64,000 bases of DNA. It comes from Corynebacterium yudongzhengii. GTDB lineage: Bacteria > Actinomycetota > Actinomycetes > Mycobacteriales > Mycobacteriaceae. Every line of letters starts with the position of its first letter. Positions within the stretch are counted from its first letter, which is position 1. The notes beneath the pieces were generated by a model, which was not told the origin of the DNA, did not search any database, and saw only the letters and a list, made by a program, of their open reading frames with translations. The stretch lies in the NCBI RefSeq assembly GCF_003065405.1, contig NZ_CP026947.1:1488001-1552000 (forward strand), read 5' to 3'. The position numbers were made by a program, and so were the translations under genes. Positions 1-64,000 of the stretch are shown piece after piece.

Positions 1-1214
1 TGGCGCTCCTGCTCCTCCTGGCGCACGGTGCGCAGGGAAATGCCCTTGCGGGAAAAGCGTGCGGAGAGATCCGCCAGCACGCCGGCGCGGTCCACGACGG
101 ACATGTCGATGTGGTAGCGGGTGGGCACGTCCCCGAACGGGGTGAGCGGGAGCTCTGCGTAGGTGTTCTCGCCGGGGGCGCGACCACCGTGAACCTTGTT
201 GCGGGCAGCGCCGACGAGGTCGCCGAGCACGGCGGACGCCGTCGGGGCGCCGCCGGCGCCGTTGCCGTAGAACATGAGGGAACCTGCTGCTTCTGCGTCG
301 ACGTAGATGGCGTTGTAGGATTCGTTGACGCTCGCCAGCGGGTGGGCCTCCGGGATGAGCGTCGGGTGCACGCGGGCGGAGACGGACTCGTCGCCGACAG
401 AGTCGGTGATGCGCTCACAGATCGCGAGCAGCTTGATGACATAGCCCGCCTTCTTCGCGGCCTCGATGTCGTCGGCGGTGATCTGCGTGATGCCCTCGCA
501 GTGGACGTCGTCGAACTTCACGCGGGTGTGGAAGCCGAGCGACGCCATGATCGCGGCCTTCGAGGCGGCATCGTGGCCTTCGACGTCCGCGGTCGGATCG
601 GCCTCCGCGTAGCCCAGGCGGGTGGCCTCGGCGAGGGCGTCGTCGTAGTCAGCGCCCGTGCTGGTCATGGCGTCCAGGATGTAGTTGGTGGTGCCGTTGA
701 CGATGCCGAAGATGCGGTTGATCTGATCGCCAGCCAGGGAGCGGCGCAGCATGCCGACGACCGGGATGGCCGCCGCGACGGCCGCCTCAAAGTACAGGTC
801 GACGCCGGCGGCGTCGGCGGCTTCGGCGAGTTCGTCCGCATGCGCGGCGACGAGGGCCTTGTTGGCGGTAACCACCGACTTGCCGGCGTTCAGCGCCGCG
901 AGGACGAGCTCACGCGGGTAGTCGATACCACCGATGACCTCGACGACCACGTCGACATCATCGCGGGTGATCAGCGAGCGGGCGTCGTCGGTGAGCAGGT
1001 CACGGTCGACGCCGGGGCGCTCCTTCGAGAGATCCGAAACGGCCACTCCCTTGAGCTCCAGGGGGCCACCGATGCGGTGGGTGAAGTGCTCAGCATTTTC
1101 GGACATGAGACGAATCACGTCAGTACCCACAGTGCCCATACCGAGCACAGCGACGCCGACGGGCTCGCCGGTTCCCTTGCCCGGGTTGAAGCTGGACTGG
1201 TTGTTCGCCGTCAT
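1..1214 (-). CDS. hom: Homoserine dehydrogenase, C-terminus cut by window start
   Basis: NADPH-dependent reduction of aspartate semialdehyde to homoserine, the branch point towards threonine and methionine. Reading begins at ATG 1214 (MTANNQSSF), followed by a Rossmann motif VAVLGMGTVG at about residues 22-31. Later segments read as the homoserine dehydrogenase catalytic domain, and the visible end (GVLADLSARFSRKGISLR) is the start of a C-terminal ACT regulatory domain. About 404 residues of a usual 440-450 are visible; the rest lies left of base 1. A McbR-type operator sits about 75 bp upstream, so sulfur/methionine control is expected. The family call is secure; feedback properties cannot be judged because the ACT domain is incomplete. 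Confidence 0.95.
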   Translation of the reverse strand, partial: MTANNQSSFNPGKGTGEPVGVAVLGMGTVGTDVIRLMSENAEHFTHRIGGPLELKGVAVSDLSKERPGVDRDLLTDDARSLITRDDVDVVVEVIGGIDYPRELVLAALNAGKSVVTANKALVAAHADELAEAADAAGVDLYFEAAVAAAIPVVGMLRRSLAGDQINRIFGIVNGTTNYILDAMTSTGADYDDALAEATRLGYAEADPTADVEGHDAASKAAIMASLGFHTRVKFDDVHCEGITQITADDIEAAKKAGYVIKLLAICERITDSVGDESVSARVHPTLIPEAHPLASVNESYNAIYVDAEAAGSLMFYGNGAGGAPTASAVLGDLVGAARNKVHGGRAPGENTYAELPLTPFGDVPTRYHIDMSVVDRAGVLADLSARFSRKGISLRTVRQEEQER

Positions 1215-1288
1215 GAACACTCCTTTTGAGATCCGTTTCGGTTCTTATCGACTCGTTCCGGGACAGATCCCGGTCACCGGCACCAGTG

Positions 1289-1304
1289 TAGACAATGCTG
1301 TCTA
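1289..1304. promoter_or_regulatory. McbR operator upstream of hom
   Basis: TAGAC-AATGCT-GTCTA is an exact match to the TAGAC-N6-GTCTA consensus of McbR, the TetR-type repressor of methionine and sulfur metabolism in C. glutamicum, where hom is a known target. It lies 75-90 bp upstream of the hom start codon, a suitable place for promoter occlusion. Confidence 0.85.
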
Positions 1305-1394
1305 ACACGTCATTGTTCGGGGGCCCTCATTGCAGGGGGCTTTGGTTTGCTTGTTGCACTGTGGGGGCTGTGGGGCACGCGCCTCCGTTGGGGA

Positions 1395-1994
1395 GCATGG
1401 AGCACTAGCGCTGTCGCGCGGGTGGAAGGAGGAGTCCTTTCGGTACGGGCGCTTTCGACCAGCGTTAGCGCTGTATGGCGGGGACGTCTCAACCGTCGCG
1501 GGAGCCTCACAGAAGGGGCGGGTAGGGCGGATGGGGTGGATGGTGCGAATGGCCGGCGATACTGAGCTCCTACCCCTCCGGACCCTCGTGTTGCGCTAAC
1601 GCCGGTCGAAAGGACCCTCTACTAAACGAGTCCCACGGGGTCGAAAGGAAGAGTCTAGGGCGCAGTTGACCCCTGGCCCCTCTGTAGCGCTCGAACACAA
1701 ATGCTTGTAGGAAGAACTTTGAAGGACGCAAAATCAGGCCATTTTCTCGCACAAACCCTTGAGGGACGCGCCCTTCAAGCATCTTCCTTTAAGGGTTTGT
1801 GCAGCAGCAACGTCACCCCGCGCTGAAAAGCGGACCCACAGAACGTCAAACACCCTAACGACATGCGGCGGTAGCGCGCCCACACGCCTGGTCGAAAGGA
1901 GGCGGTCGAAAAGAGGGTCGGTTTCGGAGTCCTTTCGACTTCGCAGGACTCCTTTCTGTCAGGGTGTTTTCGACCAGCGCTAGCGCCGCATGCC
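1395..1994. repeat. Interspersed hairpin-repeat locus 1
   Basis: The gene-free stretch 1305-2034 holds three divergent copies of the window's hairpin repeat: about 1404-1473, about 1591-1660 (right end lost) and about 1886-1987. Each carries some of the marks GGTCGAAAGGA, GGAGTCCTTTCG, TTTCGACCAGCG and a terminal GCGCTAGCGC-like palindrome. The linker 1474-1590 resembles linkers at 39.7-40.0 and 51.6-51.7 kb (GGATGGG..., CCCCTC, GTTGCGCTAACGC). Nothing in it looks coding. Confidence 0.75.
1749..1802. repeat. Long perfect inverted repeat inside locus 1
   Basis: GCACAAACCCTT at 1749-1760 is perfectly inverted as AAGGGTTTGTGC at 1791-1802. A smaller pair, GAGGG/CCCTTC, lies inside. Transcribed, this would be a stable two-tier hairpin. 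It differs from the main repeat family and has no T-run, so it is not an ordinary terminator. Confidence 0.7.
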
Positions 1995-2033
1995 GGAACC
2001 AACCCAACCAACCCCGAGAGCCCCCGAAACACC
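1985..2033 (-). other. G-rich (quadruplex-type) tract after a stop codon
   Basis: On the minus strand, directly after the stop of the gene ending at 2035, there are runs GGG, GGGG, GGGGG and GGGG with short spacers, then GGTT repeats. It fits a four-run G-quadruplex pattern and is one of several G-rich tracts at gene ends bordering the hairpin repeats. Confidence 0.5.
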
Positions 2034-2034
2034 C

Positions 2035-2727
2035 CTACCCGTTAACCACCGGTTTCGTTTTCAGTGTCTCCAGCGTGGGCAGGCCGTGCTTTTCCAACAC
2101 CGCCGCCTGTTTCCCGATCTCTTCTTCCAGCCGGCTTAGCCTTTCCTGCTGCGCAGCGGACAAACGGCCCTTCGCTTCAAAGTGCTTCAGCCGCGGGTAG
2201 CGCCCGGCTAGAAGCGTGCCCCAGTTGACCTTCAAGTCCAGGATCTCCTGGTTCAGGTGCACCGGCCGGCCGTCGTCGAAGTTGAGGATGTCGCCGAGCG
2301 CGGATTCGAGCATCGACAGATCCATGTCTCCGCCGGGCAGGCCTTCATCGCCGGCGTAGGCGTCCACGCCGTGGGTGGCGGGACCGGTCGGCGATTCCCA
2401 GAAGCGCTGCATGGTCATCATCCCCGAAGCCATCGCGGGACGGTTGACCGGCAGGATCTTCGGGTTTTCCACGCCGAGGAGCTGATCCCGCGACATGCGG
2501 ATGAAGGTGTTGTGCCCACGGTGATCCGGGTGGGTGGATTTCAGCCCCACCCCGAAGGCTTCGAGGTCCTCCTTCTGGAACATGTAGCCCAGATACCGGG
2601 CGGTGCGGTTGATCTCGAAGTCGGCAGGCGTGGCCCCGGGCAGGTGGAAGTCGATCTCGCGGAGGTAGTCGCTGACGATCTGCACCTGGGCGTCGTCGAG
2701 CTCCATGTCCTTGTAGAGTGCTCGCAT
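2035..2727 (-). CDS. Hypothetical protein, last gene of the molybdoenzyme operon
   Basis: A 230-residue soluble protein that I do not recognise. It has no signal peptide or membrane segment. The first half is rich in Met, Asp and His (FIRMSRDQLLGVENPKILPVN, MASGMMTMQRFW); the last 50 residues (LSAAQQERLSRLEEEIGKQ) look like a short amphipathic helix or coiled coil. It follows the membrane molybdopterin oxidoreductase gene by 24 bp on the same strand, and the bases just upstream (AAGGAAGGAGAC) form a strong ribosome site. Context suggests a partner or accessory of that enzyme, perhaps a soluble electron carrier or substrate-handling subunit, but no cofactor motif such as CxxC or CxxCH is visible. 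Real gene: high confidence; function unknown. Confidence 0.75.
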   Translation of the reverse strand: MRALYKDMELDDAQVQIVSDYLREIDFHLPGATPADFEINRTARYLGYMFQKEDLEAFGVGLKSTHPDHRGHNTFIRMSRDQLLGVENPKILPVNRPAMASGMMTMQRFWESPTGPATHGVDAYAGDEGLPGGDMDLSMLESALGDILNFDDGRPVHLNQEILDLKVNWGTLLAGRYPRLKHFEAKGRLSAAQQERLSRLEEEIGKQAAVLEKHGLPTLETLKTKPVVNG

Positions 2728-2751
2728 CGTGTGTCTCCTTCCTTGAACCTT

Positions 2752-4251
2752 CTAAATCATCTGCAGGCGGTCGTAGCTGTCGGTGTCTTCGAAGAAACCG
2801 CCCATACCGTTGCCGATGATGTCGAAGCGGTTGACCACCTCGATGCGCTCGATCCACTTGGCGGAGCGGTAGCCGGTGGAGGTCTCCAGGCGCAGTCGGC
2901 AGGGCGCGCCGTTTTTCATCGGCAGCTCTCGGTCGAGGTACCCGGTGGCGATGAGCGTCTGCGGCTGCAGCGCCTCCTCCTTGGCCAGGGTCTCGTAGTA
3001 GTAGGCGCCGGTGTAGACGTCGTCGTCGCGGGTCATGTTCTGGAAGGACATCACGTTGACGTCGGTCCACCCGTCGATAGGCCCAGCCAGCTCGATGAGG
3101 TCCTTGAGCATGACGCCGTTCCACTTACCCAGCGAGGAGAATCCCTGGACACAGTGGTGCACCGTGTTCTGGGAGTGCCCGCCGGAGATCTCCTCCAGAT
3201 CGGCCAGGGTCAACCTCATGGGCCGCTCGACGAAACCGCCGATCTCTAGGACGAAGTCGTCCTTGTACTCGTTGGACACCAGCGCGGCATATTCCTCGGT
3301 CGAGGGCGGCATGCCCGAGGCGCGGTGCTCGCCCCACGGGGTGACGTCCTTGTCCGAGTAGTGCTGGCGGGAGGCCAGCTTGCGCATACCGCGAGTCATC
3401 GGGCGCACCACCACGTTGTGGATCTTCTCAATCACCTTGGGCTTCTCCAGCGACGTGCGGGTAGCCCAGACATGGAACCAGACGATGAACGCCAGGCCGA
3501 TGAGGTAGATGATGCCGGCGGCCACCGGGCGTTCGGTGTCGCCGAAGACCATCTTCGAGGTCTCGTGGCCCCAGCCGTGCAGGACCACCAGCAGCACGTG
3601 GATGACGACGAAGGCCAGATACATCGCCAGGCCCAAGAAGTGAATCGTGCGGATGACCTGGCGTCCGCCCATCGCCTTCGAGATCCGCGGGAAGCGATTG
3701 TTGATAGCCGGGGACTGGAAGAACCCGGTCACGATCATGATCAGCGGGAGCACCACCACGACGAACAGGTAGGACAGCTGCTGCACCGCGTTGAAGGGGT
3801 AGCCCTCCATCGCCGGCGGCATGTCGAAGGCGAGGTAGTGGATCATGTCGTCGAAGGCTTGGGCGAACACTCCCCAATCCTCCGGCCAGTAACGACGCCA
3901 CTGGCCCGTGGCCAGAAGCAGGACCCAGTAGATGACCATCATGGTCACCCACCCGATCACCGAGATGAAGTGCCAGTAGCGGCCCTGGCCCAGCGCGCCG
4001 TGGCCCGGCAGCGAGATCAGCGGGCTGTAGTTCTCGTACTCACCGGCGACCGGGAAGTACTTGCGCTTGCGCTTTTCCTTCACCGTGAATTGGGCCCACT
4101 GCTTGCCCAGCGGGGTGTGAATCGACGTGTGCAGCTTCGGGAAGGTACCGAGGATCTCGATACCCGAACGGATGAACAACGTGATGAACAAGATGTTCAC
4201 GAAGTGCTCGATGCGCAGCCACCAGGGGTATTCCGTCAATACGACGTCCAT
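2752..4251 (-). CDS. Membrane cytochrome b / molybdopterin oxidoreductase fusion
   Basis: 499 residues combining two modules. Residues 1 to about 270 are an integral membrane, cytochrome b561-like part with about five hydrophobic segments (near 17-36, 92-114, 158-182, 203-228, 243-263) and several His in or near them (IRTIHFLG, VVIHVLLVVLHGWGH, IVWFHVW) suitable as haem ligands. Residues about 320-490 are a sulfite-oxidase-type molybdopterin domain; HHCVQGFSSLGKWNGV carries the Cys expected to ligate molybdenum, and CRLRLETSTGYRSAKWIERI fits the conserved end. No Tat signal is present, so topology is set by the membrane part. It probably passes electrons between an unknown substrate and the quinone pool. 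It is the middle gene of a three-gene operon whose other two products are unrecognised. Confidence 0.8.
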   Translation of the reverse strand: MDVVLTEYPWWLRIEHFVNILFITLFIRSGIEILGTFPKLHTSIHTPLGKQWAQFTVKEKRKRKYFPVAGEYENYSPLISLPGHGALGQGRYWHFISVIGWVTMMVIYWVLLLATGQWRRYWPEDWGVFAQAFDDMIHYLAFDMPPAMEGYPFNAVQQLSYLFVVVVLPLIMIVTGFFQSPAINNRFPRISKAMGGRQVIRTIHFLGLAMYLAFVVIHVLLVVLHGWGHETSKMVFGDTERPVAAGIIYLIGLAFIVWFHVWATRTSLEKPKVIEKIHNVVVRPMTRGMRKLASRQHYSDKDVTPWGEHRASGMPPSTEEYAALVSNEYKDDFVLEIGGFVERPMRLTLADLEEISGGHSQNTVHHCVQGFSSLGKWNGVMLKDLIELAGPIDGWTDVNVMSFQNMTRDDDVYTGAYYYETLAKEEALQPQTLIATGYLDRELPMKNGAPCRLRLETSTGYRSAKWIERIEVVNRFDIIGNGMGGFFEDTDSYDRLQMI

Positions 4252-4274
4252 GACTTCTCCTTATTCCTCGATCC

Positions 4275-4769
4275 CTAGTCTTCGAATCCCTGGTCGTCTG
4301 GGTAGGCCACCAGAATTCCGTAGTTGAGCGCCCAGTACAGAAGCAAGTAGGCGACCCCGGAGAGCATCATGGTGTTCCACGCGGCTGCCTCGTAGACCTC
4401 CGCGCCGTTCCAGACAAACGGGGCGTGCGTAAACAGCCCGGCGCCCCACAGCAGCAGGGCGCCGAACGCCGGCACGACGCCGAAGTCCCAGATCTTGAGC
4501 TTCGTGAGCACTCCCACGACGACGAAGACGGCGGCGAAACCGATCACGATCCACAGCACGATATCGCTGGCCGGGAAGACCTCGTGATTCGAACTGGCGA
4601 CATAGGCCGCGCACCCGCCAAGCACTGCGATGATGAGCAGCAAGACTGCCTTGGTCAGGCGGGGCAGGTTGACGCGGATATAGCGAAAGAATGGGGCGCG
4701 CTCCCGTCCGGGCGGGACGTGGAGCATGACATCCTGCGTGTCGTTGTCAACAGTGGTGTTCTGCGACAT
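4275..4769 (-). CDS. Small four-helix membrane protein, first gene of the molybdoenzyme operon
   Basis: 164 residues with a soluble N-terminus of about 38 residues and four hydrophobic segments (about 39-57, 67-90, 97-114, 130-152). I do not recognise the family. It precedes the cytochrome b/molybdopterin fusion by 23 bp on the same strand, so it is very likely co-transcribed and may be a membrane subunit or quinone-site partner. A GAGGA stretch lies directly before the ATG. The alternative, an unrelated DUF membrane protein, cannot be excluded. Confidence 0.75.
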   Translation of the reverse strand: MSQNTTVDNDTQDVMLHVPPGRERAPFFRYIRVNLPRLTKAVLLLIIAVLGGCAAYVASSNHEVFPASDIVLWIVIGFAAVFVVVGVLTKLKIWDFGVVPAFGALLLWGAGLFTHAPFVWNGAEVYEAAAWNTMMLSGVAYLLLYWALNYGILVAYPDDQGFED

Positions 4770-5261
4770 GAATCCTCCTCGTTACTGTCCGCCGTATCGA
4801 CCTCGGCCGCTGAAAGGATCACCAGGCCTACGGGGTACAGCTCGGCGGGCAAGCCAGTAAAGCGCCACTTCTTCACCAGCAGGCGGGACGGCAGGTACGC
4901 ATTCTCAGGGCTGCCGGCGGCGGGCCCTAAGGATCAAAGCGCCCGGAGAGTTTTGCGCTTTGTACGTACTCAGGAGTCGGTGGGAAGCCACCGATCGATA
5001 AGGATCTTACTCTGTAAACCGTTCTTTAACCGACCCGTCGCTGCGCAGAACAACTGTTATTTACACCCGCCCAGCGCCCTGAGCTGGATTTTTATCCGCG
5101 TTCACAGAGCGCACATTTTCACGAGAACGCATACGCCATAAGATATTTCCAACGCCGCCGCACCCGGTTTCGACGCCACGAAAGCCGGGCCGAGCCACCG
5201 GAGAGGCAGCGACGGCACGCCCCTTACACACCGTGTCGACGACAGAAAGGTTGCCCCATCC
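4770..5261. other. Divergent intergenic region, no gene seen
   Basis: About 490 bp between the minus-strand molybdoenzyme operon and the plus-strand CBU_0592 pair. It must contain both promoters. An AT-richer patch at about 4980-5100 (GATCTTACTCTGTAAACCG, TGTTATTTACAC) is the likeliest place. I see no convincing small gene, RNA or strong hairpin. Confidence 0.5.
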
Positions 5262-5546
5262 ATGACCCCCATGGTCTTTTTCGGGCTGGTTGCGTCAGTT
5301 GCGCTACTCTTTGCCTTCGCCATGCTCAACCTCGGCAAGTGGACCGCCGATAGCTACCCCTATCAGGCGCTGAACTTCCTCGGCGCCGCCTTCCTCGCGG
5401 CGTCTGCTTTTGAGCCCTTCAACGCCGGCGTCTTCTGGACCGAGGTGCTGTGGTCCTTGCTCGGCCTCTACGGGCTCATCCGCATCTACGTCACGAAACG
5501 GGCGCCGGAAGAAGGACGTCCCCAAGCCCGGCCCCGCTGTGCCTAA
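5262..5546 (+). CDS. CBU_0592-family small membrane protein, copy 1
   Basis: 94 residues with three hydrophobic segments (about 3-22, 31-47, 55-75) and the family look YQALNFLGAAFLAASAF...FWTEVLWSLLGLYGL. Function of the family is unknown. It is followed 42 bp later by a paralogue, then by a TetR regulator, all on the same strand. The C-terminus (APEEGRPQARPRCA) is unlike that of the paralogue. The GAAAGG 18 bp upstream of the ATG is a slightly distant ribosome site. Confidence 0.75.
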   Translation: MTPMVFFGLVASVALLFAFAMLNLGKWTADSYPYQALNFLGAAFLAASAFEPFNAGVFWTEVLWSLLGLYGLIRIYVTKRAPEEGRPQARPRCA

Positions 5547-5588
5547 CTAACGCCCGCACTCGATCTCCCTCATTGGAAAGGTTTTCTC

Positions 5589-5861
5589 ATGGAGTTCTCC
5601 TATGAAATCGGTATCGCTGCTGGCATCAGCTTCGTGGTCGCCCTGGCGCTGCTGAACTTCCGCGTCGTTACCGCAGAATCCCCCATCTACCAGTGCCTCA
5701 ACCTCTTCGGCGCACTCGGTTTCACCTACACCGCGATCTCCCCGTTCAACCCGGGTTTGTTCATCACTGAGACCGTCTGGGCGCTCGTGGCCGTCTTCGG
5801 CCTGTGGAAGATCTTCACCGGCCGATCCAAGAAGAACGCCGACAAACCCCGGGTCGCCTAA
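5589..5861 (+). CDS. CBU_0592-family small membrane protein, copy 2
   Basis: 90 residues, three hydrophobic segments, with the same pattern as its upstream neighbour: YQCLNLFGALGFTYTAISPFNPGLFITETVWALVAVFGLWKI. GGAAAGG 10 bp before the ATG supports this start. The two proteins share the central N-F/L-GA...SPFN-G-F-TE-W motif and look like an old tandem duplication that could form a heteromer. It reads straight into the TetR gene after 30 bp. Confidence 0.8.
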   Translation: MEFSYEIGIAAGISFVVALALLNFRVVTAESPIYQCLNLFGALGFTYTAISPFNPGLFITETVWALVAVFGLWKIFTGRSKKNADKPRVA

Positions 5862-5891
5862 GACCCGGTATCGGGGGTATTTTGAACATTT

Positions 5892-6455
5892 GTGACCACC
5901 CCGCCTAGGCCGAGCAACCGCCGCGAAGAGATCATCGCGGCCACCCTCGATGTCATCACGAGCCACGGCCTCGCCGGAGCGAGCCTGCGGCGTATCGCCA
6001 GCGCGTGCGGTGTCTCACTCGGCTCGATCACCTACCACTTCGCCGATCGCGACACCCTGTTAAACCAAGCGCTGCGGGCGTTTGTCGACGATTCTGTGGC
6101 CAGCTTCGAGGCCGCCTTCGCGGATATCACCTCGCTTGACGACGCCCGCGCCGCCGCCGTCCAGGTCCTCACGGAGGCGGCGTCGTCGTATCGCACCGCG
6201 GCCATCAGCAGCGAGCTCTATACGCTCTCGCTGCGCCGCCCCCGCCACCGGCTGCTCTTGATCGAGTGGGCGAAGGCCACCCGCAACGCCATGGGCAAGG
6301 CTTTCGACGACGAGACCGCCCACATCCTCGACGCCTTCTACGAAGGCCTGCTGCTGCACCGCCGGATGGTTCCGGCCGAGCATAACGACGAGCTCATCGC
6401 GGAAGCCGTCAAAAGGCTCACGCCTCCCTCGGGCTATATCGGCCCAAACTCCTAG
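5892..6455 (+). CDS. TetR/AcrR-family transcriptional regulator
   Basis: 187 residues from a GTG start. The N-terminal helix-turn-helix is clear: [16 protein letters not shown] then [19 protein letters not shown] at about residues 29-47. The C-terminal ligand domain is generic. It lies 30 bp after the second CBU_0592-type gene on the same strand, so it may control that pair; the ligand is unknown. Its TAG stop shares the four bases CTAG (6452-6455) with the stop of convergent lysA. Confidence 0.9.
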
Positions 6456-7795
6456 AACTCGCCGTCTTCCAGCGACAACAAATCGTCGACCGTTTCCCGA
6501 CGCAGCATCGTGGTCACCTCACCATCGCATACCGTGACCACGGCTGGGCGGGTAAACAGGTTGTAGTTCGAGGCCATCGCGTAGCCATAGGCCCCGGTAT
6601 TCGCCACCGCGAGCAAGTCCCCGGTGGTGAGGTCATCCGGGTAGTCCTCGTCGCTGATGAGGATATCGCCGGACTCGCAGTGCGAACCGACCACGCGGGT
6701 GGCCGTCAGCTTTCCGGCGGCGCGCCGGTTGACTAGGCGGGCGTCGTACTGCGCGCCGTAGAGCGCCGGGCGGATGTTGTCGCTCATGCCGCCGTCGACG
6801 GCCACGTAGCGCCGCGTGTCGGTCTCACTGGTGGAAATCGTCTTGTTGAAGCCCACCGTGTAGACAGTCACGGTCGACGGCCCGACGATCGCCCGGCCCG
6901 GTTCCACCAGCACCGTCGGCGCCTCGATGCCCGCGTCCTCGGCGTGCTCGCGCACCGCCTCGAGCATCTCCCGGGCCAGCGCCTCAACGTCGAGGGGCTG
7001 CTGGTCGGCCGTATAGGCGATGCCGTAGCCGCCGCCTAAGTCCAGCTCCGGCAGGCGCACGTCGAGCTCGTCGTGCACGCGGCCGTAGAGCTCGAGCACG
7101 CGCGCCGCGGCCAGGTTGAAACCGCCGGCGTCGAAGATCTGGGAACCGATGTGGCAGTGCAGCCCCACCAGCTCGAGGTGGGGTGAGTCCACGACGGCGG
7201 TGACGGCGTTCCACGCGGCGCCGTCGGCAAGCGAGAACCCGAACTTCTGGTCCTCGTGCGCCGTGGCGATCATCTCGTTGGTGTGTGCCTCCACGCCGGG
7301 CTTGACGCGCACCATGACCGGCTGGCGCACCCCGGCCTCGGCGGCGATGTCCGCCAACGCCGCGAGCTCGCCGTGATTATCCAGCACCACGTGGCCGACC
7401 TTCTCCTCGACGCAGGTGCGCAGGAACTGCGTCGACTTGTTGTTGCCATGTGCGGTGATGCGTGCGGCCGGGAAGCCAGCGCGCAGCGCGACGGCGAGCT
7501 CGTTGCCGCTGGCCACGTCGAGAGACAAGCCTTCTTCCTTAACCCAGCGGGCGATGGTGCGGGTCAAAAACGCCTTCGAGGCGTAGTGGACGTTAGCGGC
7601 ACCGTGGAAGGCGGCAGCCATGGCGCGGCAGCGGGCGCGGAAGTCGGCCTCGTCGACGACGAACAGCGGGGTGCCATAACGCGCGGCGAGCTCCGTTAGT
7701 GCAACGCCGCCGATGTGGACGACGCCGTCGTCGTCACGCGTGGCTGTTTGCGGCCAGACGTGGGCGGGCAGATCGTTGAAGGAGTACTCGGGCAT
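6452..7795 (-). CDS. lysA: Diaminopimelate decarboxylase
   Basis: 447 residues. PLP enzyme of alanine-racemase fold type III that decarboxylates meso-diaminopimelate to L-lysine, the last step of lysine synthesis. The PLP lysine is in [11 protein letters not shown] (about residues 50-60), the glycine loop in LDLGGGYGI, and the active-site CESGDI motif and a C-terminal [12 protein letters not shown] are present. Length is normal. It begins 6 bp after argS on the same strand, reproducing the known argS-lysA operon of corynebacteria. Confidence 0.97.
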
Positions 7796-7801
7796 GTCTG
7801 G

Positions 7802-9454
7802 CTACATCCTTTCCGGGGCGCTCACGCCGACCATGGTCAGGGCGTTGAAGAGCACCTGGCGGCTGGCGCGAGCCAGGGCGAGGCGGGCGGAGTGGATCGC
7901 GGCGGCGTCCTCGCCGGCTTTGGGCAGGATCTGGCAGTTGTCGTAGAAGCGGTGGAAAACACCGGCGAGTTCCTCGGCGTAGCGGGCGATGCGGTGCGGC
8001 TCGCGCAGGTCGGCGGCGGTGGCGACGACGCCGGGGAACTCGCCAAGGGTGCGGATGAGATCACCTTCGCGCTCGTGGGTGAGCAGCGAGTAATCGGCGC
8101 CCTCGATACCGACGCCGCACTCGGCGGCCTTGCGCTCGATGGAGCACAGCCGCGCGTGCCCGTACTGGACGTAGTAGACGGGGTTATCCGAGCTCTGCGA
8201 CTGCCACAGGCCCAGGTCGATATCCAGCGAGGAATCGACCGAGGAGCGCACGAGCGAGTAGCGGGCACCGTCGATGCCGATGGCCTCGACCAGATCATCG
8301 AGCGTGATCACCGTGCCGGCGCGCTTGGACATGCGCACGGCCTCGCCATCGCGGACCAGGTTGACCAGCTGGCCGATGAGCACCTCGATGCGGTTCGAGT
8401 CAAAACCGAGCGCCGCGGCGGCGGCCTTCAGGCGCGAGACATAGCCGTGGTGGTCGGCGCCCAGCATGTAGATCGCCAGGTCGTGGCCGCGCTCGAACTT
8501 GTCGGCGGCATACGCGATATCGCCGGCAATGTAGGCGGCCTCGCCGTCGGACTTGATCACCACGCGGTCCTTGTCGTCGCCATAGTCCGTCGAGCGTAGC
8601 CACCAAGCGCCGTCCGACTCGTAGAGCGAGCCGTTGTCCTTAAGCTTTTCGACGGCCCGATCCACCGCCCCCGACTCAAACAGGGAATTCTCGTGGAAGT
8701 AGACGTCGAAATCCACGCCGAACTCATGCAGGGAGGACTTAATGTGGTCGAACATCATCTCCACGCCATGGGCGCGGAAGGTCTCCTGGACCTCCGCGTC
8801 GGTGCCCTCGAGGGCGTCCGGCGCCTTCTCGAGCACACCCTGGGCGATCTCGCGGACGTAGTCGCCGCCGTAGCCGTCTTCGGGGGTGGGCTCATTCTTG
8901 GCGGCCGCGACCAGCGAGCGGGCGAAGCGGTCGATCTGGCCGCCGTGGTCGTTGAAGTAGTACTCGCGAGTGATCTCGGCGCCGGTGGCCTCGAGCACGC
9001 GCCCCAGCGAGTCGCCGACCGCCGCCCAGCGGGTGCCGCCCAGGTGGATCGGCCCGGTCGGGTTGGCGGAGACGAACTCGAGGTTGATCTTCATGCCGGC
9101 GTTTTTGTCACTGTGCCCGAAGTTCTCGCCGGCGGCGAGGATCTTCGCCACGATATCGCCCTGCGCGGCCGCGGCGAGGCGGATGTTAATGAAGCCGGGG
9201 CCGGCGACGGAGGCTTCGTCGATACCCTCGGCCTCGGCGAGCGCAGCGGTCAACCAGCCGGCGAGCTCACGCGGGTTGGTGCCTACCTTCTTGGCGATCT
9301 GCATCGCGAGGTTCGTCGCGTAATCACCGTGTTCGGGGTTGCGGGGACGCTCGACGTTGACGGACTCGGGCAACACCGAGGTATCGAGTTCGCGCGCAGA
9401 AAGCACGCGCTGGGCAGTGTCCTTGATCAAGGCGGCGAGATCTGCTGGGGTCAT
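7802..9454 (-). CDS. argS: Arginyl-tRNA synthetase
   Basis: 550 residues from ATG 9454 ([10 protein letters not shown]). An upstream in-frame start at 9535 would add 27 unrelated residues and run into the lutA promoter, so I reject it. Class I marks are present: the HIGH-equivalent [14 protein letters not shown] and the KMSKS-equivalent [12 protein letters not shown], followed by the DALR-type C-terminal anticodon domain ([21 protein letters not shown]). First gene of the argS-lysA operon and divergent from lutABC; about 80 bp separate the starts, so regulatory sites must be compact. Confidence 0.97.
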
Positions 9455-9510
9455 AGCGGCAAATTCTATAGGTTCCCGGCGCGATCGCATGCTCCGGGGT
9501 TTAAACTTAC

Positions 9511-9523
9511 AGGGGAGACCCCT
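9511..9523. promoter_or_regulatory. Small inverted repeat just before lutA
   Basis: AGGGG-AGA-CCCCT lies directly before the AAGGAG ribosome site of lutA. It may be an operator or a translation-affecting hairpin. No lut regulator gene is adjacent. Meaning is inferred only. Confidence 0.35.
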
Positions 9524-9537
9524 AAGGAGTATCAATC

Positions 9538-10323
9538 GTGAGAATCGCTTTGTTTTCGACCTGCATCGGGGACGCCTTGTTCCCGGATGCCTCGAAAGCC
9601 ACCGCTCTGATCCTTTCCCGGTTGGGTCATGAGGTCGTCTACCCGGAGGGGCAAACCTGCTGTGGGCAGATGCACATCAACTCCGGCTACCAGAAGCAGG
9701 CGGCCGGCATCGTCGAAACTTATGTGGATGCATTCAGCGATCCATCCATCGACGCCGTCGTCGCACCCTCCGGCTCCTGTGTGACCTCGGTGCGCAACCA
9801 CCAGGAGCACGTCGTCAAGCGCTACGGCACCCCAGCACTTGTCGACGGCTGCCGCACCACCGCGCAGAAAACTTACGAGCTCAGCGAGTTCCTCGTGGAC
9901 GTGGAAGGCACCACCGAGCTCGGCGCCTACTTCCCGCACCGGGTGACCTATCACCCGTCGTGCCACGGCAAGCGGATGCTGAAGGTCGGCGAGCGCCCGT
10001 ACCAACTGCTGCGCAACGTCGAGGGCATGGAGCTGGTGGAGCTCGGCAACGCGGAGGAGTGCTGCGGTTTCGGCGGCACCTTCGCCATCAAGAACGCCGA
10101 TGTCTCCTCGGCCATGGCGGCGGATAAGGCCCGCCACATCGCCGATACGAACGCCGAGTACGTCACCGGCGGCGACTCGTCGTGCTTGATGAACATCGCC
10201 GGAGTTTTGTCCCGCCAGCACTACGGCGTCCGGGCGGTGCACATGGCTGAGATCCTCGCCTCGACGAAGGATCAGCCCTGGACACCCTCGCAGGCCGCGT
10301 ACCGAAAGGAGGCCTTCCTGTGA
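9538..10323 (+). CDS. lutA: L-lactate utilisation protein LutA (iron-sulfur subunit)
   Basis: 261 residues from GTG 9538, with AAGGAG 7 bp upstream. It is a CCG-domain protein of the LutA/YkgE type: [14 protein letters not shown] near residue 40 and [10 protein letters not shown] near residue 174 are the two cysteine motifs that bind an Fe-S cluster. With LutB and LutC it oxidises L-lactate to pyruvate independently of LldD. Its TGA stop overlaps the GTG of lutB, showing translational coupling. Confidence 0.93.
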
Positions 10324-11858
10324 CCCGCGCATTCTTAGGCCAGCCCACCTACCCGCCGCGCGCCTCGCGGGAATCGTCCAACCTGCGTTTTCGTGACCAG
10401 GCGTTCTACCGCTCGGCGCGCGAGGACATGAGCAATGCGACGCAGCGTCGCAACCTGCACCACGCGACCACCAAGATCCGCGCCAAACGCGCGAATGTCG
10501 TCTCCGAAGCCGACGACTGGCAGAAGCTTCGCGACGCCGGCTCGGCCATCAAGCGCCGCGTCGCCCGGGAGCTGCCAGAGCTGCTCGAGCAGTTCGAAGA
10601 GGCCGTCACCGCCCGCGGCGGGCACGTGCACTGGGCGCGCGACGCCGCCGAGGCCAACCGCATCGCCGCCGAGCTGGTGCGCGCCACCGGAGAGACCGAG
10701 GCGGTAAAGATCAAGTCGATGGCGACCCAGGAGATCGCGCTCAACGAGTACTTCGAAGAGCACGGGCTTAAAGCCATCGAGTCGGATTTGGCCGAGCTCA
10801 TCGTCCAACTTGCCGACGACTACCCCTCGCACATCCTCGTACCGGCCATCCACCGCAACCGGGCGGAGATTCGGGACCTGTTCGTCGAGAAGATGCCGAA
10901 CACCGACGACAGCCTCAACGCCGTCCCTGCCGAGCTGGCCAACGCCGCCCGCGAATACCTCCGCGAGAAGTTCCTGCAGGCCCGCGTCGCGATCTCCGGG
11001 GCGAACTTCGGCGTCGCCGAAACCGGCACCGTCTGCATCGTGGAATCCGAGGGCAACGGCCGGATGTGCCTGACCATGCCGGAGACGCTGATTACGGTCA
11101 TGGGCATCGAGAAGCTTTTGCCCGAGTTCAACGACCTCGAGGTCTTCCTGCAACTGCTGCCGCGTTCCTCGACCGGCGAGCGCATGAACCCGTATACCTC
11201 CTTGTGGTCGGGTGTCACCGAGGGCGACGGCCCGCAGGACTTCCACATCATCCTCCTCGACAACGGGCGCACCGCCGCGCTGGCCAGCGAAACCGGCCGC
11301 GAGGCGCTAAAGTGCATCCGATGCTCGGCGTGCCTGAACGTCTGCCCCGTCTACGAGCGCGCCGGCGGACACGCCTACGGCTCGGTCTACCCGGGCCCGA
11401 TCGGGGCGATCCTCACCCCGCAGCTGGCGGGCATGGACGCAGTGGACGACGTCACCGCTTCCCTCCCCTTCGCCTCCAGTCTGTGCGGGCGTTGCGACGA
11501 GGTCTGCCCCGTCAAGATCCCCATCACCGACATCCTGCTCGACCAGCGTCACGAGAAGGTCCGCCAGTTCACCCCGAAGCCCGAGGCCTTCCTCATGGGC
11601 CCGGCCGCGATGCTCATGTCGCATCCGCGCTGGTGGAACCGGGTGATGCACATGGTCGCTTTCGGACGCGTCCTCGGCGGCTTCAAGGGCGAGATGAACT
11701 CTCTGCCCTTCGCGTTTTCCGGCTGGTCGCGCTCCCGCGACACGAAGGTCCCGCCGAAGCAGTCCTTCCGGCAGTGGTTCGCCTCCGACGAGGCGCAGTC
11801 TCTGCTCTCGCAGGCCCGCCGCGACGCCTCGACACACCAGGAGAACACCGATGACTAA
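10320..11858 (+). CDS. lutB: L-lactate utilisation protein LutB (ferredoxin-type subunit)
   Basis: 512 residues, GTG start overlapping the lutA stop. The N-terminal LUD domain (about 70-300) is followed by two 4Fe-4S motifs: CIRCSACLNVCPVY near residue 332 and CGRCDEVCPVKI near residue 389. A C-terminal tail follows. Middle gene of the lutABC operon, presumed cytoplasmic electron-transfer subunit of lactate oxidation. The last 8 bases overlap lutC. Confidence 0.94.
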   Translation: MTRAFLGQPTYPPRASRESSNLRFRDQAFYRSAREDMSNATQRRNLHHATTKIRAKRANVVSEADDWQKLRDAGSAIKRRVARELPELLEQFEEAVTARGGHVHWARDAAEANRIAAELVRATGETEAVKIKSMATQEIALNEYFEEHGLKAIESDLAELIVQLADDYPSHILVPAIHRNRAEIRDLFVEKMPNTDDSLNAVPAELANAAREYLREKFLQARVAISGANFGVAETGTVCIVESEGNGRMCLTMPETLITVMGIEKLLPEFNDLEVFLQLLPRSSTGERMNPYTSLWSGVTEGDGPQDFHIILLDNGRTAALASETGREALKCIRCSACLNVCPVYERAGGHAYGSVYPGPIGAILTPQLAGMDAVDDVTASLPFASSLCGRCDEVCPVKIPITDILLDQRHEKVRQFTPKPEAFLMGPAAMLMSHPRWWNRVMHMVAFGRVLGGFKGEMNSLPFAFSGWSRSRDTKVPPKQSFRQWFASDEAQSLLSQARRDASTHQENTDD

Positions 11859-12486
11859 CGCCGCCGCCAAGCGCGAGATCCTCCGCCGCATCCGCGACGC
11901 CCACCGCCTCGCCCCGCCGAGCGAGACCCCCATCCCCCGCGACTACCACCACGAGGGATCGGTCAGCGGTGACGAGCTGCTCGACTTACTCGTCGATCGC
12001 CTCGACGACTACGAGGCCACGGTGCAGGTCTGCTCGCAGGAGGAGGCGGCGACGGTGCTGGCCTCGCTTCTCGACGACCGCGGCGCCCACACCATCGTCG
12101 CCTCCCCCGGACTCGAGGACTCTCTGTTCGCGGAGTTCAGCGGCTCTCTGCGGCGCGACGACATCGCCGACGATCCGCGCGGACTCAACGACGTCGACGC
12201 TGTCGTTACCGGCAGCCTGGTCGCGTGTGCGGATACGGGCACGATCGTGCTGCAAGCCGGTGAGCGTGACGGCAGGCGCGCGCTCAGCCTCGTGCCGGAC
12301 CGCCACGTGTGTCTGGTCCGGGAGGCCGACATCGTGCACCGCGTCCCCGAGATGATCGCCCGGATCGACCCGCAGCGACCGGCGACGATGATCTCCGGGC
12401 CTTCGGCGACCTCGGATATCGAGCTCAGCCGCGTCGAGGGCGTGCACGGTCCGCGCGACCTGCTCGTGATGATCGTGCGGGACTGA
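11851..12486 (+). CDS. lutC: L-lactate utilisation protein LutC (LUD domain)
   Basis: 211 residues; ATG 11851 lies within the end of lutB, with AGGAG about 12 bp upstream. LUD domain marks: VDAVVTGSLVACADTGTIVL and SLVPDRHVCLV. Third subunit of the lactate-oxidising complex. The N-terminus (MTNAAAKREILRRIRDAHRLA) is typical. The operon ends here; a small hairpin at 12562-12582 (AAGCCGC/GCGGCTT) precedes the tRNA but has no T-run. Confidence 0.93.
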   Translation: MTNAAAKREILRRIRDAHRLAPPSETPIPRDYHHEGSVSGDELLDLLVDRLDDYEATVQVCSQEEAATVLASLLDDRGAHTIVASPGLEDSLFAEFSGSLRRDDIADDPRGLNDVDAVVTGSLVACADTGTIVLQAGERDGRRALSLVPDRHVCLVREADIVHRVPEMIARIDPQRPATMISGPSATSDIELSRVEGVHGPRDLLVMIVRD

Positions 12487-12586
12487 TCTTCGTAGCCCCT
12501 GGGGTTCCTGGCAGGCCGTTTAGGTTCCGCCGGGCACCCAGTGCTAAAGTGTTTTCTTTGTAAGCCGCGGTTCGTGCGGCTTGACT

Positions 12587-12660
12587 GTCTCCGTAGCTCA
12601 GAGGATTAGAGCACTGGTTTCCGGTACCAGGGGTCGCAGGTTCGAATCCTGTCGGGGACA
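12587..12660 (+). tRNA. tRNA-Arg (CCG anticodon)
   Basis: 74-nt cloverleaf. Acceptor GTCTCCG pairs with CGGGGAC (one G-T pair), discriminator A at 12660, D-arm GCTCAGAGGATTAGAGC, anticodon stem CTGGT/ACCAG with loop TTCCGGT giving anticodon CCG (reads CGG), T-arm with GGTTCGAATCC. The 3' CCA is not encoded. It sits just left of hairpin-repeat locus 2. Confidence 0.95.
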
Positions 12661-12700
12661 CTCTTTGTTGTTGCGGTTTGGGTTTTGGGTTGTGCGCTTT

Positions 12701-13060
12701 GCGCTAGCGCTGTATGCGGTGGCGGCGCTGCGGCGGCGCACCTCGCGCGCCCGGTCGAAAGGACCCACCCCTAAAGGAGTCCTGCTTTCGACCGCGCGAG
12801 ACTCCTTTCTATAGACCTGATTTCGACCAGCGCAAGCGCACCATGAGGCCAGGCCGGGAAATCGGGGTTAGCCGCCCGGCGCACGGTCACACCAAGCCCA
12901 TCCACCCCATCGACCTCTCCGGCAAATCCCCACGGTCTGCCCGCACCCTCCCGACCATAAGGCGCTATCGCTGGTCGAAAGGCCCCACCCCTAAAGGAGT
13001 CCTGCTTTCGACCGCGCGAGACTCCTTTCTATAGACCTGATTTCGACCAGCGCAAGCGCA
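12701..13060. repeat. Interspersed hairpin-repeat locus 2 (two near-identical copies, 220-bp period)
   Basis: Copies at 12753-12840 and 12973-13060 are 88 bp each and almost identical: GGTCGAAAGGnCCCACCCC, CTAAAGGAGTCC, TGCTTTCGACC, GCGCGAGACTCCTTTCTATAG, then TTTCGACCAGCGCAAGCGCA. CTAAAGGAGTC and GACTCCTTTCTATAG form an inner inverted repeat, flanked by an outer GGTCGAAA/TTTCGACC pair. At 12701-12719 an isolated end palindrome (GCGCTAGCGC) remains without its core. Confidence 0.85.
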
Positions 13061-13393
13061 TCATGCCAATGAAAGCACCGCACTTCGTTTCCAGGTTCCC
13101 CTGTATAGAAAATCCCGCGGAAACCAAGCACTCGCCTGCCACGCCCACTAGATTCCCCACCCCGGAACCCCGAAAGCCCGGAAGCCCCGACTCGGTATAC
13201 CACGGGCGGTCAGAACCACTGGACCACCACAAGTCATACACGTGACCTATCGGCGACCAACTGACTGCGCAACCAGACGAATGAGCCCGACCATCACAAA
13301 CCCACCCCCGTGCGCTATGCGCACACACAGCCGATAGGCGAACGACTACACTACTGACCCAGACACGTCACCCGATAGAAAGGTCTGTTCGCC
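13061..13393. other. Intergenic region before catC, no gene seen
   Basis: About 330 bp between the second hairpin copy and catC. It is C-rich on the plus strand and I see no conserved reading frame. Presumably it carries the catC promoter; GAAAGG at 13378-13383 is the likely ribosome site. Confidence 0.5.
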
Positions 13394-13684
13394 ATGCTGT
13401 TTCTGGCACGTATGGACGTCCACTTCCCCGACAACCTGACCCCGGAGGAGGTCGCTGACTTCCAGAAGCGGGAAAAGGAGTACTCCGGCAACCTCCAGAA
13501 GGAGGGCGTCATGAAGGGTATCTGGCGCGTCGTGGGCGAATACTCCAACTACTCCATCTACGACGTGCGCGACAACGAGCACCTGCAGGAGGTCATGTCC
13601 GGTTTCCCGATGTTTAAGTACATGAACATCAAGATGACGCCGCTGACCACCCACCCGAACCGCACGGAGCACACTGACTACTAG
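13394..13684 (+). CDS. catC: Muconolactone delta-isomerase-like protein
   Basis: 96 residues, the full length of the family, with MLFLARMDVHFP at the N-terminus, the E-x-x-x-YS-x-x-LQ-x-x-G helix and the C-terminal FPMFKYMNIKMTPLTTHP. Classical CatC converts muconolactone to 3-oxoadipate enol-lactone in catechol degradation. No catA, catB or pca gene is nearby, so this copy is an orphan and may act on another lactone or be a relic of a scattered pathway. A strong terminator follows. Confidence 0.85.
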   Translation: MLFLARMDVHFPDNLTPEEVADFQKREKEYSGNLQKEGVMKGIWRVVGEYSNYSIYDVRDNEHLQEVMSGFPMFKYMNIKMTPLTTHPNRTEHTDY

Positions 13685-13706
13685 TCGGCACGCTCGCGAT
13701 ACGCTG

Positions 13707-13739
13707 AAGGCCTCCCCTTGTCATACTGGGGAGGCCTTT
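13707..13739 (+). terminator. Rho-independent terminator after catC
   Basis: AAGGCCTCCCC, a loop of about 11 nt, then GGGGAGGCCTTT: an 11-bp GC-rich stem ending in T residues, 22 bp after the catC stop. It also lies 18 bp beyond the end of the convergent PspC gene and may serve both. Confidence 0.9.
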
Positions 13740-13756
13740 ACGCTTCCTCAAAAAAC

Positions 13757-13963
13757 TCAAGGCATAACCACCCAGGCCACGAGGTAGAGCGGGACCATCA
13801 CCCCGAAACTCATCAACGTTCCTACCGCGAACAGGATGCGCACCAAGGTGGGATCGACGCCGTAGGTCTCGGCGAACCCGCCGAGCACGCCGGCGATGTA
13901 GTAATCGGTATGGGAGCGCATCAGGCGACGCTCCGAGTAGGGCAGGCTGTGTGGGTGGCTCAT
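13757..13963 (-). CDS. PspC-domain membrane protein
   Basis: 68 residues from ATG 13963 (MSHPHSLPYSERRLMRS); the longer in-frame start at 14002 adds 13 residues of no family resemblance. The PspC core is clear: DYYIAGVLGGFAETYGVDPTLVRILFAVGTLMSFGVMVPLYLVAWVVMP, with two closely spaced hydrophobic segments. Stand-alone PspC proteins are linked to envelope stress. No psp genes are adjacent. It lies downstream of, and on the same strand as, the MarR gene with a gap of about 100 bp. Confidence 0.85.
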   Translation of the reverse strand: MSHPHSLPYSERRLMRSHTDYYIAGVLGGFAETYGVDPTLVRILFAVGTLMSFGVMVPLYLVAWVVMP

Positions 13964-14061
13964 GGCAACTCGTCTCCTCGACGTTTCCGGTGATCTCTGC
14001 ACTTTCTATGCAATCACCGCGGCCGCCCGCCACACATCGGGTAGAACCCCGAGTTTCCCCC

Positions 14062-14580
14062 CTACGGGGTCTTGCTTTCCGGCTCGCCGCCGTAGAGCGG
14101 GCCACACAAGCCCTCGGTGCCGGGCACATTATCGACGGCCATGACCTGCTCTAGGATCGCGCGGAGGGTATCCGACTGCTGCTCGGTGAGGTGGTCGAAC
14201 ATCACGCGGCGCACGGATTCCACGTGCGATGGGGCGGCGGTGCGCAGGCGTTCGGAACCGTCGTCGGTAATTTCGACGACCACGCCGCGGGCGTCGCCCT
14301 CACTCTTACGCTTGGTGACGAGACCACGGCGCTCCATGCGCGTGATCTGGTGCGAGGTGCGCGAGCGATCCCAGTCGAGGGAAGCACACAACTCGCGCAG
14401 GCGCATGCAGCCGGTCTCCGACTCGGAGAGGCTGACCAAGACCGAGAACTCCGAGACCGAGAGCTCGCTGCCCATCTGGAGCGTCTCGTCCATGACGCGG
14501 TCGACTTTCCGGGTGGCGGCCAGAATGAGTCGCCAGAGGGATTGTTCTTCGTCGGAAAGCCAGCGAGGTTGATCAGTCAC
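14062..14580 (-). CDS. MarR-family transcriptional regulator
   Basis: 172 residues from GTG 14580 (MTDQPRWLSDEEQSLW); upstream in-frame codons up to 14631 give unrelated sequence. Winged-helix motif at about residues 60-110: LRELCASLDWDRSRTSHQITRMERRGLV, then the wing RKSEGDARGVVVEIT. The gene is divergent from yceI, and the shared intergenic region contains a perfect TTTCAC-N5-GTGAAA inverted repeat next to the yceI promoter. Repression of yceI or autoregulation is likely. Confidence 0.92.
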   Translation of the reverse strand: MTDQPRWLSDEEQSLWRLILAATRKVDRVMDETLQMGSELSVSEFSVLVSLSESETGCMRLRELCASLDWDRSRTSHQITRMERRGLVTKRKSEGDARGVVVEITDDGSERLRTAAPSHVESVRRVMFDHLTEQQSDTLRAILEQVMAVDNVPGTEGLCGPLYGGEPESKTP

Positions 14581-14648
14581 GCAATGTACCCTAACGCCTC
14601 CCGGGGTAATCCCCAACTTTTCCCGACACACGCTGCGGTTTCTTTAGT

Positions 14649-14665
14649 TTTCACACAACGTGAAA
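14649..14665. promoter_or_regulatory. Candidate MarR operator
   Basis: TTTCAC-ACAAC-GTGAAA is a perfect 6-bp inverted repeat just upstream of the yceI -35 box in the MarR/YceI divergent region. Spacing suits a dimeric winged-helix protein. Assignment to the adjacent MarR protein is inference. Confidence 0.55.
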
Positions 14666-14673
14666 TTAATTAG

Positions 14674-14701
14674 TTGACACATCACCAACCTCGTGTACAG
14701 T
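14674..14701 (+). promoter_or_regulatory. Sigma-A type promoter of yceI
   Basis: TTGACA at 14674-14679, a 16-bp spacer and TACAGT at 14696-14701 form a good housekeeping promoter about 65 bp before the yceI ATG. Confidence 0.75.
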
Positions 14702-14766
14702 AGGACTCAGTCGCGCAGATGACGCGGCAAGTCAAAACAAACCAAGACCAACAAAAGGAGCATCCC

Positions 14767-15282
14767 ATGTCTGACTACGCAGGCACCTACCAGCTGGATA
14801 ACACCCACACCCGCATCGGCTTCATCGCCCGCCACGCCATGGTCACCAAGGTGCGCGGCCAGTTCACCGACTGGGACGCCGAGATCAACTCGGATAACGA
14901 TCCGGCAGTGAAGGTCGTCGTCAAGACCTCCTCCATCGACACCGGCAACGCCGACCGTGACAACCACACCAAGGGCGAGGATTTCTTCGACGTCGAGAAG
15001 TACCCGGAGATGACCTTCGAGTCCACGAAGGTCGACCTGGACAACGGCACGCTCGAGGGCAACCTCACCATCAAGGAGACCACCAAGCCGGTCACCCTCG
15101 ATGTGGAGATCTTCGGCCAGGAAGAAGACCCCTTCGGCAACGTGCGCGTGGGCTTCGACGCCTCGGCTCAGATCAACCGCAAGCACTTCGGCATCGACTT
15201 CAACGCCCCGCTGAACTCCGGTGGCGTGCTCGTCTCCGACAAGATCACCATCGAGATCGAAGGCTCCGCCATCAAGCAGTAA
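14767..15282 (+). CDS. YceI-family lipocalin-like protein
   Basis: 171 residues from ATG 14767, directly after AAGGAG; an upstream in-frame ATG at 14719 lacks a ribosome site. The YceI beta-barrel pattern is complete: GTYQLDNTHTRIGFIARHAMVTKVRGQF, SIDTGNADRDNHTKGEDFFDVEKYPEMTFES, and a C-terminal FGIDFNAPL...SDKITIEIEGSAI. The family binds isoprenoid-like amphiphiles. No signal peptide, so a cytoplasmic form. Divergent from a MarR gene. Confidence 0.93.
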   Translation: MSDYAGTYQLDNTHTRIGFIARHAMVTKVRGQFTDWDAEINSDNDPAVKVVVKTSSIDTGNADRDNHTKGEDFFDVEKYPEMTFESTKVDLDNGTLEGNLTIKETTKPVTLDVEIFGQEEDPFGNVRVGFDASAQINRKHFGIDFNAPLNSGGVLVSDKITIEIEGSAIKQ

Positions 15283-15285
15283 GCC

Positions 15286-17919
15286 TTAATCCTCCACCGC
15301 TTTGAGCTGGGTCATCTGATACTGAGTCTTCGGATGCACCCAGTCATAGCGCTGCGGGAAACAGGTCAGCACGATCATCTGGGTGTCTTGGCCCAGCTTC
15401 GAAAAGAGCTGACCCATCCGCTGCAAACGGCCCGGGTCAGTCGAGCCCAAGGCGTCGTCGACCACCAGCGGGGCGCCGACCTTTTCGTCGCCGCGGGCAA
15501 TCAGCGAGGCGATCGCGAAACGAGACAAGATCGCCAGCTGCTCCTCCGTACCGCCGGAAAGCTCCGCAAGCGGCACCGTTGCGTTCCCGATCGTGCGCCC
15601 GGTGATCCGCAAGTTTTCGTCCAGCCCGAAAGAGACGTCCTCGCCGAACAGGGGGCGCGCGAGCCGGCTGAGCTCGTCGACATAGGGCTGGGCGTAGCGC
15701 TCCCACGTCTGAGAACGGTGCTTAACCAGGGTTTCGTAGACGAGCTTCGCGGCCTCTGCCTGGCGCAGCGTGCTATGCAACTCCCGCTTCAGCGTCTCGT
15801 CTCTAGACGCGCAGATGTCGACCTTTTCCGCCACGCCCGCCGCCTGTTCAATGCTGCTGGAGAGACCGGCGCACTCTAATTCGTGGTCGTAGATGCGCGA
15901 CTGTAAAGACTCCAGACGCGCCCGCGCCGCTTCTAAGAGCCCACGTTTGCCCTCCGGATCGGCGGCGGCGAGCCTCTCGCGCAGGCGCTTGAGCTCCCCA
16001 ATAGCCTCGTCGCGGGCCTGTTCAGCCTGCGCCGCCGACTCCTCCAGCTCCTCGAGGCCTGCCTCTTCCCGCTGCGCGGTGAGCTCTTCGTGCAAGCGAT
16101 CGCGTTCTTCCTCCGCGCCCTCATAGCGCGCCTGGATGCGGGTCCGCTCGAGAAACGCGTTGCGGCTGCGGATCGGCTCGAGCGCCACCTCGGCGTGGCG
16201 TACGGCCTCTTCTGCCTCGCTCAACTCGGCCTCACGGGTCTCGACCTCGGAGGCGAGCTCGTCTTCGTCGCGCTCTACTACGGCAGAGTCATCGTCGAGG
16301 ACCTCGTCGAGATGCGCGAGTTTCGCCCGCAGCTCATCGGCGTCGCGGCCGTGGAGCACATCGCTGCGGCGCTGGCGGTTGCGCTGAAGCTCGCTGTCGA
16401 CCTCGCTGCGCTCGTCCCGGCGCGCCCGCAGCGTCTCGACGTCCTCGCAACCCGCCTCCTCGAGCACCGCGGTCAGCCGCTTCTCGGCCTCGCGCACAGC
16501 CGCCTCTGGATCGTCGCCGCCGGTGCTGCCAGCGCGAAACTGTGCTGTGACCTCGCCGATGTGGACGGTGGTGCCGTCGTGAAGCGCGACGTGGCGGGCG
16601 TCTTCGCTTAAGGTGATCGCCTCGTCATCGACGGTGATCTCGGTCTCCGCGCTGGCGCTGAGCTCCAGGTGCGGGGTGGCGATCTCCCGGATGCGCTCAG
16701 CGACCTCGAGTTCCCGGCGCGCTTTTTCCGCCTGTCTGACCGTCTCAGTGGTGACGGTCAGCCCCGCCAGTCGCGAGCGCAGGCGGTCTGCGGTCTCATC
16801 GAGGTCTCGCAGCTGCGCCACGGTGGTGGCGAGCTCCTCGCGGGTGCGCAGATCGGCGAGCACCCGCTGGATGCGGCGGGCCTCGCGCAGCTTCTCGCCG
16901 ATCTCCTCCCGCTGAGCCTTCGCCTTCTCGAGCTCGGCCGACAAAGTATCGACCTGCTCACCTTCCTGCTCGGCTTTCTCGATGGCGGTGGTGAGATCGT
17001 CGGCAAGCTCTGTTCTTTTCTTCTCCGCTTCGGCGTAGCGCTTCTCGAGTTCTCGTCGCTGGGTGACCGTGCGGCGGCGCGCCTCGAGCTCGACGCGGCG
17101 CCGCTCGCTGACCTCCGCGGCCTTGTCCACCGCGCCTTCCAGGCCGGTAAGCGCCTCGACCTCGGCGGTGGCCTCGTCGACGTGCTTGCGGGCCTCGGGC
17201 AGCTCGGTTTTCGCCTGCTTGAGCTCGGCCTCGAGGCGCTCGACGCGATCGACGCTGTCTTGCATCGCGGCGGCCTCGCGCTTGGCCTCGGCGAGCTCCT
17301 CGGCGGCCTTCTCCCGATCGGCCTGGAGTTTCTTCACCGTATCTTTCAGGCCGCGTTTCGGGTAGTAATACTTCAGGTACTCGGCGCGGGCGGCGGCGAT
17401 GAACGCGTCGCTATCGCCGGCGTCGGCGTCCGTGTCCTTGCCGCTGTCGAGCGCGCGTTCCAGCGAGGGAATGCCCGCGGCGGCCACGCCGGCGTCGAGC
17501 TCGTTCTGGCGCAGAAACAGCGTGTCGCGCAGGTGGCTATCGAGGTAGGTGTCGAGGATCTCGGCGAGCTTATCCTCCGCCTCTCCCCCGGTATAACTGG
17601 CGGGCTGCGGGGCATACACCGTCAGCTCGGCGCCAACGCGGCGGAACCACCGCTTCGTGATGCTCAGCTCCACCGGCCCCACGCTCATCCGCACGCTCAC
17701 CTCCATAGGGACGTCGCGAGCGACCGGTTGCAATGGCTTGACATGCTTGTTTTTAAAGTTGTGTTTCTGGCTGAGCACCACGTGTAAGGCATCCAGGATG
17801 GTCGATTTACCCTCCTCGTTGTCACCGTGGATGACAATAACCCCGGTATCCGGCAGGTCATCGAGTACTAAGTGCTCGACGGCGCGGACGTTTCTCATCT
17901 CTAAGGAATGGATACGCAT
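15286..17919 (-). CDS. SbcC/Rad50-like AAA ATPase
   Basis: 877 residues. N-terminal Walker A in GDNEEGKSTILDALHV (about residue 33), very long charged coiled coils (about 170-700), then a C-terminal ATPase half with signature LSGGTEEQLAILSRF and Walker B PLVVDDALGSTDP. This is the SMC-like partner of an Mre11-type nuclease. I find no CxxC zinc hook at the coiled-coil turn, unlike classical SbcC/Rad50. It starts 1 bp after the nuclease gene and is the last of a four-gene operon (SNF2, SWIM, nuclease, ATPase). It probably tethers and unwinds DNA ends in break repair. Confidence 0.88.
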   Translation of the reverse strand: MRIHSLEMRNVRAVEHLVLDDLPDTGVIVIHGDNEEGKSTILDALHVVLSQKHNFKNKHVKPLQPVARDVPMEVSVRMSVGPVELSITKRWFRRVGAELTVYAPQPASYTGGEAEDKLAEILDTYLDSHLRDTLFLRQNELDAGVAAAGIPSLERALDSGKDTDADAGDSDAFIAAARAEYLKYYYPKRGLKDTVKKLQADREKAAEELAEAKREAAAMQDSVDRVERLEAELKQAKTELPEARKHVDEATAEVEALTGLEGAVDKAAEVSERRRVELEARRRTVTQRRELEKRYAEAEKKRTELADDLTTAIEKAEQEGEQVDTLSAELEKAKAQREEIGEKLREARRIQRVLADLRTREELATTVAQLRDLDETADRLRSRLAGLTVTTETVRQAEKARRELEVAERIREIATPHLELSASAETEITVDDEAITLSEDARHVALHDGTTVHIGEVTAQFRAGSTGGDDPEAAVREAEKRLTAVLEEAGCEDVETLRARRDERSEVDSELQRNRQRRSDVLHGRDADELRAKLAHLDEVLDDDSAVVERDEDELASEVETREAELSEAEEAVRHAEVALEPIRSRNAFLERTRIQARYEGAEEERDRLHEELTAQREEAGLEELEESAAQAEQARDEAIGELKRLRERLAAADPEGKRGLLEAARARLESLQSRIYDHELECAGLSSSIEQAAGVAEKVDICASRDETLKRELHSTLRQAEAAKLVYETLVKHRSQTWERYAQPYVDELSRLARPLFGEDVSFGLDENLRITGRTIGNATVPLAELSGGTEEQLAILSRFAIASLIARGDEKVGAPLVVDDALGSTDPGRLQRMGQLFSKLGQDTQMIVLTCFPQRYDWVHPKTQYQMTQLKAVED

Positions 17920-17920
17920 G

Positions 17921-19057
17921 TTAGTTCGCCACCTCCTGGGCGAGACGGAACAGCAGGTTGATGGCGTCCTGGCGGCCGGGCTGCTCGCGGTCGTCGAGAA
18001 GCTCCTGGAGCGCGGCGCCGGCCACGCCGCCGAGCTCGAGATCCTCGATTTCCTCCTCGCCGGGCTGCAGATGCAGGTTCATGAGCCGCACACGCTCGTA
18101 GAGCGCACCGAACACATCGGCACGGCGGCTTAGCTCCTCGTGCAGGTACCGGGTATCGCTCAGGGATAACGTGCCGGTCAGCGCGTACTTGATGACGGTG
18201 GTGGTCTTCTCCGGGTAGGCATCGAGGCGCGCGAGGAAGGCGTCGACATCCGCGCGGTCGTAGAGGTCGTCGGCGAGGGCCTCGAAGGTCCAGCGACCCA
18301 TGGGGAGCTTATCGACGTCCACCCGCACCTCCTCGCCTTTCTGCACCGTCACGAGCAGGGCGTTTCCGGAGTCGGCCTCTCCCCCGCCGCCGGGCTCGGC
18401 GAAGTCGGTGGTCTCCGGCGCGCCGGAAAACCACACCCTGCCGGTCGCCCCCAGCGACTGGGTGGAGTGCGTATCGCCGAGTGCGAGGTAGTCGAGGCGG
18501 CGTTCGGCGATCGCTTTCTCCACTGTCTCCAGATCGATGAGGCCGGGCACGATCTCCTGGCTGCGGGATTCCACCTGGCCGTGGGCGACACCGATGCGGA
18601 TGTTGTCGGTGGGCTCGAGATCGCTAAGCATCTCCGCCACCAGATCGCCGACCGGGGCCTTGGAGCGCCAGGGCGCGCCGACGACCTCGACGCCCTCACG
18701 CACCTTTACGGGTCGGTTGTCGCTGAGGACATGCACGCCGTCCAGGTCCTCGGTGCGCAGGAAGACGTTGTCGGCTACCAGCGGGTCGTGGTTGCCGGGC
18801 AAGAGGTAGACGGGCACTTTAAGGCGGCGCAGCTGTTCCTTGACGCGTTCGATGACGCGGTTGCTTAAGGAGTTGTGTTCGAAGACGTCCCCGGCGATGA
18901 CGATGAATTCGGCGCCGTGTTCTTCGGCGAGCTGGCCGAGCGTCGTCAGAGCCTCGAGGCGCGCGGCATCGAAGTTCGCCTGGTCCTCATCGCTTAAGAA
19001 CCAGCGGCGCATGCCGAGCTGTAAGTCGGAGGTGTGCAAAAACTTTAGGTCGGGCAT
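17921..19057 (-). CDS. SbcD/Mre11-like metallophosphoesterase
   Basis: 378 residues. Phosphoesterase motifs: TSDLQLGM (motif I), AGDVFEHNSLS (motif II), LPGNHDPL (motif III) and a late GDTHSTQ. Motif I normally reads D-x-H; here it is D-L-Q, so one metal-binding His is replaced by Gln. That variant is, to my knowledge, frequent in actinobacterial relatives. The rest is the capping domain. Co-translated with the SbcC-like ATPase; the complex should be an ATP-controlled nuclease for DNA ends and hairpins. Confidence 0.88.
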   Translation of the reverse strand: MPDLKFLHTSDLQLGMRRWFLSDEDQANFDAARLEALTTLGQLAEEHGAEFIVIAGDVFEHNSLSNRVIERVKEQLRRLKVPVYLLPGNHDPLVADNVFLRTEDLDGVHVLSDNRPVKVREGVEVVGAPWRSKAPVGDLVAEMLSDLEPTDNIRIGVAHGQVESRSQEIVPGLIDLETVEKAIAERRLDYLALGDTHSTQSLGATGRVWFSGAPETTDFAEPGGGGEADSGNALLVTVQKGEEVRVDVDKLPMGRWTFEALADDLYDRADVDAFLARLDAYPEKTTTVIKYALTGTLSLSDTRYLHEELSRRADVFGALYERVRLMNLHLQPGEEEIEDLELGGVAGAALQELLDDREQPGRQDAINLLFRLAQEVAN

Positions 19058-19076
19058 GCTGTCCTCGCTACGGGGT

Positions 19077-19892
19077 TTAGTGGGTCAAATAGTCGTAGAG
19101 GTCTTCGATGTCGCTGACGGCGCGCAGCTGGTCAATGTTGGTATAGGAGATCATGCGCATGGCTTTTTGCAGCTGATCGGAATCCGAGTCGTCGAGAGCC
19201 GGGGCCACCTTGGGCTCCGGCAGGTCGGGAAGCTTTCCGCCGTCCCAGAAGTCCGGATCGCTGTGTACGGGCGTCTGCGTCGTTCGGTGCTCGACGCTTC
19301 TCTCCAGGCGGCGGGCGATGCTGGAGAGGTTGAAGCCCCGCACGCGGAAGATGAGGCCGGGATCCGAGTCGATGCGCGCGGCAACCCGATCGGCGACGGC
19401 CACGATGTGCTTGCACACGCGGTGGTTATCCGGGCAGTCGCAGGTGAAACGCAGCTCCGATTCCTGGGCGAAAAGCTCGTCGAGGATCTGGCCGTCGAGC
19501 TGGCCCCGCTGGGCCCGCTGGAGTCCGTTGGGGATACGGTTGAGCTCCTGCACCGCCGCCTCGATGTCCTCGTGCGCGCGGTGCGGCAGCCACATCGTGA
19601 CGTTAAAGGGCGCGAGCTGCGAGCCGGCCACCTGGGCGTGGATCGCGCCCTTGTTTTCCTGGATCTCCACGACGTTGCCGTTGCGCGCATAGTCGCGCCC
19701 GCGCGTACGCCGTCCCTGGTCGGCGTGGGGCACGACGGCGTTGATGACCCGGGCGGCCGCCGGGGAGACCTGCCTATCGACGCGGCGCTCCGGCAGATCC
19801 TGCGAGGACTCCACGCGTTGGCGCGCGCCGAAGTTGGCGTAGATGACATTGTCATGCTGCACCCGCTTGCGCGGTGCGTTCTTCTCAGCCAT
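19077..19892 (-). CDS. SWIM zinc-finger protein
   Basis: 271 residues. The SWIM motif CxCxnCxH is visible as CDCPDNHRVCKHIVAVA at about residues 151-167. The N-terminus is basic (KNAPRKRVQHDNVIYANFGARQRV). SWIM proteins of this size are regularly paired with SNF2-type helicases in actinobacteria, and here the start overlaps the end of the SNF2 gene by 8 bp. Likely a DNA-binding partner of that helicase. Confidence 0.88.
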   Translation of the reverse strand: MAEKNAPRKRVQHDNVIYANFGARQRVESSQDLPERRVDRQVSPAAARVINAVVPHADQGRRTRGRDYARNGNVVEIQENKGAIHAQVAGSQLAPFNVTMWLPHRAHEDIEAAVQELNRIPNGLQRAQRGQLDGQILDELFAQESELRFTCDCPDNHRVCKHIVAVADRVAARIDSDPGLIFRVRGFNLSSIARRLERSVEHRTTQTPVHSDPDFWDGGKLPDLPEPKVAPALDDSDSDQLQKAMRMISYTNIDQLRAVSDIEDLYDYLTH

Positions 19893-22800
19893 CGGCGCTC
19901 TCTCTTCCTCGGTAACTCATGAGCTCGGCGAGCTGCTCCGGCTCGAGCTCCGTGATCCAGCCCTCCCCTTCGCCGACCACGGCGCCGGCAAGCTCGGTCT
20001 TGCCGTCGAGAATATCCTGGATGGACTCCTCGAGGGTGCCCGTGGTGATCATCTTATACACCGCGACGTTACTCTCCTGCCCGATGCGAAAAGCGCGGTC
20101 GGTCGCTTGGTTTTCTACGGCCGGGTTCCACCAGCGATCCAGGTGGATGACCATCGACGCCGCGGTGAGGTTTAAGCCCGTACCGCCGGCTTTGAGCGAC
20201 AGCAGCATCGCCAGCGGTCCGTCGTCGGCCTGGAAGCGCTCGACCATCTTGTCGCGGGCGTTTTTGCTCACCCCGCCGTGCAGGAAGGGAATGTCGGTGC
20301 CGTAGCGCTCGGAGAGATAGGGCTTGAGGATGTCCCCGAACGCCCGGTACTGCGTGAAGATGAGCACGCGCTGATTGTTCTCGACCGCCATATCCAACAG
20401 CCGGACCAGCTCGGCGACCTTGCCGGAGCGGTGCTTGCCGCGCGGAGCGACCGCCGAGCCATCGGCCAAGTAGTGCGCCGGGTGGTTGCAGATCTGCTTG
20501 ATGCGCGTGATGGTCGCCAGCACCAGCCCCTTGCGCCCGATGCCCTCGCGCTCCTTGAGCTCCTTCTGCACGCTGTCGGTCAGCGCCTTATACAGCGCGG
20601 CCTGCTCGGCGGTCATCTCCACGGTGATGATCTGCTCGGTCTTTTCCGGCAGGTCATTGATGATCGTCGTGTCGGTCTTCAGCCGGCGCAGGATAAACGG
20701 AGCGGTGAGCCGGCGCAGCCTTTCGGCCATCTCCTCGTTCTTGTTCCGCTCGATGGGCCGGGCGAAGTGGTTGCGGAAGAAACTCGCCGATCCCAAAACC
20801 CCCGGGTTGACGAAGTCCAAAATCGAGCGCATCTCGGTCAGCCGGTTTTCCACCGGGGTGCCGGTGAGCGCGATGCGGTGGCGCGAACGCATGGCACGAA
20901 CGCTTCTCGACGCCCTTGTCGTCGAGTTTTTAATAGCCTGCGCCTCATCGAGGACCACGTGGTCGAAGTCGAACTCCGCTAACTCCTTATGATCTCGCGC
21001 GACCACGCCATAGGAGGTGATGAGCACATCGGCCCCGGCGAGCTCGTCGGCGTGCTCCTCGCCGTGCAGGCGGTCGGTGCCGTGGTGGACGATGATCTTG
21101 AGCTCCGGGGTGAAGCGGGCGGCCTCGCGGGCCCAGTTGCCCACCACCGAGGTCGGCACGACCACCAGCGACGGGCCGGTGGCCTCCTCGCGCACCCGCT
21201 CGATCTCCAGCACGGTGAGCAGCTGCAGGGTCTTGCCGAGGCCCATGTCATCGGCGAGCACGCAGCCTAAGTTGTTGCGGCTCATCCAGTACATCCAGTC
21301 GACGCCCCGGCGCTGGTACTCGCGCAGCTCGGCGTGGACGGTCTCGGGGATCTCGACGCGCTCCGGCGCCGTGGCCTGGCCATCTCCCAGCAGGCTGGAA
21401 TGCCAGGTGGTGCCGGTGAATTCGATGGGTTCGTCGGCAAGCGACTCCAGAGCGAGCTCGCGCAACTCGGCGACGGTGACCTCGCCGAACGCCCGATACT
21501 CCTCGTTATACTTCTCGCGCAGGCGCTCGGCCTCGGCGGCGAGTTCCTCGGCGTCCGGCGAGCCGGCTTTGCGCGCCCGCTCGGCCATCTGCGCCGCTTC
21601 CTCTAGGGCCTCGCGCTTGCGCTTTTGGCTCGATTCCTGCAGGCGGTCCATGTAGTTGGCGACCTGCTTGAGCGACTGGGTGTTCGCCATCACCCACTCC
21701 CCACGCAGGCGAATCAGACCGGTTTTGGAGTGGACGAGCTCCTCCATCTCCTCGTCGGTGAGCTCGGTGTCGCCGACGGAGATGCGCCAGTTGTAATTGA
21801 TCAGCTGGTCCATGCCGATCTGGGAGGTGGTCGCAGCCACGGCGGCGTCGTCAGCTGAACTAGTGACCAGCTTCGCCTTCGTCTCCTGGGCCGTCCACGC
21901 CTTCGGCAGCATGACGTCGAAGCCGCGGCGCTGGAGTTTCGGCACCTCCTTGGAGATAAACGTAACGATCTCCGAGGTGGTCAGATAGACGTCCCAGTCG
22001 CCTTCCGACTCGGGGTTAAACCCCGGATACGCGAACTTGGTGCGGGGATGGCGCAGGTCATCGACCATGTCGGTGACCTGGATGGCCCGGCGCTGAGCGG
22101 CGCGCAGCTGCTCGACGCTGCCGACGTCGAGCTCGCGCACCCGGATCGGGCGCGGCGAGTCCGTGGAGCTGCGCACCTGGAGCCGCACCGGCCAGGCGAC
22201 CTCGCTCGGGTCGACGTCTACGTCGTCATCCGGCGCCTCGATGATGAACACCAGCTGTAAATCCACCGCCGTAATCGAATCCCGCCAGCTGTTGAGCGCC
22301 CGGATCAGGCTCGACCCGCCGCGGCGCAGCGGGCGGTCCTCGATGAGGGCGGCGGCGAAGTCATGCCAGGGATAGGGCCGCGGGCGCTCTTCCAAACCCT
22401 TCAGCATCGCGGTGGCGATGAAGTGGGTGAGGGTATCGCGTATGTTCTCCTTGAGCTGCGGGTTATTGGCCTTCAGGATGCCCGGCGCCGCTGCCTCCAT
22501 CTCGGCGATCCACCCGCGCTCCGACAGGCCGGTGGCCAGCTGCCACTGCGGCATCCACGCGCCTTCGGAATGGACCATGCGAATCATCACGCGCCCGGCC
22601 TTCACAAAACGGCTCAAGCCCCGGTAGGCGCGGATCAGCCAATAAAGATCGGGGGCGATAGCCTCGCGCTGCCTCTTCGTCGCCACCGGCGAATCCTGAT
22701 CGAGATACGCCAAGGCCTCTAACCACTCGATCGTCTTCTCGGGCCCCAGCGCTGCGGTGGGGATGACGAGGCGGACATGTCGCCCCTTCGGCGACTGCAG

Positions 22801-22977
22801 ATCCACCCGCGCCCGGTGGCGGAACATGCTCTCGTCCAACAGGTTTTCCACGACCGAGGGAAACGTACCTTTGGGCACGACCGAGGGCAGAACGATCCGG
22901 TGGCCCGCAACCTGCTCGACCCACAGGTTCAGGCCGTTATCCGGCAACCAGAGTCCGTGCAGGAGGTGAGAGGCCAT
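19885..22977 (-). CDS. SNF2-family DNA helicase/translocase
   Basis: 1030 residues. The N-terminal half (1 to about 560) is a large actinobacterial SNF2-associated region. The motor begins with LADDMGLGKTLQLLTVL (motif I), continues with VVVPTSVVGNWARE, LDEAQAIKN (DEAQ box) and ALTGTPVENRL, and ends with a second RecA domain carrying LIFTQYRAFGDIL and DRWWNPAVENQATDRAFRIGQ. A DNA translocase rather than a strand-separating helicase is expected. First gene of the four-gene operon with SWIM, SbcD-like and SbcC-like proteins, which suggests a shared role at broken or foreign DNA. Confidence 0.95.
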   Translation of the reverse strand: MASHLLHGLWLPDNGLNLWVEQVAGHRIVLPSVVPKGTFPSVVENLLDESMFRHRARVDLQSPKGRHVRLVIPTAALGPEKTIEWLEALAYLDQDSPVATKRQREAIAPDLYWLIRAYRGLSRFVKAGRVMIRMVHSEGAWMPQWQLATGLSERGWIAEMEAAAPGILKANNPQLKENIRDTLTHFIATAMLKGLEERPRPYPWHDFAAALIEDRPLRRGGSSLIRALNSWRDSITAVDLQLVFIIEAPDDDVDVDPSEVAWPVRLQVRSSTDSPRPIRVRELDVGSVEQLRAAQRRAIQVTDMVDDLRHPRTKFAYPGFNPESEGDWDVYLTTSEIVTFISKEVPKLQRRGFDVMLPKAWTAQETKAKLVTSSADDAAVAATTSQIGMDQLINYNWRISVGDTELTDEEMEELVHSKTGLIRLRGEWVMANTQSLKQVANYMDRLQESSQKRKREALEEAAQMAERARKAGSPDAEELAAEAERLREKYNEEYRAFGEVTVAELRELALESLADEPIEFTGTTWHSSLLGDGQATAPERVEIPETVHAELREYQRRGVDWMYWMSRNNLGCVLADDMGLGKTLQLLTVLEIERVREEATGPSLVVVPTSVVGNWAREAARFTPELKIIVHHGTDRLHGEEHADELAGADVLITSYGVVARDHKELAEFDFDHVVLDEAQAIKNSTTRASRSVRAMRSRHRIALTGTPVENRLTEMRSILDFVNPGVLGSASFFRNHFARPIERNKNEEMAERLRRLTAPFILRRLKTDTTIINDLPEKTEQIITVEMTAEQAALYKALTDSVQKELKEREGIGRKGLVLATITRIKQICNHPAHYLADGSAVAPRGKHRSGKVAELVRLLDMAVENNQRVLIFTQYRAFGDILKPYLSERYGTDIPFLHGGVSKNARDKMVERFQADDGPLAMLLSLKAGGTGLNLTAASMVIHLDRWWNPAVENQATDRAFRIGQESNVAVYKMITTGTLEESIQDILDGKTELAGAVVGEGEGWITELEPEQLAELMSYRGRESADG

Positions 22978-23428
22978 AGGGACATTTCTACCATTGAGCT
23001 CGAATGCGGCCAGTGGCCGTATGAAGCTACAGTGTCTTTAACGCGATACGGCCTTCTCCCCATATCATCGCGCACAGCCAATACACAGCCAACTTTGAGC
23101 TGGTGTCCACATTTAGGGGGCCTGCAGGCGTCGACAAGCGTCCAAAAGGCCCTGATTCGACGTCGTTCATCTGACATTCTGCTGTGGCTACGTTATTGTG
23201 CAAGCGGTCGTTTCTCAGACATCTTGACGGAAAGGTTTATTTTATTCACGCCGACATGTCTGGTCTTACACCCGGACGGTCGGACGGTTTGTACAGGCTC
23301 TTCGACAAGCCACCGCGAACCTGTGAGATAGATGCCGGTTTGATGCACACACGCTGGCATTTACTATGACCACGTTCACTGTACGACGCTTGCACACGTG
23401 AGCACTGCACATTCGGAAGGAACTTCCT
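22978..23428. other. Divergent intergenic region SNF2 / putP
   Basis: About 450 bp of AT-richer DNA than its neighbours. It must hold the promoters of the SNF2 operon and of putP. TGTGAGATAGATG at 23321-23333 resembles half of a GlxR site, but the right half does not match. No small gene or RNA is convincing. Confidence 0.5.
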
Positions 23429-25009
23429 ATGCAGGAATCCACCTGGTTTATCATCGCCATTGTCATTTATTTGCTGGTGATGCTCCTGATCGGGCTTTGG
23501 GGTTACCGCCAGACCAAGGCCTACGATGACTACGCCGTCGGCGGACGCGGGCTCCCGCCGTTCGTCGCCGCCCTCTCCGCGGGCGCCTCTGATATGTCCG
23601 GCTGGCTCTTGATGGGCCTGCCCGGCGCCCTCTACCTCGTGGGCCTGGCTGAGGCCTGGATGGCCATCGGCCTGACCATCGGCGCTTGGGCTAACTGGAA
23701 GCTGGTCGCGCCGCGCCTGCGCTCCTACTCGGAGATCGCCGGCAACTCGATTACGATGCCGAGCTTCTTCGAGAACCGCCTGCGCGACAAGTCGCACCTT
23801 CTGCGCACCATCGCGGCGATCATCATCATCTTCTTCTTCACTTTCTACGTCGCCTCCGGCATGGTCGCCGGCGGTCGCTACTTCGAGGCGACCTTCGACG
23901 GCAACTACCTCACCGGCATGCTGATCGTCGCCGCGGTGACCATCCTTTACACCTTCTTCGGTGGGTTCTTGGCGGTCTCCTACACGGACGTCGTCCAGGG
24001 CCTGATGATGTTCATGGCGCTGATGATCGTGCCCATCATGGCGCTGTTCGCCCTCGACAACCCGTCCGACATGTTCACCTGGGCCACCGACAACGCGTAC
24101 GGCCCGTACGGCGACGAAGGTAACCCGACCTACTTCAACATGTTCGCCGGCGTCTCCGCTGCCGTGATCATCAGTAACCTCGCCTGGGGTCTCGGCTACT
24201 TCGGCCAGCCGCACATCGTCGTGCGCTTTCTGGCCCTGCGCTCCCCGAAGGATGCCCGCGCTGGCCGCTTCTGGGGCATTTCCTGGATGGGCCTGTCGCT
24301 CATCGGCGGCCTGTTCGTCGCCATGATCGGTACCGCCTTCTTCGGCCAGAACCCGGACATCCAGGTCACCGACCAGGAGAACTTCGAGACCATCTTCCTG
24401 GACATGTCCCGCATCCTGTTCCACCCGCTGATCGCGGGTCTGGTGCTCACCGCCGTGCTGGCGGCCATCATGTCCACCATGTCCTCCCAGCTGCTGGTGG
24501 TCTCCTCCTCGCTCATCGAGGACCTCTACCGCATGGTCACCAAGACCAACCCGTCGGATAAGTTCCTGGTGTTCCTCTCCCGTGGCGCCGTCGTCGTCAT
24601 CGCCGCGATCGCCCTGCTCTTGTCGATCAACCCGAGCGACTCCATCCTCGGCCTGGTCGGCTTCGCCTGGGCCGGCTTCGGCTCGGCCTTCGGCCCGCTG
24701 GTCATCGCCAGCCTCTACTGGAAGCGTCTCACCGCACCGGGCGCTATCGTCGGCATGGTCAGCGGTGCGATCACCGCGATCATCTGGGGCATGTTCCTCG
24801 GCGACGTCATCTACGAGATCGTCCCAGGCGTCATCGTCTCCACGATCCTCATGGTCGTCGTCTCCCTGATGACCAAGGAGCCCGACGAGCGCGTGCGCAT
24901 CGAGTTCGACCAGGCCGCGAAGCTCTCCAACGCGGTCAAGGTCGATGAGAACATCGACTTCTCCGAGGAAGCCGAGCGCATCGACGCCGAGGACAACCGC
25001 ACGAACTAG
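23429..25009 (+). CDS. putP: Sodium/proline symporter
   Basis: 526 residues, a sodium:solute symporter of the LeuT fold with about 13 transmembrane segments. Family marks: DYAVGGRGLPPFVAALSAGASDMSGWLLMGLPGALY near the N-terminus and GGFLAVSYTDVVQGLMM. The extended soluble C-terminus (PDERVRIEFDQAAKLSNAV...) is typical of PutP. GGAAGGAA lies 8 bp before the ATG. It imports L-proline as nutrient and osmolyte. No putA is adjacent. Confidence 0.93.
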   Translation: MQESTWFIIAIVIYLLVMLLIGLWGYRQTKAYDDYAVGGRGLPPFVAALSAGASDMSGWLLMGLPGALYLVGLAEAWMAIGLTIGAWANWKLVAPRLRSYSEIAGNSITMPSFFENRLRDKSHLLRTIAAIIIIFFFTFYVASGMVAGGRYFEATFDGNYLTGMLIVAAVTILYTFFGGFLAVSYTDVVQGLMMFMALMIVPIMALFALDNPSDMFTWATDNAYGPYGDEGNPTYFNMFAGVSAAVIISNLAWGLGYFGQPHIVVRFLALRSPKDARAGRFWGISWMGLSLIGGLFVAMIGTAFFGQNPDIQVTDQENFETIFLDMSRILFHPLIAGLVLTAVLAAIMSTMSSQLLVVSSSLIEDLYRMVTKTNPSDKFLVFLSRGAVVVIAAIALLLSINPSDSILGLVGFAWAGFGSAFGPLVIASLYWKRLTAPGAIVGMVSGAITAIIWGMFLGDVIYEIVPGVIVSTILMVVVSLMTKEPDERVRIEFDQAAKLSNAVKVDENIDFSEEAERIDAEDNRTN

Positions 25010-25064
25010 GCTTTCGCCGGTTCGTCTGGAACCTCCTGCCGGGTCCGGTCAGTCTCATCACTAC

Positions 25065-25703
25065 ATGAGACTGACGTGGACCCGGCTTTTCGCCTATCTA
25101 CTGGTGGTGGCCACGGTGCTATACGGCCTATGGCTTGCCTGGCCTCAACTGCGCCCGGTCACCGACCCGTCGCTGCCCCGCTTATCGACGCTTATTTCCC
25201 ACACCTCCGAAATCCCCCTGCGCCAGCGCGTGCTCGGCTACGAGCGCGAGGCCTTCGGCTCCGGCTGGGGCAGCGCCGGGGCCTGCACCGTGCGCGAGGC
25301 TGCGATGCTGGAGCTTTTCGACGACCACCAAGCCCCCTGCACCGCCACCGGCACAGCCACGGACCCGTATACAGGCTTGGCGCTGGAACCAGACGACGTC
25401 GAGATCGACCACGTCATCCCCTTATCCGCCGCCTGGGATTTAGGCGCGCACCGCTGGGACGAGGCCACCCGCGTACAGTTCGCCAACGACCCAATCAATC
25501 TCGTTGCGACGGCCGCGGAAGAAAACCGCGCAAAATCCGACCAGCTGCCGAGCTCTTGGCTACCCACAGACCGCCACCGCCGCTGCTGGTATTCCCGGCG
25601 CATCGCGGTGGTGGCGGTGCGCTACTCCTTGCCGCTGCCCGCCGACGACATCGCGGCGATGCGCCGACAGTGTCGACTATCAGAATTGCTCAAGATTTAT
25701 TAG
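25065..25703 (+). CDS. Membrane-anchored or secreted HNH nuclease (DUF1524/GmrSD-C type)
   Basis: 212 residues from ATG 25065 (MRLTWTRLFAYLLVVATVLYG), which places a single hydrophobic segment or uncleaved signal at residues 7-24; the longer frame starting inside putP is discarded. The nuclease core is DDVEIDHVIPLSAAWDLGA (the His of the catalytic D-H) followed by FANDPINLVATAAEENRAKSDQLPSSWLP (Asn and final element). Actinobacteria carry many exported HNH proteins of this type; they probably degrade extracellular DNA. Stand-alone gene. Confidence 0.85.
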   Translation: MRLTWTRLFAYLLVVATVLYGLWLAWPQLRPVTDPSLPRLSTLISHTSEIPLRQRVLGYEREAFGSGWGSAGACTVREAAMLELFDDHQAPCTATGTATDPYTGLALEPDDVEIDHVIPLSAAWDLGAHRWDEATRVQFANDPINLVATAAEENRAKSDQLPSSWLPTDRHRRCWYSRRIAVVAVRYSLPLPADDIAAMRRQCRLSELLKIY

Positions 25704-25835
25704 AGTTGGGCGTGCAATACGCCCGTACTCTTTACTTCGTGGTGCTTCGTGGTGCTTCGTGGTGGGAGGCGGGCACAGCTAGGCGCACTCGGGCGAGCCT
25801 TGTACTCCCCCACCCCAATTTGTCGAAAGGCTTTC

Positions 25836-26306
25836 ATGTCTACGATCTTCGTGTTCCTTCACGTCGCTGCGGCGATCCTCTTCCTCGGCGCAGTCACCTA
25901 CGGCACCTCCGTGTTCCCGAAGGCGGCGCTGGCCGCCTCGAACGGTGACACCGCCAACGAGGGAATCGCCCGCTCGACCCACCGCATGTCCACCCTCTAC
26001 GGCTACCTCTCGGCGCTCGTCCCACTGTTCGGCATCACGCTTTTGTTCACGGACTGGGACACCTACGCCTCCCAGCCGCAGTACCACACCGCCCTTCTGC
26101 TCGGCGTGATCGCTTGGGCGCTGCTGCTCTTCTTCGTCATCCCGAAGCAGAAGAAGATGGCTGCCGCCGCCGGCCTGCTCGCCCCCGGCGAGGCCACCGT
26201 CTCTGAGGAGAAGGCCAGCCCAGTCAAGCTCAAGAAGCAGCTGACCATCTCCAGCGGCATCTTCAACCTGCTGTGGATCATCATGCTGGTGCTGATGTAC
26301 ATCTAG
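25836..26306 (+). CDS. Four-helix membrane protein
   Basis: 156 residues from ATG 25836, preceded by GAAAGG; upstream in-frame codons lack family character. Hydrophobic segments at about 5-25, 53-70, 83-102 and 136-155. Looks like a corynebacterial conserved membrane protein, possibly DUF2269-like (FLHVAAAILFLGAVTYGTSVFP). Function unknown. A strong terminator follows. Confidence 0.8.
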   Translation: MSTIFVFLHVAAAILFLGAVTYGTSVFPKAALAASNGDTANEGIARSTHRMSTLYGYLSALVPLFGITLLFTDWDTYASQPQYHTALLLGVIAWALLLFFVIPKQKKMAAAAGLLAPGEATVSEEKASPVKLKKQLTISSGIFNLLWIIMLVLMYI

Positions 26307-26338
26307 GTTTTCTCGGCGGCTTTACGCTAGAAACTGAC

Positions 26339-26376
26339 AGCTCCGGTTCCTCTTCGCGAGAGTGGCCGGGGCTTTT
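26339..26376 (+). terminator. Rho-independent terminator
   Basis: AGCTCCGG pairs with CCGGGGCT (one T-G pair), with an inner CTCT/AGAG pair, followed by TTTTGGTTTT. It lies 32 bp after the stop of the four-helix membrane protein. Confidence 0.85.
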
Positions 26377-26384
26377 GGTTTTGT

Positions 26385-26423
26385 GGGGGTTCTGGGGTTC
26401 TGGGGGTTCTGGGGTTTCTGGGG
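26385..26423 (+). other. G-quadruplex motif of TTCT-GGGG repeats
   Basis: Five runs of four or five G separated by TTCT or TTTCT, directly after the terminator and before hairpin-repeat locus 3. It meets the strictest G4 pattern. Function unknown. Confidence 0.75.
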
Positions 26424-26462
26424 TGCCTTTTTGCTGGTCAAAGCGCTGGTGGCCGGGCATTC

Positions 26463-26770
26463 GCACGCCGGGCCGAAAGGGCCCTCCCCTAAAGGAGAGG
26501 GTGCACGGTCGAAAGGAGCACTCTTTTAGGGGCGACTGCTTTCGACCAGCGTTAGCGCGGTATGCGAACAAGAGTAATCAGCTCCGGTCGAGGGCGGCTT
26601 CGCAGCGCCTCCAGATCGCCACGAGCCGCAGAGCGTCAAGCACCCCCGCAGCCATCAAGCAGTACCGCGTTCGTACGCCTGGTCGAAAGGAGCCCCACAG
26701 AAAGGAGTCCCACGAGGTCGAAACGAGCACTCCTTTAGGGGCGACTGCTTTCGACCTGCGTTAGCGCCGC
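26463..26770. repeat. Interspersed hairpin-repeat locus 3
   Basis: Two copies at about 26463-26558 and 26676-26768 in a convergent intergenic region (26307-26842). Both carry GGnCGAAAGG, GGTCGAAAnGAGCACTC, TTTAGGGGCGACTGCTTTCGACC and GCGTTAGCGC ends. The first has an extra inner palindrome, CCCTCCCCTAAAGGAGAGGG. Starts are about 213 bp apart. Confidence 0.8.
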
Positions 26771-26783
26771 ATGCGAATAAGAG

Positions 26784-26804
26784 CACCCAGACCCAGCCCC
26801 AGCC
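26784..26804 (-). other. G-rich tract after deaD
   Basis: On the minus strand GGCTGGGGCTGGGTCTGGG, 39-59 bp after the deaD stop, facing hairpin locus 3. It fits a four-run G-quadruplex pattern with a two-G run at one edge. Confidence 0.5.
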
Positions 26805-26842
26805 GGCGGGCGGTTCCGTCGACGCTTCCGCACCACATCCAG

Positions 26843-28855
26843 CTAGCGCCGGCCTCCGCGACCGCGATCTCCACCGCGGCCACCACGCCCGCGGTCGCCA
26901 CCCTTACGGTGACCACCACGTCCACCGCCGCCGCGTCGATCGCCACCACGGCCACCGCCACCGCGTCCGCCACGCGGTCCGCCCTTGCGGGGCGGACGTC
27001 CGTAGTCACGCTCGATGTTGATGAGCTCGCCGGCGATACGGGTATCGCGCAGGCGATCGAAGAACGAGGGGTCGAGGTTCTTCGGGAGCTCGACCAGCGA
27101 GTTCTCGTGCGTGATGGTGATGCGCCCGAAGTCGCGGGAGCTTAGGCCACCCTCGTTGGCCAACGCGCCGACGATGGCTCCTGGGCGCACGTGGTGACGC
27201 TTACCGACGGCCAGACGGTAGAGGTCGAAATCGCCGTCGTCACGCCGCGGGCCCTTGCCGCCCCGCCCGCGATCCTCGCGCTCGCGGCCGCGGCGCTTCT
27301 CCGGCGGCGGTTCCTTCATGAGGAACTCGTCGCCTGCCTGCGCCTGAGCGGCGAGGGCGGCGGCGATGTCCTCCATAGGAACGTCGTTCTGCTCGGCGTA
27401 GTCGCGCACGAGACTGCGGAAGATCTCGACCTGGTCAGACTCGAGGGACTCCGTGATCTTGTCGGCGAACTTCTTCTTGCGGGACTCGTTGACCTCGTCG
27501 ACCGTGGGAAGGTCCATCTCCTCGAGCTCGGCCTTGGTGGCGCGTTCGATCGAGCGCAGCATGCGGCGCTCGCGCGGAGTGACAAACAAAATCGCCTCGC
27601 CGCTACGCCCGGCGCGGCCGGTACGGCCGATGCGGTGGACGTAGGACTCGGTATCCTTCGGGATGTCGTAGTTGAGCACGTGCGAGATGCGCTCGACGTC
27701 GAGGCCGCGGGCGGCCACGTCCGTCGCCACGAGGATGTCGAGGCGGCCGTCCTTGAGCTGATCGACGGTGCGTTCGCGCTGCGCCTGGTTGATGTCGCCG
27801 TTGATGGCGGCAGACGAGAAGCCGGCGTCGCGCAGCTTGTCCGCGAGTTCCTCGGTCTCCTGCTTGGTGCGCACGAAGACGATCATGGCGTCGAAGTCCG
27901 TGACCTCGAGGATGCGGGTGATCGCGTCGAGCTTGTTGCGGTGCGCCGTCATGAGGTAGCGCTGCTCGATGTTGGTGGCGGTGCGCGTCTGGGACTTGAC
28001 GGTGACCTCGACGGGGTCGTCGAGGTACTGACCCGAGATGCGCCGGATGCCCGTCGGCATGGTGGCCGAGAACAGAGCGACCTGCTTGTCGTCCGGGGTG
28101 TCTTCGAGGATGCGCTCGACATCCTCCTGGAAGCCCATGTTGAGCATCTCGTCGGCCTCATCGAGCACGAGGAAGCTCAGATTCGAAATGTCGAGCGAGC
28201 CACGCTCCAAGTGGTCGATGACGCGCCCCGGCGTGCCGACGATCACCTGCGCGCCCCGACGCAGACCAGACAGCTGGATGCCGTAGGCCTGGCCGCCGTA
28301 GATCGGCAGGATCTCGACCCCGCCGAGGTGGTCCGCGAAGGACTGGAAGGAATCGGCGACCTGCAAGGCGAGTTCGCGGGTCGGCGCGAGGACGAGGGCT
28401 TGGGGGCTGCGGTCGTCGATATCAATCTGCGACAAGACCGGCAGCGCGAACGCGGCCGTCTTGCCGGTACCCGTCTGGGCGAGGCCGACGACGTCGCGGC
28501 CTTCCATCAGCAGCGGGATGGTCTGTTCCTGGATGGGCGAAGGGTTTTCAAAGCCCACGCGCTTCACGGCGTCAAGGACCTTGTCCGAAAGGCCGAGTCC
28601 AGCAAATCCGTTGGTGGTGGCGTTGTCTTCGGCAGCGGCCTCGTCGGCCGAGGATTCTGCGTTGGCGCCCTGGTTGTCGTTGTCCGCGTCGGCGTTTTCT
28701 GCCTGTGCGGAGCCGGTGGACTCAGAAGCGTTCGCATCCCTGGTGTCGTTGGCAGCCTGAGCTGCGTCACCCTGCGAGTTGTCCTGAGATTCCGACGTAG
28801 TGTAGTTATCCGGCTCGTTGACGCCGCCGGAGGCGTTTTCATCGGTAATGCTCAT
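26843..28855 (-). CDS. deaD: DEAD-box ATP-dependent RNA helicase with RGG tail
   Basis: 670 residues. An acidic Asn/Asp/Ala-rich N-terminal tail (1 to about 85) precedes the helicase core: Q motif GFENPSPIQEQTIPL, motif I AQTGTGKTAAFALPV, motif II VLDEADEMLNMGF, motif III LFSATMP, motif VI HRIGRTGRAGR. Next come a DbpA-like RNA-binding domain (DLYRLAVGKRHHVRPGAIVGALANEGGL) and an Arg/Gly-rich tail with RGGRGG repeats over the last 40 residues. Likely role: ribosome assembly and mRNA turnover, especially in the cold. Confidence 0.95.
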   Translation of the reverse strand: MSITDENASGGVNEPDNYTTSESQDNSQGDAAQAANDTRDANASESTGSAQAENADADNDNQGANAESSADEAAAEDNATTNGFAGLGLSDKVLDAVKRVGFENPSPIQEQTIPLLMEGRDVVGLAQTGTGKTAAFALPVLSQIDIDDRSPQALVLAPTRELALQVADSFQSFADHLGGVEILPIYGGQAYGIQLSGLRRGAQVIVGTPGRVIDHLERGSLDISNLSFLVLDEADEMLNMGFQEDVERILEDTPDDKQVALFSATMPTGIRRISGQYLDDPVEVTVKSQTRTATNIEQRYLMTAHRNKLDAITRILEVTDFDAMIVFVRTKQETEELADKLRDAGFSSAAINGDINQAQRERTVDQLKDGRLDILVATDVAARGLDVERISHVLNYDIPKDTESYVHRIGRTGRAGRSGEAILFVTPRERRMLRSIERATKAELEEMDLPTVDEVNESRKKKFADKITESLESDQVEIFRSLVRDYAEQNDVPMEDIAAALAAQAQAGDEFLMKEPPPEKRRGREREDRGRGGKGPRRDDGDFDLYRLAVGKRHHVRPGAIVGALANEGGLSSRDFGRITITHENSLVELPKNLDPSFFDRLRDTRIAGELINIERDYGRPPRKGGPRGGRGGGGRGGDRRGGGGRGGHRKGGDRGRGGRGGDRGRGGRR

Positions 28856-28899
28856 TGCCCTGGCAACAGTACGCTACGCATGGCTGATTCGCTATTCGT

Positions 28900-30282
28900 C
28901 TAGGCACGGCGATCGTCGACAAAAAGGCAGACCGCGACGGCGCCCATGACCACGACGATGAGGGGCACTGCCATCGCCGCCGCTGCGCCATAGGACGCCG
29001 GCGTGATCGTCTGCATCGTCGCTCCGAGCGCGGCCACCCCCACCACGGCGCCGACCTGCCGGGAGGTGACGTAGACGCCGGAGCCGGCGCCGACGATCTC
29101 TTTACCCAGCCCGCGCAGCGCGATCACCGAGTTCGGTGTCCACGCCAGCCCGAGCGCCGCACCGAGCAAAGAGACCGGAAGGATGAACCAGGGGATGGAG
29201 GCGTCGATAAGCATCAGTACCACGAAGAACACGAAGGCGGCGGCCATGCACCCGAAGCCGATCGGCGAGAGGATCCCGGGGCGGATGCGGTCGGTGAGCC
29301 GTCCGGCCACCGGGGAGAGGATCACCGAGATGATGCCCATCGGCACGACGATGAGCGCGGCGTGCTGCGGGGCGATGCCTGCGACCGTCTGGAGAAAGAG
29401 CATCAACGGCAGCTGGAAGGAGTAATTGACGAAGCCCAGGGCGAACACGGCGATGGTGGCGAGCCGGAAGTTGCGGTTGCGGAAAAGCCGCAGCGGCATG
29501 AGCGCACGCTCGCCGAGTCGGGCCTGCTCCCGGATAAACCAGCCGAAGGCCGCGATGCCGATGCCCAGCGAGGCCCAGATCAGCGGGCTCCAGCTGAGCT
29601 CCGGGCCCTGCTGCAGGCCGAAGACGATGCCGAACAGGGCGATGAGCGACAAGAGCGCAGAGCCGATCGCGATCGGCGGGGCGGATCTAGGCAGCCGAGG
29701 CACGAAGAGGGTCACGAGTATGAGGGCGAGAAGGCCCGCGGGGAGGTAGAGGGCGTAGGCGAAGCGCCAGTCGAAAAGCCCGACGATCACGCCGCCGATC
29801 ACCGGGCCGAACAGGCTGGCGGAGCTGGCCACCGCCGCCCAGATGCCGACGGCCTGTCCCCGCGAAGAACGCGGGAAGATCCGGTTGATGATGGACAGGG
29901 GTTGCGGGTTGAGAAGGCTCGCCCCCAGGCCCTGGAGGGCGCGCATGGCGATAACGAACTCGATCGTCGTCGCGAGTGCCGTGCCGAAGGCGCCGGCGAT
30001 GAAACCGACCATGCCGAGCAAATAGATCCGGCGGTGGCCGAAGCGGTCGCCGAGGCGGCCGGTGATGAGCATCGGCACCGCGAAGGCCAGCAGGAATACC
30101 GCGGGGACCCAGAAGATCTGGTTGACGCTGGCGTCGAACTCGGCCTGGATTTCGGGGAGCGCGACCGCGACGAGCGCGGGATCCATAAGGGTCAGAAACA
30201 TCCCGATACACATGGCGACGAGCGCGAGGTAGGCCGCGCGCAACTCCCCGTGCGACTCGGCGTTATGTGCGTCGGCGGCCAC
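28900..30282 (-). CDS. MFS drug transporter, DHA2-like (14 helices)
   Basis: 460 residues from GTG 30282. N-terminal LMDPALVAVALPEI and the motif-A loop GRLGDRFGHRRIYLLG mark a DHA2-type proton-coupled exporter; hydrophobic segments number about 14. Its first 20 bases overlap the end of the upstream MFS gene, so the two are translationally coupled. Substrate unknown, probably lipophilic drugs or a metabolite. Confidence 0.9.
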   Translation of the reverse strand: MAADAHNAESHGELRAAYLALVAMCIGMFLTLMDPALVAVALPEIQAEFDASVNQIFWVPAVFLLAFAVPMLITGRLGDRFGHRRIYLLGMVGFIAGAFGTALATTIEFVIAMRALQGLGASLLNPQPLSIINRIFPRSSRGQAVGIWAAVASSASLFGPVIGGVIVGLFDWRFAYALYLPAGLLALILVTLFVPRLPRSAPPIAIGSALLSLIALFGIVFGLQQGPELSWSPLIWASLGIGIAAFGWFIREQARLGERALMPLRLFRNRNFRLATIAVFALGFVNYSFQLPLMLFLQTVAGIAPQHAALIVVPMGIISVILSPVAGRLTDRIRPGILSPIGFGCMAAAFVFFVVLMLIDASIPWFILPVSLLGAALGLAWTPNSVIALRGLGKEIVGAGSGVYVTSRQVGAVVGVAALGATMQTITPASYGAAAAMAVPLIVVVMGAVAVCLFVDDRRA

Positions 30283-31528
30283 GGGGTGTGATCCTCTTGA
30301 TCCACGTCGGGGCGGGGCAGCGGGTGCCTAAGGTCTCGCGGCTGACGGACCACATGGCGACGGCGACGACCGCGATCACCGCGGAAGACGCGAAGGCAAC
30401 GCGGAAGCCATAAACATCAGCGAGCATGCCGACGAGCACGGGGCCGATGATCTGGCCGAGATCCATCGCCATCTGGTAGGTCGATAGCACCTTGCCGCCG
30501 GAACGGTGGTTGCCGATGACATCGGCGAGCACCGCCTGCTGCGCGGGGTTGAGCAGGCCGGCGGCCATGCCGGAAAGGACAGAGACGCCCAACAGCAGTG
30601 GCGCGGTATCCGCGAAGCCGAGCAGCGCCATGAGCACCGCACTGCCGATCAGACCGATGATGATCAGCGGCTTGCGGCCATAGGTATCTGCCAGGCGCCC
30701 GGAGAACTGCAGCACCACCGCGTTACCCAGCGCGTAGGCGGCCAAGGCGAAGCCGGCAATCGCACCGCCGTTGGCGAACACGGCCGCGGCGAACAGCGGC
30801 AGCACCGAGACGCGGATGCCCATGTTGATCCAGCCGTGCGCGATATTCGAGCTCAAAGCGGCGCGATAGGCCTGATCGCGCAGCGCTTCCGCCAGCGGCA
30901 TCGGTGGCTGGGCCGAGGTCTTGCGGGGATCGTCGGCGGCGTCCGTATGCGTGGGCATGCGCCACCACACGACGAACGCGGCCAACGCCACCCCGATGCC
31001 GTAGATGACGAACGGCCAGCGATAACCCAGAAAGCTCATCGCGGCGCCGGCGACCGGACCGATGACGTTGCCGATCAAAAACGCCGAGCCATAGACCGCG
31101 GAGGCGCGGCCGCGGGAATCCGGCGGGGAGATCTTCACGATGAGCCCCATCGCCGAGACGGTGAACATCGTCGAGCCGATGCCCGCCAGCGCCCGGAGGG
31201 CGACGATCTGCCAGTACTCCGAGACCACGGAGATCAGCCCCGTGCTCACGGCGACGGTCATAAGGCCGGTCAGATAGACCTTGCGGGAGCCGAGCCTATC
31301 CACCAGCGAGCCAGAGACCGGGGCAAAGACCAGCCGGGCGCCGGAGAAGACGGAAACGACGAGGCCGGCGGCCGCCATGGAGACATCGAAACTGACGACG
31401 AACTGCGGCAGCAACGGGGCGATCAGCCCGTAGCCTAAAGCGATGATGAACGCCGCCGCGACGAGGACCCAGATCTCCGTGGGCAGCGGCGTACGCCCAC
31501 GGCGAGGGGAAGAAGCGGAAGATGACAT
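30263..31528 (-). CDS. MFS transporter, DHA1-like (12 helices)
   Basis: 421 residues with 12 hydrophobic segments. The motif-A loop is GSLVDRLGSRKVYLTG, motif C-like GNVIGPVAGA is in helix 5, and a second motif-A copy is GRLADTYGRKPLI. The N-terminal tail is Ser/Arg-rich. First gene of a two-exporter operon. Whether the two pumps share a substrate is unknown. Confidence 0.9.
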   Translation of the reverse strand: MSSSASSPRRGRTPLPTEIWVLVAAAFIIALGYGLIAPLLPQFVVSFDVSMAAAGLVVSVFSGARLVFAPVSGSLVDRLGSRKVYLTGLMTVAVSTGLISVVSEYWQIVALRALAGIGSTMFTVSAMGLIVKISPPDSRGRASAVYGSAFLIGNVIGPVAGAAMSFLGYRWPFVIYGIGVALAAFVVWWRMPTHTDAADDPRKTSAQPPMPLAEALRDQAYRAALSSNIAHGWINMGIRVSVLPLFAAAVFANGGAIAGFALAAYALGNAVVLQFSGRLADTYGRKPLIIIGLIGSAVLMALLGFADTAPLLLGVSVLSGMAAGLLNPAQQAVLADVIGNHRSGGKVLSTYQMAMDLGQIIGPVLVGMLADVYGFRVAFASSAVIAVVAVAMWSVSRETLGTRCPAPTWIKRITPRGRRRT

Positions 31529-31641
31529 GGCGACTACTTAGCCTAGCCCCTTAGGCAAACTGGCCGGCCCGCCCCGGTTTTTCGAATCTATGTTCGAGCC
31601 CTCAGGCGGTCCTGTCCGGGGTGTTTATTAGCGTGCGAGAC

Positions 31642-32154
31642 ATGCACAAGATCAACCACGCACGCACCACCGCCCACCGCACCCGATCCAACCTCAACCC
31701 CGGCCAGCTGGCCGATCGCATAGCCCAGCGGCACCACGATGTGCTGGGCACCCTGTACACCATGCTGCGCCATCCCCGCTCACTGGCACGCACCAGCGCC
31801 GCCTGGCGGCCAATCACGCTGGGCCTGCCGGCGGTCTCCGGCTATCCGGAACTGAGCGCGTCGGTCACCCGCCACCGGGTCGGGCCCCGCGCCCGAGCCC
31901 GCGCACTCGGCTACGGCGGGCGCAGCGAACCGGCCTACGTCATCGCGATACGCATCACCGATCCCGCCGGCGGCCGGGTCGATCCGACTCTGAGCGAGGC
32001 CTGGCTACGCGCACTCGTCGGCGAGCTGCACATCGAATGTGTCCACGAGCTGGGCGACGGCCACACCCTCACCTTCGTCTGGCTGGCCGACGCGCACTAC
32101 CAGCCCGTGCCCTCCCCCAGCTCCTTGTTCGCCGGGTTCAGCGACGCGGCCTAG
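31642..32154 (+). CDS. Hypothetical protein
   Basis: 170 residues from ATG 31642 (a GTG at 31621 would add seven). Arg/His-rich N-terminus, no membrane segment; I do not recognise it. The central VTRHRVGPRARARALGYGGRSEPAYVIAIRITDP reads like a globular alpha/beta protein. Codon use resembles neighbouring genes, so it is probably real. Its TAG stop shares the bases CTAG (32151-32154) with the convergent gene. Confidence 0.65.
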   Translation: MHKINHARTTAHRTRSNLNPGQLADRIAQRHHDVLGTLYTMLRHPRSLARTSAAWRPITLGLPAVSGYPELSASVTRHRVGPRARARALGYGGRSEPAYVIAIRITDPAGGRVDPTLSEAWLRALVGELHIECVHELGDGHTLTFVWLADAHYQPVPSPSSLFAGFSDAA

Positions 32155-32918
32155 TTGTCCGTGTCGATGTCGTCGAAGTTGATGGCATCTTCGTCGAAGA
32201 AGTCGAGGGGATCGACGTCGCCGAAATCGGGGAAGTCGAGGGGATCGAGCTGGCTCTCCCACTCCTCGGCTTGGTCGGAGGCGAGGGACAGAACGTCGAA
32301 AAGCTTGTCGAAGTCCTCGAAATCACCCAGCACGAGGACCTCTTCGGAGAGATCCGACTGCAGGTTGTTAAACAGGCGTGCGCGGTCTTCCTCCGAGAGA
32401 GCGGCCGGGACCTCCGGCCCCCACACCTCATCGATGGCCTCGTCCAACCACTCGTCCATCTCGTGGGAGGTGACCACGAACTTCACGTGGGCCACCACGG
32501 AGTGTTCCTGAACGCTCACGCCTACGTGAATCTCGGCGCTCTGGCCGACATCGGCGCGCACGAGCGTCGGGTCGATATCGTCCGGGTAGAACGACAGATC
32601 GCTGATGCGCTCGTCGGTGCCCTGCAGAAGATCGCGCAGCAGGGTGACCACCTGGTTGGTCGCGACGTGCTCGCCGACGCGGGCGACCGCATCCTCCACG
32701 GAGAACACGACCGAGACGAGTGCGGACTGGAAGCCGTCATCATCTTCCGAGACGGCAGCGTCGGCGATATAGACGTTGGCCGCTGGCAGGTGCGGATCGA
32801 TCTCGACGAACTGGATCTCGATCTCGGGGGTGATGGGGACAAACATGACATCGTCATGCACCCGGGACTCGATCCCCTCGGCATCGAGTGCGCTAGCAAT
32901 ATCTTCGAAGAAGCTCAT
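32151..32918 (-). CDS. YbjN-like acidic protein
   Basis: 255 residues from ATG 32918 (MSFFEDIASALDAEGIESR). The N-terminal 160 residues resemble the YbjN/T3SS-chaperone-like fold (VMFVPITPEIEIQFVEIDPHLPAANVYIADAA). The C-terminal 70 residues are extremely acidic (DPLDFPDFGDVDPLDFFDEDAINFDDIDTDN). Function unknown; corynebacteria carry several related acidic proteins. Start chosen because the upstream extension to 32993 lacks resemblance. Confidence 0.75.
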   Translation of the reverse strand: MSFFEDIASALDAEGIESRVHDDVMFVPITPEIEIQFVEIDPHLPAANVYIADAAVSEDDDGFQSALVSVVFSVEDAVARVGEHVATNQVVTLLRDLLQGTDERISDLSFYPDDIDPTLVRADVGQSAEIHVGVSVQEHSVVAHVKFVVTSHEMDEWLDEAIDEVWGPEVPAALSEEDRARLFNNLQSDLSEEVLVLGDFEDFDKLFDVLSLASDQAEEWESQLDPLDFPDFGDVDPLDFFDEDAINFDDIDTDN

Positions 32919-32998
32919 GGTGGTCAGGCGTCCTTCCTGGGGCCGTTCCGCTTGCTGGACCTGTCGACGACCGCTACCGAGGCGATCGCTCACCTAGC

Positions 32999-34612
32999 CT
33001 AGTCCTGACTCCAGCCCCCTGCTAGGGCCGAATTCTCCACCGCGGCCGGCGTCACCGAATCGAGCCCCAACTCCGCCAAAAGATCGGGACGCCCGATGCC
33101 CCAATCCGTCATTTGGAAGCTCTCCCACGCCTGACGCTGCTTCTCCTTCGGCGCGTTTTCCACGCTGGATTCGGCGTCGAATACCCGCACCGCGTGCTCC
33201 GCGCGGCGATACCGCGGCCAGCTTGAAAGCGCCGTGCCGTGATGGATGAAGCTTCGCCACTGCGCCTGCATCTCGGCGGCCACCTCCCGAAAACCATCGT
33301 CCTTGCTCAGCCGGGAAATCGCCCCGGCGCGCGAGGAGCGCAGGTCGTTGAACACTACCGAGAGATCGAGCGTGTGCATCGCGCCGAGCCCGAGCCACCG
33401 CAGCGCCCGCGGGGCGTAGTCCATGCGATACATCCAGGTCGGCGCCACCTCGGAGTGCTGGTCGGCAACACGAACGGCCGGCGCCCAGAACATGACGTCG
33501 GCGAGGAGCTCGGCGAAGCACTCGCGGCGGGTGGCGCCGTGGTAGGACTCGAGGATGGTCTCGGTGAATTCGGGGTCGTAGACGTCGAGAAGCCGCCGCG
33601 CCGCCCGGTACCTGCGCGAGGAGCGCTGGTACATGAACTTGCCGAAGCTCGCCTCGTCCGCGTTCGTGCCGATGATCAGCGGAACCCGCGCCTGCTCGCC
33701 GTCGGCAAATACCGCCAGAGGATGCCTCGTCAGCAAAATCCCGTCGACCGTCGGCGCGAAGCAGGGGTTCAAATGCAAAAGCTCCTTGCCCACCCCGAGC
33801 ATCGCCTGCCCGGCGCGCACCAAATCGCCGGCCTCGACCTCGCGGAGCTTATCGACGCCCGTGGACCGCCCCAACCCCATCTTCTCCACCAACCGGCGCG
33901 TCCACATGATCGACTGCGCCCGCGAATGGATCTGCGCAATCGGCGGCGACTGCGCGATCACCCGGTGGAAGAGGTCATGGGCGCTAGCGACCGCCATGAG
34001 CGATAACACGCTGGCGCCGCCGGCGGATTCGCCCATGATGGTGACATTTTTCGGATCCCCGCCGAACTCGGCGATGTTGTCCTGCACCCACCGCAGCGCG
34101 AGCACCTGGTCGTGCAGCGCGGGGGTGGCGACGACATCGTCGCCCTCCGTCAAGCTGCGCATATCCAGATAGCCCAGCACCCCGAGCCGGAAGTTCACCG
34201 AGACGTACACGGCATCGAGGCCCGTGGCCAGGTTCCAGCCCTGTAGCACCGGCTCGAAAGACGACCCGACGAGGAAGGTGCCGCCGTGGAAGTAGACGAC
34301 GACGGGCAGCTGTTCATCGGTGTTGGGCCGCACGATGTCGAGGTGGAGGCAGTCTTCGTCGCCTTCGGGCTTATCGCTCCAGGAGTTCGTCGGCTGCGGT
34401 GCCGGCGGGCCGAAGTCGGCGGCCGGGCGCACCCCCTGCCAGGGGCGCGCGGGGGTGGGCGCGCGAAATCGGCGACGCCCGGAGGTATCCGCACCGTAGT
34501 AGACGCCGCGCCACGTGCAGATCCCGGCATCGGTATCGATGAGACCGCGCACGGCGCCGGCGGTGGTGGTGACCACCTCTGGGTTGCGCCGCGTACCCGC
34601 CCACGTGTTCAT
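32999..34612 (-). CDS. Type-B carboxylesterase
   Basis: 537 residues from ATG 34612 (MNTWAGTRRNPEVV). Alpha/beta hydrolase of the cholinesterase/para-nitrobenzyl esterase family: EDCLHLDIVRP, the nucleophile elbow GESAGGASVLS (Ser about residue 204), oxyanion-hole YFHGGTFLVGS. No signal peptide. A longer frame to 34801 would overlap the divergent gene and is rejected. The substrate is probably a small ester. Confidence 0.9.
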   Translation of the reverse strand: MNTWAGTRRNPEVVTTTAGAVRGLIDTDAGICTWRGVYYGADTSGRRRFRAPTPARPWQGVRPAADFGPPAPQPTNSWSDKPEGDEDCLHLDIVRPNTDEQLPVVVYFHGGTFLVGSSFEPVLQGWNLATGLDAVYVSVNFRLGVLGYLDMRSLTEGDDVVATPALHDQVLALRWVQDNIAEFGGDPKNVTIMGESAGGASVLSLMAVASAHDLFHRVIAQSPPIAQIHSRAQSIMWTRRLVEKMGLGRSTGVDKLREVEAGDLVRAGQAMLGVGKELLHLNPCFAPTVDGILLTRHPLAVFADGEQARVPLIIGTNADEASFGKFMYQRSSRRYRAARRLLDVYDPEFTETILESYHGATRRECFAELLADVMFWAPAVRVADQHSEVAPTWMYRMDYAPRALRWLGLGAMHTLDLSVVFNDLRSSRAGAISRLSKDDGFREVAAEMQAQWRSFIHHGTALSSWPRYRRAEHAVRVFDAESSVENAPKEKQRQAWESFQMTDWGIGRPDLLAELGLDSVTPAAVENSALAGGWSQD

Positions 34613-34676
34613 GCCCGCGATTTTAAGGTCGCCGGCTGGATTCCTGCTGAGTTCTTTATGTTTAGACTTGATCGCC

Positions 34677-35573
34677 ATGACCACGCGCAAGGACGTAGAC
34701 ACCGAGCTTAAAGACCTGACCACCGAGACTGCTGACATCGAGGAGTCGGTCGGCCGTGCCGGCAAGATCTTGATCTCTGCGCTCAATCGCGCCGTGCGCA
34801 TGCAGACCTCCGCGATCGATCCTTATCTGCGGGCCATGCGCCGCAGGAACCCGGAGGCGTCTCCGGCGGAGGTCCAGGAGATGCTCGATAAGCACTTCCT
34901 GCGGCTGGCGTCTGGTTCGGGCGGCGGTGCGGGCGCGGCAGCCGCGATCCCGGGCGTGGGGCTGATGACGGGCACCGCCGCCATCGCCGGCGAGTCGTTG
35001 ATCTTTCTGGATGCCGCCGCCTTCTTCACTATCGCGAGCGCGCGGCTGCGCGGCGTCGATATCGACGACCCCGAGCGGCGCCGCACGCTCGTGCTACTGG
35101 CGCTGCTCGGCGGGCAGGGCAACCAACTAGTCGAGGCCGTCGTCGGCGATCTGGAGCGCAACCCGAAAACCGGGGTGTTTTCGGCGGTCACCGCGGTGGG
35201 ACGCATGTCGGGCCCGCGCCTGCAGCCGCTGAACAACCGGCTGGTGCGGTTGGTGCTGAAGCGTTTCACCCGCAAGCTGATGCGTGGCTGGATCGGAAAG
35301 ATCATGCCCATGGGGGTGGGAGCTGTGGCGGGTGTGGTGCTCAACCGTCGATTAGCGCGCCGCATCATTGCGAACGTCGGCGAGTCCTTGGGCGCCCCGC
35401 CGGCGGAGTTTTCCACCCCTGCCCCGAAGCCTGCCGAGAAGAGGAAGCGCTCTTCGCGCTTCGGGTGGGCGAAACGCATCCTGCCGGGGCGGAAGAAGGA
35501 CACGGATATCGACGACGAAGCCACCGATCTCGACCGCCTCGCCTTGGATGCCATGGAGGCCGACAAGAAGTAG
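34677..35573 (+). CDS. EcsC-like hypothetical protein
   Basis: 298 residues from ATG 34677. A Gly/Ala-rich hydrophobic stretch (GSGGGAGAAAAIPGVGLMTGTAAIAGESLIFLDAAAFFTIASA, about 79-122) and a second (KIMPMGVGAVAGVVLNRRLARRII) resemble the EcsC family, which tends to be membrane-associated. The C-terminus is Lys/Arg-rich then acidic. Divergent from the esterase; upstream of odhA, as in related genomes. Function unknown. Confidence 0.75.
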   Translation: MTTRKDVDTELKDLTTETADIEESVGRAGKILISALNRAVRMQTSAIDPYLRAMRRRNPEASPAEVQEMLDKHFLRLASGSGGGAGAAAAIPGVGLMTGTAAIAGESLIFLDAAAFFTIASARLRGVDIDDPERRRTLVLLALLGGQGNQLVEAVVGDLERNPKTGVFSAVTAVGRMSGPRLQPLNNRLVRLVLKRFTRKLMRGWIGKIMPMGVGAVAGVVLNRRLARRIIANVGESLGAPPAEFSTPAPKPAEKRKRSSRFGWAKRILPGRKKDTDIDDEATDLDRLALDAMEADKK

Positions 35574-35769
35574 CGACTCCTTCCATGAATTCGGGGTGGA
35601 CTATGGCTTAGGTCGCGGTTTCAACCGTAGGATGGTGACCGGAATGGGCGCGAAGGGATTCTTTAAGCCCCTGGCCTGACTTATCCACGTGTGTCCAGCG
35701 CCCGTTAGGCTAGGGTTGAACATCACGAATCCCACAATTGTCAACGATGTAATGAGGAGTGCCTCTACT

Positions 35770-38700
35770 GTGAGCAGCGCTAGCACGTTCGGCCAGAACC
35801 AGTGGCTGGTCGACGATATGTACCAGCAGTTCAAGAAGGATCCGGACTCGGTCAGTTCGGAGTGGCGCGAGCTGTTCGAGAAGCATGGGGAGCCGCGCTC
35901 CGCGGCAGCGAAGAAGGACACTACTACCTCTTCGGCCTCCCAGCACTCCGCATCGTCCGATTCCTCTCAGGGCAATGACACCCAGGCTGGTGAGAAGGGC
36001 GTGAAGGCCGGCGCTACCGCGAAGGCCCCGAAGAAGCCGAAGACCGTCACCCCCGGTAACGAGGTCAAGGCCACCACCGAAGAGAAGGCCGCCAAGAAGG
36101 AGAAGCCGGCGAAGAAGGCCCCGCAGTCGCCGATGGCTAAGGCGAAGGACGCCCCAGAGGCAGGCGAGAAGCAGCTGAAGGGCATGTTCAAGGCCATCGC
36201 TAAGAACATGGAGGAATCCCTCGAGATTCCCACCGCGACCACCGTGCGCGACATGCCGGTGAAGGTTATGTGGGAAAACCGCCAGATGATCAACGATCAT
36301 CTCAAGCGCACCCGCGGCGGCAAGATCTCGTTTACCCACATCATCGGCTACGCCGTCGTGCGCGCCGTGATGAACCACCCGAGCCTGAACCTGCGCTACG
36401 AGCTCGGCGAGAAAGAGCGCCCGTACGCCATCACCCCGGAGCACATCAACCTGGGTCTGGCCATTGACTTAGAGCAGAAGGACGGCACCCGCGCCCTCGT
36501 CGTCGCCGCCATCAAGGAATGCGAGAAGATGGACTTCTCGGAGTTCGTCGAGGGTTACGACGATATCGTCTCCCGTGCTCAGGCGGGCAAGTTGAAGCTG
36601 GAGGACTACCAGGGGGTGACCATCTCCCTGACCAACCCGGGCGGCATCGGCACCCGCCACTCCATCCCCCGTCTGACGAAGGGCCAGGGCGCCATCATCG
36701 GCGTCGGCTCCATGGACTACCCCGCCGAGTTCGCTGGCACCGCGCCGGATCGCCTCGCCGATATGGGTGTGGGCCGCCTGCTGACTTTGACCTCCACCTA
36801 CGATCACCGCATCATCCAGGGCGCGGAGACCGGTGAGTTTTTGCGCACCATCTCCCAGCTGCTTGTCGACGACAAGTTCTGGGACCACCTCTTCGAGTGC
36901 ATGGGCGTGCCCTACGCCCCGATCCGCTGGGCGCAGGACCTGCCGAACACCGGCATCGACAAGAACACCCGCGTCATGCAGCTGATCGAGGCCTACCGCT
37001 CCCGCGGCCACCTCATCGCGGATACCAACCCGCTCGGCTGGCAGCAGCCGGGTCTGCCGATCCCGGATCACCGCGACCTGGATCCGGCCACCCACGGTCT
37101 GACGCTGTGGGATCTGGACCGCACCTTCAACGTCGGCGGCTTCGCCGGGCGTGAGACGATGACCCTGCGCGAGGTCATGCAGACCCTGCGCGAGGCCTAC
37201 ACGCTGAAGGTGGGCTCCGAATACACCCACATCCTCGACCGCGACGAGCGCGAGTGGCTGCAGGACCGCCTCGAGGCCGGCATGCCGAAGCCGACCAACG
37301 CCGAGCAGAAGTACATCCTGCAGAAGCTCAACGCCGCCGAGGCCTTCGAGAACTTCCTGCAGACCAAATACGTCGGCCAGAAGCGCTTCTCGCTGGAGGG
37401 CGCCGAGGCCCTCATCCCGATGATGGACGCCGTCATTGACACCGCCGCCGGCCAGGGTCTCGACGAAGTCGTCATCGGCATGCCGCACCGCGGTCGCCTC
37501 AACGTGCTGTTCAACATCGTCGGCAAGCCTCTGTCCGATATTTTCGAGGAGTTCGAGGGCCGCATGACCGGTGGCCAGGACGGCGGCTCCGGCGACGTGA
37601 AGTACCACCTCGGCGCCGAGGGCGAGCACATCCAGATGTTCGGCGATGGCGAGATCAAGGTCTCGCTGACCGCCAACCCCTCGCACCTCGAGGCCGTCAA
37701 CCCGGTCATGGTGGGTATCTCCCGCGCCAAGCAGGACCTGCTGGACAAGGGTGACGACGGCTACACCGTCATGCCCCTCATGCTCCACGGCGATGCCTCC
37801 TTCGCCGGACTCGGCGTGGTCCAGGAGACCATCAACCTGTCCCAGCTGCGTGGCTTCAAGGTCGGCGGTTCCGTCCACATCGTGGTGAACAACCAGATCG
37901 GCTTCACCACCACCCCGGATTCTTCGCGCTCCACCTACTACGCCACCGACCTGGCCAAGGGCTTCGATTCCCCGGTCTTCCACGTCAACGGCGACGACCC
38001 GGAGGCCGTCGTGTGGGTCGCGCAGCTCGCGACCGAGTACCGCCGCCGCTTCGGCAAGGACGTCTTCATCGACCTGATCACCTACCGTCGCCGCGGCCAC
38101 AACGAGGCCGATGACCCGACCATGACCCAGCCGGAGATGTACGAGCGCATCAACGATCGCTCCACCGTCCGCGAGAAGTACACCCAGGAGCTCTCCGGAC
38201 GCCACGACATCTCCGAGGAAGAGGCCGAGGCAGCAGCACGCGACTTCTCCGACCAGATGGAGTCCGTCTTCACCGAGGTCAAGGAATCCGAGAACGCCGG
38301 CCCGCAGGAGCAGACCGGCATCACCAGCTCCCAGGAGCTCACCCGCGGCCTGGACACCTCCGTGTCGCTGGAGTCGCTAAAGGCAATCGGCGACGCCTAC
38401 GCCAACCCGCCCGAGGGCTTCACCTACCACAAGCGCGTCAAGCCGATCGCGAAGAAGCGTCGCCAGTCCATCGACGAGGGCGGCATCGACTGGGCCTGGG
38501 CCGAGCTGCTGGCCTTCGGCACCCTCGCGGCCGAGGGCAAGACCGTGCGCCTCTCCGGTGAGGACTCCCGCCGCGGTACCTTCACCCAGCGCCACGGCGT
38601 CGCCTTCGACGCCGAGACCGGTGCCGAGTACAACCCGCTGAACGAGGCAGCCGCTGCCACCGGCAACGGCGGTAAGTTCATGATCTACAACTCGGCGCTC

Positions 38701-39549
38701 ACCGAGTACGCGGGCCTCGGCTTCGAGTACGGCTACTCCGTCGGCAACGTCGACGCCGTCACCGCCTGGGAGGCTCAGTTCGGCGACTTCGTCAACGGTG
38801 GCCAGACCATCATCGACCAGTACATCTCCTCCGGTGAGGCCAAGTGGGGCCAGCTGTCGAACCTGATCATGCTGCTGCCGCACGGCTACGAGGGGCAGGG
38901 CCCGGATCACTCGTCGGCACGTATCGAGCGCTTCCTGCAGCTCGCCGCGGAGGGTTCCTACACCGTGACCCAGCCGACGGTCCCGGCGAACTACTTCCAC
39001 CTGCTGCGTCGCCACGCACTGGGTTCGATGCGCCGCCCGCTGATCGTCTTCACCCCGAAGTCGATGCTGCGTAACAAGGCCGCCACCTCCACCGCCGAAG
39101 AGTTCACCGACGTGAAGAAGTTCCACTCGGTGATCAACGACCCGCGCCTGGTGGACCTCGACGGCAACAAGGTCGGCGACACCGACAAGGTCAAGACCGT
39201 CCTGCTCTGCTCCGGCAAGATCTACTGGGAGCTGGAGAAGAAGCGTGAGGAGCTCGGCCGCGAGGACGTCGCCATCGTGCGCATCGAGATGATCCACCCG
39301 ATCCCGTTCAACCGGATCAAGGACGCCCTCGATGCCTTCCCGAACTACGCGGAAGTCCGCTTCGTCCAGGACGAGCCGGCCAACCAGGGCCCGTGGCCGT
39401 TCCTCAACGAGCACCTGCCGAACCTCATCCCGGACATGCCGGCGATGAAGCGGGTCTCCCGCCGCCCGCAGTCCTCGACTGCGACCGGTATCGCGAAGGT
39501 GCACCAGCTCGAGCAGAAGGCTCTGCTTGAGGAGGCGTTCGAGGACTAA
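35770..39549 (+). CDS. odhA: 2-oxoglutarate dehydrogenase E1 fused to an E2-type acyltransferase domain
   Basis: 1259 residues from GTG 35770 (MSSASTFGQNQWLVDDMYQQF), the usual OdhA start; AGGAG is 11 bp upstream, and ATG 35752 is the alternative. An Ala/Lys-rich linker (about 45-135) takes the place of a lipoyl domain. Next is an acyltransferase domain with RTRGGKISFTHIIGYA and the catalytic TYDHRIIQGAETGEFL, then the thiamine-diphosphate E1 part (VIGMPHRGRLNVLFNIVGKP, LLHGDASFAGLGVVQET, VVNNQIGFTTTP, LLPHGYEGQGPDHSSAR). It catalyses the oxidative TCA-cycle step to succinyl-CoA in the PDH/ODH supercomplex. OdhI, its FHA-type inhibitor, is not in this window. Confidence 0.97.
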   Translation: MSSASTFGQNQWLVDDMYQQFKKDPDSVSSEWRELFEKHGEPRSAAAKKDTTTSSASQHSASSDSSQGNDTQAGEKGVKAGATAKAPKKPKTVTPGNEVKATTEEKAAKKEKPAKKAPQSPMAKAKDAPEAGEKQLKGMFKAIAKNMEESLEIPTATTVRDMPVKVMWENRQMINDHLKRTRGGKISFTHIIGYAVVRAVMNHPSLNLRYELGEKERPYAITPEHINLGLAIDLEQKDGTRALVVAAIKECEKMDFSEFVEGYDDIVSRAQAGKLKLEDYQGVTISLTNPGGIGTRHSIPRLTKGQGAIIGVGSMDYPAEFAGTAPDRLADMGVGRLLTLTSTYDHRIIQGAETGEFLRTISQLLVDDKFWDHLFECMGVPYAPIRWAQDLPNTGIDKNTRVMQLIEAYRSRGHLIADTNPLGWQQPGLPIPDHRDLDPATHGLTLWDLDRTFNVGGFAGRETMTLREVMQTLREAYTLKVGSEYTHILDRDEREWLQDRLEAGMPKPTNAEQKYILQKLNAAEAFENFLQTKYVGQKRFSLEGAEALIPMMDAVIDTAAGQGLDEVVIGMPHRGRLNVLFNIVGKPLSDIFEEFEGRMTGGQDGGSGDVKYHLGAEGEHIQMFGDGEIKVSLTANPSHLEAVNPVMVGISRAKQDLLDKGDDGYTVMPLMLHGDASFAGLGVVQETINLSQLRGFKVGGSVHIVVNNQIGFTTTPDSSRSTYYATDLAKGFDSPVFHVNGDDPEAVVWVAQLATEYRRRFGKDVFIDLITYRRRGHNEADDPTMTQPEMYERINDRSTVREKYTQELSGRHDISEEEAEAAARDFSDQMESVFTEVKESENAGPQEQTGITSSQELTRGLDTSVSLESLKAIGDAYANPPEGFTYHKRVKPIAKKRRQSIDEGGIDWAWAELLAFGTLAAEGKTVRLSGEDSRRGTFTQRHGVAFDAETGAEYNPLNEAAAATGNGGKFMIYNSALTEYAGLGFEYGYSVGNVDAVTAWEAQFGDFVNGGQTIIDQYISSGEAKWGQLSNLIMLLPHGYEGQGPDHSSARIERFLQLAAEGSYTVTQPTVPANYFHLLRRHALGSMRRPLIVFTPKSMLRNKAATSTAEEFTDVKKFHSVINDPRLVDLDGNKVGDTDKVKTVLLCSGKIYWELEKKREELGREDVAIVRIEMIHPIPFNRIKDALDAFPNYAEVRFVQDEPANQGPWPFLNEHLPNLIPDMPAMKRVSRRPQSSTATGIAKVHQLEQKALLEEAFED

Positions 39550-39556
39550 AGTTTCC

Positions 39557-39597
39557 GGGGTTTCCGGGGCTTATGGGTGCTTCCGGGTGCTTCCGGG
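39557..39597 (+). other. G-quadruplex motif directly after odhA
   Basis: Runs GGGG, GGGG, GGG, GGG, GGG with short spacers; the last three units are a GGGTGCTTCC tandem. It begins 8 bp after the odhA stop and lies just before its terminator. Confidence 0.65.
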
Positions 39598-39602
39598 TGC
39601 TG

Positions 39603-39654
39603 ACGCCCCGTTGAGGTGCTGATCTTAAGGTTGGTGCCTCGGCGGGGCGTTTTT
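39603..39654 (+). terminator. Rho-independent terminator of odhA
   Basis: ACGCCCCG at 39603-39610 pairs with CGGGGCGT at 39643-39650, with an inner GAGG/CCTC extension, followed by a run of T. Confidence 0.9.
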
Positions 39655-39830
39655 GCGTGCGCTTGTGGTTCGGTTTTGCGCTGTTCCTTGGACAAACGTG
39701 CATAGTTCGGTTGCGCTGTATTCCGAGGCCGGCCCGGCAGAAGGCGAGAGGCTTCACGGAAGGGGCTGATGAGGCGGATGGGGCCACCGAATGGCGATAC
39801 TGGGCACCTGCCGCTCTGCGCTTTCATGTT

Positions 39831-40143
39831 GCGCTTGCGCTGGTCGAAAGGAGCCTCTACTAAACGAGTCCCGCGAGGTCGAAAGGAAGAGCCCTTTCGA
39901 TACACCTCCCTTCGACCAGCGATAGCGCTGCATGGCGGGTCGGTCCGGGTAGACGGTGAGAGCCTCACGGGAGAGACCAGTGAGACGGATGGGACCACCG
40001 AGCGACGACACTAACCGCCTGCCCCTCCGAACCCCCATGCCGCGCTTGCGCTGGTCGAAATCACCCCGACAGAAACGAGTCCCACGAAGTCGAAAGGAGC
40101 ACCGTTTACGGGGTCCTTTCGTGAGGGTGAATTCGACTTCGCG
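39831..40143. repeat. Interspersed hairpin-repeat locus 4
   Basis: Two copies at about 39831-39930 and 40042-40143 (starts 211 bp apart) in the convergent gap 39550-40215. Each begins GCGCTTGCGCTGGTCGAAA and holds ACGAGTCCC, a central GTCGAAAGGA and a 3' TTCGAC arm; the first ends in a GCGATAGCGC-type palindrome. The linkers share GAGACGGATGGGACCACCGA-like text with loci 1 and 5. Confidence 0.8.
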
Positions 40144-40144
40144 C

Positions 40145-40189
40145 CCCTCCAAGCACCCGCGCCCTCCAAGCATCCGTGCCCTCCAAGCA
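40145..40189. repeat. 17-bp tandem repeat
   Basis: CCCTCCAAGCA occurs at 40145, 40162 and 40179, exactly 17 bp apart, between hairpin locus 4 and the end of the lipoprotein gene. On the minus strand it is G-rich (GCTTGGAGGG). Confidence 0.7.
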
Positions 40190-40215
40190 CCCCACCGCCC
40201 CGCACCCCAACGCAG

Positions 40216-40980
40216 CTAACCGTTCACCCCGCTAAAGCCGCCGCCGTCGTCGGAGTCGGAATCGCCGAGTTCGCCGGAGTCGGTGTCCGCCACGCCGACC
40301 CAGTCGGTGACGACTTCTGGGATCGTGGCGCCGTCGTCGATCTTTTCGGCCATCTCGTCGAGGTCCTGGGTGGTCACGAGTTTCGTGTAGTAGTCGAGGG
40401 CCTCGAGCTCCTCGCGGTCGAAGAGGGAGGAGTGGAACACCGGCACGACCTGCTGCGGCAGCTTTCCGTGCACCGGGGAGTCTTCGCACGCCTCGGCGCC
40501 GGACTGGTCGGTGGCGGTCACCCCGCCGGGCAGTGAGCGGCGGAAGGACTCGAAGGTCTCGATGGCGACCGTGGGATCGTGGGCGTGGGTGTCGGTGTCG
40601 GCGGATTCGACCTCGGCGACGAGGTCGCGTGCGCGGGAAGGGTCGGCCTGGTGCAAAAGATCGCCGGTGCAGCCGATGATGAAGTCGCTCGTTCGGGAAG
40701 CGACAGATTCTATCTGGTTCTCGTGGTCGCCCTCGTCAACGACCGTGACCTCCGCGTCCCGGCTCTCGCGGGCGAGCGCGCGAAGGTAGATTTCCGCCAT
40801 GATCTGTTGTTTGTCGGAAGTATCAGACACCGCGATGACCACGGGCCGCCCGCTCGCGTGGGCAGGTTCCCGGCCGGGTTCCGCAGCCGCGCAGCCCGTC
40901 AGTGTGGTGGCAATCAGCGCCAGCCCGGCGAGCAGGCGGACGGCCGAACGCGGGCGGCGCGTGCGGGGCGTGTGCTTCAC
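40216..40980 (-). CDS. Substrate-binding lipoprotein, OpuAC/ProX-like
   Basis: 254 residues. A basic N-terminus and hydrophobic stretch end in the lipobox LTGC (about residues 26-29), so a lipid-anchored exported protein is expected. The mature part (PVVIAVSDTSDKQQIMAEIYLRAL, ASRTSDFIIGCTGDLLHQ) resembles OpuAC-type glycine-betaine/choline binding proteins. No ABC permease or ATPase gene is near, so it may be an orphan binding protein. The C-terminus is Asp/Ser/Gly-rich. Confidence 0.8.
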   Translation of the reverse strand: MKHTPRTRRPRSAVRLLAGLALIATTLTGCAAAEPGREPAHASGRPVVIAVSDTSDKQQIMAEIYLRALARESRDAEVTVVDEGDHENQIESVASRTSDFIIGCTGDLLHQADPSRARDLVAEVESADTDTHAHDPTVAIETFESFRRSLPGGVTATDQSGAEACEDSPVHGKLPQQVVPVFHSSLFDREELEALDYYTKLVTTQDLDEMAEKIDDGATIPEVVTDWVGVADTDSGELGDSDSDDGGGFSGVNG

Positions 40981-41034
40981 GATTCAACTCCTTGCCGGTC
41001 GGTGCCCTGGCGGAGTCAGTCTACTATCGACGTC

Positions 41035-41631
41035 TTAGCGATCGAGATCTTCATCCTTCTCGGAGCGCTCGTCCGCGCGGTCTTCCAGACGAGCCTGGTT
41101 CTCGGTGGGCGTCGGCCCGGCGAATCCCATCTCCTCCGGGTGCTGGCGGCGCGGCTGGTCCGCCAGTCCCATATCGGCGATCATGTCGCGGGCGCGGGTG
41201 GCGTACTGCTCGGAGCACAGGACGTCGTAACGGCCGGCGACGATCGAGGTCTGCGAGGTAAAGTCACGCCGGCCGCCGGTCACACCGTAGGAGACGGCCG
41301 CCATGACGACACCGAAGATCGCACCCATGATCACGCCCCACAGGATCGGACCGAGTAGTGCCGGGCTGAAGATGCTGAGCAGCAGGCCGATGAACAGACC
41401 GATCCATGCACCCGAGGCCGCGCCGCAGAGCAGGACCTTCGGCCAGGTCAGCCGACCCAGGACGTTTTCCACCTGGATGAGGTCGACGCCGACGATGGAC
41501 AGGTGCTCGACGGGAAACTCGTTGTCGGACAGCGTATCGACGGCTGCCTGCGCCTTCTCATACGTGGTGAAGCTGCCGACCGGCCAGCCGGTGGGACGAG
41601 AGCGGTTCGGACGACGGTTGTTTACGGCCAT
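41035..41631 (-). CDS. General-stress-protein 17M-like membrane protein
   Basis: 198 residues from ATG 41631 (MAVNNRRPNRSR). The N-terminal motif VGSFTTYEKAQAAVDTLSDNEFPVEHLSIVG is the GSP17M/YflT-type domain, followed by two closely spaced hydrophobic segments (about 72-117). The tail is charged, rich in Glu, Asp and Arg. The family is stress-linked, function unclear. Confidence 0.82.
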   Translation of the reverse strand: MAVNNRRPNRSRPTGWPVGSFTTYEKAQAAVDTLSDNEFPVEHLSIVGVDLIQVENVLGRLTWPKVLLCGAASGAWIGLFIGLLLSIFSPALLGPILWGVIMGAIFGVVMAAVSYGVTGGRRDFTSQTSIVAGRYDVLCSEQYATRARDMIADMGLADQPRRQHPEEMGFAGPTPTENQARLEDRADERSEKDEDLDR

Positions 41632-41788
41632 ATGCGGGCAGAATCCTTTCCGGGTACGTGTGTCTTGGGGTTTCAGCCTACACAACACAAACGTGGCACC
41701 ATTTATTCCAACTTTTCCGTAACCCCGCGTAACCCCGCTTTTCGCTGCGTTCGGTTGGTTTAAGCCCCGGCGTTTAGACTGGCCAACC

Positions 41789-43081
41789 ATGAGTGCTGTT
41801 AGCCGGGTTTATGCCGGACGACTGGTCGGCCTGCAGGTCCGCGGCCCTGACTTCGCGGTGATCGGGCGGGTGCGTGACGTCGTCGTCATCATCCGTTCCC
41901 ACTCCGCCTCCCGCGCGTTGGGCCTGGTCGTCGAGCTGGCGAACAAACGCCGCATCTTCGTGCCCATGCTGCGCATCGCCGCCATCGAGCCGGGTGACGT
42001 AACCTTGTCGACGGGATCGGTGTCCATGCGCACGTTTATGCCGCGCACCACGGAGGTCACGGTGATGGGGGATATCGTCGGCTCCAAGGTGCATACCGAC
42101 GACCCCGACGTCGCCGACCTGCACGGCCGCGCCGTCGAGATCGCCGACGTCGAGCTCGAGCGCACCCGCACCCGCGACTGGGCCATCTCGCGCATCGCGG
42201 TCTTCGCCGAGCGCCCGAAGTTCGGCCGCTCGCCGCGCCTGCGCACCGTCGACTTCGAGCGGGTCGAGGGCCTGTCGGTCTCCGGCGCGGGCGAGGCCAC
42301 CCCGCTGGCGCAGACCATCGCGGAGTTCGACGACATGCATCCCACCGACATCGCGAACTTCATCAACGACCTCTCCCCCACCCGCCGCGGCCAGATCGCC
42401 CGCGAGCTCGACGACGAAAGGCTCGCCGACATCCTCGCCGAGCTTCCCGACGACGGCCAGGCCCAGATCCTCGGCACCCTGGACATCGAGCGTGCCGCGG
42501 ACGTGCTGGAGGAGATGGACCCAGACGATGCCGCCGACGTGCTCCAGGAACTCGAACACGACAAGGCCGAGGTCCTCCTCGAACTCATGGATCCGGAGGA
42601 ATCCGCCCCGGTGCGCCGCCTGATGAGCTTCGCCGACGACACCGTCGGTGCCCTCATGACCCCGGAGCCTCTCACCTTGACCCCGCAGACCACGGTGGCG
42701 GAGGCGCTGGCGCTCGCCCGGGACGAGGACCTGCCGACGTCGTTATCCTCCCTCATCTTCGTCGTGCGCCCGCCGACGGCCACCCCGACGGGGCGCTACC
42801 TCGGTTGCGTGCACCTACAGCGGCTGTTGCGCGAGCCGCCCTCGACGCTGATCGGCGGCATTCTCGACCCGGACTTCCCGCCGCTGTACGCGGACGATCA
42901 CCAGGAGACCGCAGGCCGCTACTTCGCGGCCTACAACCTGGTGTGCGGGCCGGTTCTCGACGAGGACGGCCACCTGCTCGGCGCCGTCGCCGTCGACGAC
43001 CTCATCGACCACCTGCTGCCCGAAAACTGGCGCGAAGAAGGCGTACGTCCCGATGACACGAGAAAGGTGAATCATGGCTGA
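41789..43081 (+). CDS. MgtE N-terminal/CBS-domain protein
   Basis: 430 residues, cytoplasmic. An N-terminal beta-rich PRC-like part (1 to about 160) precedes an MgtE-N helical domain (DDMHPTDIANFINDLSPTRRGQIAREL, then repeated ADVLEEMDPDDAADVLQELEHDKAEVLLELM), and a CBS pair (LMTPEPLTLTPQTTVAEALALAR ... DDLIDHLLPENW). It matches the Mg-sensing cytoplasmic half of MgtE without the transport domain. The last 8 bases overlap the DUF1003 gene, so the two are coupled; together they may form a split Mg transporter or sensor. Confidence 0.88.
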   Translation: MSAVSRVYAGRLVGLQVRGPDFAVIGRVRDVVVIIRSHSASRALGLVVELANKRRIFVPMLRIAAIEPGDVTLSTGSVSMRTFMPRTTEVTVMGDIVGSKVHTDDPDVADLHGRAVEIADVELERTRTRDWAISRIAVFAERPKFGRSPRLRTVDFERVEGLSVSGAGEATPLAQTIAEFDDMHPTDIANFINDLSPTRRGQIARELDDERLADILAELPDDGQAQILGTLDIERAADVLEEMDPDDAADVLQELEHDKAEVLLELMDPEESAPVRRLMSFADDTVGALMTPEPLTLTPQTTVAEALALARDEDLPTSLSSLIFVVRPPTATPTGRYLGCVHLQRLLREPPSTLIGGILDPDFPPLYADDHQETAGRYFAAYNLVCGPVLDEDGHLLGAVAVDDLIDHLLPENWREEGVRPDDTRKVNHG

Positions 43082-43643
43082 GCCCACCCGGAGTGATCTG
43101 ACCACGCCCGTCGGCACGCGGCGCCGCAGGCTGTTCCGCATCGACGACGAGTCCATCGGCGAGGCCGCCGAGACCGTCGCCCGGTTCTTCGGCACCGGCC
43201 GCTACCTCATGTGGCAGACGGTGGTCGTGGTCGTGTGGATCGCGCTGAACCTCGGCGGGTTCTGGTGGAACTGGGACCCCTACCCCTTCATCCTGCTCAA
43301 CCTGGCGTTTTCCACGCAGGCCGCCTACGCCGCCCCGCTCATCCTGCTCGCGCAGAACCGCCAGGAGGACCGCGACAAGGTCACGCTGGCGGCGGATCGT
43401 CGTCGTGACGAGCTCACCAAAGCCGACACCGAGTTCCTCGCCCGCGAGCTCGCCAGGGTGCGCCTGAACCTGGGTGATACCGTCACCCGTGACTACCTGC
43501 GTCGGGAACTCGACGACATGCGCAGCCTCATGGGACGCATCGAGGCAAAACTTGACGACGCCACCGCCGACGACTACCAGGCACCCGAGGATCTGCACGA
43601 GCCCATCCAGGGCGATCTTTCCGATAAGCAGGCGAAGCGATAG
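43074..43643 (+). CDS. DUF1003 membrane protein
   Basis: 189 residues with two hydrophobic segments (about 43-62 and 68-90, the latter containing PYPFILLNLAFSTQAAYAAPLILLAQNRQ, the DUF1003 signature), then a long helical cytoplasmic tail (LARELARVRLNLGDTVTRDYLRRELDDM). The ATG overlaps the MgtE-N gene (ATGGCTGA). This pair is conserved in actinobacteria. Confidence 0.9.
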   Translation: MAEPTRSDLTTPVGTRRRRLFRIDDESIGEAAETVARFFGTGRYLMWQTVVVVVWIALNLGGFWWNWDPYPFILLNLAFSTQAAYAAPLILLAQNRQEDRDKVTLAADRRRDELTKADTEFLARELARVRLNLGDTVTRDYLRRELDDMRSLMGRIEAKLDDATADDYQAPEDLHEPIQGDLSDKQAKR

Positions 43644-43657
43644 ACTCAAAAGCCATC

Positions 43658-44782
43658 ATGACTGTCAACGAATCAACCGTGAACACCGCTCTGTCTCGCG
43701 TGGAGGACCCGGAGATCGGTAAGCCGATCACCAAACTCGACATGGTCAAATCCGTCGAGGTCAACGGCAACGACGTCGCCGTCGAGCTCTATTTGACCAT
43801 CGCCGGCTGCCCGATGAAAAACACCATCGAGAACAACACCCGGGCCGCCCTCGAGGACATCGACGGCGTCGGTGACGTCACCGTCACCCTGGACGTCATG
43901 AGCGACGAGCAGCGCAAGGAGTTGCGCCGCAAGCTGCGCGGCGACGCCCAGGACCCGGTGATCCCCTTCGCCCAGCCCGGCTCGACCACCCGCGTCTACG
44001 CGGTGGCGTCGGGTAAAGGGGGTGTCGGCAAGTCCTCGGTGACCGTGAACCTGGCGCTCGCCCTCGCGAACAAGGGCCTGCAGGTCGGGGTCTTGGACGC
44101 CGACATCTACGGCCACTCCATCCCGGGCATGCTCGGCTCCGTGCAGCCGCCGACGGTTGTCGACGACATGATCCTCCCGCCCATCTCCCACGGCATTAAG
44201 AACATCTCTATTGCGCAGTTCGTCGAGGGCAACGCGCCCGTCGTCTGGCGGGGGCCGATGCTGCACCGCGCGATCCAGCAGTTCTTGGGGGATGTCTTCT
44301 GGGGTGATCTCGACATCCTGCTGATGGACCTGCCCCCGGGAACCGGCGACGTCGCGCTGTCCGTCGCCCAGTTGGTGCCGAACGCGGAGCTGCTCATCGT
44401 CACCACCCCGCAGGCCGCGGCCGCCGAGGTCGCCGAGCGTGCCGGCTCCATCTCCCAGCAGACCCGGCAGCGTATCGCGGGCGTGGTGGAGAACATGTCC
44501 GCGATGGCTCTTCCCGACGGCACCACCATGGACATCTTCGGCTCCGGCGGCGGCGAGACGGTCGCCGAGCGCCTCAGTGTGCTCACAGGTGCCGACGTCC
44601 CCCTCCTCGGCCAGATCCCCCTCGATCCGGCGCTGCGCCAACATGGCGACGACGGCCACCCCGTCGTCGGCTCCCAGCCGGACTCCCCGTCCGCGCAGGC
44701 ACTGGCCGGAATCGCCGACAAGCTCGCCGTGCGCCGCACCTCCATCGCCGGCAAGCCGCTGGGGCTCGGGGTCACACGCTAG
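43658..44782 (+). CDS. mrp: Mrp/ApbC-type Fe-S scaffold ATPase
   Basis: 374 residues. N-terminal MIP18-like domain (1 to about 90; VELYLTIAGCPMKNTIEN), then a P-loop of the deviant Walker type, ASGKGGVGKSSVTVNLAL (about 115-132), and LLMDLPPGTGDVALSV. The C-terminal FGSGGG motif follows VENMSAMALPDGTTMDI; the CxxC usual in other Mrp proteins at this point is absent, which to my knowledge is common in actinobacteria. It probably assists Fe-S protein assembly. Confidence 0.93.
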   Translation: MTVNESTVNTALSRVEDPEIGKPITKLDMVKSVEVNGNDVAVELYLTIAGCPMKNTIENNTRAALEDIDGVGDVTVTLDVMSDEQRKELRRKLRGDAQDPVIPFAQPGSTTRVYAVASGKGGVGKSSVTVNLALALANKGLQVGVLDADIYGHSIPGMLGSVQPPTVVDDMILPPISHGIKNISIAQFVEGNAPVVWRGPMLHRAIQQFLGDVFWGDLDILLMDLPPGTGDVALSVAQLVPNAELLIVTTPQAAAAEVAERAGSISQQTRQRIAGVVENMSAMALPDGTTMDIFGSGGGETVAERLSVLTGADVPLLGQIPLDPALRQHGDDGHPVVGSQPDSPSAQALAGIADKLAVRRTSIAGKPLGLGVTR

Positions 44783-44818
44783 GTTCGGCTTTTACCAACG
44801 GACAGCGGCAGGCTGCCT

Positions 44819-45385
44819 CTAGGTGATGTCCTCCCACGAGAATCCGCCACCAGTTTCGTAATTCCCCTTAGACTGCGATGGGTTTTTCGGTGCCGGTGGC
44901 GGGCCTTGAGGATTGCGGGTCGGCTGCTGACGGCGCTGCTCCGGAGCAGAAGCCTGGCCAGAACGCCCAGAACCAGAACGCCCCGCCGCCGAACGCTTTT
45001 CCAGCGCATCCGCCTGCCGGCGCAGCCGCCGGGCAGCCTGCTGCGGCGTCTCCCGGGTGGTGTCGATCCCCGCCTCCGACAGAAGCGTGCGGGGGTCGAA
45101 GTCGTCGAGGGCGGATTCGTCGCCGTCGAAAAGCGCCTTCGTGATCGCCCGCCGCGGCCCCATGCGCGACCATTCCGCGGCCTGTGAAAGGGGCTCGCGG
45201 AATTCTTTGAGGTCGTCGCCGAGGGTGCCGTCGAGCTCGGCCCGGGCGTTCGCGATGGCGCGGCGCGCGGCGAAGATGGCCGCGCGGACGTCCTTGATGA
45301 CCCCCGGGAGCCGTTCCGGTCCGATGATGATCAGGATGACCACCAACAGGACCAGGATCTCGCTCCAGTGGATATTGTCAAACAC
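44819..45385 (-). CDS. tatB: Sec-independent translocase subunit TatB
   Basis: 188 residues. One N-terminal hydrophobic helix (SEILVLLVVILIIIGPERLPGVIKD), then an amphipathic helix (AAIFAARRAIANARAEL) and a long disordered Gln/Pro/Ser-rich tail. Works with TatA and TatC to recognise folded proteins carrying twin-arginine signals. It lies just after cseE on the same strand, as in C. glutamicum. Confidence 0.93.
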   Translation of the reverse strand: MFDNIHWSEILVLLVVILIIIGPERLPGVIKDVRAAIFAARRAIANARAELDGTLGDDLKEFREPLSQAAEWSRMGPRRAITKALFDGDESALDDFDPRTLLSEAGIDTTRETPQQAARRLRRQADALEKRSAAGRSGSGRSGQASAPEQRRQQPTRNPQGPPPAPKNPSQSKGNYETGGGFSWEDIT

Positions 45386-45417
45386 ACATACACCTTATCT
45401 GGTGCGCGTCCGGCCGC

Positions 45418-45948
45418 CTATCCGCGTCCGCCGCGTGCCGGGCGGTGGCCATGCATGCGGCGGAAGGTGCGCACGAAAGTCTCGACGCGGTCGATCACGT
45501 CCTCCGGCTGGGCGGTGGGGGTGGCTTCGGCGGTGGGTCCGTCGGCAACAGGGCCGTCGGCGATGCCGGCTAGGCGGTTGAGGAGCTCGCGGGGAGCGCG
45601 GACCTGCGCGGACATGTTGGAGCCCTGCAGGATCTGGGCCGCGCGGCGTTGGGCATGGACCTCGTGTCGGCATTCGGGACACTGCACGACGTGCACGCGG
45701 GCGCGGTGGGCGGCGTTGTCGCTGAGTTCGTCGTCGACGAACGCCGCCACCGCCTCGTGGCTTAGGTGCTCGATCGAGCTGAATTCACGGGGCTGGGTGC
45801 GGCTCTTCAGGCGCTTGCGGCGCCCCAAACGGCCCAAACGCCCCAAATTCCACCCTCCGCTGACGCGGGACGCGGTGCTACCTAAGAGCGCACCCACGGA
45901 GTCCACCACGGACCGGCGCTTCGGCTTCTCGCCAAAATGTCCGCGCAT
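45418..45948 (-). CDS. cseE: Anti-sigma factor of SigE
   Basis: 176 residues from ATG 45948 (MRGHFGEKPKRR); the longer frame to 46032 is rejected. The zinc-binding ZAS motif is HVVQCPECRHEVHAQ (H-x3-C-x2-C), preceded by the helix IEHLSHEAVAAFVDDELSDNAAHRARV. No membrane segment, so a soluble anti-sigma that should release SigE upon surface or oxidative stress. Directly follows sigE. Confidence 0.9.
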   Translation of the reverse strand: MRGHFGEKPKRRSVVDSVGALLGSTASRVSGGWNLGRLGRLGRRKRLKSRTQPREFSSIEHLSHEAVAAFVDDELSDNAAHRARVHVVQCPECRHEVHAQRRAAQILQGSNMSAQVRAPRELLNRLAGIADGPVADGPTAEATPTAQPEDVIDRVETFVRTFRRMHGHRPARGGRG

Positions 45949-46035
45949 ACTGATCGCCGCCCTTTCCAACGTGTACGCAGGTCTCAGTTTCCGCCCACTG
46001 TAGTGAAATGCGCGTATGCCCGTGGCGCGCACGCG

Positions 46036-46668
46036 CTACCTGGTGCGCAGAAGGGCGCGGGTATCGTCACAACCTTCGGCGGCGTTTTCGATGTGCGCGC
46101 GCAGCTGCGAACGCCCGCGGTGGATGCGGGAGCGCACGGTGCCCATCTTCACGCCGAGGGTGTCGGCGATTTCCTCATACGTCATCCCGACGACATCACA
46201 CAGCACCACGGGCACGCGGAATTCCGGGCCGAGCTCGTCGAGTGCGTCCTGCAGCGCCGGGTCTAAGCGGTTGACCGAGTACTGCTGCTCCGGGGTCATG
46301 TCGGTGCCCGGGACGCGCTCGTAGTCCTCCGGCAGCGCTTCCATGCGGATCTTCTGGCGGTGGCGCACCATGTCCAAAAACAGGTTCGTGGTGATGCGGT
46401 GCAGCCAGCTCTCGAACGTGCCGGGCCGGTAATTCTTCAACGACCGAAACACGCGCATGAATGTCTCTTGGGTGAGATCCTCCGCATCGTGCGGGTTGCC
46501 GGACAGCCGGTAGGCGAGGCGGTAAACACTGTCTGCGTGCTCAGCGACAAGCGACGACCACGACGGCATCTCCCCCTCGCCCGCATCAAATGCGGCGGTA
46601 CCGGTCAACGGTTCGGTGCTTCCTGCGGCCTTGACGGCCGGCTCATCGTCGGCGTGGCGTACGGTCAT
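46036..46668 (-). CDS. sigE: ECF sigma factor SigE
   Basis: 210 residues. Region 2: [34 protein letters not shown]; region 4: [44 protein letters not shown]. The N-terminal 30 residues are an acidic extension. Controls the cell-surface stress response; followed by its anti-sigma gene. Confidence 0.95.
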
Positions 46669-46761
46669 ACCTGTTATTTTGTCCTACCCTACGCAAAAAG
46701 ACCAGATAATAGCCTAAATACATTCTGTGAGTGCCCCCGCGCGGTGGCTAGACTGGTGGGC

Positions 46762-47418
46762 GTGACTGATACGACGGACGCGGCTGTAGCCGCACAGGTG
46801 CAATACATCCGCTCGACCAGCGAGACGAGCGAGGCGCTCGACGCCGCCCGCGCGGACGCTGAGGAATTCGGCCTGACCATCCCCGACGAGGTCACCGGCC
46901 AATTGGTGACGACGTTGGCGGCTGCCGGCGCGGCGTCGGGAAGCTCGGGGGCGGTGGCGATCACCCCAGCCGCCGGCGTCGTCGGCCTGTACATGCTGGA
47001 GGGTCTCGGCGAGCGCCAGAACGTGACCTGCATCGACTCGGAGGCCGAGCGCCAGCAGCACGCGAAGTCGCTGTTCCGCACCGCCGGGTACTCTCCTTCG
47101 CGGGCCCGCTTCCTGCCCTCGCGCCCGCTCGATGTCTTAAGCCGACTTGCCAACGACGCCTACCATCTCGTCTACCTCGACGTCTCGCCGTTGGACATGC
47201 CGGCCGCGCTGAAGGCCGCGGTGGGGCTACTCACGGTCGGCGGCACCCTGGTGATGGCGGATTCGCTTCTCGACGGCACCGTCGCCGACACCACCCGCAC
47301 TGACCCGGACACTCGGGGCGCGCGCGAGGCGGATGCGGAGGCCCGCGCCCTCGAGAATTGCATCACCACCCGCCTGCCGCTGGGCGCGGGCGTGACGCTG
47401 GTGACGCGCACGGCCTAA
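46762..47418 (+). CDS. O-methyltransferase (class I, SAM-dependent)
   Basis: 218 residues from GTG 46762 (MTDTTDAAVAAQVQYIRSTS); longer frames reach into the divergent sigE gene. The fold is a caffeoyl-CoA/catechol O-methyltransferase type, with VVGLYMLEGLGERQNVTCIDSE in the SAM-binding region and YHLVYLDVSP as motif IV. The substrate is unknown. Divergent from sigE, as in relatives. Confidence 0.85.
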   Translation: MTDTTDAAVAAQVQYIRSTSETSEALDAARADAEEFGLTIPDEVTGQLVTTLAAAGAASGSSGAVAITPAAGVVGLYMLEGLGERQNVTCIDSEAERQQHAKSLFRTAGYSPSRARFLPSRPLDVLSRLANDAYHLVYLDVSPLDMPAALKAAVGLLTVGGTLVMADSLLDGTVADTTRTDPDTRGAREADAEARALENCITTRLPLGAGVTLVTRTA

Positions 47419-47422
47419 AGAC

Positions 47423-48640
47423 TTAGACGACCTCACCCTTGCCGACGACCACCACGCCACCCGGCGAGACCTTGAAGCGGGACTCGTCGCGGGCCTGGTC
47501 GACGCCGATGATCTCGCCTTCGCGGACATAGACGTTCTTGTCCAGGATCGCGTGGCGTACCACCGCGCCCTTGGCCACGCGCACGCCTGGCAGGAGCACG
47601 GAGCCTTCGACGGTGGCGCCGTCTTCGATGTGGACGTCGGTGGCGAGCACCGAGTTGCGCACCGTGCCGCCCGAGATGATCGAGCCGGGAGCGACCATGG
47701 AGGCCTGCGCGATACCGCCCTGGACGAACTTGGCGGGCGGCAGGTTGGAATCGTCGGTCGAGTGGATCGGCCAGGTCATGTTGTAGAGGTTGAACACCGG
47801 GTGGACCGAGATGAGGTCCATGTGCGCCTCGTAGTAGGAGTCGATCGTGCCGACGTCACGCCAGTAGCCGCGGTCCCGGTCGGTGACGCCGGGGACCTCG
47901 TTGCCGGAGAAGTCGTAGACGTTGGCCTCCCCCTGCTCCACGAAGTACGGGATGATGTCTCCGCCCATGTCGTGGTTGGAGTCTTCGTTCTTCTCGTCGC
48001 GCAACAGGGCGTCGATGAGCGCCTGGGTGGTGAAGATGTAGTTACCCATGGACGCGAACGTCTGGTCCGGATCGTCGGGGGTGCCGGGCGGGTCCGCGGG
48101 CTTTTCGAGGAACTCCGTGATCTTGCCGTCCTCGTCCGACTGGATGCAGCCGAAGGCCGTGGCCTCGCGGCGCGGCACGCGGATGCCCGCGACGGTGGCG
48201 GCGCGGCCGGAGGCGATGTGATCCTCCAGCATCTGCGCCGGGTCCATGCGGTAGACGTGATCGGCGCCGAAGACAATGACGTAGTCGGGCTTCTCGTCGT
48301 AGATGAGGTTGAGCGACTGCACGATCGCGTCGGCCGAGCCGTTGTACCAGCGCTTGCCGCGGCGCTGCTGCGCCGGGACGGAAGCGATGTACTGCGAGAC
48401 CGGTCCCGAGATGTTCCAGGACTGGGAGATGTGCCGGTCGAGGGAGTGGGACTTGTACTGCGTCAGCACCGCGATCTTGGAGAACCCGGCGTTGACGAGG
48501 TTAGACAGAACAAAGTCGATGAGACGGTAGGTGCCGCCGAACGGGACCGCGGGCTTGGCGCGGTCTTCGGTCAGGGGAAACAGGCGCTTCCCCTCGCCGC
48601 CGGCGAGAACGATGCTGAGGACATTCGGCTGATTCTTCAC
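47423..48640 (-). CDS. glgC: Glucose-1-phosphate adenylyltransferase
   Basis: 405 residues from GTG 48640 ([17 protein letters not shown]). Nucleotidyltransferase motif [31 protein letters not shown], and a C-terminal left-handed beta-helix domain. It makes ADP-glucose for glycogen. Divergent from glgA with about 118 bp between the starts, so both can be controlled together. Confidence 0.96.
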
Positions 48641-48758
48641 ACTTCCAAATCTATTCGTCCCTGTCACACTTTGCAGCGATGCGTGCGAATTCCCCACCCG
48701 CATCCCGCCCGTTCAGGGTCACCTGCACGACTACCAGCGCATCACTACGCTCGGAGAT

Positions 48759-49937
48759 ATGAGAGTCGGAATGATGACCAGAGAGTATCCGCCGGAGGTC
48801 TACGGCGGCGCAGGCGTGCACGTCACGGAACTGACCCGCTTCATGCGGGGTCTCGACGATGTCGAGGTCGATGTGCACTGCATGGGCCAGCCCCGCGACG
48901 AAGAGAATGTCTTCACCCACGGCGTCGACCCGGCGCTGGAGGAGGCCAACGGCGCGATCAAGACCCTGTCGAGCGGTCTGCGGATGGCGCATGCGGCGGA
49001 CAACGTCGACGTCGTCCACTCCCACACCTGGTACTCCGGCCTCGGCGGTCACTTGGCCGGCAAGCTGCACGGCGTGCCGCACATCGCCACCGCCCACTCG
49101 TTAGAGCCGCACCGCCCGTGGAAGCGCGAGCAGCTCGGCGGCGGCTACGACGTCTCCTCCTGGTCCGAGAAGAACGCGATGGAATACGCCGACGGCGTCA
49201 TCGCGGTCTCCGCCGGCATGAAGGAGGCCATCATGGATGCGTACCCGCGTATCGACGAATCCCGCATCCACGTCGTCCTCAATGGCATCGATACGACGCT
49301 GTGGACCCCGCAGCCGGTCTTCGCCGACAACCCCGACTCTTATCTCACCCGCCTGGGGGTAGATAAAGACCGCCCGATCGCCGCGTTCGTCGGCCGCATC
49401 ACCCGCCAAAAGGGGGTCGAGCACCTGGTCAAGGCCGCCCACGACTTCGATCCGGACATCCAGCTGGTCCTGTGCGCCGGAGCGCCGGATACCAAGGAGA
49501 TCGGCGAGCGCACCGCGCAGCTAGTCGCCGACCTGCGCGAGACGCGCGACGGCGTCTACTGGGTCCAGGACCACCTGGGCCCGGAGCACATCAAGGAGAT
49601 ATACACCGCGGCCGACGTCTTCGTCTGCCCCTCCATCTACGAGCCGCTGGGCATCGTGAACCTCGAGGCGATGGCGTGCTCGACGGCGGTGGTCGCCTCC
49701 GATGTCGGGGGTACCCCGGAGGTCGTCGTCGACGGCGAGACCGGCACCCTGGTGCATTACGACGAGAACGACACCACCACCTTCGAAAAAGACCTCGCCG
49801 AGGCAGTCAACGCTATGGTGGCGGACCGTGACCGCGCGGCTCGTTTCGGAGCGGCCGGCCGTGAGCGGGCCGTCGAGACGTTCTCCTGGGAGGAGATCGC
49901 CAAGCAGACGGTCGAGATCTACCGCTCGTTGATCTAG
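48759..49937 (+). CDS. glgA: Glycogen synthase, actinobacterial GT4 type
   Basis: 392 residues. GT4 glycosyltransferase: N-terminal MTREYPPEVYGGAGVHV, central GRITRQKGVEHLV, and the C-terminal EPLGIVNLEAMACSTAVVASDVGGTPEVV, with the nucleotide-sugar-binding Glu residues. It extends glycogen or maltosyl acceptors with ADP-glucose. Confidence 0.96.
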   Translation: MRVGMMTREYPPEVYGGAGVHVTELTRFMRGLDDVEVDVHCMGQPRDEENVFTHGVDPALEEANGAIKTLSSGLRMAHAADNVDVVHSHTWYSGLGGHLAGKLHGVPHIATAHSLEPHRPWKREQLGGGYDVSSWSEKNAMEYADGVIAVSAGMKEAIMDAYPRIDESRIHVVLNGIDTTLWTPQPVFADNPDSYLTRLGVDKDRPIAAFVGRITRQKGVEHLVKAAHDFDPDIQLVLCAGAPDTKEIGERTAQLVADLRETRDGVYWVQDHLGPEHIKEIYTAADVFVCPSIYEPLGIVNLEAMACSTAVVASDVGGTPEVVVDGETGTLVHYDENDTTTFEKDLAEAVNAMVADRDRAARFGAAGRERAVETFSWEEIAKQTVEIYRSLI

Positions 49938-50001
49938 CCCGCCTCCCGCGACCGAAGACACGCACCTGCACCCCACCGGAAAGTCGAGAAGCTTTTTCAC
50001 C

Positions 50002-51489
50002 ATGCCTGTCCCGTACCGCCCTGAACTGCACGTCACCGCCGAGATCGGCGTGCTCAACGCACCCGCCGGCGTCTTACGCGACGGCGACGCGTGGCACGTC
50101 TTCTACCAGTTCCAGCCGCAGCTCGACGCCCCGCCGCGCTGGGGCCATGTCGTCAGCGACGACGGCCCCTTCGACTGGAGCGAGTGCGACGACGCGCTCG
50201 CGCCCGAGGGCGAGGAGATCGCGGTGCGGGCGGGCGCTGTCGTCGCCACGCAACAGGGCGCAGACCTCTACTTCACCTCGGTGACCGACAAGGGCACCTC
50301 CGTGGAGGTGGCGCACATCGAGTCGGTGGAGGATGCCTGCGAGGTCTCCGACGATCCCTCGCTTCTCGACGCCTCCGTCGCCCGCGCCGGCACCGTCGTC
50401 GACGATCGGGACGGTTTCTACAACTTCCGCTCCCCCTGCGTCGTGCCGGGATGGCAGAACGCCGACGACCGCGACGCCGGGCACGCCGGCTGGCTCATGC
50501 TCGCGGTCACCGGCGCTACCGAGGACCCGCAGCCGGTCATCCTGCACAGCGACGACGGCCGCGACTGGCACGTCACCGGCGCGCTCACCTTCTCCGGTGA
50601 CCACGGGCTGGAATCGACCACCCACCTGGTGGCGCCGCGTTTCCTGCGGCTGCGCGACGAGGTCGACGGCGAGATCTACGACGTCTTGCTCATCACCATC
50701 GAAAACGACGGCCAAGACATCTCCGGCTACCTCGTGGGCACCCTCGAGGGGGCGAACTTCGAGGTCGTCACCGGTTTCACCCGCATCGACCACGGCTACG
50801 ACTTCACCCGCCCGCGCACCGCGAACATCACCCAGCGCACGCTGGAGTCCGGCCCGCTTTTCGACGAGGCCGTCATCTTCGGCCTCCTCAACCGCGCCGG
50901 GCGGGCCGATGATCCTTCGCAGCACCTCTCGATCCGCGAATCCGACTGGGCCAACGTCCTCTCCTTACCGCGCGTGCTGTCGCTCCAGGGCGGCCGCATC
51001 TTCCAGCCCCCGCGCTCCGGAGTCCTCGACGCCATCCACACCTCGCATCGCGCCCGCTCCTGGATCGGACTCTGCGAGATCCCGCACGGCGGCGAAGTCC
51101 ACGTTGACCTGCGCGATACCGAAGGCAACATCGCCTTCAGCGTGACACACCGCGGCACCGAGGTCATTGTCGATCGCACGATGAACCCGCTGCACTCTGA
51201 CGAAGAGACCGCCTCCGCGCCGGTCGTGGATAGCGATTCGCAGTCGCTGTCGATCTTCGTCGACGGCTCCACCGTGGAGGTCTTCGTCGACGGTGGCGAG
51301 GCCGCCTTGGCATCACGGGCCTACATTGTGGGCGGCGAGGCTACCTTCGAGGTCACCACCTCCGGTGGGGCAAAGATTGAGCGCGCCTACGAACACTCCC
51401 CGCACACGGCCGACTCCAACCTGCTTGCCGACCTGCAGGAACTCGCCGACGAAGACGGACTGTTTTCCGACGGCGACGGCGAGGGGTAG
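50002..51489 (+). CDS. GH32-like protein lacking key catalytic residues
   Basis: 495 residues. Overall GH32 (invertase/levanase) architecture: five-bladed propeller (1 to about 340) with typical VLSLPRVLSL near residue 318, then a C-terminal beta-sandwich (LSIFVDGSTVEVFVDGG). The catalytic motifs are altered: the nucleophile box usually reading N-D-P-N-G is NAPAG (residues 15-19), and the F-R-D-P box is FRSP (about residues 138-141), so both Asp are lost. The acid/base region GLESTTHLVAPRF keeps a Glu. It is likely a non-catalytic or altered sugar-binding protein. No signal peptide. It follows glgA on the same strand after 64 bp. Confidence 0.75.
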   Translation: MPVPYRPELHVTAEIGVLNAPAGVLRDGDAWHVFYQFQPQLDAPPRWGHVVSDDGPFDWSECDDALAPEGEEIAVRAGAVVATQQGADLYFTSVTDKGTSVEVAHIESVEDACEVSDDPSLLDASVARAGTVVDDRDGFYNFRSPCVVPGWQNADDRDAGHAGWLMLAVTGATEDPQPVILHSDDGRDWHVTGALTFSGDHGLESTTHLVAPRFLRLRDEVDGEIYDVLLITIENDGQDISGYLVGTLEGANFEVVTGFTRIDHGYDFTRPRTANITQRTLESGPLFDEAVIFGLLNRAGRADDPSQHLSIRESDWANVLSLPRVLSLQGGRIFQPPRSGVLDAIHTSHRARSWIGLCEIPHGGEVHVDLRDTEGNIAFSVTHRGTEVIVDRTMNPLHSDEETASAPVVDSDSQSLSIFVDGSTVEVFVDGGEAALASRAYIVGGEATFEVTTSGGAKIERAYEHSPHTADSNLLADLQELADEDGLFSDGDGEG

Positions 51490-51572
51490 GTCGGTTTTCT
51501 GGTTGGCTGGGGCGGCTTGGTGTACTGTGGGGCGAATGGTTGGCGACTAGCTGGCTGCTTATCCCTTTCGCC

Positions 51573-52235
51573 CCTCGTGTTGCGTTAACGCTGCATACCG
51601 GGGGCAGACCTGGTGGACTGCGGGAGCGCTACGGAAGAGACCGACGCGACAGATGGGACGGGTGGGGCGACTCGCCGGCAACACCAAGCGCATATCTCTG
51701 AGGACTCCCGTGTGTGTTGGCGCTGGTCGAAATGACCCTCCCCTAAAGGAGTCCCACGCGGTCGAAATCAACACTCCTTTCGATAGCCCTGCTTTCGACT
51801 AGCGCTAGCGCCGCATACCAGGGCAGAGCCAACAGACCACGGGATCGCTACGGAAGAGACCGGCGTGACGGATGGGACGGACCGCCCAGCAACACCAAGC
51901 GCCTATCTTTGCAGACACCAGTGTTGCGTTAGCGCTGGTCGAAATCACCCTCCCCTAAAGGAGTCCCACGCGGTCGAAATCAACACTCCTTTCGATAGCC
52001 CTGCTTTCGACTAGCGCTAGCGCCGCATACCAGGGCAGAGCCAACAGACCACGGGATCGCTACAGAAGAGGCCCGCGTGACGGATGGGACGGACCGCCCA
52101 GCAACACCAAGCGCCTATCTTTGCAGACACCCGTGTTGCGTTAACGCTGGTCGAAATCACCCACCCCTAAAGGAGTCCCACGCGGTCGAAACCAACACTC
52201 CTTTCGATAGCCCTCCTTTCGACCAGCGCAAACGC
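51573..52235. repeat. Interspersed hairpin-repeat locus 5 (three copies, 212-bp tandem period)
   Basis: Complete copies at about 51719-51811, 51926-52023 and 52138-52235; equivalent GCGCTGG positions are 51720, 51932 and 52144, exactly 212 bp apart. Layout of one copy: GCGTTAGCGCTGGTCGAAA, CCCCTAAAGGAGTCCCACGC, GGTCGAAATCAACACTCC, TTTCGATAGCCCTGC, TTTCGACTAGCGCTAGCGC. Outer arms (GCGCTNGTCGAAA) and inner arms (CTAAAGGAGT / ACTCCTTT) can fold into a nested hairpin. The linkers between copies are also nearly identical. At 51580-51595 a joined end palindrome (GCGTTAACGC) stands without core. The whole lies in the convergent gap 51490-52314. Confidence 0.9.
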
Positions 52236-52256
52236 AACATGCACCAACCAGCGAGG

Positions 52257-52306
52257 AACCAGAACCAGAACCAGAACCAGAAACCAGAACCAGAACCAGA
52301 AACCAG
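52257..52306. repeat. AACCAG microsatellite
   Basis: Eight AACCAG units, interrupted twice by one extra A. On the minus strand it is GGTTCTGG, the same word as in the G-quadruplex at 26.4 kb. It lies 9-58 bp after the stop of the minus-strand methyltransferase gene. Confidence 0.95.
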
Positions 52307-52314
52307 ACCCGAAC

Positions 52315-53175
52315 CTACACCCTCCCCAGCCGGGTCAGGTGCGCGCGGGCTGTGACGGTCATCGTCTCGGGCAAGCGCTCGAGCTTTTCCGATAGGTCCT
52401 CGATGTGGCGTGCCGAGGGGCTCATCCCCACCTGCGCGGCGATCGCGGAGCGATCCAGCGTCATCGTGAACTCCAGCGACTCCGGCTCGCCGAGCACTCG
52501 GAGGTGGCCTTCGGCCTGGTCGATCATGCGCTCGAGTTTGTTCGCCTCGACGCCGATGATGCCGAGGGGTTCGCGTAGCTCATCGAGATGCCCCGGCGCC
52601 GGGGTGAGGGTGATGACCTGCCCATCCGCACGCAGGACGCGGGCGAATTCGGCGGGGTTGCGTGGGGCGAAGATGACGGAGATGACGTCGATGGTGTCGT
52701 CGAGAAGTGGTAGGCCATCCCAGATATCAGCGACGACGGCACCGAGCCGCGGGTGGGCTTTGGCCAGGCGACGCGCCGCCGCCGTCGAGATGTCCAGCCC
52801 GACCCCGCGTGCTTCCTGCACGACGTCGAGGGTGTGCGCTAGGTAGTAGCCGGTGCCGGCGCCGACTTCGAGGATGGCGGGGTCGTGGTCTTCCGGCACG
52901 CCGGCGGCGTCCAAAGCGTCGGCTGCGGCCGCCGAGACGGCCTCGACGAAAGGAGCGAAATGCCCCAGAGACAAGAAGGTCTCGCGCGCCTGGACCATCT
53001 CGGCGGAATCGCCCTGGTGTTTAAGTCCGGCGCCGCCGGCGAGGGTGACGTAGCCCTGTTTGGCCACGTCGTAGCTGTGGCCGGAAGCGGAGGTTAGGCG
53101 GGCGTAATCATCGACCCCGGACAGCGCGGTGCCGTCGACGGGGTCGGCGAGAAGGTCGATGACGTGCGAGAGCAT
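52315..53175 (-). CDS. RlmA/TlrB-like methyltransferase
   Basis: 286 residues. Resembles 23S rRNA (guanine-N1) methyltransferases RlmA/TlrB: N-terminal LLADPVDGTALSG ... GHSYDVAKQGYVTLAGG, SAM motif ILEVGAGTGYYLAH, post-I GVGLDIS and SVIFAPRNPAEFARVL. The N-terminal zinc-binding Cys quartet of RlmA is missing (no Cys in the first 60 residues), so target specificity is uncertain. The end borders repeat locus 5. Confidence 0.85.
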   Translation of the reverse strand: MLSHVIDLLADPVDGTALSGVDDYARLTSASGHSYDVAKQGYVTLAGGAGLKHQGDSAEMVQARETFLSLGHFAPFVEAVSAAAADALDAAGVPEDHDPAILEVGAGTGYYLAHTLDVVQEARGVGLDISTAAARRLAKAHPRLGAVVADIWDGLPLLDDTIDVISVIFAPRNPAEFARVLRADGQVITLTPAPGHLDELREPLGIIGVEANKLERMIDQAEGHLRVLGEPESLEFTMTLDRSAIAAQVGMSPSARHIEDLSEKLERLPETMTVTARAHLTRLGRV

Positions 53176-53194
53176 GACCTTGAGGGTAGTCGCT

Positions 53195-53374
53195 TTAGGC
53201 GGAAGTATCTCCTGCGGCCTCGGTCAGCAGTGCACCGAGTTCGGCGGCTTCCTCATGAGTCATCTCGACGACGAGGCGACCACCACCGTCTGCCGGGATA
53301 CGGGTGACGATGATGCGGTTTTCGACCACGGCCTCCATGGGGCCGCTGCCGGTGCGGGGTTTCATTGCAGCCAT
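53195..53374 (-). CDS. DUF3117 small protein
   Basis: 59 residues reading MAAMKPRTGSGPMEAVVENR ... HEEAAELGALLTEAAGDTSA, a complete DUF3117 protein, highly conserved in actinobacteria and of unknown function. The start is ATG 53374; the ribosome site GCAGGAGCAC lies just upstream. Confidence 0.93.
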   Translation of the reverse strand: MAAMKPRTGSGPMEAVVENRIIVTRIPADGGGRLVVEMTHEEAAELGALLTEAAGDTSA

Positions 53375-53421
53375 GAATAGTGCTCCTGCGGCGAGATTAG
53401 TCGGGCCTTACTCCCACTAGC

Positions 53422-53703
53422 CTAGTCCTTTTCGCGCTCGAGGCGGTGGGCCTCATCCAGCTGAGCCCGTAGATCGGCGATGACCTCATCGACCTGTTCG
53501 GGGCGATATCCCCTGGGTACGAGTTCGAAACGGAGATCGTCAAGCTCCCCGCGGTCCAGCGCGGCGCGGTTGAAAGCCCGCACGTCGACCTTCTCGTCGA
53601 CGTCGCCCATGACGTCTCCAAGCCCGAAGATCTTGCCCCACCCCCACGTGCTGAGCACGACGAGCGCGGCGAGCACGAGCAGCAGCAGAATCCAGGAGAA
53701 CAT
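53422..53703 (-). CDS. DivIVA-domain-like small membrane protein
   Basis: 93 residues from ATG 53703. One N-terminal membrane segment (FSWILLLLVLAALVVLSTWGWG), then VDVRAFNRAALDRGELDDLRFELVPRGYRPEQVDEVIADLRAQLD, the short DivIVA-like motif found in corynebacterial and mycobacterial proteins downstream of gpgS. Longer frames into gpgS are shadows. It starts 4 bp after the gpgS stop. Probably connected with polar growth or wall synthesis. Confidence 0.85.
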   Translation of the reverse strand: MFSWILLLLVLAALVVLSTWGWGKIFGLGDVMGDVDEKVDVRAFNRAALDRGELDDLRFELVPRGYRPEQVDEVIADLRAQLDEAHRLEREKD

Positions 53704-53707
53704 ATCA

Positions 53708-54466
53708 TCACACTGTACCCGGCGCGCGGCGCTCGCCTGGGAAATGTGGATGCTCTGACTCGAGCTTCCCGGCGCGCTGCGCGATGGTGGCTGCGACGGT
53801 GCGGGCCATGGGCGCCAGCTCGTCGAGAGGCCGGTTGCGATGCTGCCGCGGCGGCAGGTCAACCTCCGCGATGGCCTGACGCCCATACCGCCGGCAGGTA
53901 TCGATGAGCAGGCCCGCCTCCACCCCGTAGTCACCGACGAACGGCAGTTCCAGCGCGGCCGAGCGCCGGATCGCGTACTCGCCGGCTAAAGGCTGGGCGA
54001 TGTCTCCGAGTTCCGGGAAGAACAGCGCCAACAGTGGGCGGGCGGTCAGCTCGGTGACGCGTCCTCCCCCGCTCGGCTGCCCGCCCAGCGTGCGTTGGTA
54101 GCGGGCCTTGACGAGGTAGATGGTGTCGTCGATAAGCGGGGCGCTAAGCCGATCCACCATGTCGGTGGGTGGGGCGGTGAGATCGCCGTCGATGAAACAG
54201 ACGATGTCGCCGGTGGCGGCGATGGTCCCGCGCCAGAGGGATTCGCCCTTGCCGGGGCGGGGTGTGACGGTGGGCAGGATCGCTCGCCAGTTGAGCACGC
54301 GTGCCCCGGCCTCGCTGGCGCGTGCGGCACTGTTGTCGGTGGAGTCGGCGTCGATGACGAGGATCTCGTGCGGCCGATCGGCAGCGACGGCACGCACCAC
54401 CGCCGCGATGGTGTCTTCTTCGTTGAGAACCGGGATGACCACGCTCACCTTCAGCGCGGTGCTCAT
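53708..54466 (-). CDS. gpgS: Glucosyl-3-phosphoglycerate synthase
   Basis: 252 residues. GT-A fold of GT81: VSVVIPVLNEEDTIAAVV, the metal-binding CFIDGDLTAPP (D-x-D) and PLAGEYAIRRSAALELPFVGDYGVEAGLLID. It makes glucosyl-3-phosphoglycerate for glucosylglycerate and methylglucose lipopolysaccharide routes. It overlaps folP2 by 4 bp in a row of co-oriented genes. Confidence 0.93.
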   Translation of the reverse strand: MSTALKVSVVIPVLNEEDTIAAVVRAVAADRPHEILVIDADSTDNSAARASEAGARVLNWRAILPTVTPRPGKGESLWRGTIAATGDIVCFIDGDLTAPPTDMVDRLSAPLIDDTIYLVKARYQRTLGGQPSGGGRVTELTARPLLALFFPELGDIAQPLAGEYAIRRSAALELPFVGDYGVEAGLLIDTCRRYGRQAIAEVDLPPRQHRNRPLDELAPMARTVAATIAQRAGKLESEHPHFPGERRAPGTV

Positions 54467-55302
54467 GCGAGTCCTCGGATCGTGGCGGCGGGCGGGATAT
54501 CACCGGCGATGGCGGCGGTCATGGCGATGACGTCGACGGTTTCGGCGACCTCGTGGGCGCGAAACGCCGCCACCCCGCGCGCGGCGGCCCAGGCGGTGGC
54601 GGCCAGCGTGCCAGCGGTGCGCTCGCCCACGCCGCGGTCGAGCGCTTCGCCGACGAAGTCCTTGTTCGACAGCGCCATGAGGACGGGCCAGCCGGTGGCG
54701 ACGAGCTCGTCGACACGCCGCAAAAGCTCCAGGCCGTGGAAGGTGTTCTTCCCGAAGTCGTGGGTGGGGTCGATATAGACGCGCTCGGCGGGGACGCCGC
54801 AGGCCACGGCGCGTTCGGCCAGCGCGGTGGTCTCGCGGATGACGTCGGCGACGATGTCGTCGTAGCCCACGCGGTGCGGGCGGGTGCGCGGGGTGGCGCC
54901 GCCGGTGTGCGAGCAGACGTAGCCGGTCTGGTGGGCGCCGGCGACCTCGACGAGCTTCTCGTCCCAGCCGGCCCACGTGTCGTTGATGAGGCGGGCGCCG
55001 GCGGAGATGGCGGATTCGGCGACATCGGCACGCCAGGTGTCCACCGAGACGGTAACTTCGGGGTGGCGCTTCGCGACGGCCTCCACCACCGGCACGATGC
55101 GGTCGATCTCGGCGGCGGCGGTGACCTCGTCGCCGGGGCCGGCTTTCACGCCGCCGACATCGATGATGGTGGCGCCTTCGCTGACGGCGACATCGCAACG
55201 CTCGAGCGCGGCCTCGAGCTGCCAGGTCAAGCCCTTGTCATAGAAGGAGTCGGGCGTGCGGTTGACGATCGCCATCACCTCGGCGAGTCGGCGGGCACTC
55301 AC
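54463..55302 (-). CDS. folP2: Dihydropteroate synthase homologue FolP2
   Basis: 279 residues of the dihydropteroate-synthase TIM barrel (VMAIVNRTPDSFYDKGLTW, GATIIDVGGVKAGPG, DPTHDFGKNTFHGLELLRRV). The position beside gpgS marks it as the second, actinobacterial FolP2 type, which in mycobacteria lacks classical DHPS activity and may have another role. Overlaps both neighbours by 4 bp. Confidence 0.9.
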   Translation of the reverse strand: MSARRLAEVMAIVNRTPDSFYDKGLTWQLEAALERCDVAVSEGATIIDVGGVKAGPGDEVTAAAEIDRIVPVVEAVAKRHPEVTVSVDTWRADVAESAISAGARLINDTWAGWDEKLVEVAGAHQTGYVCSHTGGATPRTRPHRVGYDDIVADVIRETTALAERAVACGVPAERVYIDPTHDFGKNTFHGLELLRRVDELVATGWPVLMALSNKDFVGEALDRGVGERTAGTLAATAWAAARGVAAFRAHEVAETVDVIAMTAAIAGDIPPAATIRGLA

Positions 55303-56096
55303 TCGCGGGCCTGACCCCGTGCGGCCAGGCGGCCGTCGGTCATGATCTGGTGCTTTTCGACGATGTAGTCCACCGCCTCCGTCACCGAGTCGGTGACGAG
55401 GTAGAGATCAGTATCTTCCGGCGAGATCAGCCCGCGGGTGACGAGCTGGTTGTCCATCCAGTCGACGAGCCCGCCCCAGAAGTCGGTGCCGATGAGCACG
55501 ATCGGGAAGTTGGTGACCTTCTTGGTCTGGACCATGCAGAGGATCTCGAAGACCTCGTCCATGGTGCCGAACCCGCCCGGCAGCGAGATGAACGCCTGCG
55601 AGTACTTCAAGAACATGGTCTTGCGGGCGAAGAAGTAGCGGAAGTTGATGCCGAGATCGACCCACTCGTTGAGGTGCTGCTCGTGTGGCAGCTCGATGCC
55701 AAGGCCCACCGACAGCCCGCCGGCCTCGGAGCAGCCCCGGTTGGCGGCCTCCATCAGACCGGGCCCGCCGCCGGTGAGCACGGCGTAGCCCGCGTTGTGT
55801 AAGGCGGCGCCAACCTCGCGCCCGGTCTCGTATTCCGGGGTCCCTTCGCCGAGGCGGGCGGAGCCGAACACGGTCACGGCCTGCGGCAGGCCGGACAGGG
55901 CGTCGAAGCCCGCGACGAATTCGGACTGGATGCGCAAGATGCGCCACGGGTCGGCGTGCTGCCAGTCGTGGTCCGCGCCGAGTTCGAACAGTCGCTGATC
56001 GTAGGTCGACTGCTGCTTCTCCTCGGCGGTGCGCATGAGCACCGGGCCGCGCAGCATCCGCTGTTTACTCGGATCCGGGGTCTGATTCGGGGCCAT
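55299..56096 (-). CDS. LOG-family nucleotide phosphoribohydrolase
   Basis: 265 residues. LOG motifs PGGFGTMDEVFE and GGGPGLMEAANRG are present. The family cleaves cytokinin-type or other purine monophosphates to base and ribose 5-phosphate. Its end overlaps folP2 by 4 bp, and it follows dapE by 20 bp on the same strand. Confidence 0.92.
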   Translation of the reverse strand: MAPNQTPDPSKQRMLRGPVLMRTAEEKQQSTYDQRLFELGADHDWQHADPWRILRIQSEFVAGFDALSGLPQAVTVFGSARLGEGTPEYETGREVGAALHNAGYAVLTGGGPGLMEAANRGCSEAGGLSVGLGIELPHEQHLNEWVDLGINFRYFFARKTMFLKYSQAFISLPGGFGTMDEVFEILCMVQTKKVTNFPIVLIGTDFWGGLVDWMDNQLVTRGLISPEDTDLYLVTDSVTEAVDYIVEKHQIMTDGRLAARGQARE

Positions 56097-56116
56097 GGGG
56101 TTAAAAAGAATTCCTT

Positions 56117-57235
56117 CTACTGTTTGCTGAACTCGCCGGTCAGATACAACTCTAAGACGCCGGCGACATGCGTGATGTCACTGACCGGGCACTGCTCGCC
56201 CGGCTTGTGGGCATACCCCGGATCGCCGGGGCCGAAGTTCACAGCCGGTATATTCAGACTAGAGAACCTGGCTACATCCGTCCATCCGAATTTGGCGCGG
56301 ACCTCCCCTGCGACCGCGCGCACAAGTTCCTCGGCCGCCGGAGCGTGCAGACCGGGCAGCGCGCCGCCGACGGCATCGTCGACGTGCACGTCGAACGCGG
56401 GGTCGTCGTCCACCGCCAGCACCTGGCGCAGGTGGCCCATCGCGTCTTCCAGAAGGCGATCCGGGGCGAAGCGGAAGTTGACGGTCAGCCTCGCCTCATC
56501 GGGCAGGGTGTTCGTGGCCACCCCGGCGGCGAGTCCGACGACGTTGAGCCCTTCCCGGTACTCGCAGCCGTCGATAGTCACGGTGCGCGGTGGGTAGTCG
56601 TCGATACGCTGCATCACCCCGGCGAGCCTATGGGCCGCGTTGTCGCCGAGCCAGGCCCGCGCGGAGTGGGCGCGTTCGCCGTGCGCGGTGAGGGTGAGGC
56701 GGATGGAGCCCTGGCAGCCGGCCTCGATCACCCGGCCGGAGGGCTCGCCGAGCAGCGCAACGTCGCCGCGCAGCCACTCGGGTGCTCGCTTTTCGACGAA
56801 CCCCAGCCCGTTGAATCTCGAAGCGACTTCTTCCCCCTCATAGCAGATGAGGGTGAGATCCCGGCTGAGCCGGGTAGAGCCGGCCAAACTGGCGAAGGCG
56901 TGCAGGTAGCAGGCCAGGCCGGTTTTCATATCGACTGCCCCGCAGCCGTGCAGGATCGCGTCCTCGCCGGCGCCTTCGAGGCGGTGGGGGACGTTGTCGG
57001 CGATCGGCACGGTGTCGATGTGTCCGGCGAGGATCACCCTCTCGCGAAAGCCGCGGTTAGTGCGCGCGAGCAGGGTGTTGTCGATGCGCAGGATCTCCAC
57101 GCCGTCTTTTTCCAGCGGGCGCAGTCCGGCCTCGATGGCATCGGCGAGGGCTTTCTCGTGGTGCGAGGGGCTGGCGATGTCGATGAGGTCAGCGGCCAGC
57201 GCGACCGGATCCTTAGAGAGGGTGAGTCTAGACAC
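56117..57235 (-). CDS. dapE: Succinyl-diaminopimelate desuccinylase
   Basis: 372 residues. M20 metallopeptidase fold: VILAGHIDTVPI (His/Asp metal ligands), HGCGAVDMKTGLACYL, CYEGEEVASRFNGLG (catalytic and metal Glu), AVNFGPGDPGYAHKPGEQCP at the end. It removes succinate from N-succinyl-LL-diaminopimelate. Divergent from the dapD-like gene at 57.3 kb. Confidence 0.96.
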   Translation of the reverse strand: MSRLTLSKDPVALAADLIDIASPSHHEKALADAIEAGLRPLEKDGVEILRIDNTLLARTNRGFRERVILAGHIDTVPIADNVPHRLEGAGEDAILHGCGAVDMKTGLACYLHAFASLAGSTRLSRDLTLICYEGEEVASRFNGLGFVEKRAPEWLRGDVALLGEPSGRVIEAGCQGSIRLTLTAHGERAHSARAWLGDNAAHRLAGVMQRIDDYPPRTVTIDGCEYREGLNVVGLAAGVATNTLPDEARLTVNFRFAPDRLLEDAMGHLRQVLAVDDDPAFDVHVDDAVGGALPGLHAPAAEELVRAVAGEVRAKFGWTDVARFSSLNIPAVNFGPGDPGYAHKPGEQCPVSDITHVAGVLELYLTGEFSKQ

Positions 57236-57294
57236 ATCGGCACATGTTACTGACCGTCCCCCTTGCCGTGTAGCCCTTCGGCAGAACCGATAGT

Positions 57295-58245
57295 GTGAAA
57301 AGCATGCAGAGACTGGGAGCGCGCGCCGTCGGAATCGCCAACATCGCCATGGACGGCACCATTCTGGATACCTGGTACCCCTCGCCGGAGGTCGTCGACC
57401 TCGATGACCCGGAGGTGTCGCTGGTTTCCGGCACCGAGCGCCTCGGCGCCTCAGATATCCCGGACCAGCTGTTGAAGCTCGTCTCCGTCGACAACGAGCG
57501 CATGGTCGAACAAGTCGCGGTGCGCACCACCATCGCGGATCTCAACGCCTCCCCGGTCGATGCCCACGACGTCTATCTGCGCCTGCACCTGTTGTCGCAC
57601 CGGCTGATCAAGCCGCTGACGATCAACCTGGATCGTGCCCTGCATCTGTTGTCGACGGTGGTGTGGACCAACAAGGGCCCGTGCCTGCCGGATCACTTCG
57701 AATACCTCCGCACCGCGCTGCGCTCGCGCGGGCTGATCCATGTCTATGGCATCGAGAAGCTGCCGCGCATGGTCGACTACGTCGTGCCCTCGGGCATCAA
57801 CATCGCAGAGGCCGAGCGCGTGCGCTTAGGCGCGTACCTCTCCCCCGGCTCCCGGGTGCTGCGGGAGGGTTATGTCTCCTACAACTCCGGCACGCTCGGG
57901 GCGGCGCGGATCGAGGGGAGGCTGACCTCGGGCACGGTCGTCGGCAAGGGCTCGGATATTGGGCTCTCCGCCACCGTGGTCAGCGAGCGTTCGGCCAGCG
58001 GGCTGCGCGAGCCGCTGCGCATCGGGGAAAACTGTCACTTCGCGGTCTCGGCGGGTGTGCACGGGATCTCGATGGGCAATGGCTGCTCGATCGGCCCGTC
58101 GATCATCATCGAGCCGGAGACCGACCTCTTCGACGTCGCCCTCGGCCAGGTGGTCAAGGGCTATTATCTCAACGGGCAGTCGAATTGGCACGTGCGCAGC
58201 GAGTCGGGCTACAACGTGCCGACGGTGCGCTGGACGAGTTCCTAA
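57295..58245 (+). CDS. DapD paralogue (divergent N-succinyltransferase)
   Basis: 316 residues from GTG 57295 (ATG 57304 possible). Clearly related to the actinobacterial tetrahydrodipicolinate N-succinyltransferase: [31 protein letters not shown], hexapeptide beta-helix. The region [12 protein letters not shown] is EGYVSYNSGTLG, and the [14 protein letters not shown] loop of true DapD is replaced by GLSATVVSERSASG, so CoA or acceptor binding has probably changed. It lies between dapE and the permease; a similar paralogue exists in C. glutamicum as I recall. Confidence 0.85.
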   Translation: MKSMQRLGARAVGIANIAMDGTILDTWYPSPEVVDLDDPEVSLVSGTERLGASDIPDQLLKLVSVDNERMVEQVAVRTTIADLNASPVDAHDVYLRLHLLSHRLIKPLTINLDRALHLLSTVVWTNKGPCLPDHFEYLRTALRSRGLIHVYGIEKLPRMVDYVVPSGINIAEAERVRLGAYLSPGSRVLREGYVSYNSGTLGAARIEGRLTSGTVVGKGSDIGLSATVVSERSASGLREPLRIGENCHFAVSAGVHGISMGNGCSIGPSIIIEPETDLFDVALGQVVKGYYLNGQSNWHVRSESGYNVPTVRWTSS

Positions 58246-58346
58246 TGAGTTCCTAAACCCCCTGTGCGCCGGGCGGGTGTAACCACCGGGGCTTAAAGGC
58301 ACCCTGACATATTCCTGTGAGGCGGCGCACTACTAGTGTGTCCTGT

Positions 58347-59774
58347 ATGAGCACTGCCACGTCCACCTCCGCCGCAGACGGAAATCAAAACACCAGTCTG
58401 GGCCGGGGTCTCAAAACCCGCCACCTGACCATGATGGGGCTGGGCTCGGCTATCGGTGCCGGCCTCTTCCTGGGCACCGGCGTCGGCATCCAGGCTGCCG
58501 GCCCGGCCGTCCTCATCGCCTACCTCGTCGCCAGCATCCTCGTCGTCTCTGTGATGAGCATGCTCGGCGAGATGGGCGCCGCCCGCCCGTCGTCCGGGTC
58601 CTTTTCCACCTACGCCCGGCAGGCCTTCGGCCACTGGGGTGGATTCCTGCTGGGCTGGCTGTACTGGTTCATGCTGGTGATGGTCATGGGCGCGGAGATC
58701 ACCGGCGCCTCTGCCATCATGGCCACCTGGTTCAGCGTGGAGCCGTGGATCCCGGCGCTAGTGGTGGTCATCGCGTTTACCATCATCAACTTCGCCGCCG
58801 TGAAGGGCTTCGGCGAGTTCGAGTTCTGGTTCAGCTTCATCAAGGTCGCCGTCATCATCGGCTTCTTGCTCATCGGCCTGGCCCTCTGGTTCGGCCTGCT
58901 GCCCGGGCATGACTTCGTCGGCCTGAGCAACGTGGCTGAATCCGGCTTCGCCCCGAACGGCCTGCCGGGCATCGCCGCCGGCCTGCTGGCGGTGGCCTTC
59001 GCGTTCGGCGGCATCGAGCTGGTGACCATCGCCGCCGCCGAGTCGGAGAACCCGGCGAAGAACATCACCACGGCGGTGCGCAGCGTGGTCGTGCGCATCA
59101 TGATCTTCTACTTGGGTTCGGTGGCGATCATCATCGCCCTGCTGCCGCCGGAGCGCATCACCGACGCCGAGACCGCCGCCGAGTCGCCGTTCACCCGCGT
59201 GCTGGAGCTGGCGAACATCCCGGGCGTGGTCGGATTCATGGAGGCGATCATCGTCCTGTCGCTGCTCAGCGCCTTCAACGCGCAGATCTACGCCACCTCG
59301 CGCCTGGTGCACAACCTCGCCGAGGAGCGCGACGCGCCCGCCCTGTTCCGCAAGACCTCCGAGTACAAGGTGCCGATCAACGCGGTGATTCTGTCGATCA
59401 TCTTCGCCTTCGCCTCCGTGGGCCTGCAGTGGTGGAACCCGCCGGGACTGCTGACCTTCCTGCTCAACGCCGTCGGCGGCTGCCTGCTGGTCATCTGGAT
59501 CATGATCACCTTAAGCTACCTGCGCCTGCACCCGCAGATGCGCCTCAACGGCGAGCTTACCGTCATGCGCGTGCCCGGCTACCCCTGGGTGCCGTGGGCC
59601 ACGCTGGTGGGCTTGGGCGGTCTCATCGTGCTCATGCTTTTCGACGCCGGCGCCCGCGGCCAAGTCGTCTCCGTCGCCATCATGGTCGCGGTGATCGTGG
59701 CGCTGTCGTTGCTATCCCGTAAGAAGTCCATCGCCCACGCGCGGGAAACCGAGGCTTTTGCCACCAAGGCGTAA
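58347..59774 (+). CDS. Amino-acid permease, AAT/APC family (AroP-like)
   Basis: 475 residues from ATG 58347, 12 hydrophobic segments. The start [39 protein letters not shown] is typical of AAT-family permeases. In C. glutamicum the corresponding position holds aroP, so aromatic amino acids are the likely substrate. It sits between the two DapD-like genes on the same strand. Confidence 0.88.
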
Positions 59775-59826
59775 GATAAGCGCCCATAGCTGCACCAGCC
59801 TCACCAGAAGGGACTTCCCTGCCCGC

Positions 59827-60798
59827 ATGACCACTGCATACGCCCGCGGACTGGCCACCATCACCCACGACGGCACGGTACTGGATGTCTGGTACCCGGC
59901 GCCGCTTCTCGACGAAACGGTGACCGCCACGGGCACCGAGCGGCTGGCAGACTCGCCGCAGCAGTTCGCTCACCTGATAGGGCCTGACGACGAGCGCGGC
60001 GTCGCCCGCATCGCCGTCGCCACGTCGATCGCCTCGTTGGAGGAGGCGCCCGTCGACACCTATGACGCCTACCTGCGCCTCCACCTGCTCTCCCACCGGC
60101 TGGTGCGCCCGCACGGGCTTAACCTAGACGGGGTGTTCGGGCTTCTGGCGAACGTCGTGTGGACCAACTACGGGCCGTGCTCCGTGGCTGATTTCCAGAT
60201 GGTGCGCGGCCGCCTCGCCGGCCGGGGCCCGGTGACGGTCTACTCGGTGGATAAGTTCCCCCGCATGGTGGACTACGTGGTCCCTTCGGGGGTGCGCATC
60301 GGGGATGCCGACCGTGTGCGCCTCGGCGCCCACCTGGCCGAAGGCACCACGGTGATGCACGAAGGTTTCGTGAATTTCAACGCCGGCACCCTGGGCAGCT
60401 CCATGATCGAAGGCCGCGTCTCGGCGGGCGTGGTCGTCGGCGATGGTTCCGACGTCGGCGGCGGCGCCTCCATCATGGGCACGCTCTCCGGCGGCGGGCA
60501 GGAGACGATCTCGGTGGGCAAGCGCTGCCTGCTGGGTGCTAACTCGGGGCTGGGTATCTCGCTCGGCGATAACTGCACCGTCGAGGCGGGGCTCTACCTC
60601 ACTGCCGGCACGCGGGTGATCGTCGGCGAGGAGGTCGCCGAGCTTGTCGACGCCACCCCCGGCGACGAAGTCAAAGCCCTAAAGCTTTCCGGTGTGTCCG
60701 GGGTGACGTTCCGTCGGAACTCCATCAGCGGCGCGATCGAAGCTCTCCGTGGCAAGGTCGACGGCGTCGAGCTCAACGCCTCGCTGCATAAGAACTAG
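59827..60798 (+). CDS. dapD: Tetrahydrodipicolinate N-succinyltransferase
   Basis: 323 residues from ATG 59827 ([20 protein letters not shown]). Matches actinobacterial DapD along its length, with intact [20 protein letters not shown] (catalytic Glu) and [15 protein letters not shown]. It succinylates tetrahydrodipicolinate with succinyl-CoA in the lysine/diaminopimelate route; partner of dapE 2.6 kb away. An upstream in-frame start at 59758 overlaps the permease and is rejected. Confidence 0.95.
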
Positions 60799-60835
60799 GA
60801 TCCGGTGTGGAAAGTCGGTGTTGAAAGGAGCAGCC

Positions 60836-60997
60836 ATGAACCGCGCTACAGAAATCGCTATCGCTGGCCTCGCTCTGATTGGCCTAGTGGTCAACTACAT
60901 TGTGGGCGGACCGAACTGGGTGGCGCTGATCCTCATCACCATCGCCGGTGCGCTGCTCGTGATAGGCGATCCGGCGAACCGCCCGGTTGAGCGCTAG
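60836..60997 (+). CDS. Small membrane protein, stop codon at IS junction
   Basis: 53 residues (MNRATEIAIAGLALIGLVVN ...) with two hydrophobic segments (about 6-24 and 28-43) and a strong GAAAGGAG ribosome site. Family unknown. Its TAG stop is made by the target TA plus the first G of the IS element; before insertion it would have been TAA, so the protein is unchanged. Confidence 0.75.
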   Translation: MNRATEIAIAGLALIGLVVNYIVGGPNWVALILITIAGALLVIGDPANRPVER

Positions 60998-61013
60998 GGC
61001 GTGTCTGACAATT
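60997..61013. repeat. IS left inverted end
   Basis: 17-bp terminal inverted repeat, differing from the right end at one base. Confidence 0.9.
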
Positions 61014-61922
61014 TCTTCAGCCAGGTCATGACGGCGATAGCCATCACGCCGACCCGGTAGACAACCGCGAGCTTGTCGTACCGGGTTGCCACACCCCGCC
61101 ACTGCTTGAGGTTGCCGAAAACCGTTCCACCACGTTGCAGCCCTTGTAGGACTGCGCATCGAACGTCGGTAGACGCCCACCCATCGAGCCTTTCCGCTTC
61201 CGGGCGGCGATCACGTCCTTTTTCTCCGGGATCGTCGCCGTGATCTTGTGCTCGCGCAGATACCTGCGCACAGCCTTCGATGCATACGCCCTATCCGCGC
61301 GCAGTTCATCGGGCCGGGTGCGCGGTCGGCCCACCATCCCGGGCACCCGCAGGCGTTTCAACAACGGGATCAGCACCGGGCAGTCACCGCGGTGGCCCGC
61401 AGTAACGATCATGGTCAGGGGCATGCCGTGGCCGTCGACCAGGGCGTGGACCTTGGTAGACAGACCACCCCGTGATCGGCCGACCGCGTGATCAGGCGGC
61501 TCGGCCAGCAGGTTGTTGTAATTCGACAAAGCCCCCTGTGACCCGCGTGATGTTCGTGGCGTGCTGATGGGCCCGGGCGATCGTCAAAGTCCACCGACAC
61601 CGACCAGTCGATCAGGTCTTCCGTATCGGCCTGTCTAAGAAGTCGCTGAAAGATCACGTCCCAGGTGTCCGTCCTTGGCCATCCGGTTGTGCCAGGTGTA
61701 GACCGTCTGCCAGGACCCGAAGCAGGCGGGCAGGTCACACCGCGCGATCCCTGCCCGAAGGCAGTAGAGGATGGCCTCGAGCATCTGCCGGGGATCGGAG
61801 AACGGTCGGCCTTTTCTCCCCGTGCGACGGGGCAGAAGCTCTTCGACCATCTCCCACTGGGCATCACTCAACATGTGAAAACGCGACACGGGAGCCAGGG
61901 TCCCATGCCACGCTTCCCTCAA
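61004..61922 (-). pseudogene. Frameshifted IS5-family transposase
   Basis: Conceptual reading: an N-terminal part in one frame to about 61670 (MLSDAQWEMVEELLPRRTGR ... TVYTWHNRMAKDG), a middle part in a second frame (WDVIFQRLLRQADTEDLIDW), a short HQHAT piece in a third frame (about 61550-61590), then SNYNNLLAEPPDHAVGRSR to KGCNVVERF in the first frame again, and finally the frame FGNLKQWRGVATRYDKLAVV after a lost base near 61117-61122. Domains expected of an IS5/DUF4096-type DDE transposase are all recognisable, but four frame breaks make it inactive unless programmed shifts or sequence errors are involved. Confidence 0.85.
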
Positions 61923-61937
61923 TTATCAGACACGCCC
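61921..61937. repeat. IS right inverted end
   Basis: 17-bp terminal inverted repeat, followed by TA as possible target duplication. Confidence 0.9.
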
Positions 61938-62329
61938 TAACACGTTGCGAGGGCGGTCTGCGCTTGGGTTCGATACGCGCACACCGTTGTGGAGCGGGAC
62001 TTCCTTAACTGACCCGGCCTCCCTACGACTGCCCGAATTCGCCCACATCTGGCGATTGTCTAGAGAATCGGCTCATTGTTTGGGCTGGTCCTTGTCCGAT
62101 TGCGGCGCGGACTCTGAAGCGGGAGCAGGGCTCGTTTCTTCAAGCCGCTTGTCCGATGCGGTTTGTTGGTAGCAGCCATCCGGCCCCGCCGCCACGCCCT
62201 AGGCCGCAGTGGCGCAGACTTCCCAACTCTCGGCAGCCCCCGAGCGCGGCTGGGGTGTCAAGGCGGCTCGGTGCTCGCCGCACGGCACAATCGGCAGCGG
62301 GGACGATCACAGTGCCAGCCGGCGGAGGC

Positions 62330-62349
62330 TTTTACGCACGTGCGTAAAA
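62330..62349. repeat. Palindrome P1 (perfect 20 bp)
   Basis: TTTTACGCACGTGCGTAAAA equals its own reverse complement. The 16-bp core TTACGCACGTGCGTAA is exact in P1, P2, P5, P6 and P8. Confidence 0.95.
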
Positions 62350-62416
62350 ATCAGAGGCCTCGGGTGACGGTGGGGTTCGGGTACCTATGAATTCCCCGAG
62401 ATCCATCAATTTCCGA

Positions 62417-62432
62417 TTACGCACGTGCGTAA
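62417..62432. repeat. Palindrome P2
   Basis: Exact core TTACGCACGTGCGTAA, preceded by TTTCCGA, followed by AAGCCCGCTCC. Confidence 0.95.
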
Positions 62433-62543
62433 AAGCCCGCTCCGCACTATGCGGCGGCAGAGTGAGTCTGGGAGCTGTTTCGGCTCGCAGGGTCCGGCCC
62501 TGTGAGGGCAAAGGGCGAACGACTCCGACAGCCGAGCTTGGTT

Positions 62544-62559
62544 TTATGCACGTTCGTAA
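62544..62559. repeat. Palindrome P3 (degenerate)
   Basis: TTATGCACGTTCGTAA, two changes from the core, one in each arm. Confidence 0.8.
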
Positions 62560-62629
62560 AAATTAGAAGCCTCAAGGGGACAGTGTGGCTCGTGTACCCA
62601 TGAATTCTCCGGGATCCATTGATTTCCGA

Positions 62630-62645
62630 TTACGCATGTGTGTAA
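62630..62645. repeat. Palindrome P4 (degenerate)
   Basis: TTACGCATGTGTGTAA, two changes from the core. Confidence 0.8.
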
Positions 62646-62974
62646 AAACCCGCTCCGCACTATGCGGCAGCAGAGGGATTCTGGGGCTCTCTTCACCTCC
62701 GCCAGTAGACCAAGACGGCGGTCCCGCAATTCTTTTCAGGCTGATCACCAAGAGGCCAGGAACATTCCCGTAAGAACGCTCAGACGTGTGGGAGATTTCG
62801 CGGTGCCTGACAGCGTGGAATGAGATGTATCGCCGGAGCCTCTGCATCAGGGATGCGTCGGAGTTAGGGATGCTACCGCGTAGCCGGAACCCTACTACCA
62901 ACTCCGCGGACACGCGCTACCACCTACCCCGGATCGGAAAGACAACCCTAAAGCAACGGTCGCCGCTGAAGCCC

Positions 62975-62990
62975 CTATGCCGCGGCATAG
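62975..62990. repeat. Second-family palindrome, perfect 16 bp
   Basis: CTATGCCGCGGCATAG is fully self-complementary. It lies 13 bp before P5. Related but degenerate copies are at 63069-63083 (CTATGCCGTCGCATA), about 63174-63187 and about 63260-63273. Confidence 0.9.
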
Positions 62991-63002
62991 TTCGCAACAC
63001 CA

Positions 63003-63018
63003 TTACGCACGTGCGTAA
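63003..63018. repeat. Palindrome P5
   Basis: Exact core TTACGCACGTGCGTAA. Confidence 0.95.
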
Positions 63019-63107
63019 ACGGGGCGTACCCCAATCCCCGAACGGCATTCGCGATGAAGTCCCGACCACTATGCCGTCGCATACTCTTACTGGAAACGTT
63101 TCGCATT

Positions 63108-63123
63108 TTACGCACGTGCGTAA
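63108..63123. repeat. Palindrome P6
   Basis: Exact core; the left context ACTGGAAACG..CGCATT recurs before P8. Confidence 0.95.
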
Positions 63124-63199
63124 TGACGACACCCGAAATTAAGGCGCGAGAAAAGCTCCTAGGATCTAACCCACCATGCCGCGACACAGTCTCCAGAGA

Positions 63200-63215
63200 T
63201 TACGCACGTCCGCAA
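63200..63215. repeat. Palindrome P7 (degenerate)
   Basis: TTACGCACGTCCGCAA, right arm changed at two bases. Confidence 0.8.
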
Positions 63216-63297
63216 AAATCCTCGACACGCCCCAAAGCCACGGTGGTCACCGAAGCCCCCACGCCGTCACATACTCTTGCTGGAAACCCTTTGCATT

Positions 63298-63313
63298 TTA
63301 CGCACGTGCGTAA
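63298..63313. repeat. Palindrome P8
   Basis: Exact core, preceded by GCTGGAAACCCTTTGCATT, much like the sequence before P6. Confidence 0.95.
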
Positions 63314-63330
63314 AACACAGCCGGCCCCTC

Positions 63331-63344
63331 TATGCCATGGCATA
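63331..63344. repeat. Second-family palindrome, last copy
   Basis: TATGCCATGGCATA, a perfect 14-bp palindrome with a different centre (AT instead of GC). Confidence 0.9.
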
Positions 63345-63377
63345 ATCCAGCGCCCCCCGACCCGCACCAAGCACGTA

Positions 63378-63719
63378 CTACACCGCGACGTGCGCCTGTT
63401 TCGAGGCAAGCAACACCATCGCGATCAATAGGACAACCACGGGGAGACTGCCCCACGCGATCAACGAGTCATCCAACACCAAGCAAGCGACACCACCGGC
63501 GAAAAGCGGGATGCTCGACAGCTTCAAGTAACCCGCAGCAGCTTTATGCCCCTTCACCCAGGCTTCGTCGCTCGCCATGAGCTTTTCGGTCCTGATACCA
63601 ACCCACTGGTTTTTCGGAAGCTTTCCCTGCCCCGATCTCACCCCGAGCCAGAGAATAAGCGCGCCAGTCGCCAGCAAGGCCACGGTCATAATGATCGAGT
63701 AAGCGGTCATGGTGGTCAT
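63378..63719 (-). CDS. SdpI-family membrane protein
   Basis: 113 residues, three hydrophobic segments (about 5-25, 68-83, 88-106). The loop LPKNQWVGIRTEKLMASDEAWVKGHKAA is the SdpI signature, seen in immunity proteins against the SdpC toxin and in many uncharacterised relatives. Starts at 63719 or, more probably given the ribosome site AAGGAG, at the first ATG. No SdpC-like toxin gene is visible; the palindrome array begins right after its stop. Confidence 0.85.
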   Translation of the reverse strand: MTTMTAYSIIMTVALLATGALILWLGVRSGQGKLPKNQWVGIRTEKLMASDEAWVKGHKAAAGYLKLSSIPLFAGGVACLVLDDSLIAWGSLPVVVLLIAMVLLASKQAHVAV

Positions 63720-63804
63720 TCTCCTTGCTTCAAAGAGTTCGCCTGAAAAGTTACAATGTTAAAACCTTTTCTTCAGGTTACACACCCCAGCAGCATGAGG
63801 GATG

Positions 63805-64000
63805 TCACTTTTCACCTTTCGCTGCCCATTCGCGCAAATCCCCAAGTAAGGCCATGAAGAAATATACGATAAGGGGGTACAGCAGGGCAGAAATAACGGC
63901 GGCGATTTCCGGAAGTGCAATCGCGGCCGGCACGTACGAGGCATAGAGCACCAACGACGAGTTGTCCATGAATTCCTTGGGCTTTAGCACCTTGTACTTC
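63805..64000 (-). CDS. Partial small membrane protein, N-terminus beyond window end
   Basis: The frame is open to the window edge (KYKVLKPKEFMDNSSLVLYA ... ). Visible: about 65 residues with one or two hydrophobic segments (VPAAIALPEIAAVISALLYPLIVYFFMALLGDL) and a basic end (WAAKGEK). Unrecognised. It precedes the SdpI gene on the same strand with an 85-bp gap that contains an AT-rich stretch (AAAAGTTACAATGTTAAAAC), a possible promoter for sdpI. Confidence 0.55.
   Translation of the reverse strand, partial: KYKVLKPKEFMDNSSLVLYASYVPAAIALPEIAAVISALLYPLIVYFFMALLGDLREWAAKGEK

Follow-up and report, generated by a model that had tools for sequence, protein, structure and literature searches.

The window analysed here, a 64,000-nucleotide stretch of the Corynebacterium yudongzhengii chromosome, contains an array of 16-bp palindromes of two kinds, PalA (TTACGCACGTGCGTAA) and PalB (CTATGCnnnnGCATAG). 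PalA occupies eight sites spanning positions 62332–63313, five of them exact and the other three with two mismatches each, as the first-pass annotation of this DNA had reported; matches to PalA in shuffled sequence averaged 0.12 with a maximum of 2, and eight were reached in 0 of 100 shuffles. The 20-bp palindrome (TTTTACGCACGTGCGTAAAA) that the annotation had described at copy 1 (P1) with its flanks is likewise present. PalB, which the annotation missed, alternates with PalA in the array and has five sites there with no more than one mismatch, at 62447, 62660, 62975, 63069 and 63330. P1–P2 and P3–P4 represent the same unit in two copies, with PalA starts 85–86 bp apart. The features of the array are as follows.

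62332..62347, no strand: PalA copy 1, exact; with its flanks a 20-bp palindrome
62417..62432, no strand: PalA copy 2, exact
62544..62559, no strand: PalA copy 3, two mismatches
62630..62645, no strand: PalA copy 4, two mismatches
63003..63018, no strand: PalA copy 5, exact
63108..63123, no strand: PalA copy 6, exact
63200..63215, no strand: PalA copy 7, two mismatches
63298..63313, no strand: PalA copy 8, exact
62447..62462, no strand: PalB, one arm mismatch
62660..62675, no strand: PalB, one arm mismatch
62975..62990, no strand: PalB, exact (CTATGCCGCGGCATAG)
63069..63084, no strand: PalB, one arm mismatch
63174..63189, no strand: PalB-like degenerate site, three arm mismatches
63330..63345, no strand: PalB, one arm mismatch (CTATGCCATGGCATAA)
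62348..62416, + strand: spacer S1, 69 nt, PalA 1 to PalA 2; repeated spacer of a dispersed element
62560..62629, + strand: second copy of spacer S1, PalA 3 to PalA 4
62151..62937, + strand: window copy of the dispersed noncoding element, carrying PalA 1–4; ends imperfectly inverted
62971..63350, no strand: second half of the array, PalA 5–8 alternating with PalB, beyond the element's two end sequences

A codon-usage gene call finds no gene inside the array, in agreement with the annotation, and no Rfam family matches over it at gathering thresholds (one tRNA lies elsewhere in the window). We found no clear compensatory pairs of RNA covariation in PalA or PalB. Across 31 pair units of 85 or 86 bp, pairwise identity is 0.94–0.96 in PalA versus 0.68 in the spacer, a contrast that is overstated since the units were chosen for having PalA within two mismatches. 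An IS5-like insertion sequence adjoins the array (window positions 60994–61939).

A dispersed element and copies across the chromosome

The noncoding element at 62151–62937 recurs at locus L039 and at about 30 further loci of the source genome. Its two ends (TGTCAGATGCGG... at one, ...CCGAATCGGCA at the other) are imperfectly inverted, and many palindrome copies in this genome ride on it. Being short, noncoding, multicopy and imperfectly inverted at its ends it resembles a MITE, a likeness that covers the carrier in the source genome, neither the palindromes themselves nor other species. The palindromes might accordingly be passive cargo, carried to dozens of loci by such an element under an unrelated transposase, with any link to the nuclease genes described below incidental; a 5-bp direct repeat, GGATT, on both sides of the L039 copy (the one copy with a clear target-type repeat) fits this explanation. 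However, arrays also exist that lack the element, namely the second half of the window array, those at L060 and L061, and arrays with other palindromes in a related genome, G135. A profile search for an element transposase (PF09299, Tn7/Mu-type) gave no match, but the controls were equally without one and the result is uninformative.

On the 2,511,302-base chromosome PalA has 91 exact copies, or 152 sites when up to two mismatches are allowed, spread over its entire length; TATGCCnnGGCATA occurs 61 times on the same chromosome. The first-pass annotation had considered a local array, possibly the centromere or iterons of a single integrated plasmid or phage. Clustering, palindromic form and a parS-like centre would suit such a set, but 91 exact copies chromosome-wide largely refute it, and a viral collection yielded only four contigs with one PalA site each, two of them (L046 and L049) with the same flanks; we consider this reading close to untenable. 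A viral origin of PalA was rejected on the same four single-site contigs. L046 and L049 each carry their one PalA together with other ACGT-centred palindromes upstream of a gene, perhaps as operators of an unrelated regulator.

As evidence against a local array the annotation had named scatter over the chromosome and over unrelated genera. The former is what we see; the latter is not, exact PalA being found in 0 of 40 same-order genomes, and in 0 of 60 of the same genus. The paired PalA pattern gave 0 matches in the genome_contigs collection, which possibly lacks the source genome and its near relatives. When 241 other genomes of the genus were searched with a 164-nt unit, matches came from two only: G119, which has one array with exact PalA and PalB, and G135, which has PalB and lacks PalA. 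The neighbouring insertion sequence and SdpI-type gene, which the annotation took as support for an accessory island, do not define the array, although an insertion sequence of the same kind does adjoin the sole array of G119 (L051, 1921–2865). An XRE-type helix-turn-helix gene follows that insertion sequence (L059/L051).

With a 700-bp cut-off, the stretches fetched contain 56 clusters of PalA and/or PalB, of which 4 overlap a predicted gene. Classified by neighbouring genes, 17 arrays are convergent, 20 codirectional, 4 divergent and 3 unclassified (convergent versus divergent, p 0.007). Single TATGCCnnGGCATA sites, present in 15 other genomes with one each, fit chance, and a conserved single-gene operator was rejected on that ground; among six such loci examined, the two with confident gene calls (L067 and L070) have no common neighbour. 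Repeated clusters of 14-bp palindromes were absent from 80 named actinobacterial loci (1.51 Mb).

DUF222/HNH genes and their flanking palindromes

A protein search identified strong DUF222/HNH loci, six in the source genome and five in G135, and an array palindrome lies at an end of the gene in 11 of these 11, in one case as a two-mismatch relative. Two DUF222/HNH genes of the source genome are preceded by PalB arrays, and three related genes, whose protein served as the search query, have PalA 33–39 bp past the stop codon. The arrays of G135 (L055–L057) combine PalB with GTGCGCACGTGCGCAC (or CTGCGCACGTGCGCAC), GTATGCnnnnGCATAC, GTCCACACGTGTGGAC and GTCCAGACGTCTGGAC, and its five paralogs pair one to one with the five palindrome types; the exception to an exact match is L154, which has only the two-mismatch relative, and at L160 the palindrome falls within the final codons of the open frame. 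No array palindrome stands at the ends of eight weaker HNH matches, among them all three in G119. Since G119 has an array and no strong homolog, that array was perhaps transferred together with the neighbouring insertion sequence. At L060 (317–319 kb of the source chromosome) a DUF222/HNH paralog has internal stops, yet a PalB array still lies upstream of it; one site in that array can be extended to a palindrome of 26 bp.

Homologs at E 1e-20 are present in 68 of 242 genus genomes. We scored 79 loci for flanking palindromes: the 11 strong ones, 28 genus-wide and 40 hand-picked among the matches listed, with two identical-protein pairs (L153/L156 and L201/L202) in the set. A palindrome counted if it had at least 16 nt, 6-bp perfect arms and at least 7 pairs; the windows (start −320 to +60, stop −100 to +150) were set after earlier flank results. 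Palindromes were found in 28 of 79 start windows and 28 of 79 stop windows, at both ends in 9 and at either end in 47; among 380-bp control windows from the same loci the figure is 21 of 254, and among shuffles it is 6 to 7 percent. The frequency is 37/68 when the 11 loci that gave the idea are excluded, and 19/40 among the loci fetched last. The same palindrome stands at both gene ends in 10/79 loci versus 25/1560 permuted. GTGCGCAGCTGCGCAC, the sole palindrome counted genus-wide and picked as one already seen beside genes, is present in 18 of 242 genomes, 14 of which have at least 2 copies (up to 24); the homolog is present in 13 of these 14 and in 0 of the 4 with a single copy. Both the sequence and the number of palindromes vary between species and even between sister genomes.

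Some of these palindromes precede the gene start adopted here by 117–139 bp, and this, with the excess of convergent over divergent settings, is what might be expected if ordinary genes used them as autoregulatory operators or as bidirectional terminators. Many, however, sit at the 3′ end of a DUF222/HNH gene or far from any, an array may have as many as about 15 sites, which is unlike an operator, and PalA lacks the T-run form of a terminator, so that we think this explanation very unlikely.

The protein itself is modelled, in two models, with a ParB/Noc-like DNA-binding domain that starts at or near the N-terminus. In Pfam, HNH scores above the cut-off in P0001, P0002 and P0003, and DUF222 above it in P0002 and below it in P0001 and P0003; the homologs P0005 and P0012 (48 and 38 percent identity to P0001) are listed with PF02720. 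The HNH residues are conserved and nuclease function is putative. A modelled domain of this kind in the likely reader supports two earlier proposals, that the palindrome is a site for a dimer and not an RNA hairpin, and that it is akin to parS.

Residues 41 and 42 of the predicted recognition helix covary with half-site bases 1 and 3. Half-site position 1 is G where the residue corresponding to ParB Arg173 is basic (16/16 versus 0/19), and in ParB the passages of PMC7383237 describe R173 as touching guanine 1 of parS. The set has 39 rows, with L154 and L208 set by hand; 8 of 47 half-sites were left out (L156 and L186 as near-duplicates, and L198, L221, L225, L227, L233 and L239), and a retest on all 47 under unfavourable settings gave three exceptions (L154, L208 and L221). 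Passive carriage by the element leaves this covariation and the paralog-specific palindromes unexplained, and we judge it rather unlikely. We think it highly probable, from the gene association and the residue–base match, that PalA and PalB are the cognate sites of DUF222/HNH (13E12-type) proteins.

Such proteins could also serve the host, as Noc/ParB-type nucleoid or chromosome-maintenance factors for which the arrays would be docking sites and the nuclease secondary. The modelled domain and the spread of sites over the entire chromosome accord with this, as does an HNH motif whose residues are conserved and whose activity is putative; on the other hand, the genes are patchy in the genus, the palindromes differ among species and even sister genomes, and a Pfam scan of P0001–P0003 finds no CTP-binding ParB domain. 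A host role of this kind thus seems improbable.

Spread of the palindromes and comparison with known systems

Two gene copies in the source genome have 1839 bp in common with one mismatch, and their identity ends at the outer edge of a PalA; the other end of the common block has no palindrome. Between two sister genomes, a palindrome at position 219478 of G262 is absent from G029, and a 186-bp palindrome-plus-spacer unit has three copies (one with a mismatch) in one of the two versus two in the other. For the mycobacterial REP13E12 loci, passages of a preprint (PMC13061034) report 87 gene conversion events, describe the loci as hotspots of such conversion and say that a defined function is lacking; the number of REP13E12 genes concerned is 5 in its text and 10 of 14 in its table. 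The duplication edge, the sister-genome differences and these conversions fit a break-and-copy mode of spread, short of proof.

We put at roughly 0.7 the probability of the reading that best joins these observations, in which ParB-fold HNH nucleases recognise the palindromes as their cognate sites and spread is REP/RAYT-like, the spreading step being one that we infer. A DUF222/HNH protein, encoded elsewhere on the chromosome, would join an N-terminal ParB/Noc-like reader to a C-terminal HNH nuclease, and its dimer would read a 16-bp palindrome of 6-bp arms and a 4-bp centre. Each paralog tends to bear a palindrome of its own at one end of the gene or at both, and intergenic arrays would be mosaics of extra copies of the palindromes of resident paralogs. 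The nuclease would nick or cut at or near its own palindrome, and repair from another copy would then duplicate the palindrome together with its surroundings and, at times, the gene; in this way palindromes and genes would spread and arrays grow. That the nuclease drives palindrome spread is, taken separately, an even bet. Of the options in the first-pass annotation, a recombination target comes close to this reading. The observations suggest a self-spreading repeat of a previously unrecognised kind.

In behaviour, the nearest known parallel is the system of REP/BIME palindromes and RAYT, the REP-associated tyrosine transposase (Nunvar 2010, PMC2817692). It likewise has extragenic, species-specific palindromes in mosaic arrays, a dedicated gene flanked by its own palindromes (for a different enzyme here), covariation of enzyme and palindrome, and palindrome abundance that tracks gene presence. 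The enzyme here, however, is an unrelated HNH protein with a modelled ParB/Noc-like domain, and the palindromes, unlike REPs, are 16-bp perfect dyads with no orientation. Membership fails on the Y1 (HUH) transposase: PF01797 had 0 matches in the source genome versus matches in 5 of 14 control genomes, and a RAYT origin was rejected.

ParB–parS and Noc–NBS resemble the present system in a DNA-binding fold that is predicted here from models, and in a palindromic site whose outer specificity would be read by the first residues of the recognition helix. They differ in that an HNH nuclease is present here and the ParB CTPase domain was not found, in that one genome has many site types, and in that the site is 16 bp, with position 1 lying 8 bp from the dyad versus 7 bp in the 14-bp parS. 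A homing endonuclease, which cuts an empty allele that is then copied, offers a circumstantial parallel in the one duplication ending at PalA. The REP13E12 family, which the DIVE paper groups with HNH endonuclease and DUF222 (PMC10589994), is kin by HNH/DUF222, and the passages of PMC10589994 and PMC13061034 that concern it make no mention of flanking palindromes. None of the papers listed in searches of open-access PMC links DUF222 to flanking palindromes; a single one, PMC10589994, contains DUF222, HNH and "palindrom" together, in separate contexts; PMC10123090 was rejected as a DUF222–ParB link, its matches being to DUF2220.

A wider proposal, to which we give somewhat less than even odds, is that DUF222/HNH proteins constitute a large class of selfish nucleases in actinobacteria, ParB-fold readers in which the recognition helix would set the 16-bp palindrome, HNH would break DNA there and repair would copy palindromes and genes. 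DUF222/HNH genes are common in the genus, and a cognate site for each protein would make the biochemistry of the family directly testable; the covariation of residues 41 and 42 with bases 1 and 3 provides a natural series on specificity change of the ParB type. If the reading is true, a ParB/Noc-like reader has been joined to a nuclease, giving a route to repetitive extragenic palindromes that does not involve RAYT. Such a system, the second for making them and of independent evolutionary origin, would have a readable amino-acid-to-base code and would supply a function for the long-unexplained 13E12 family.
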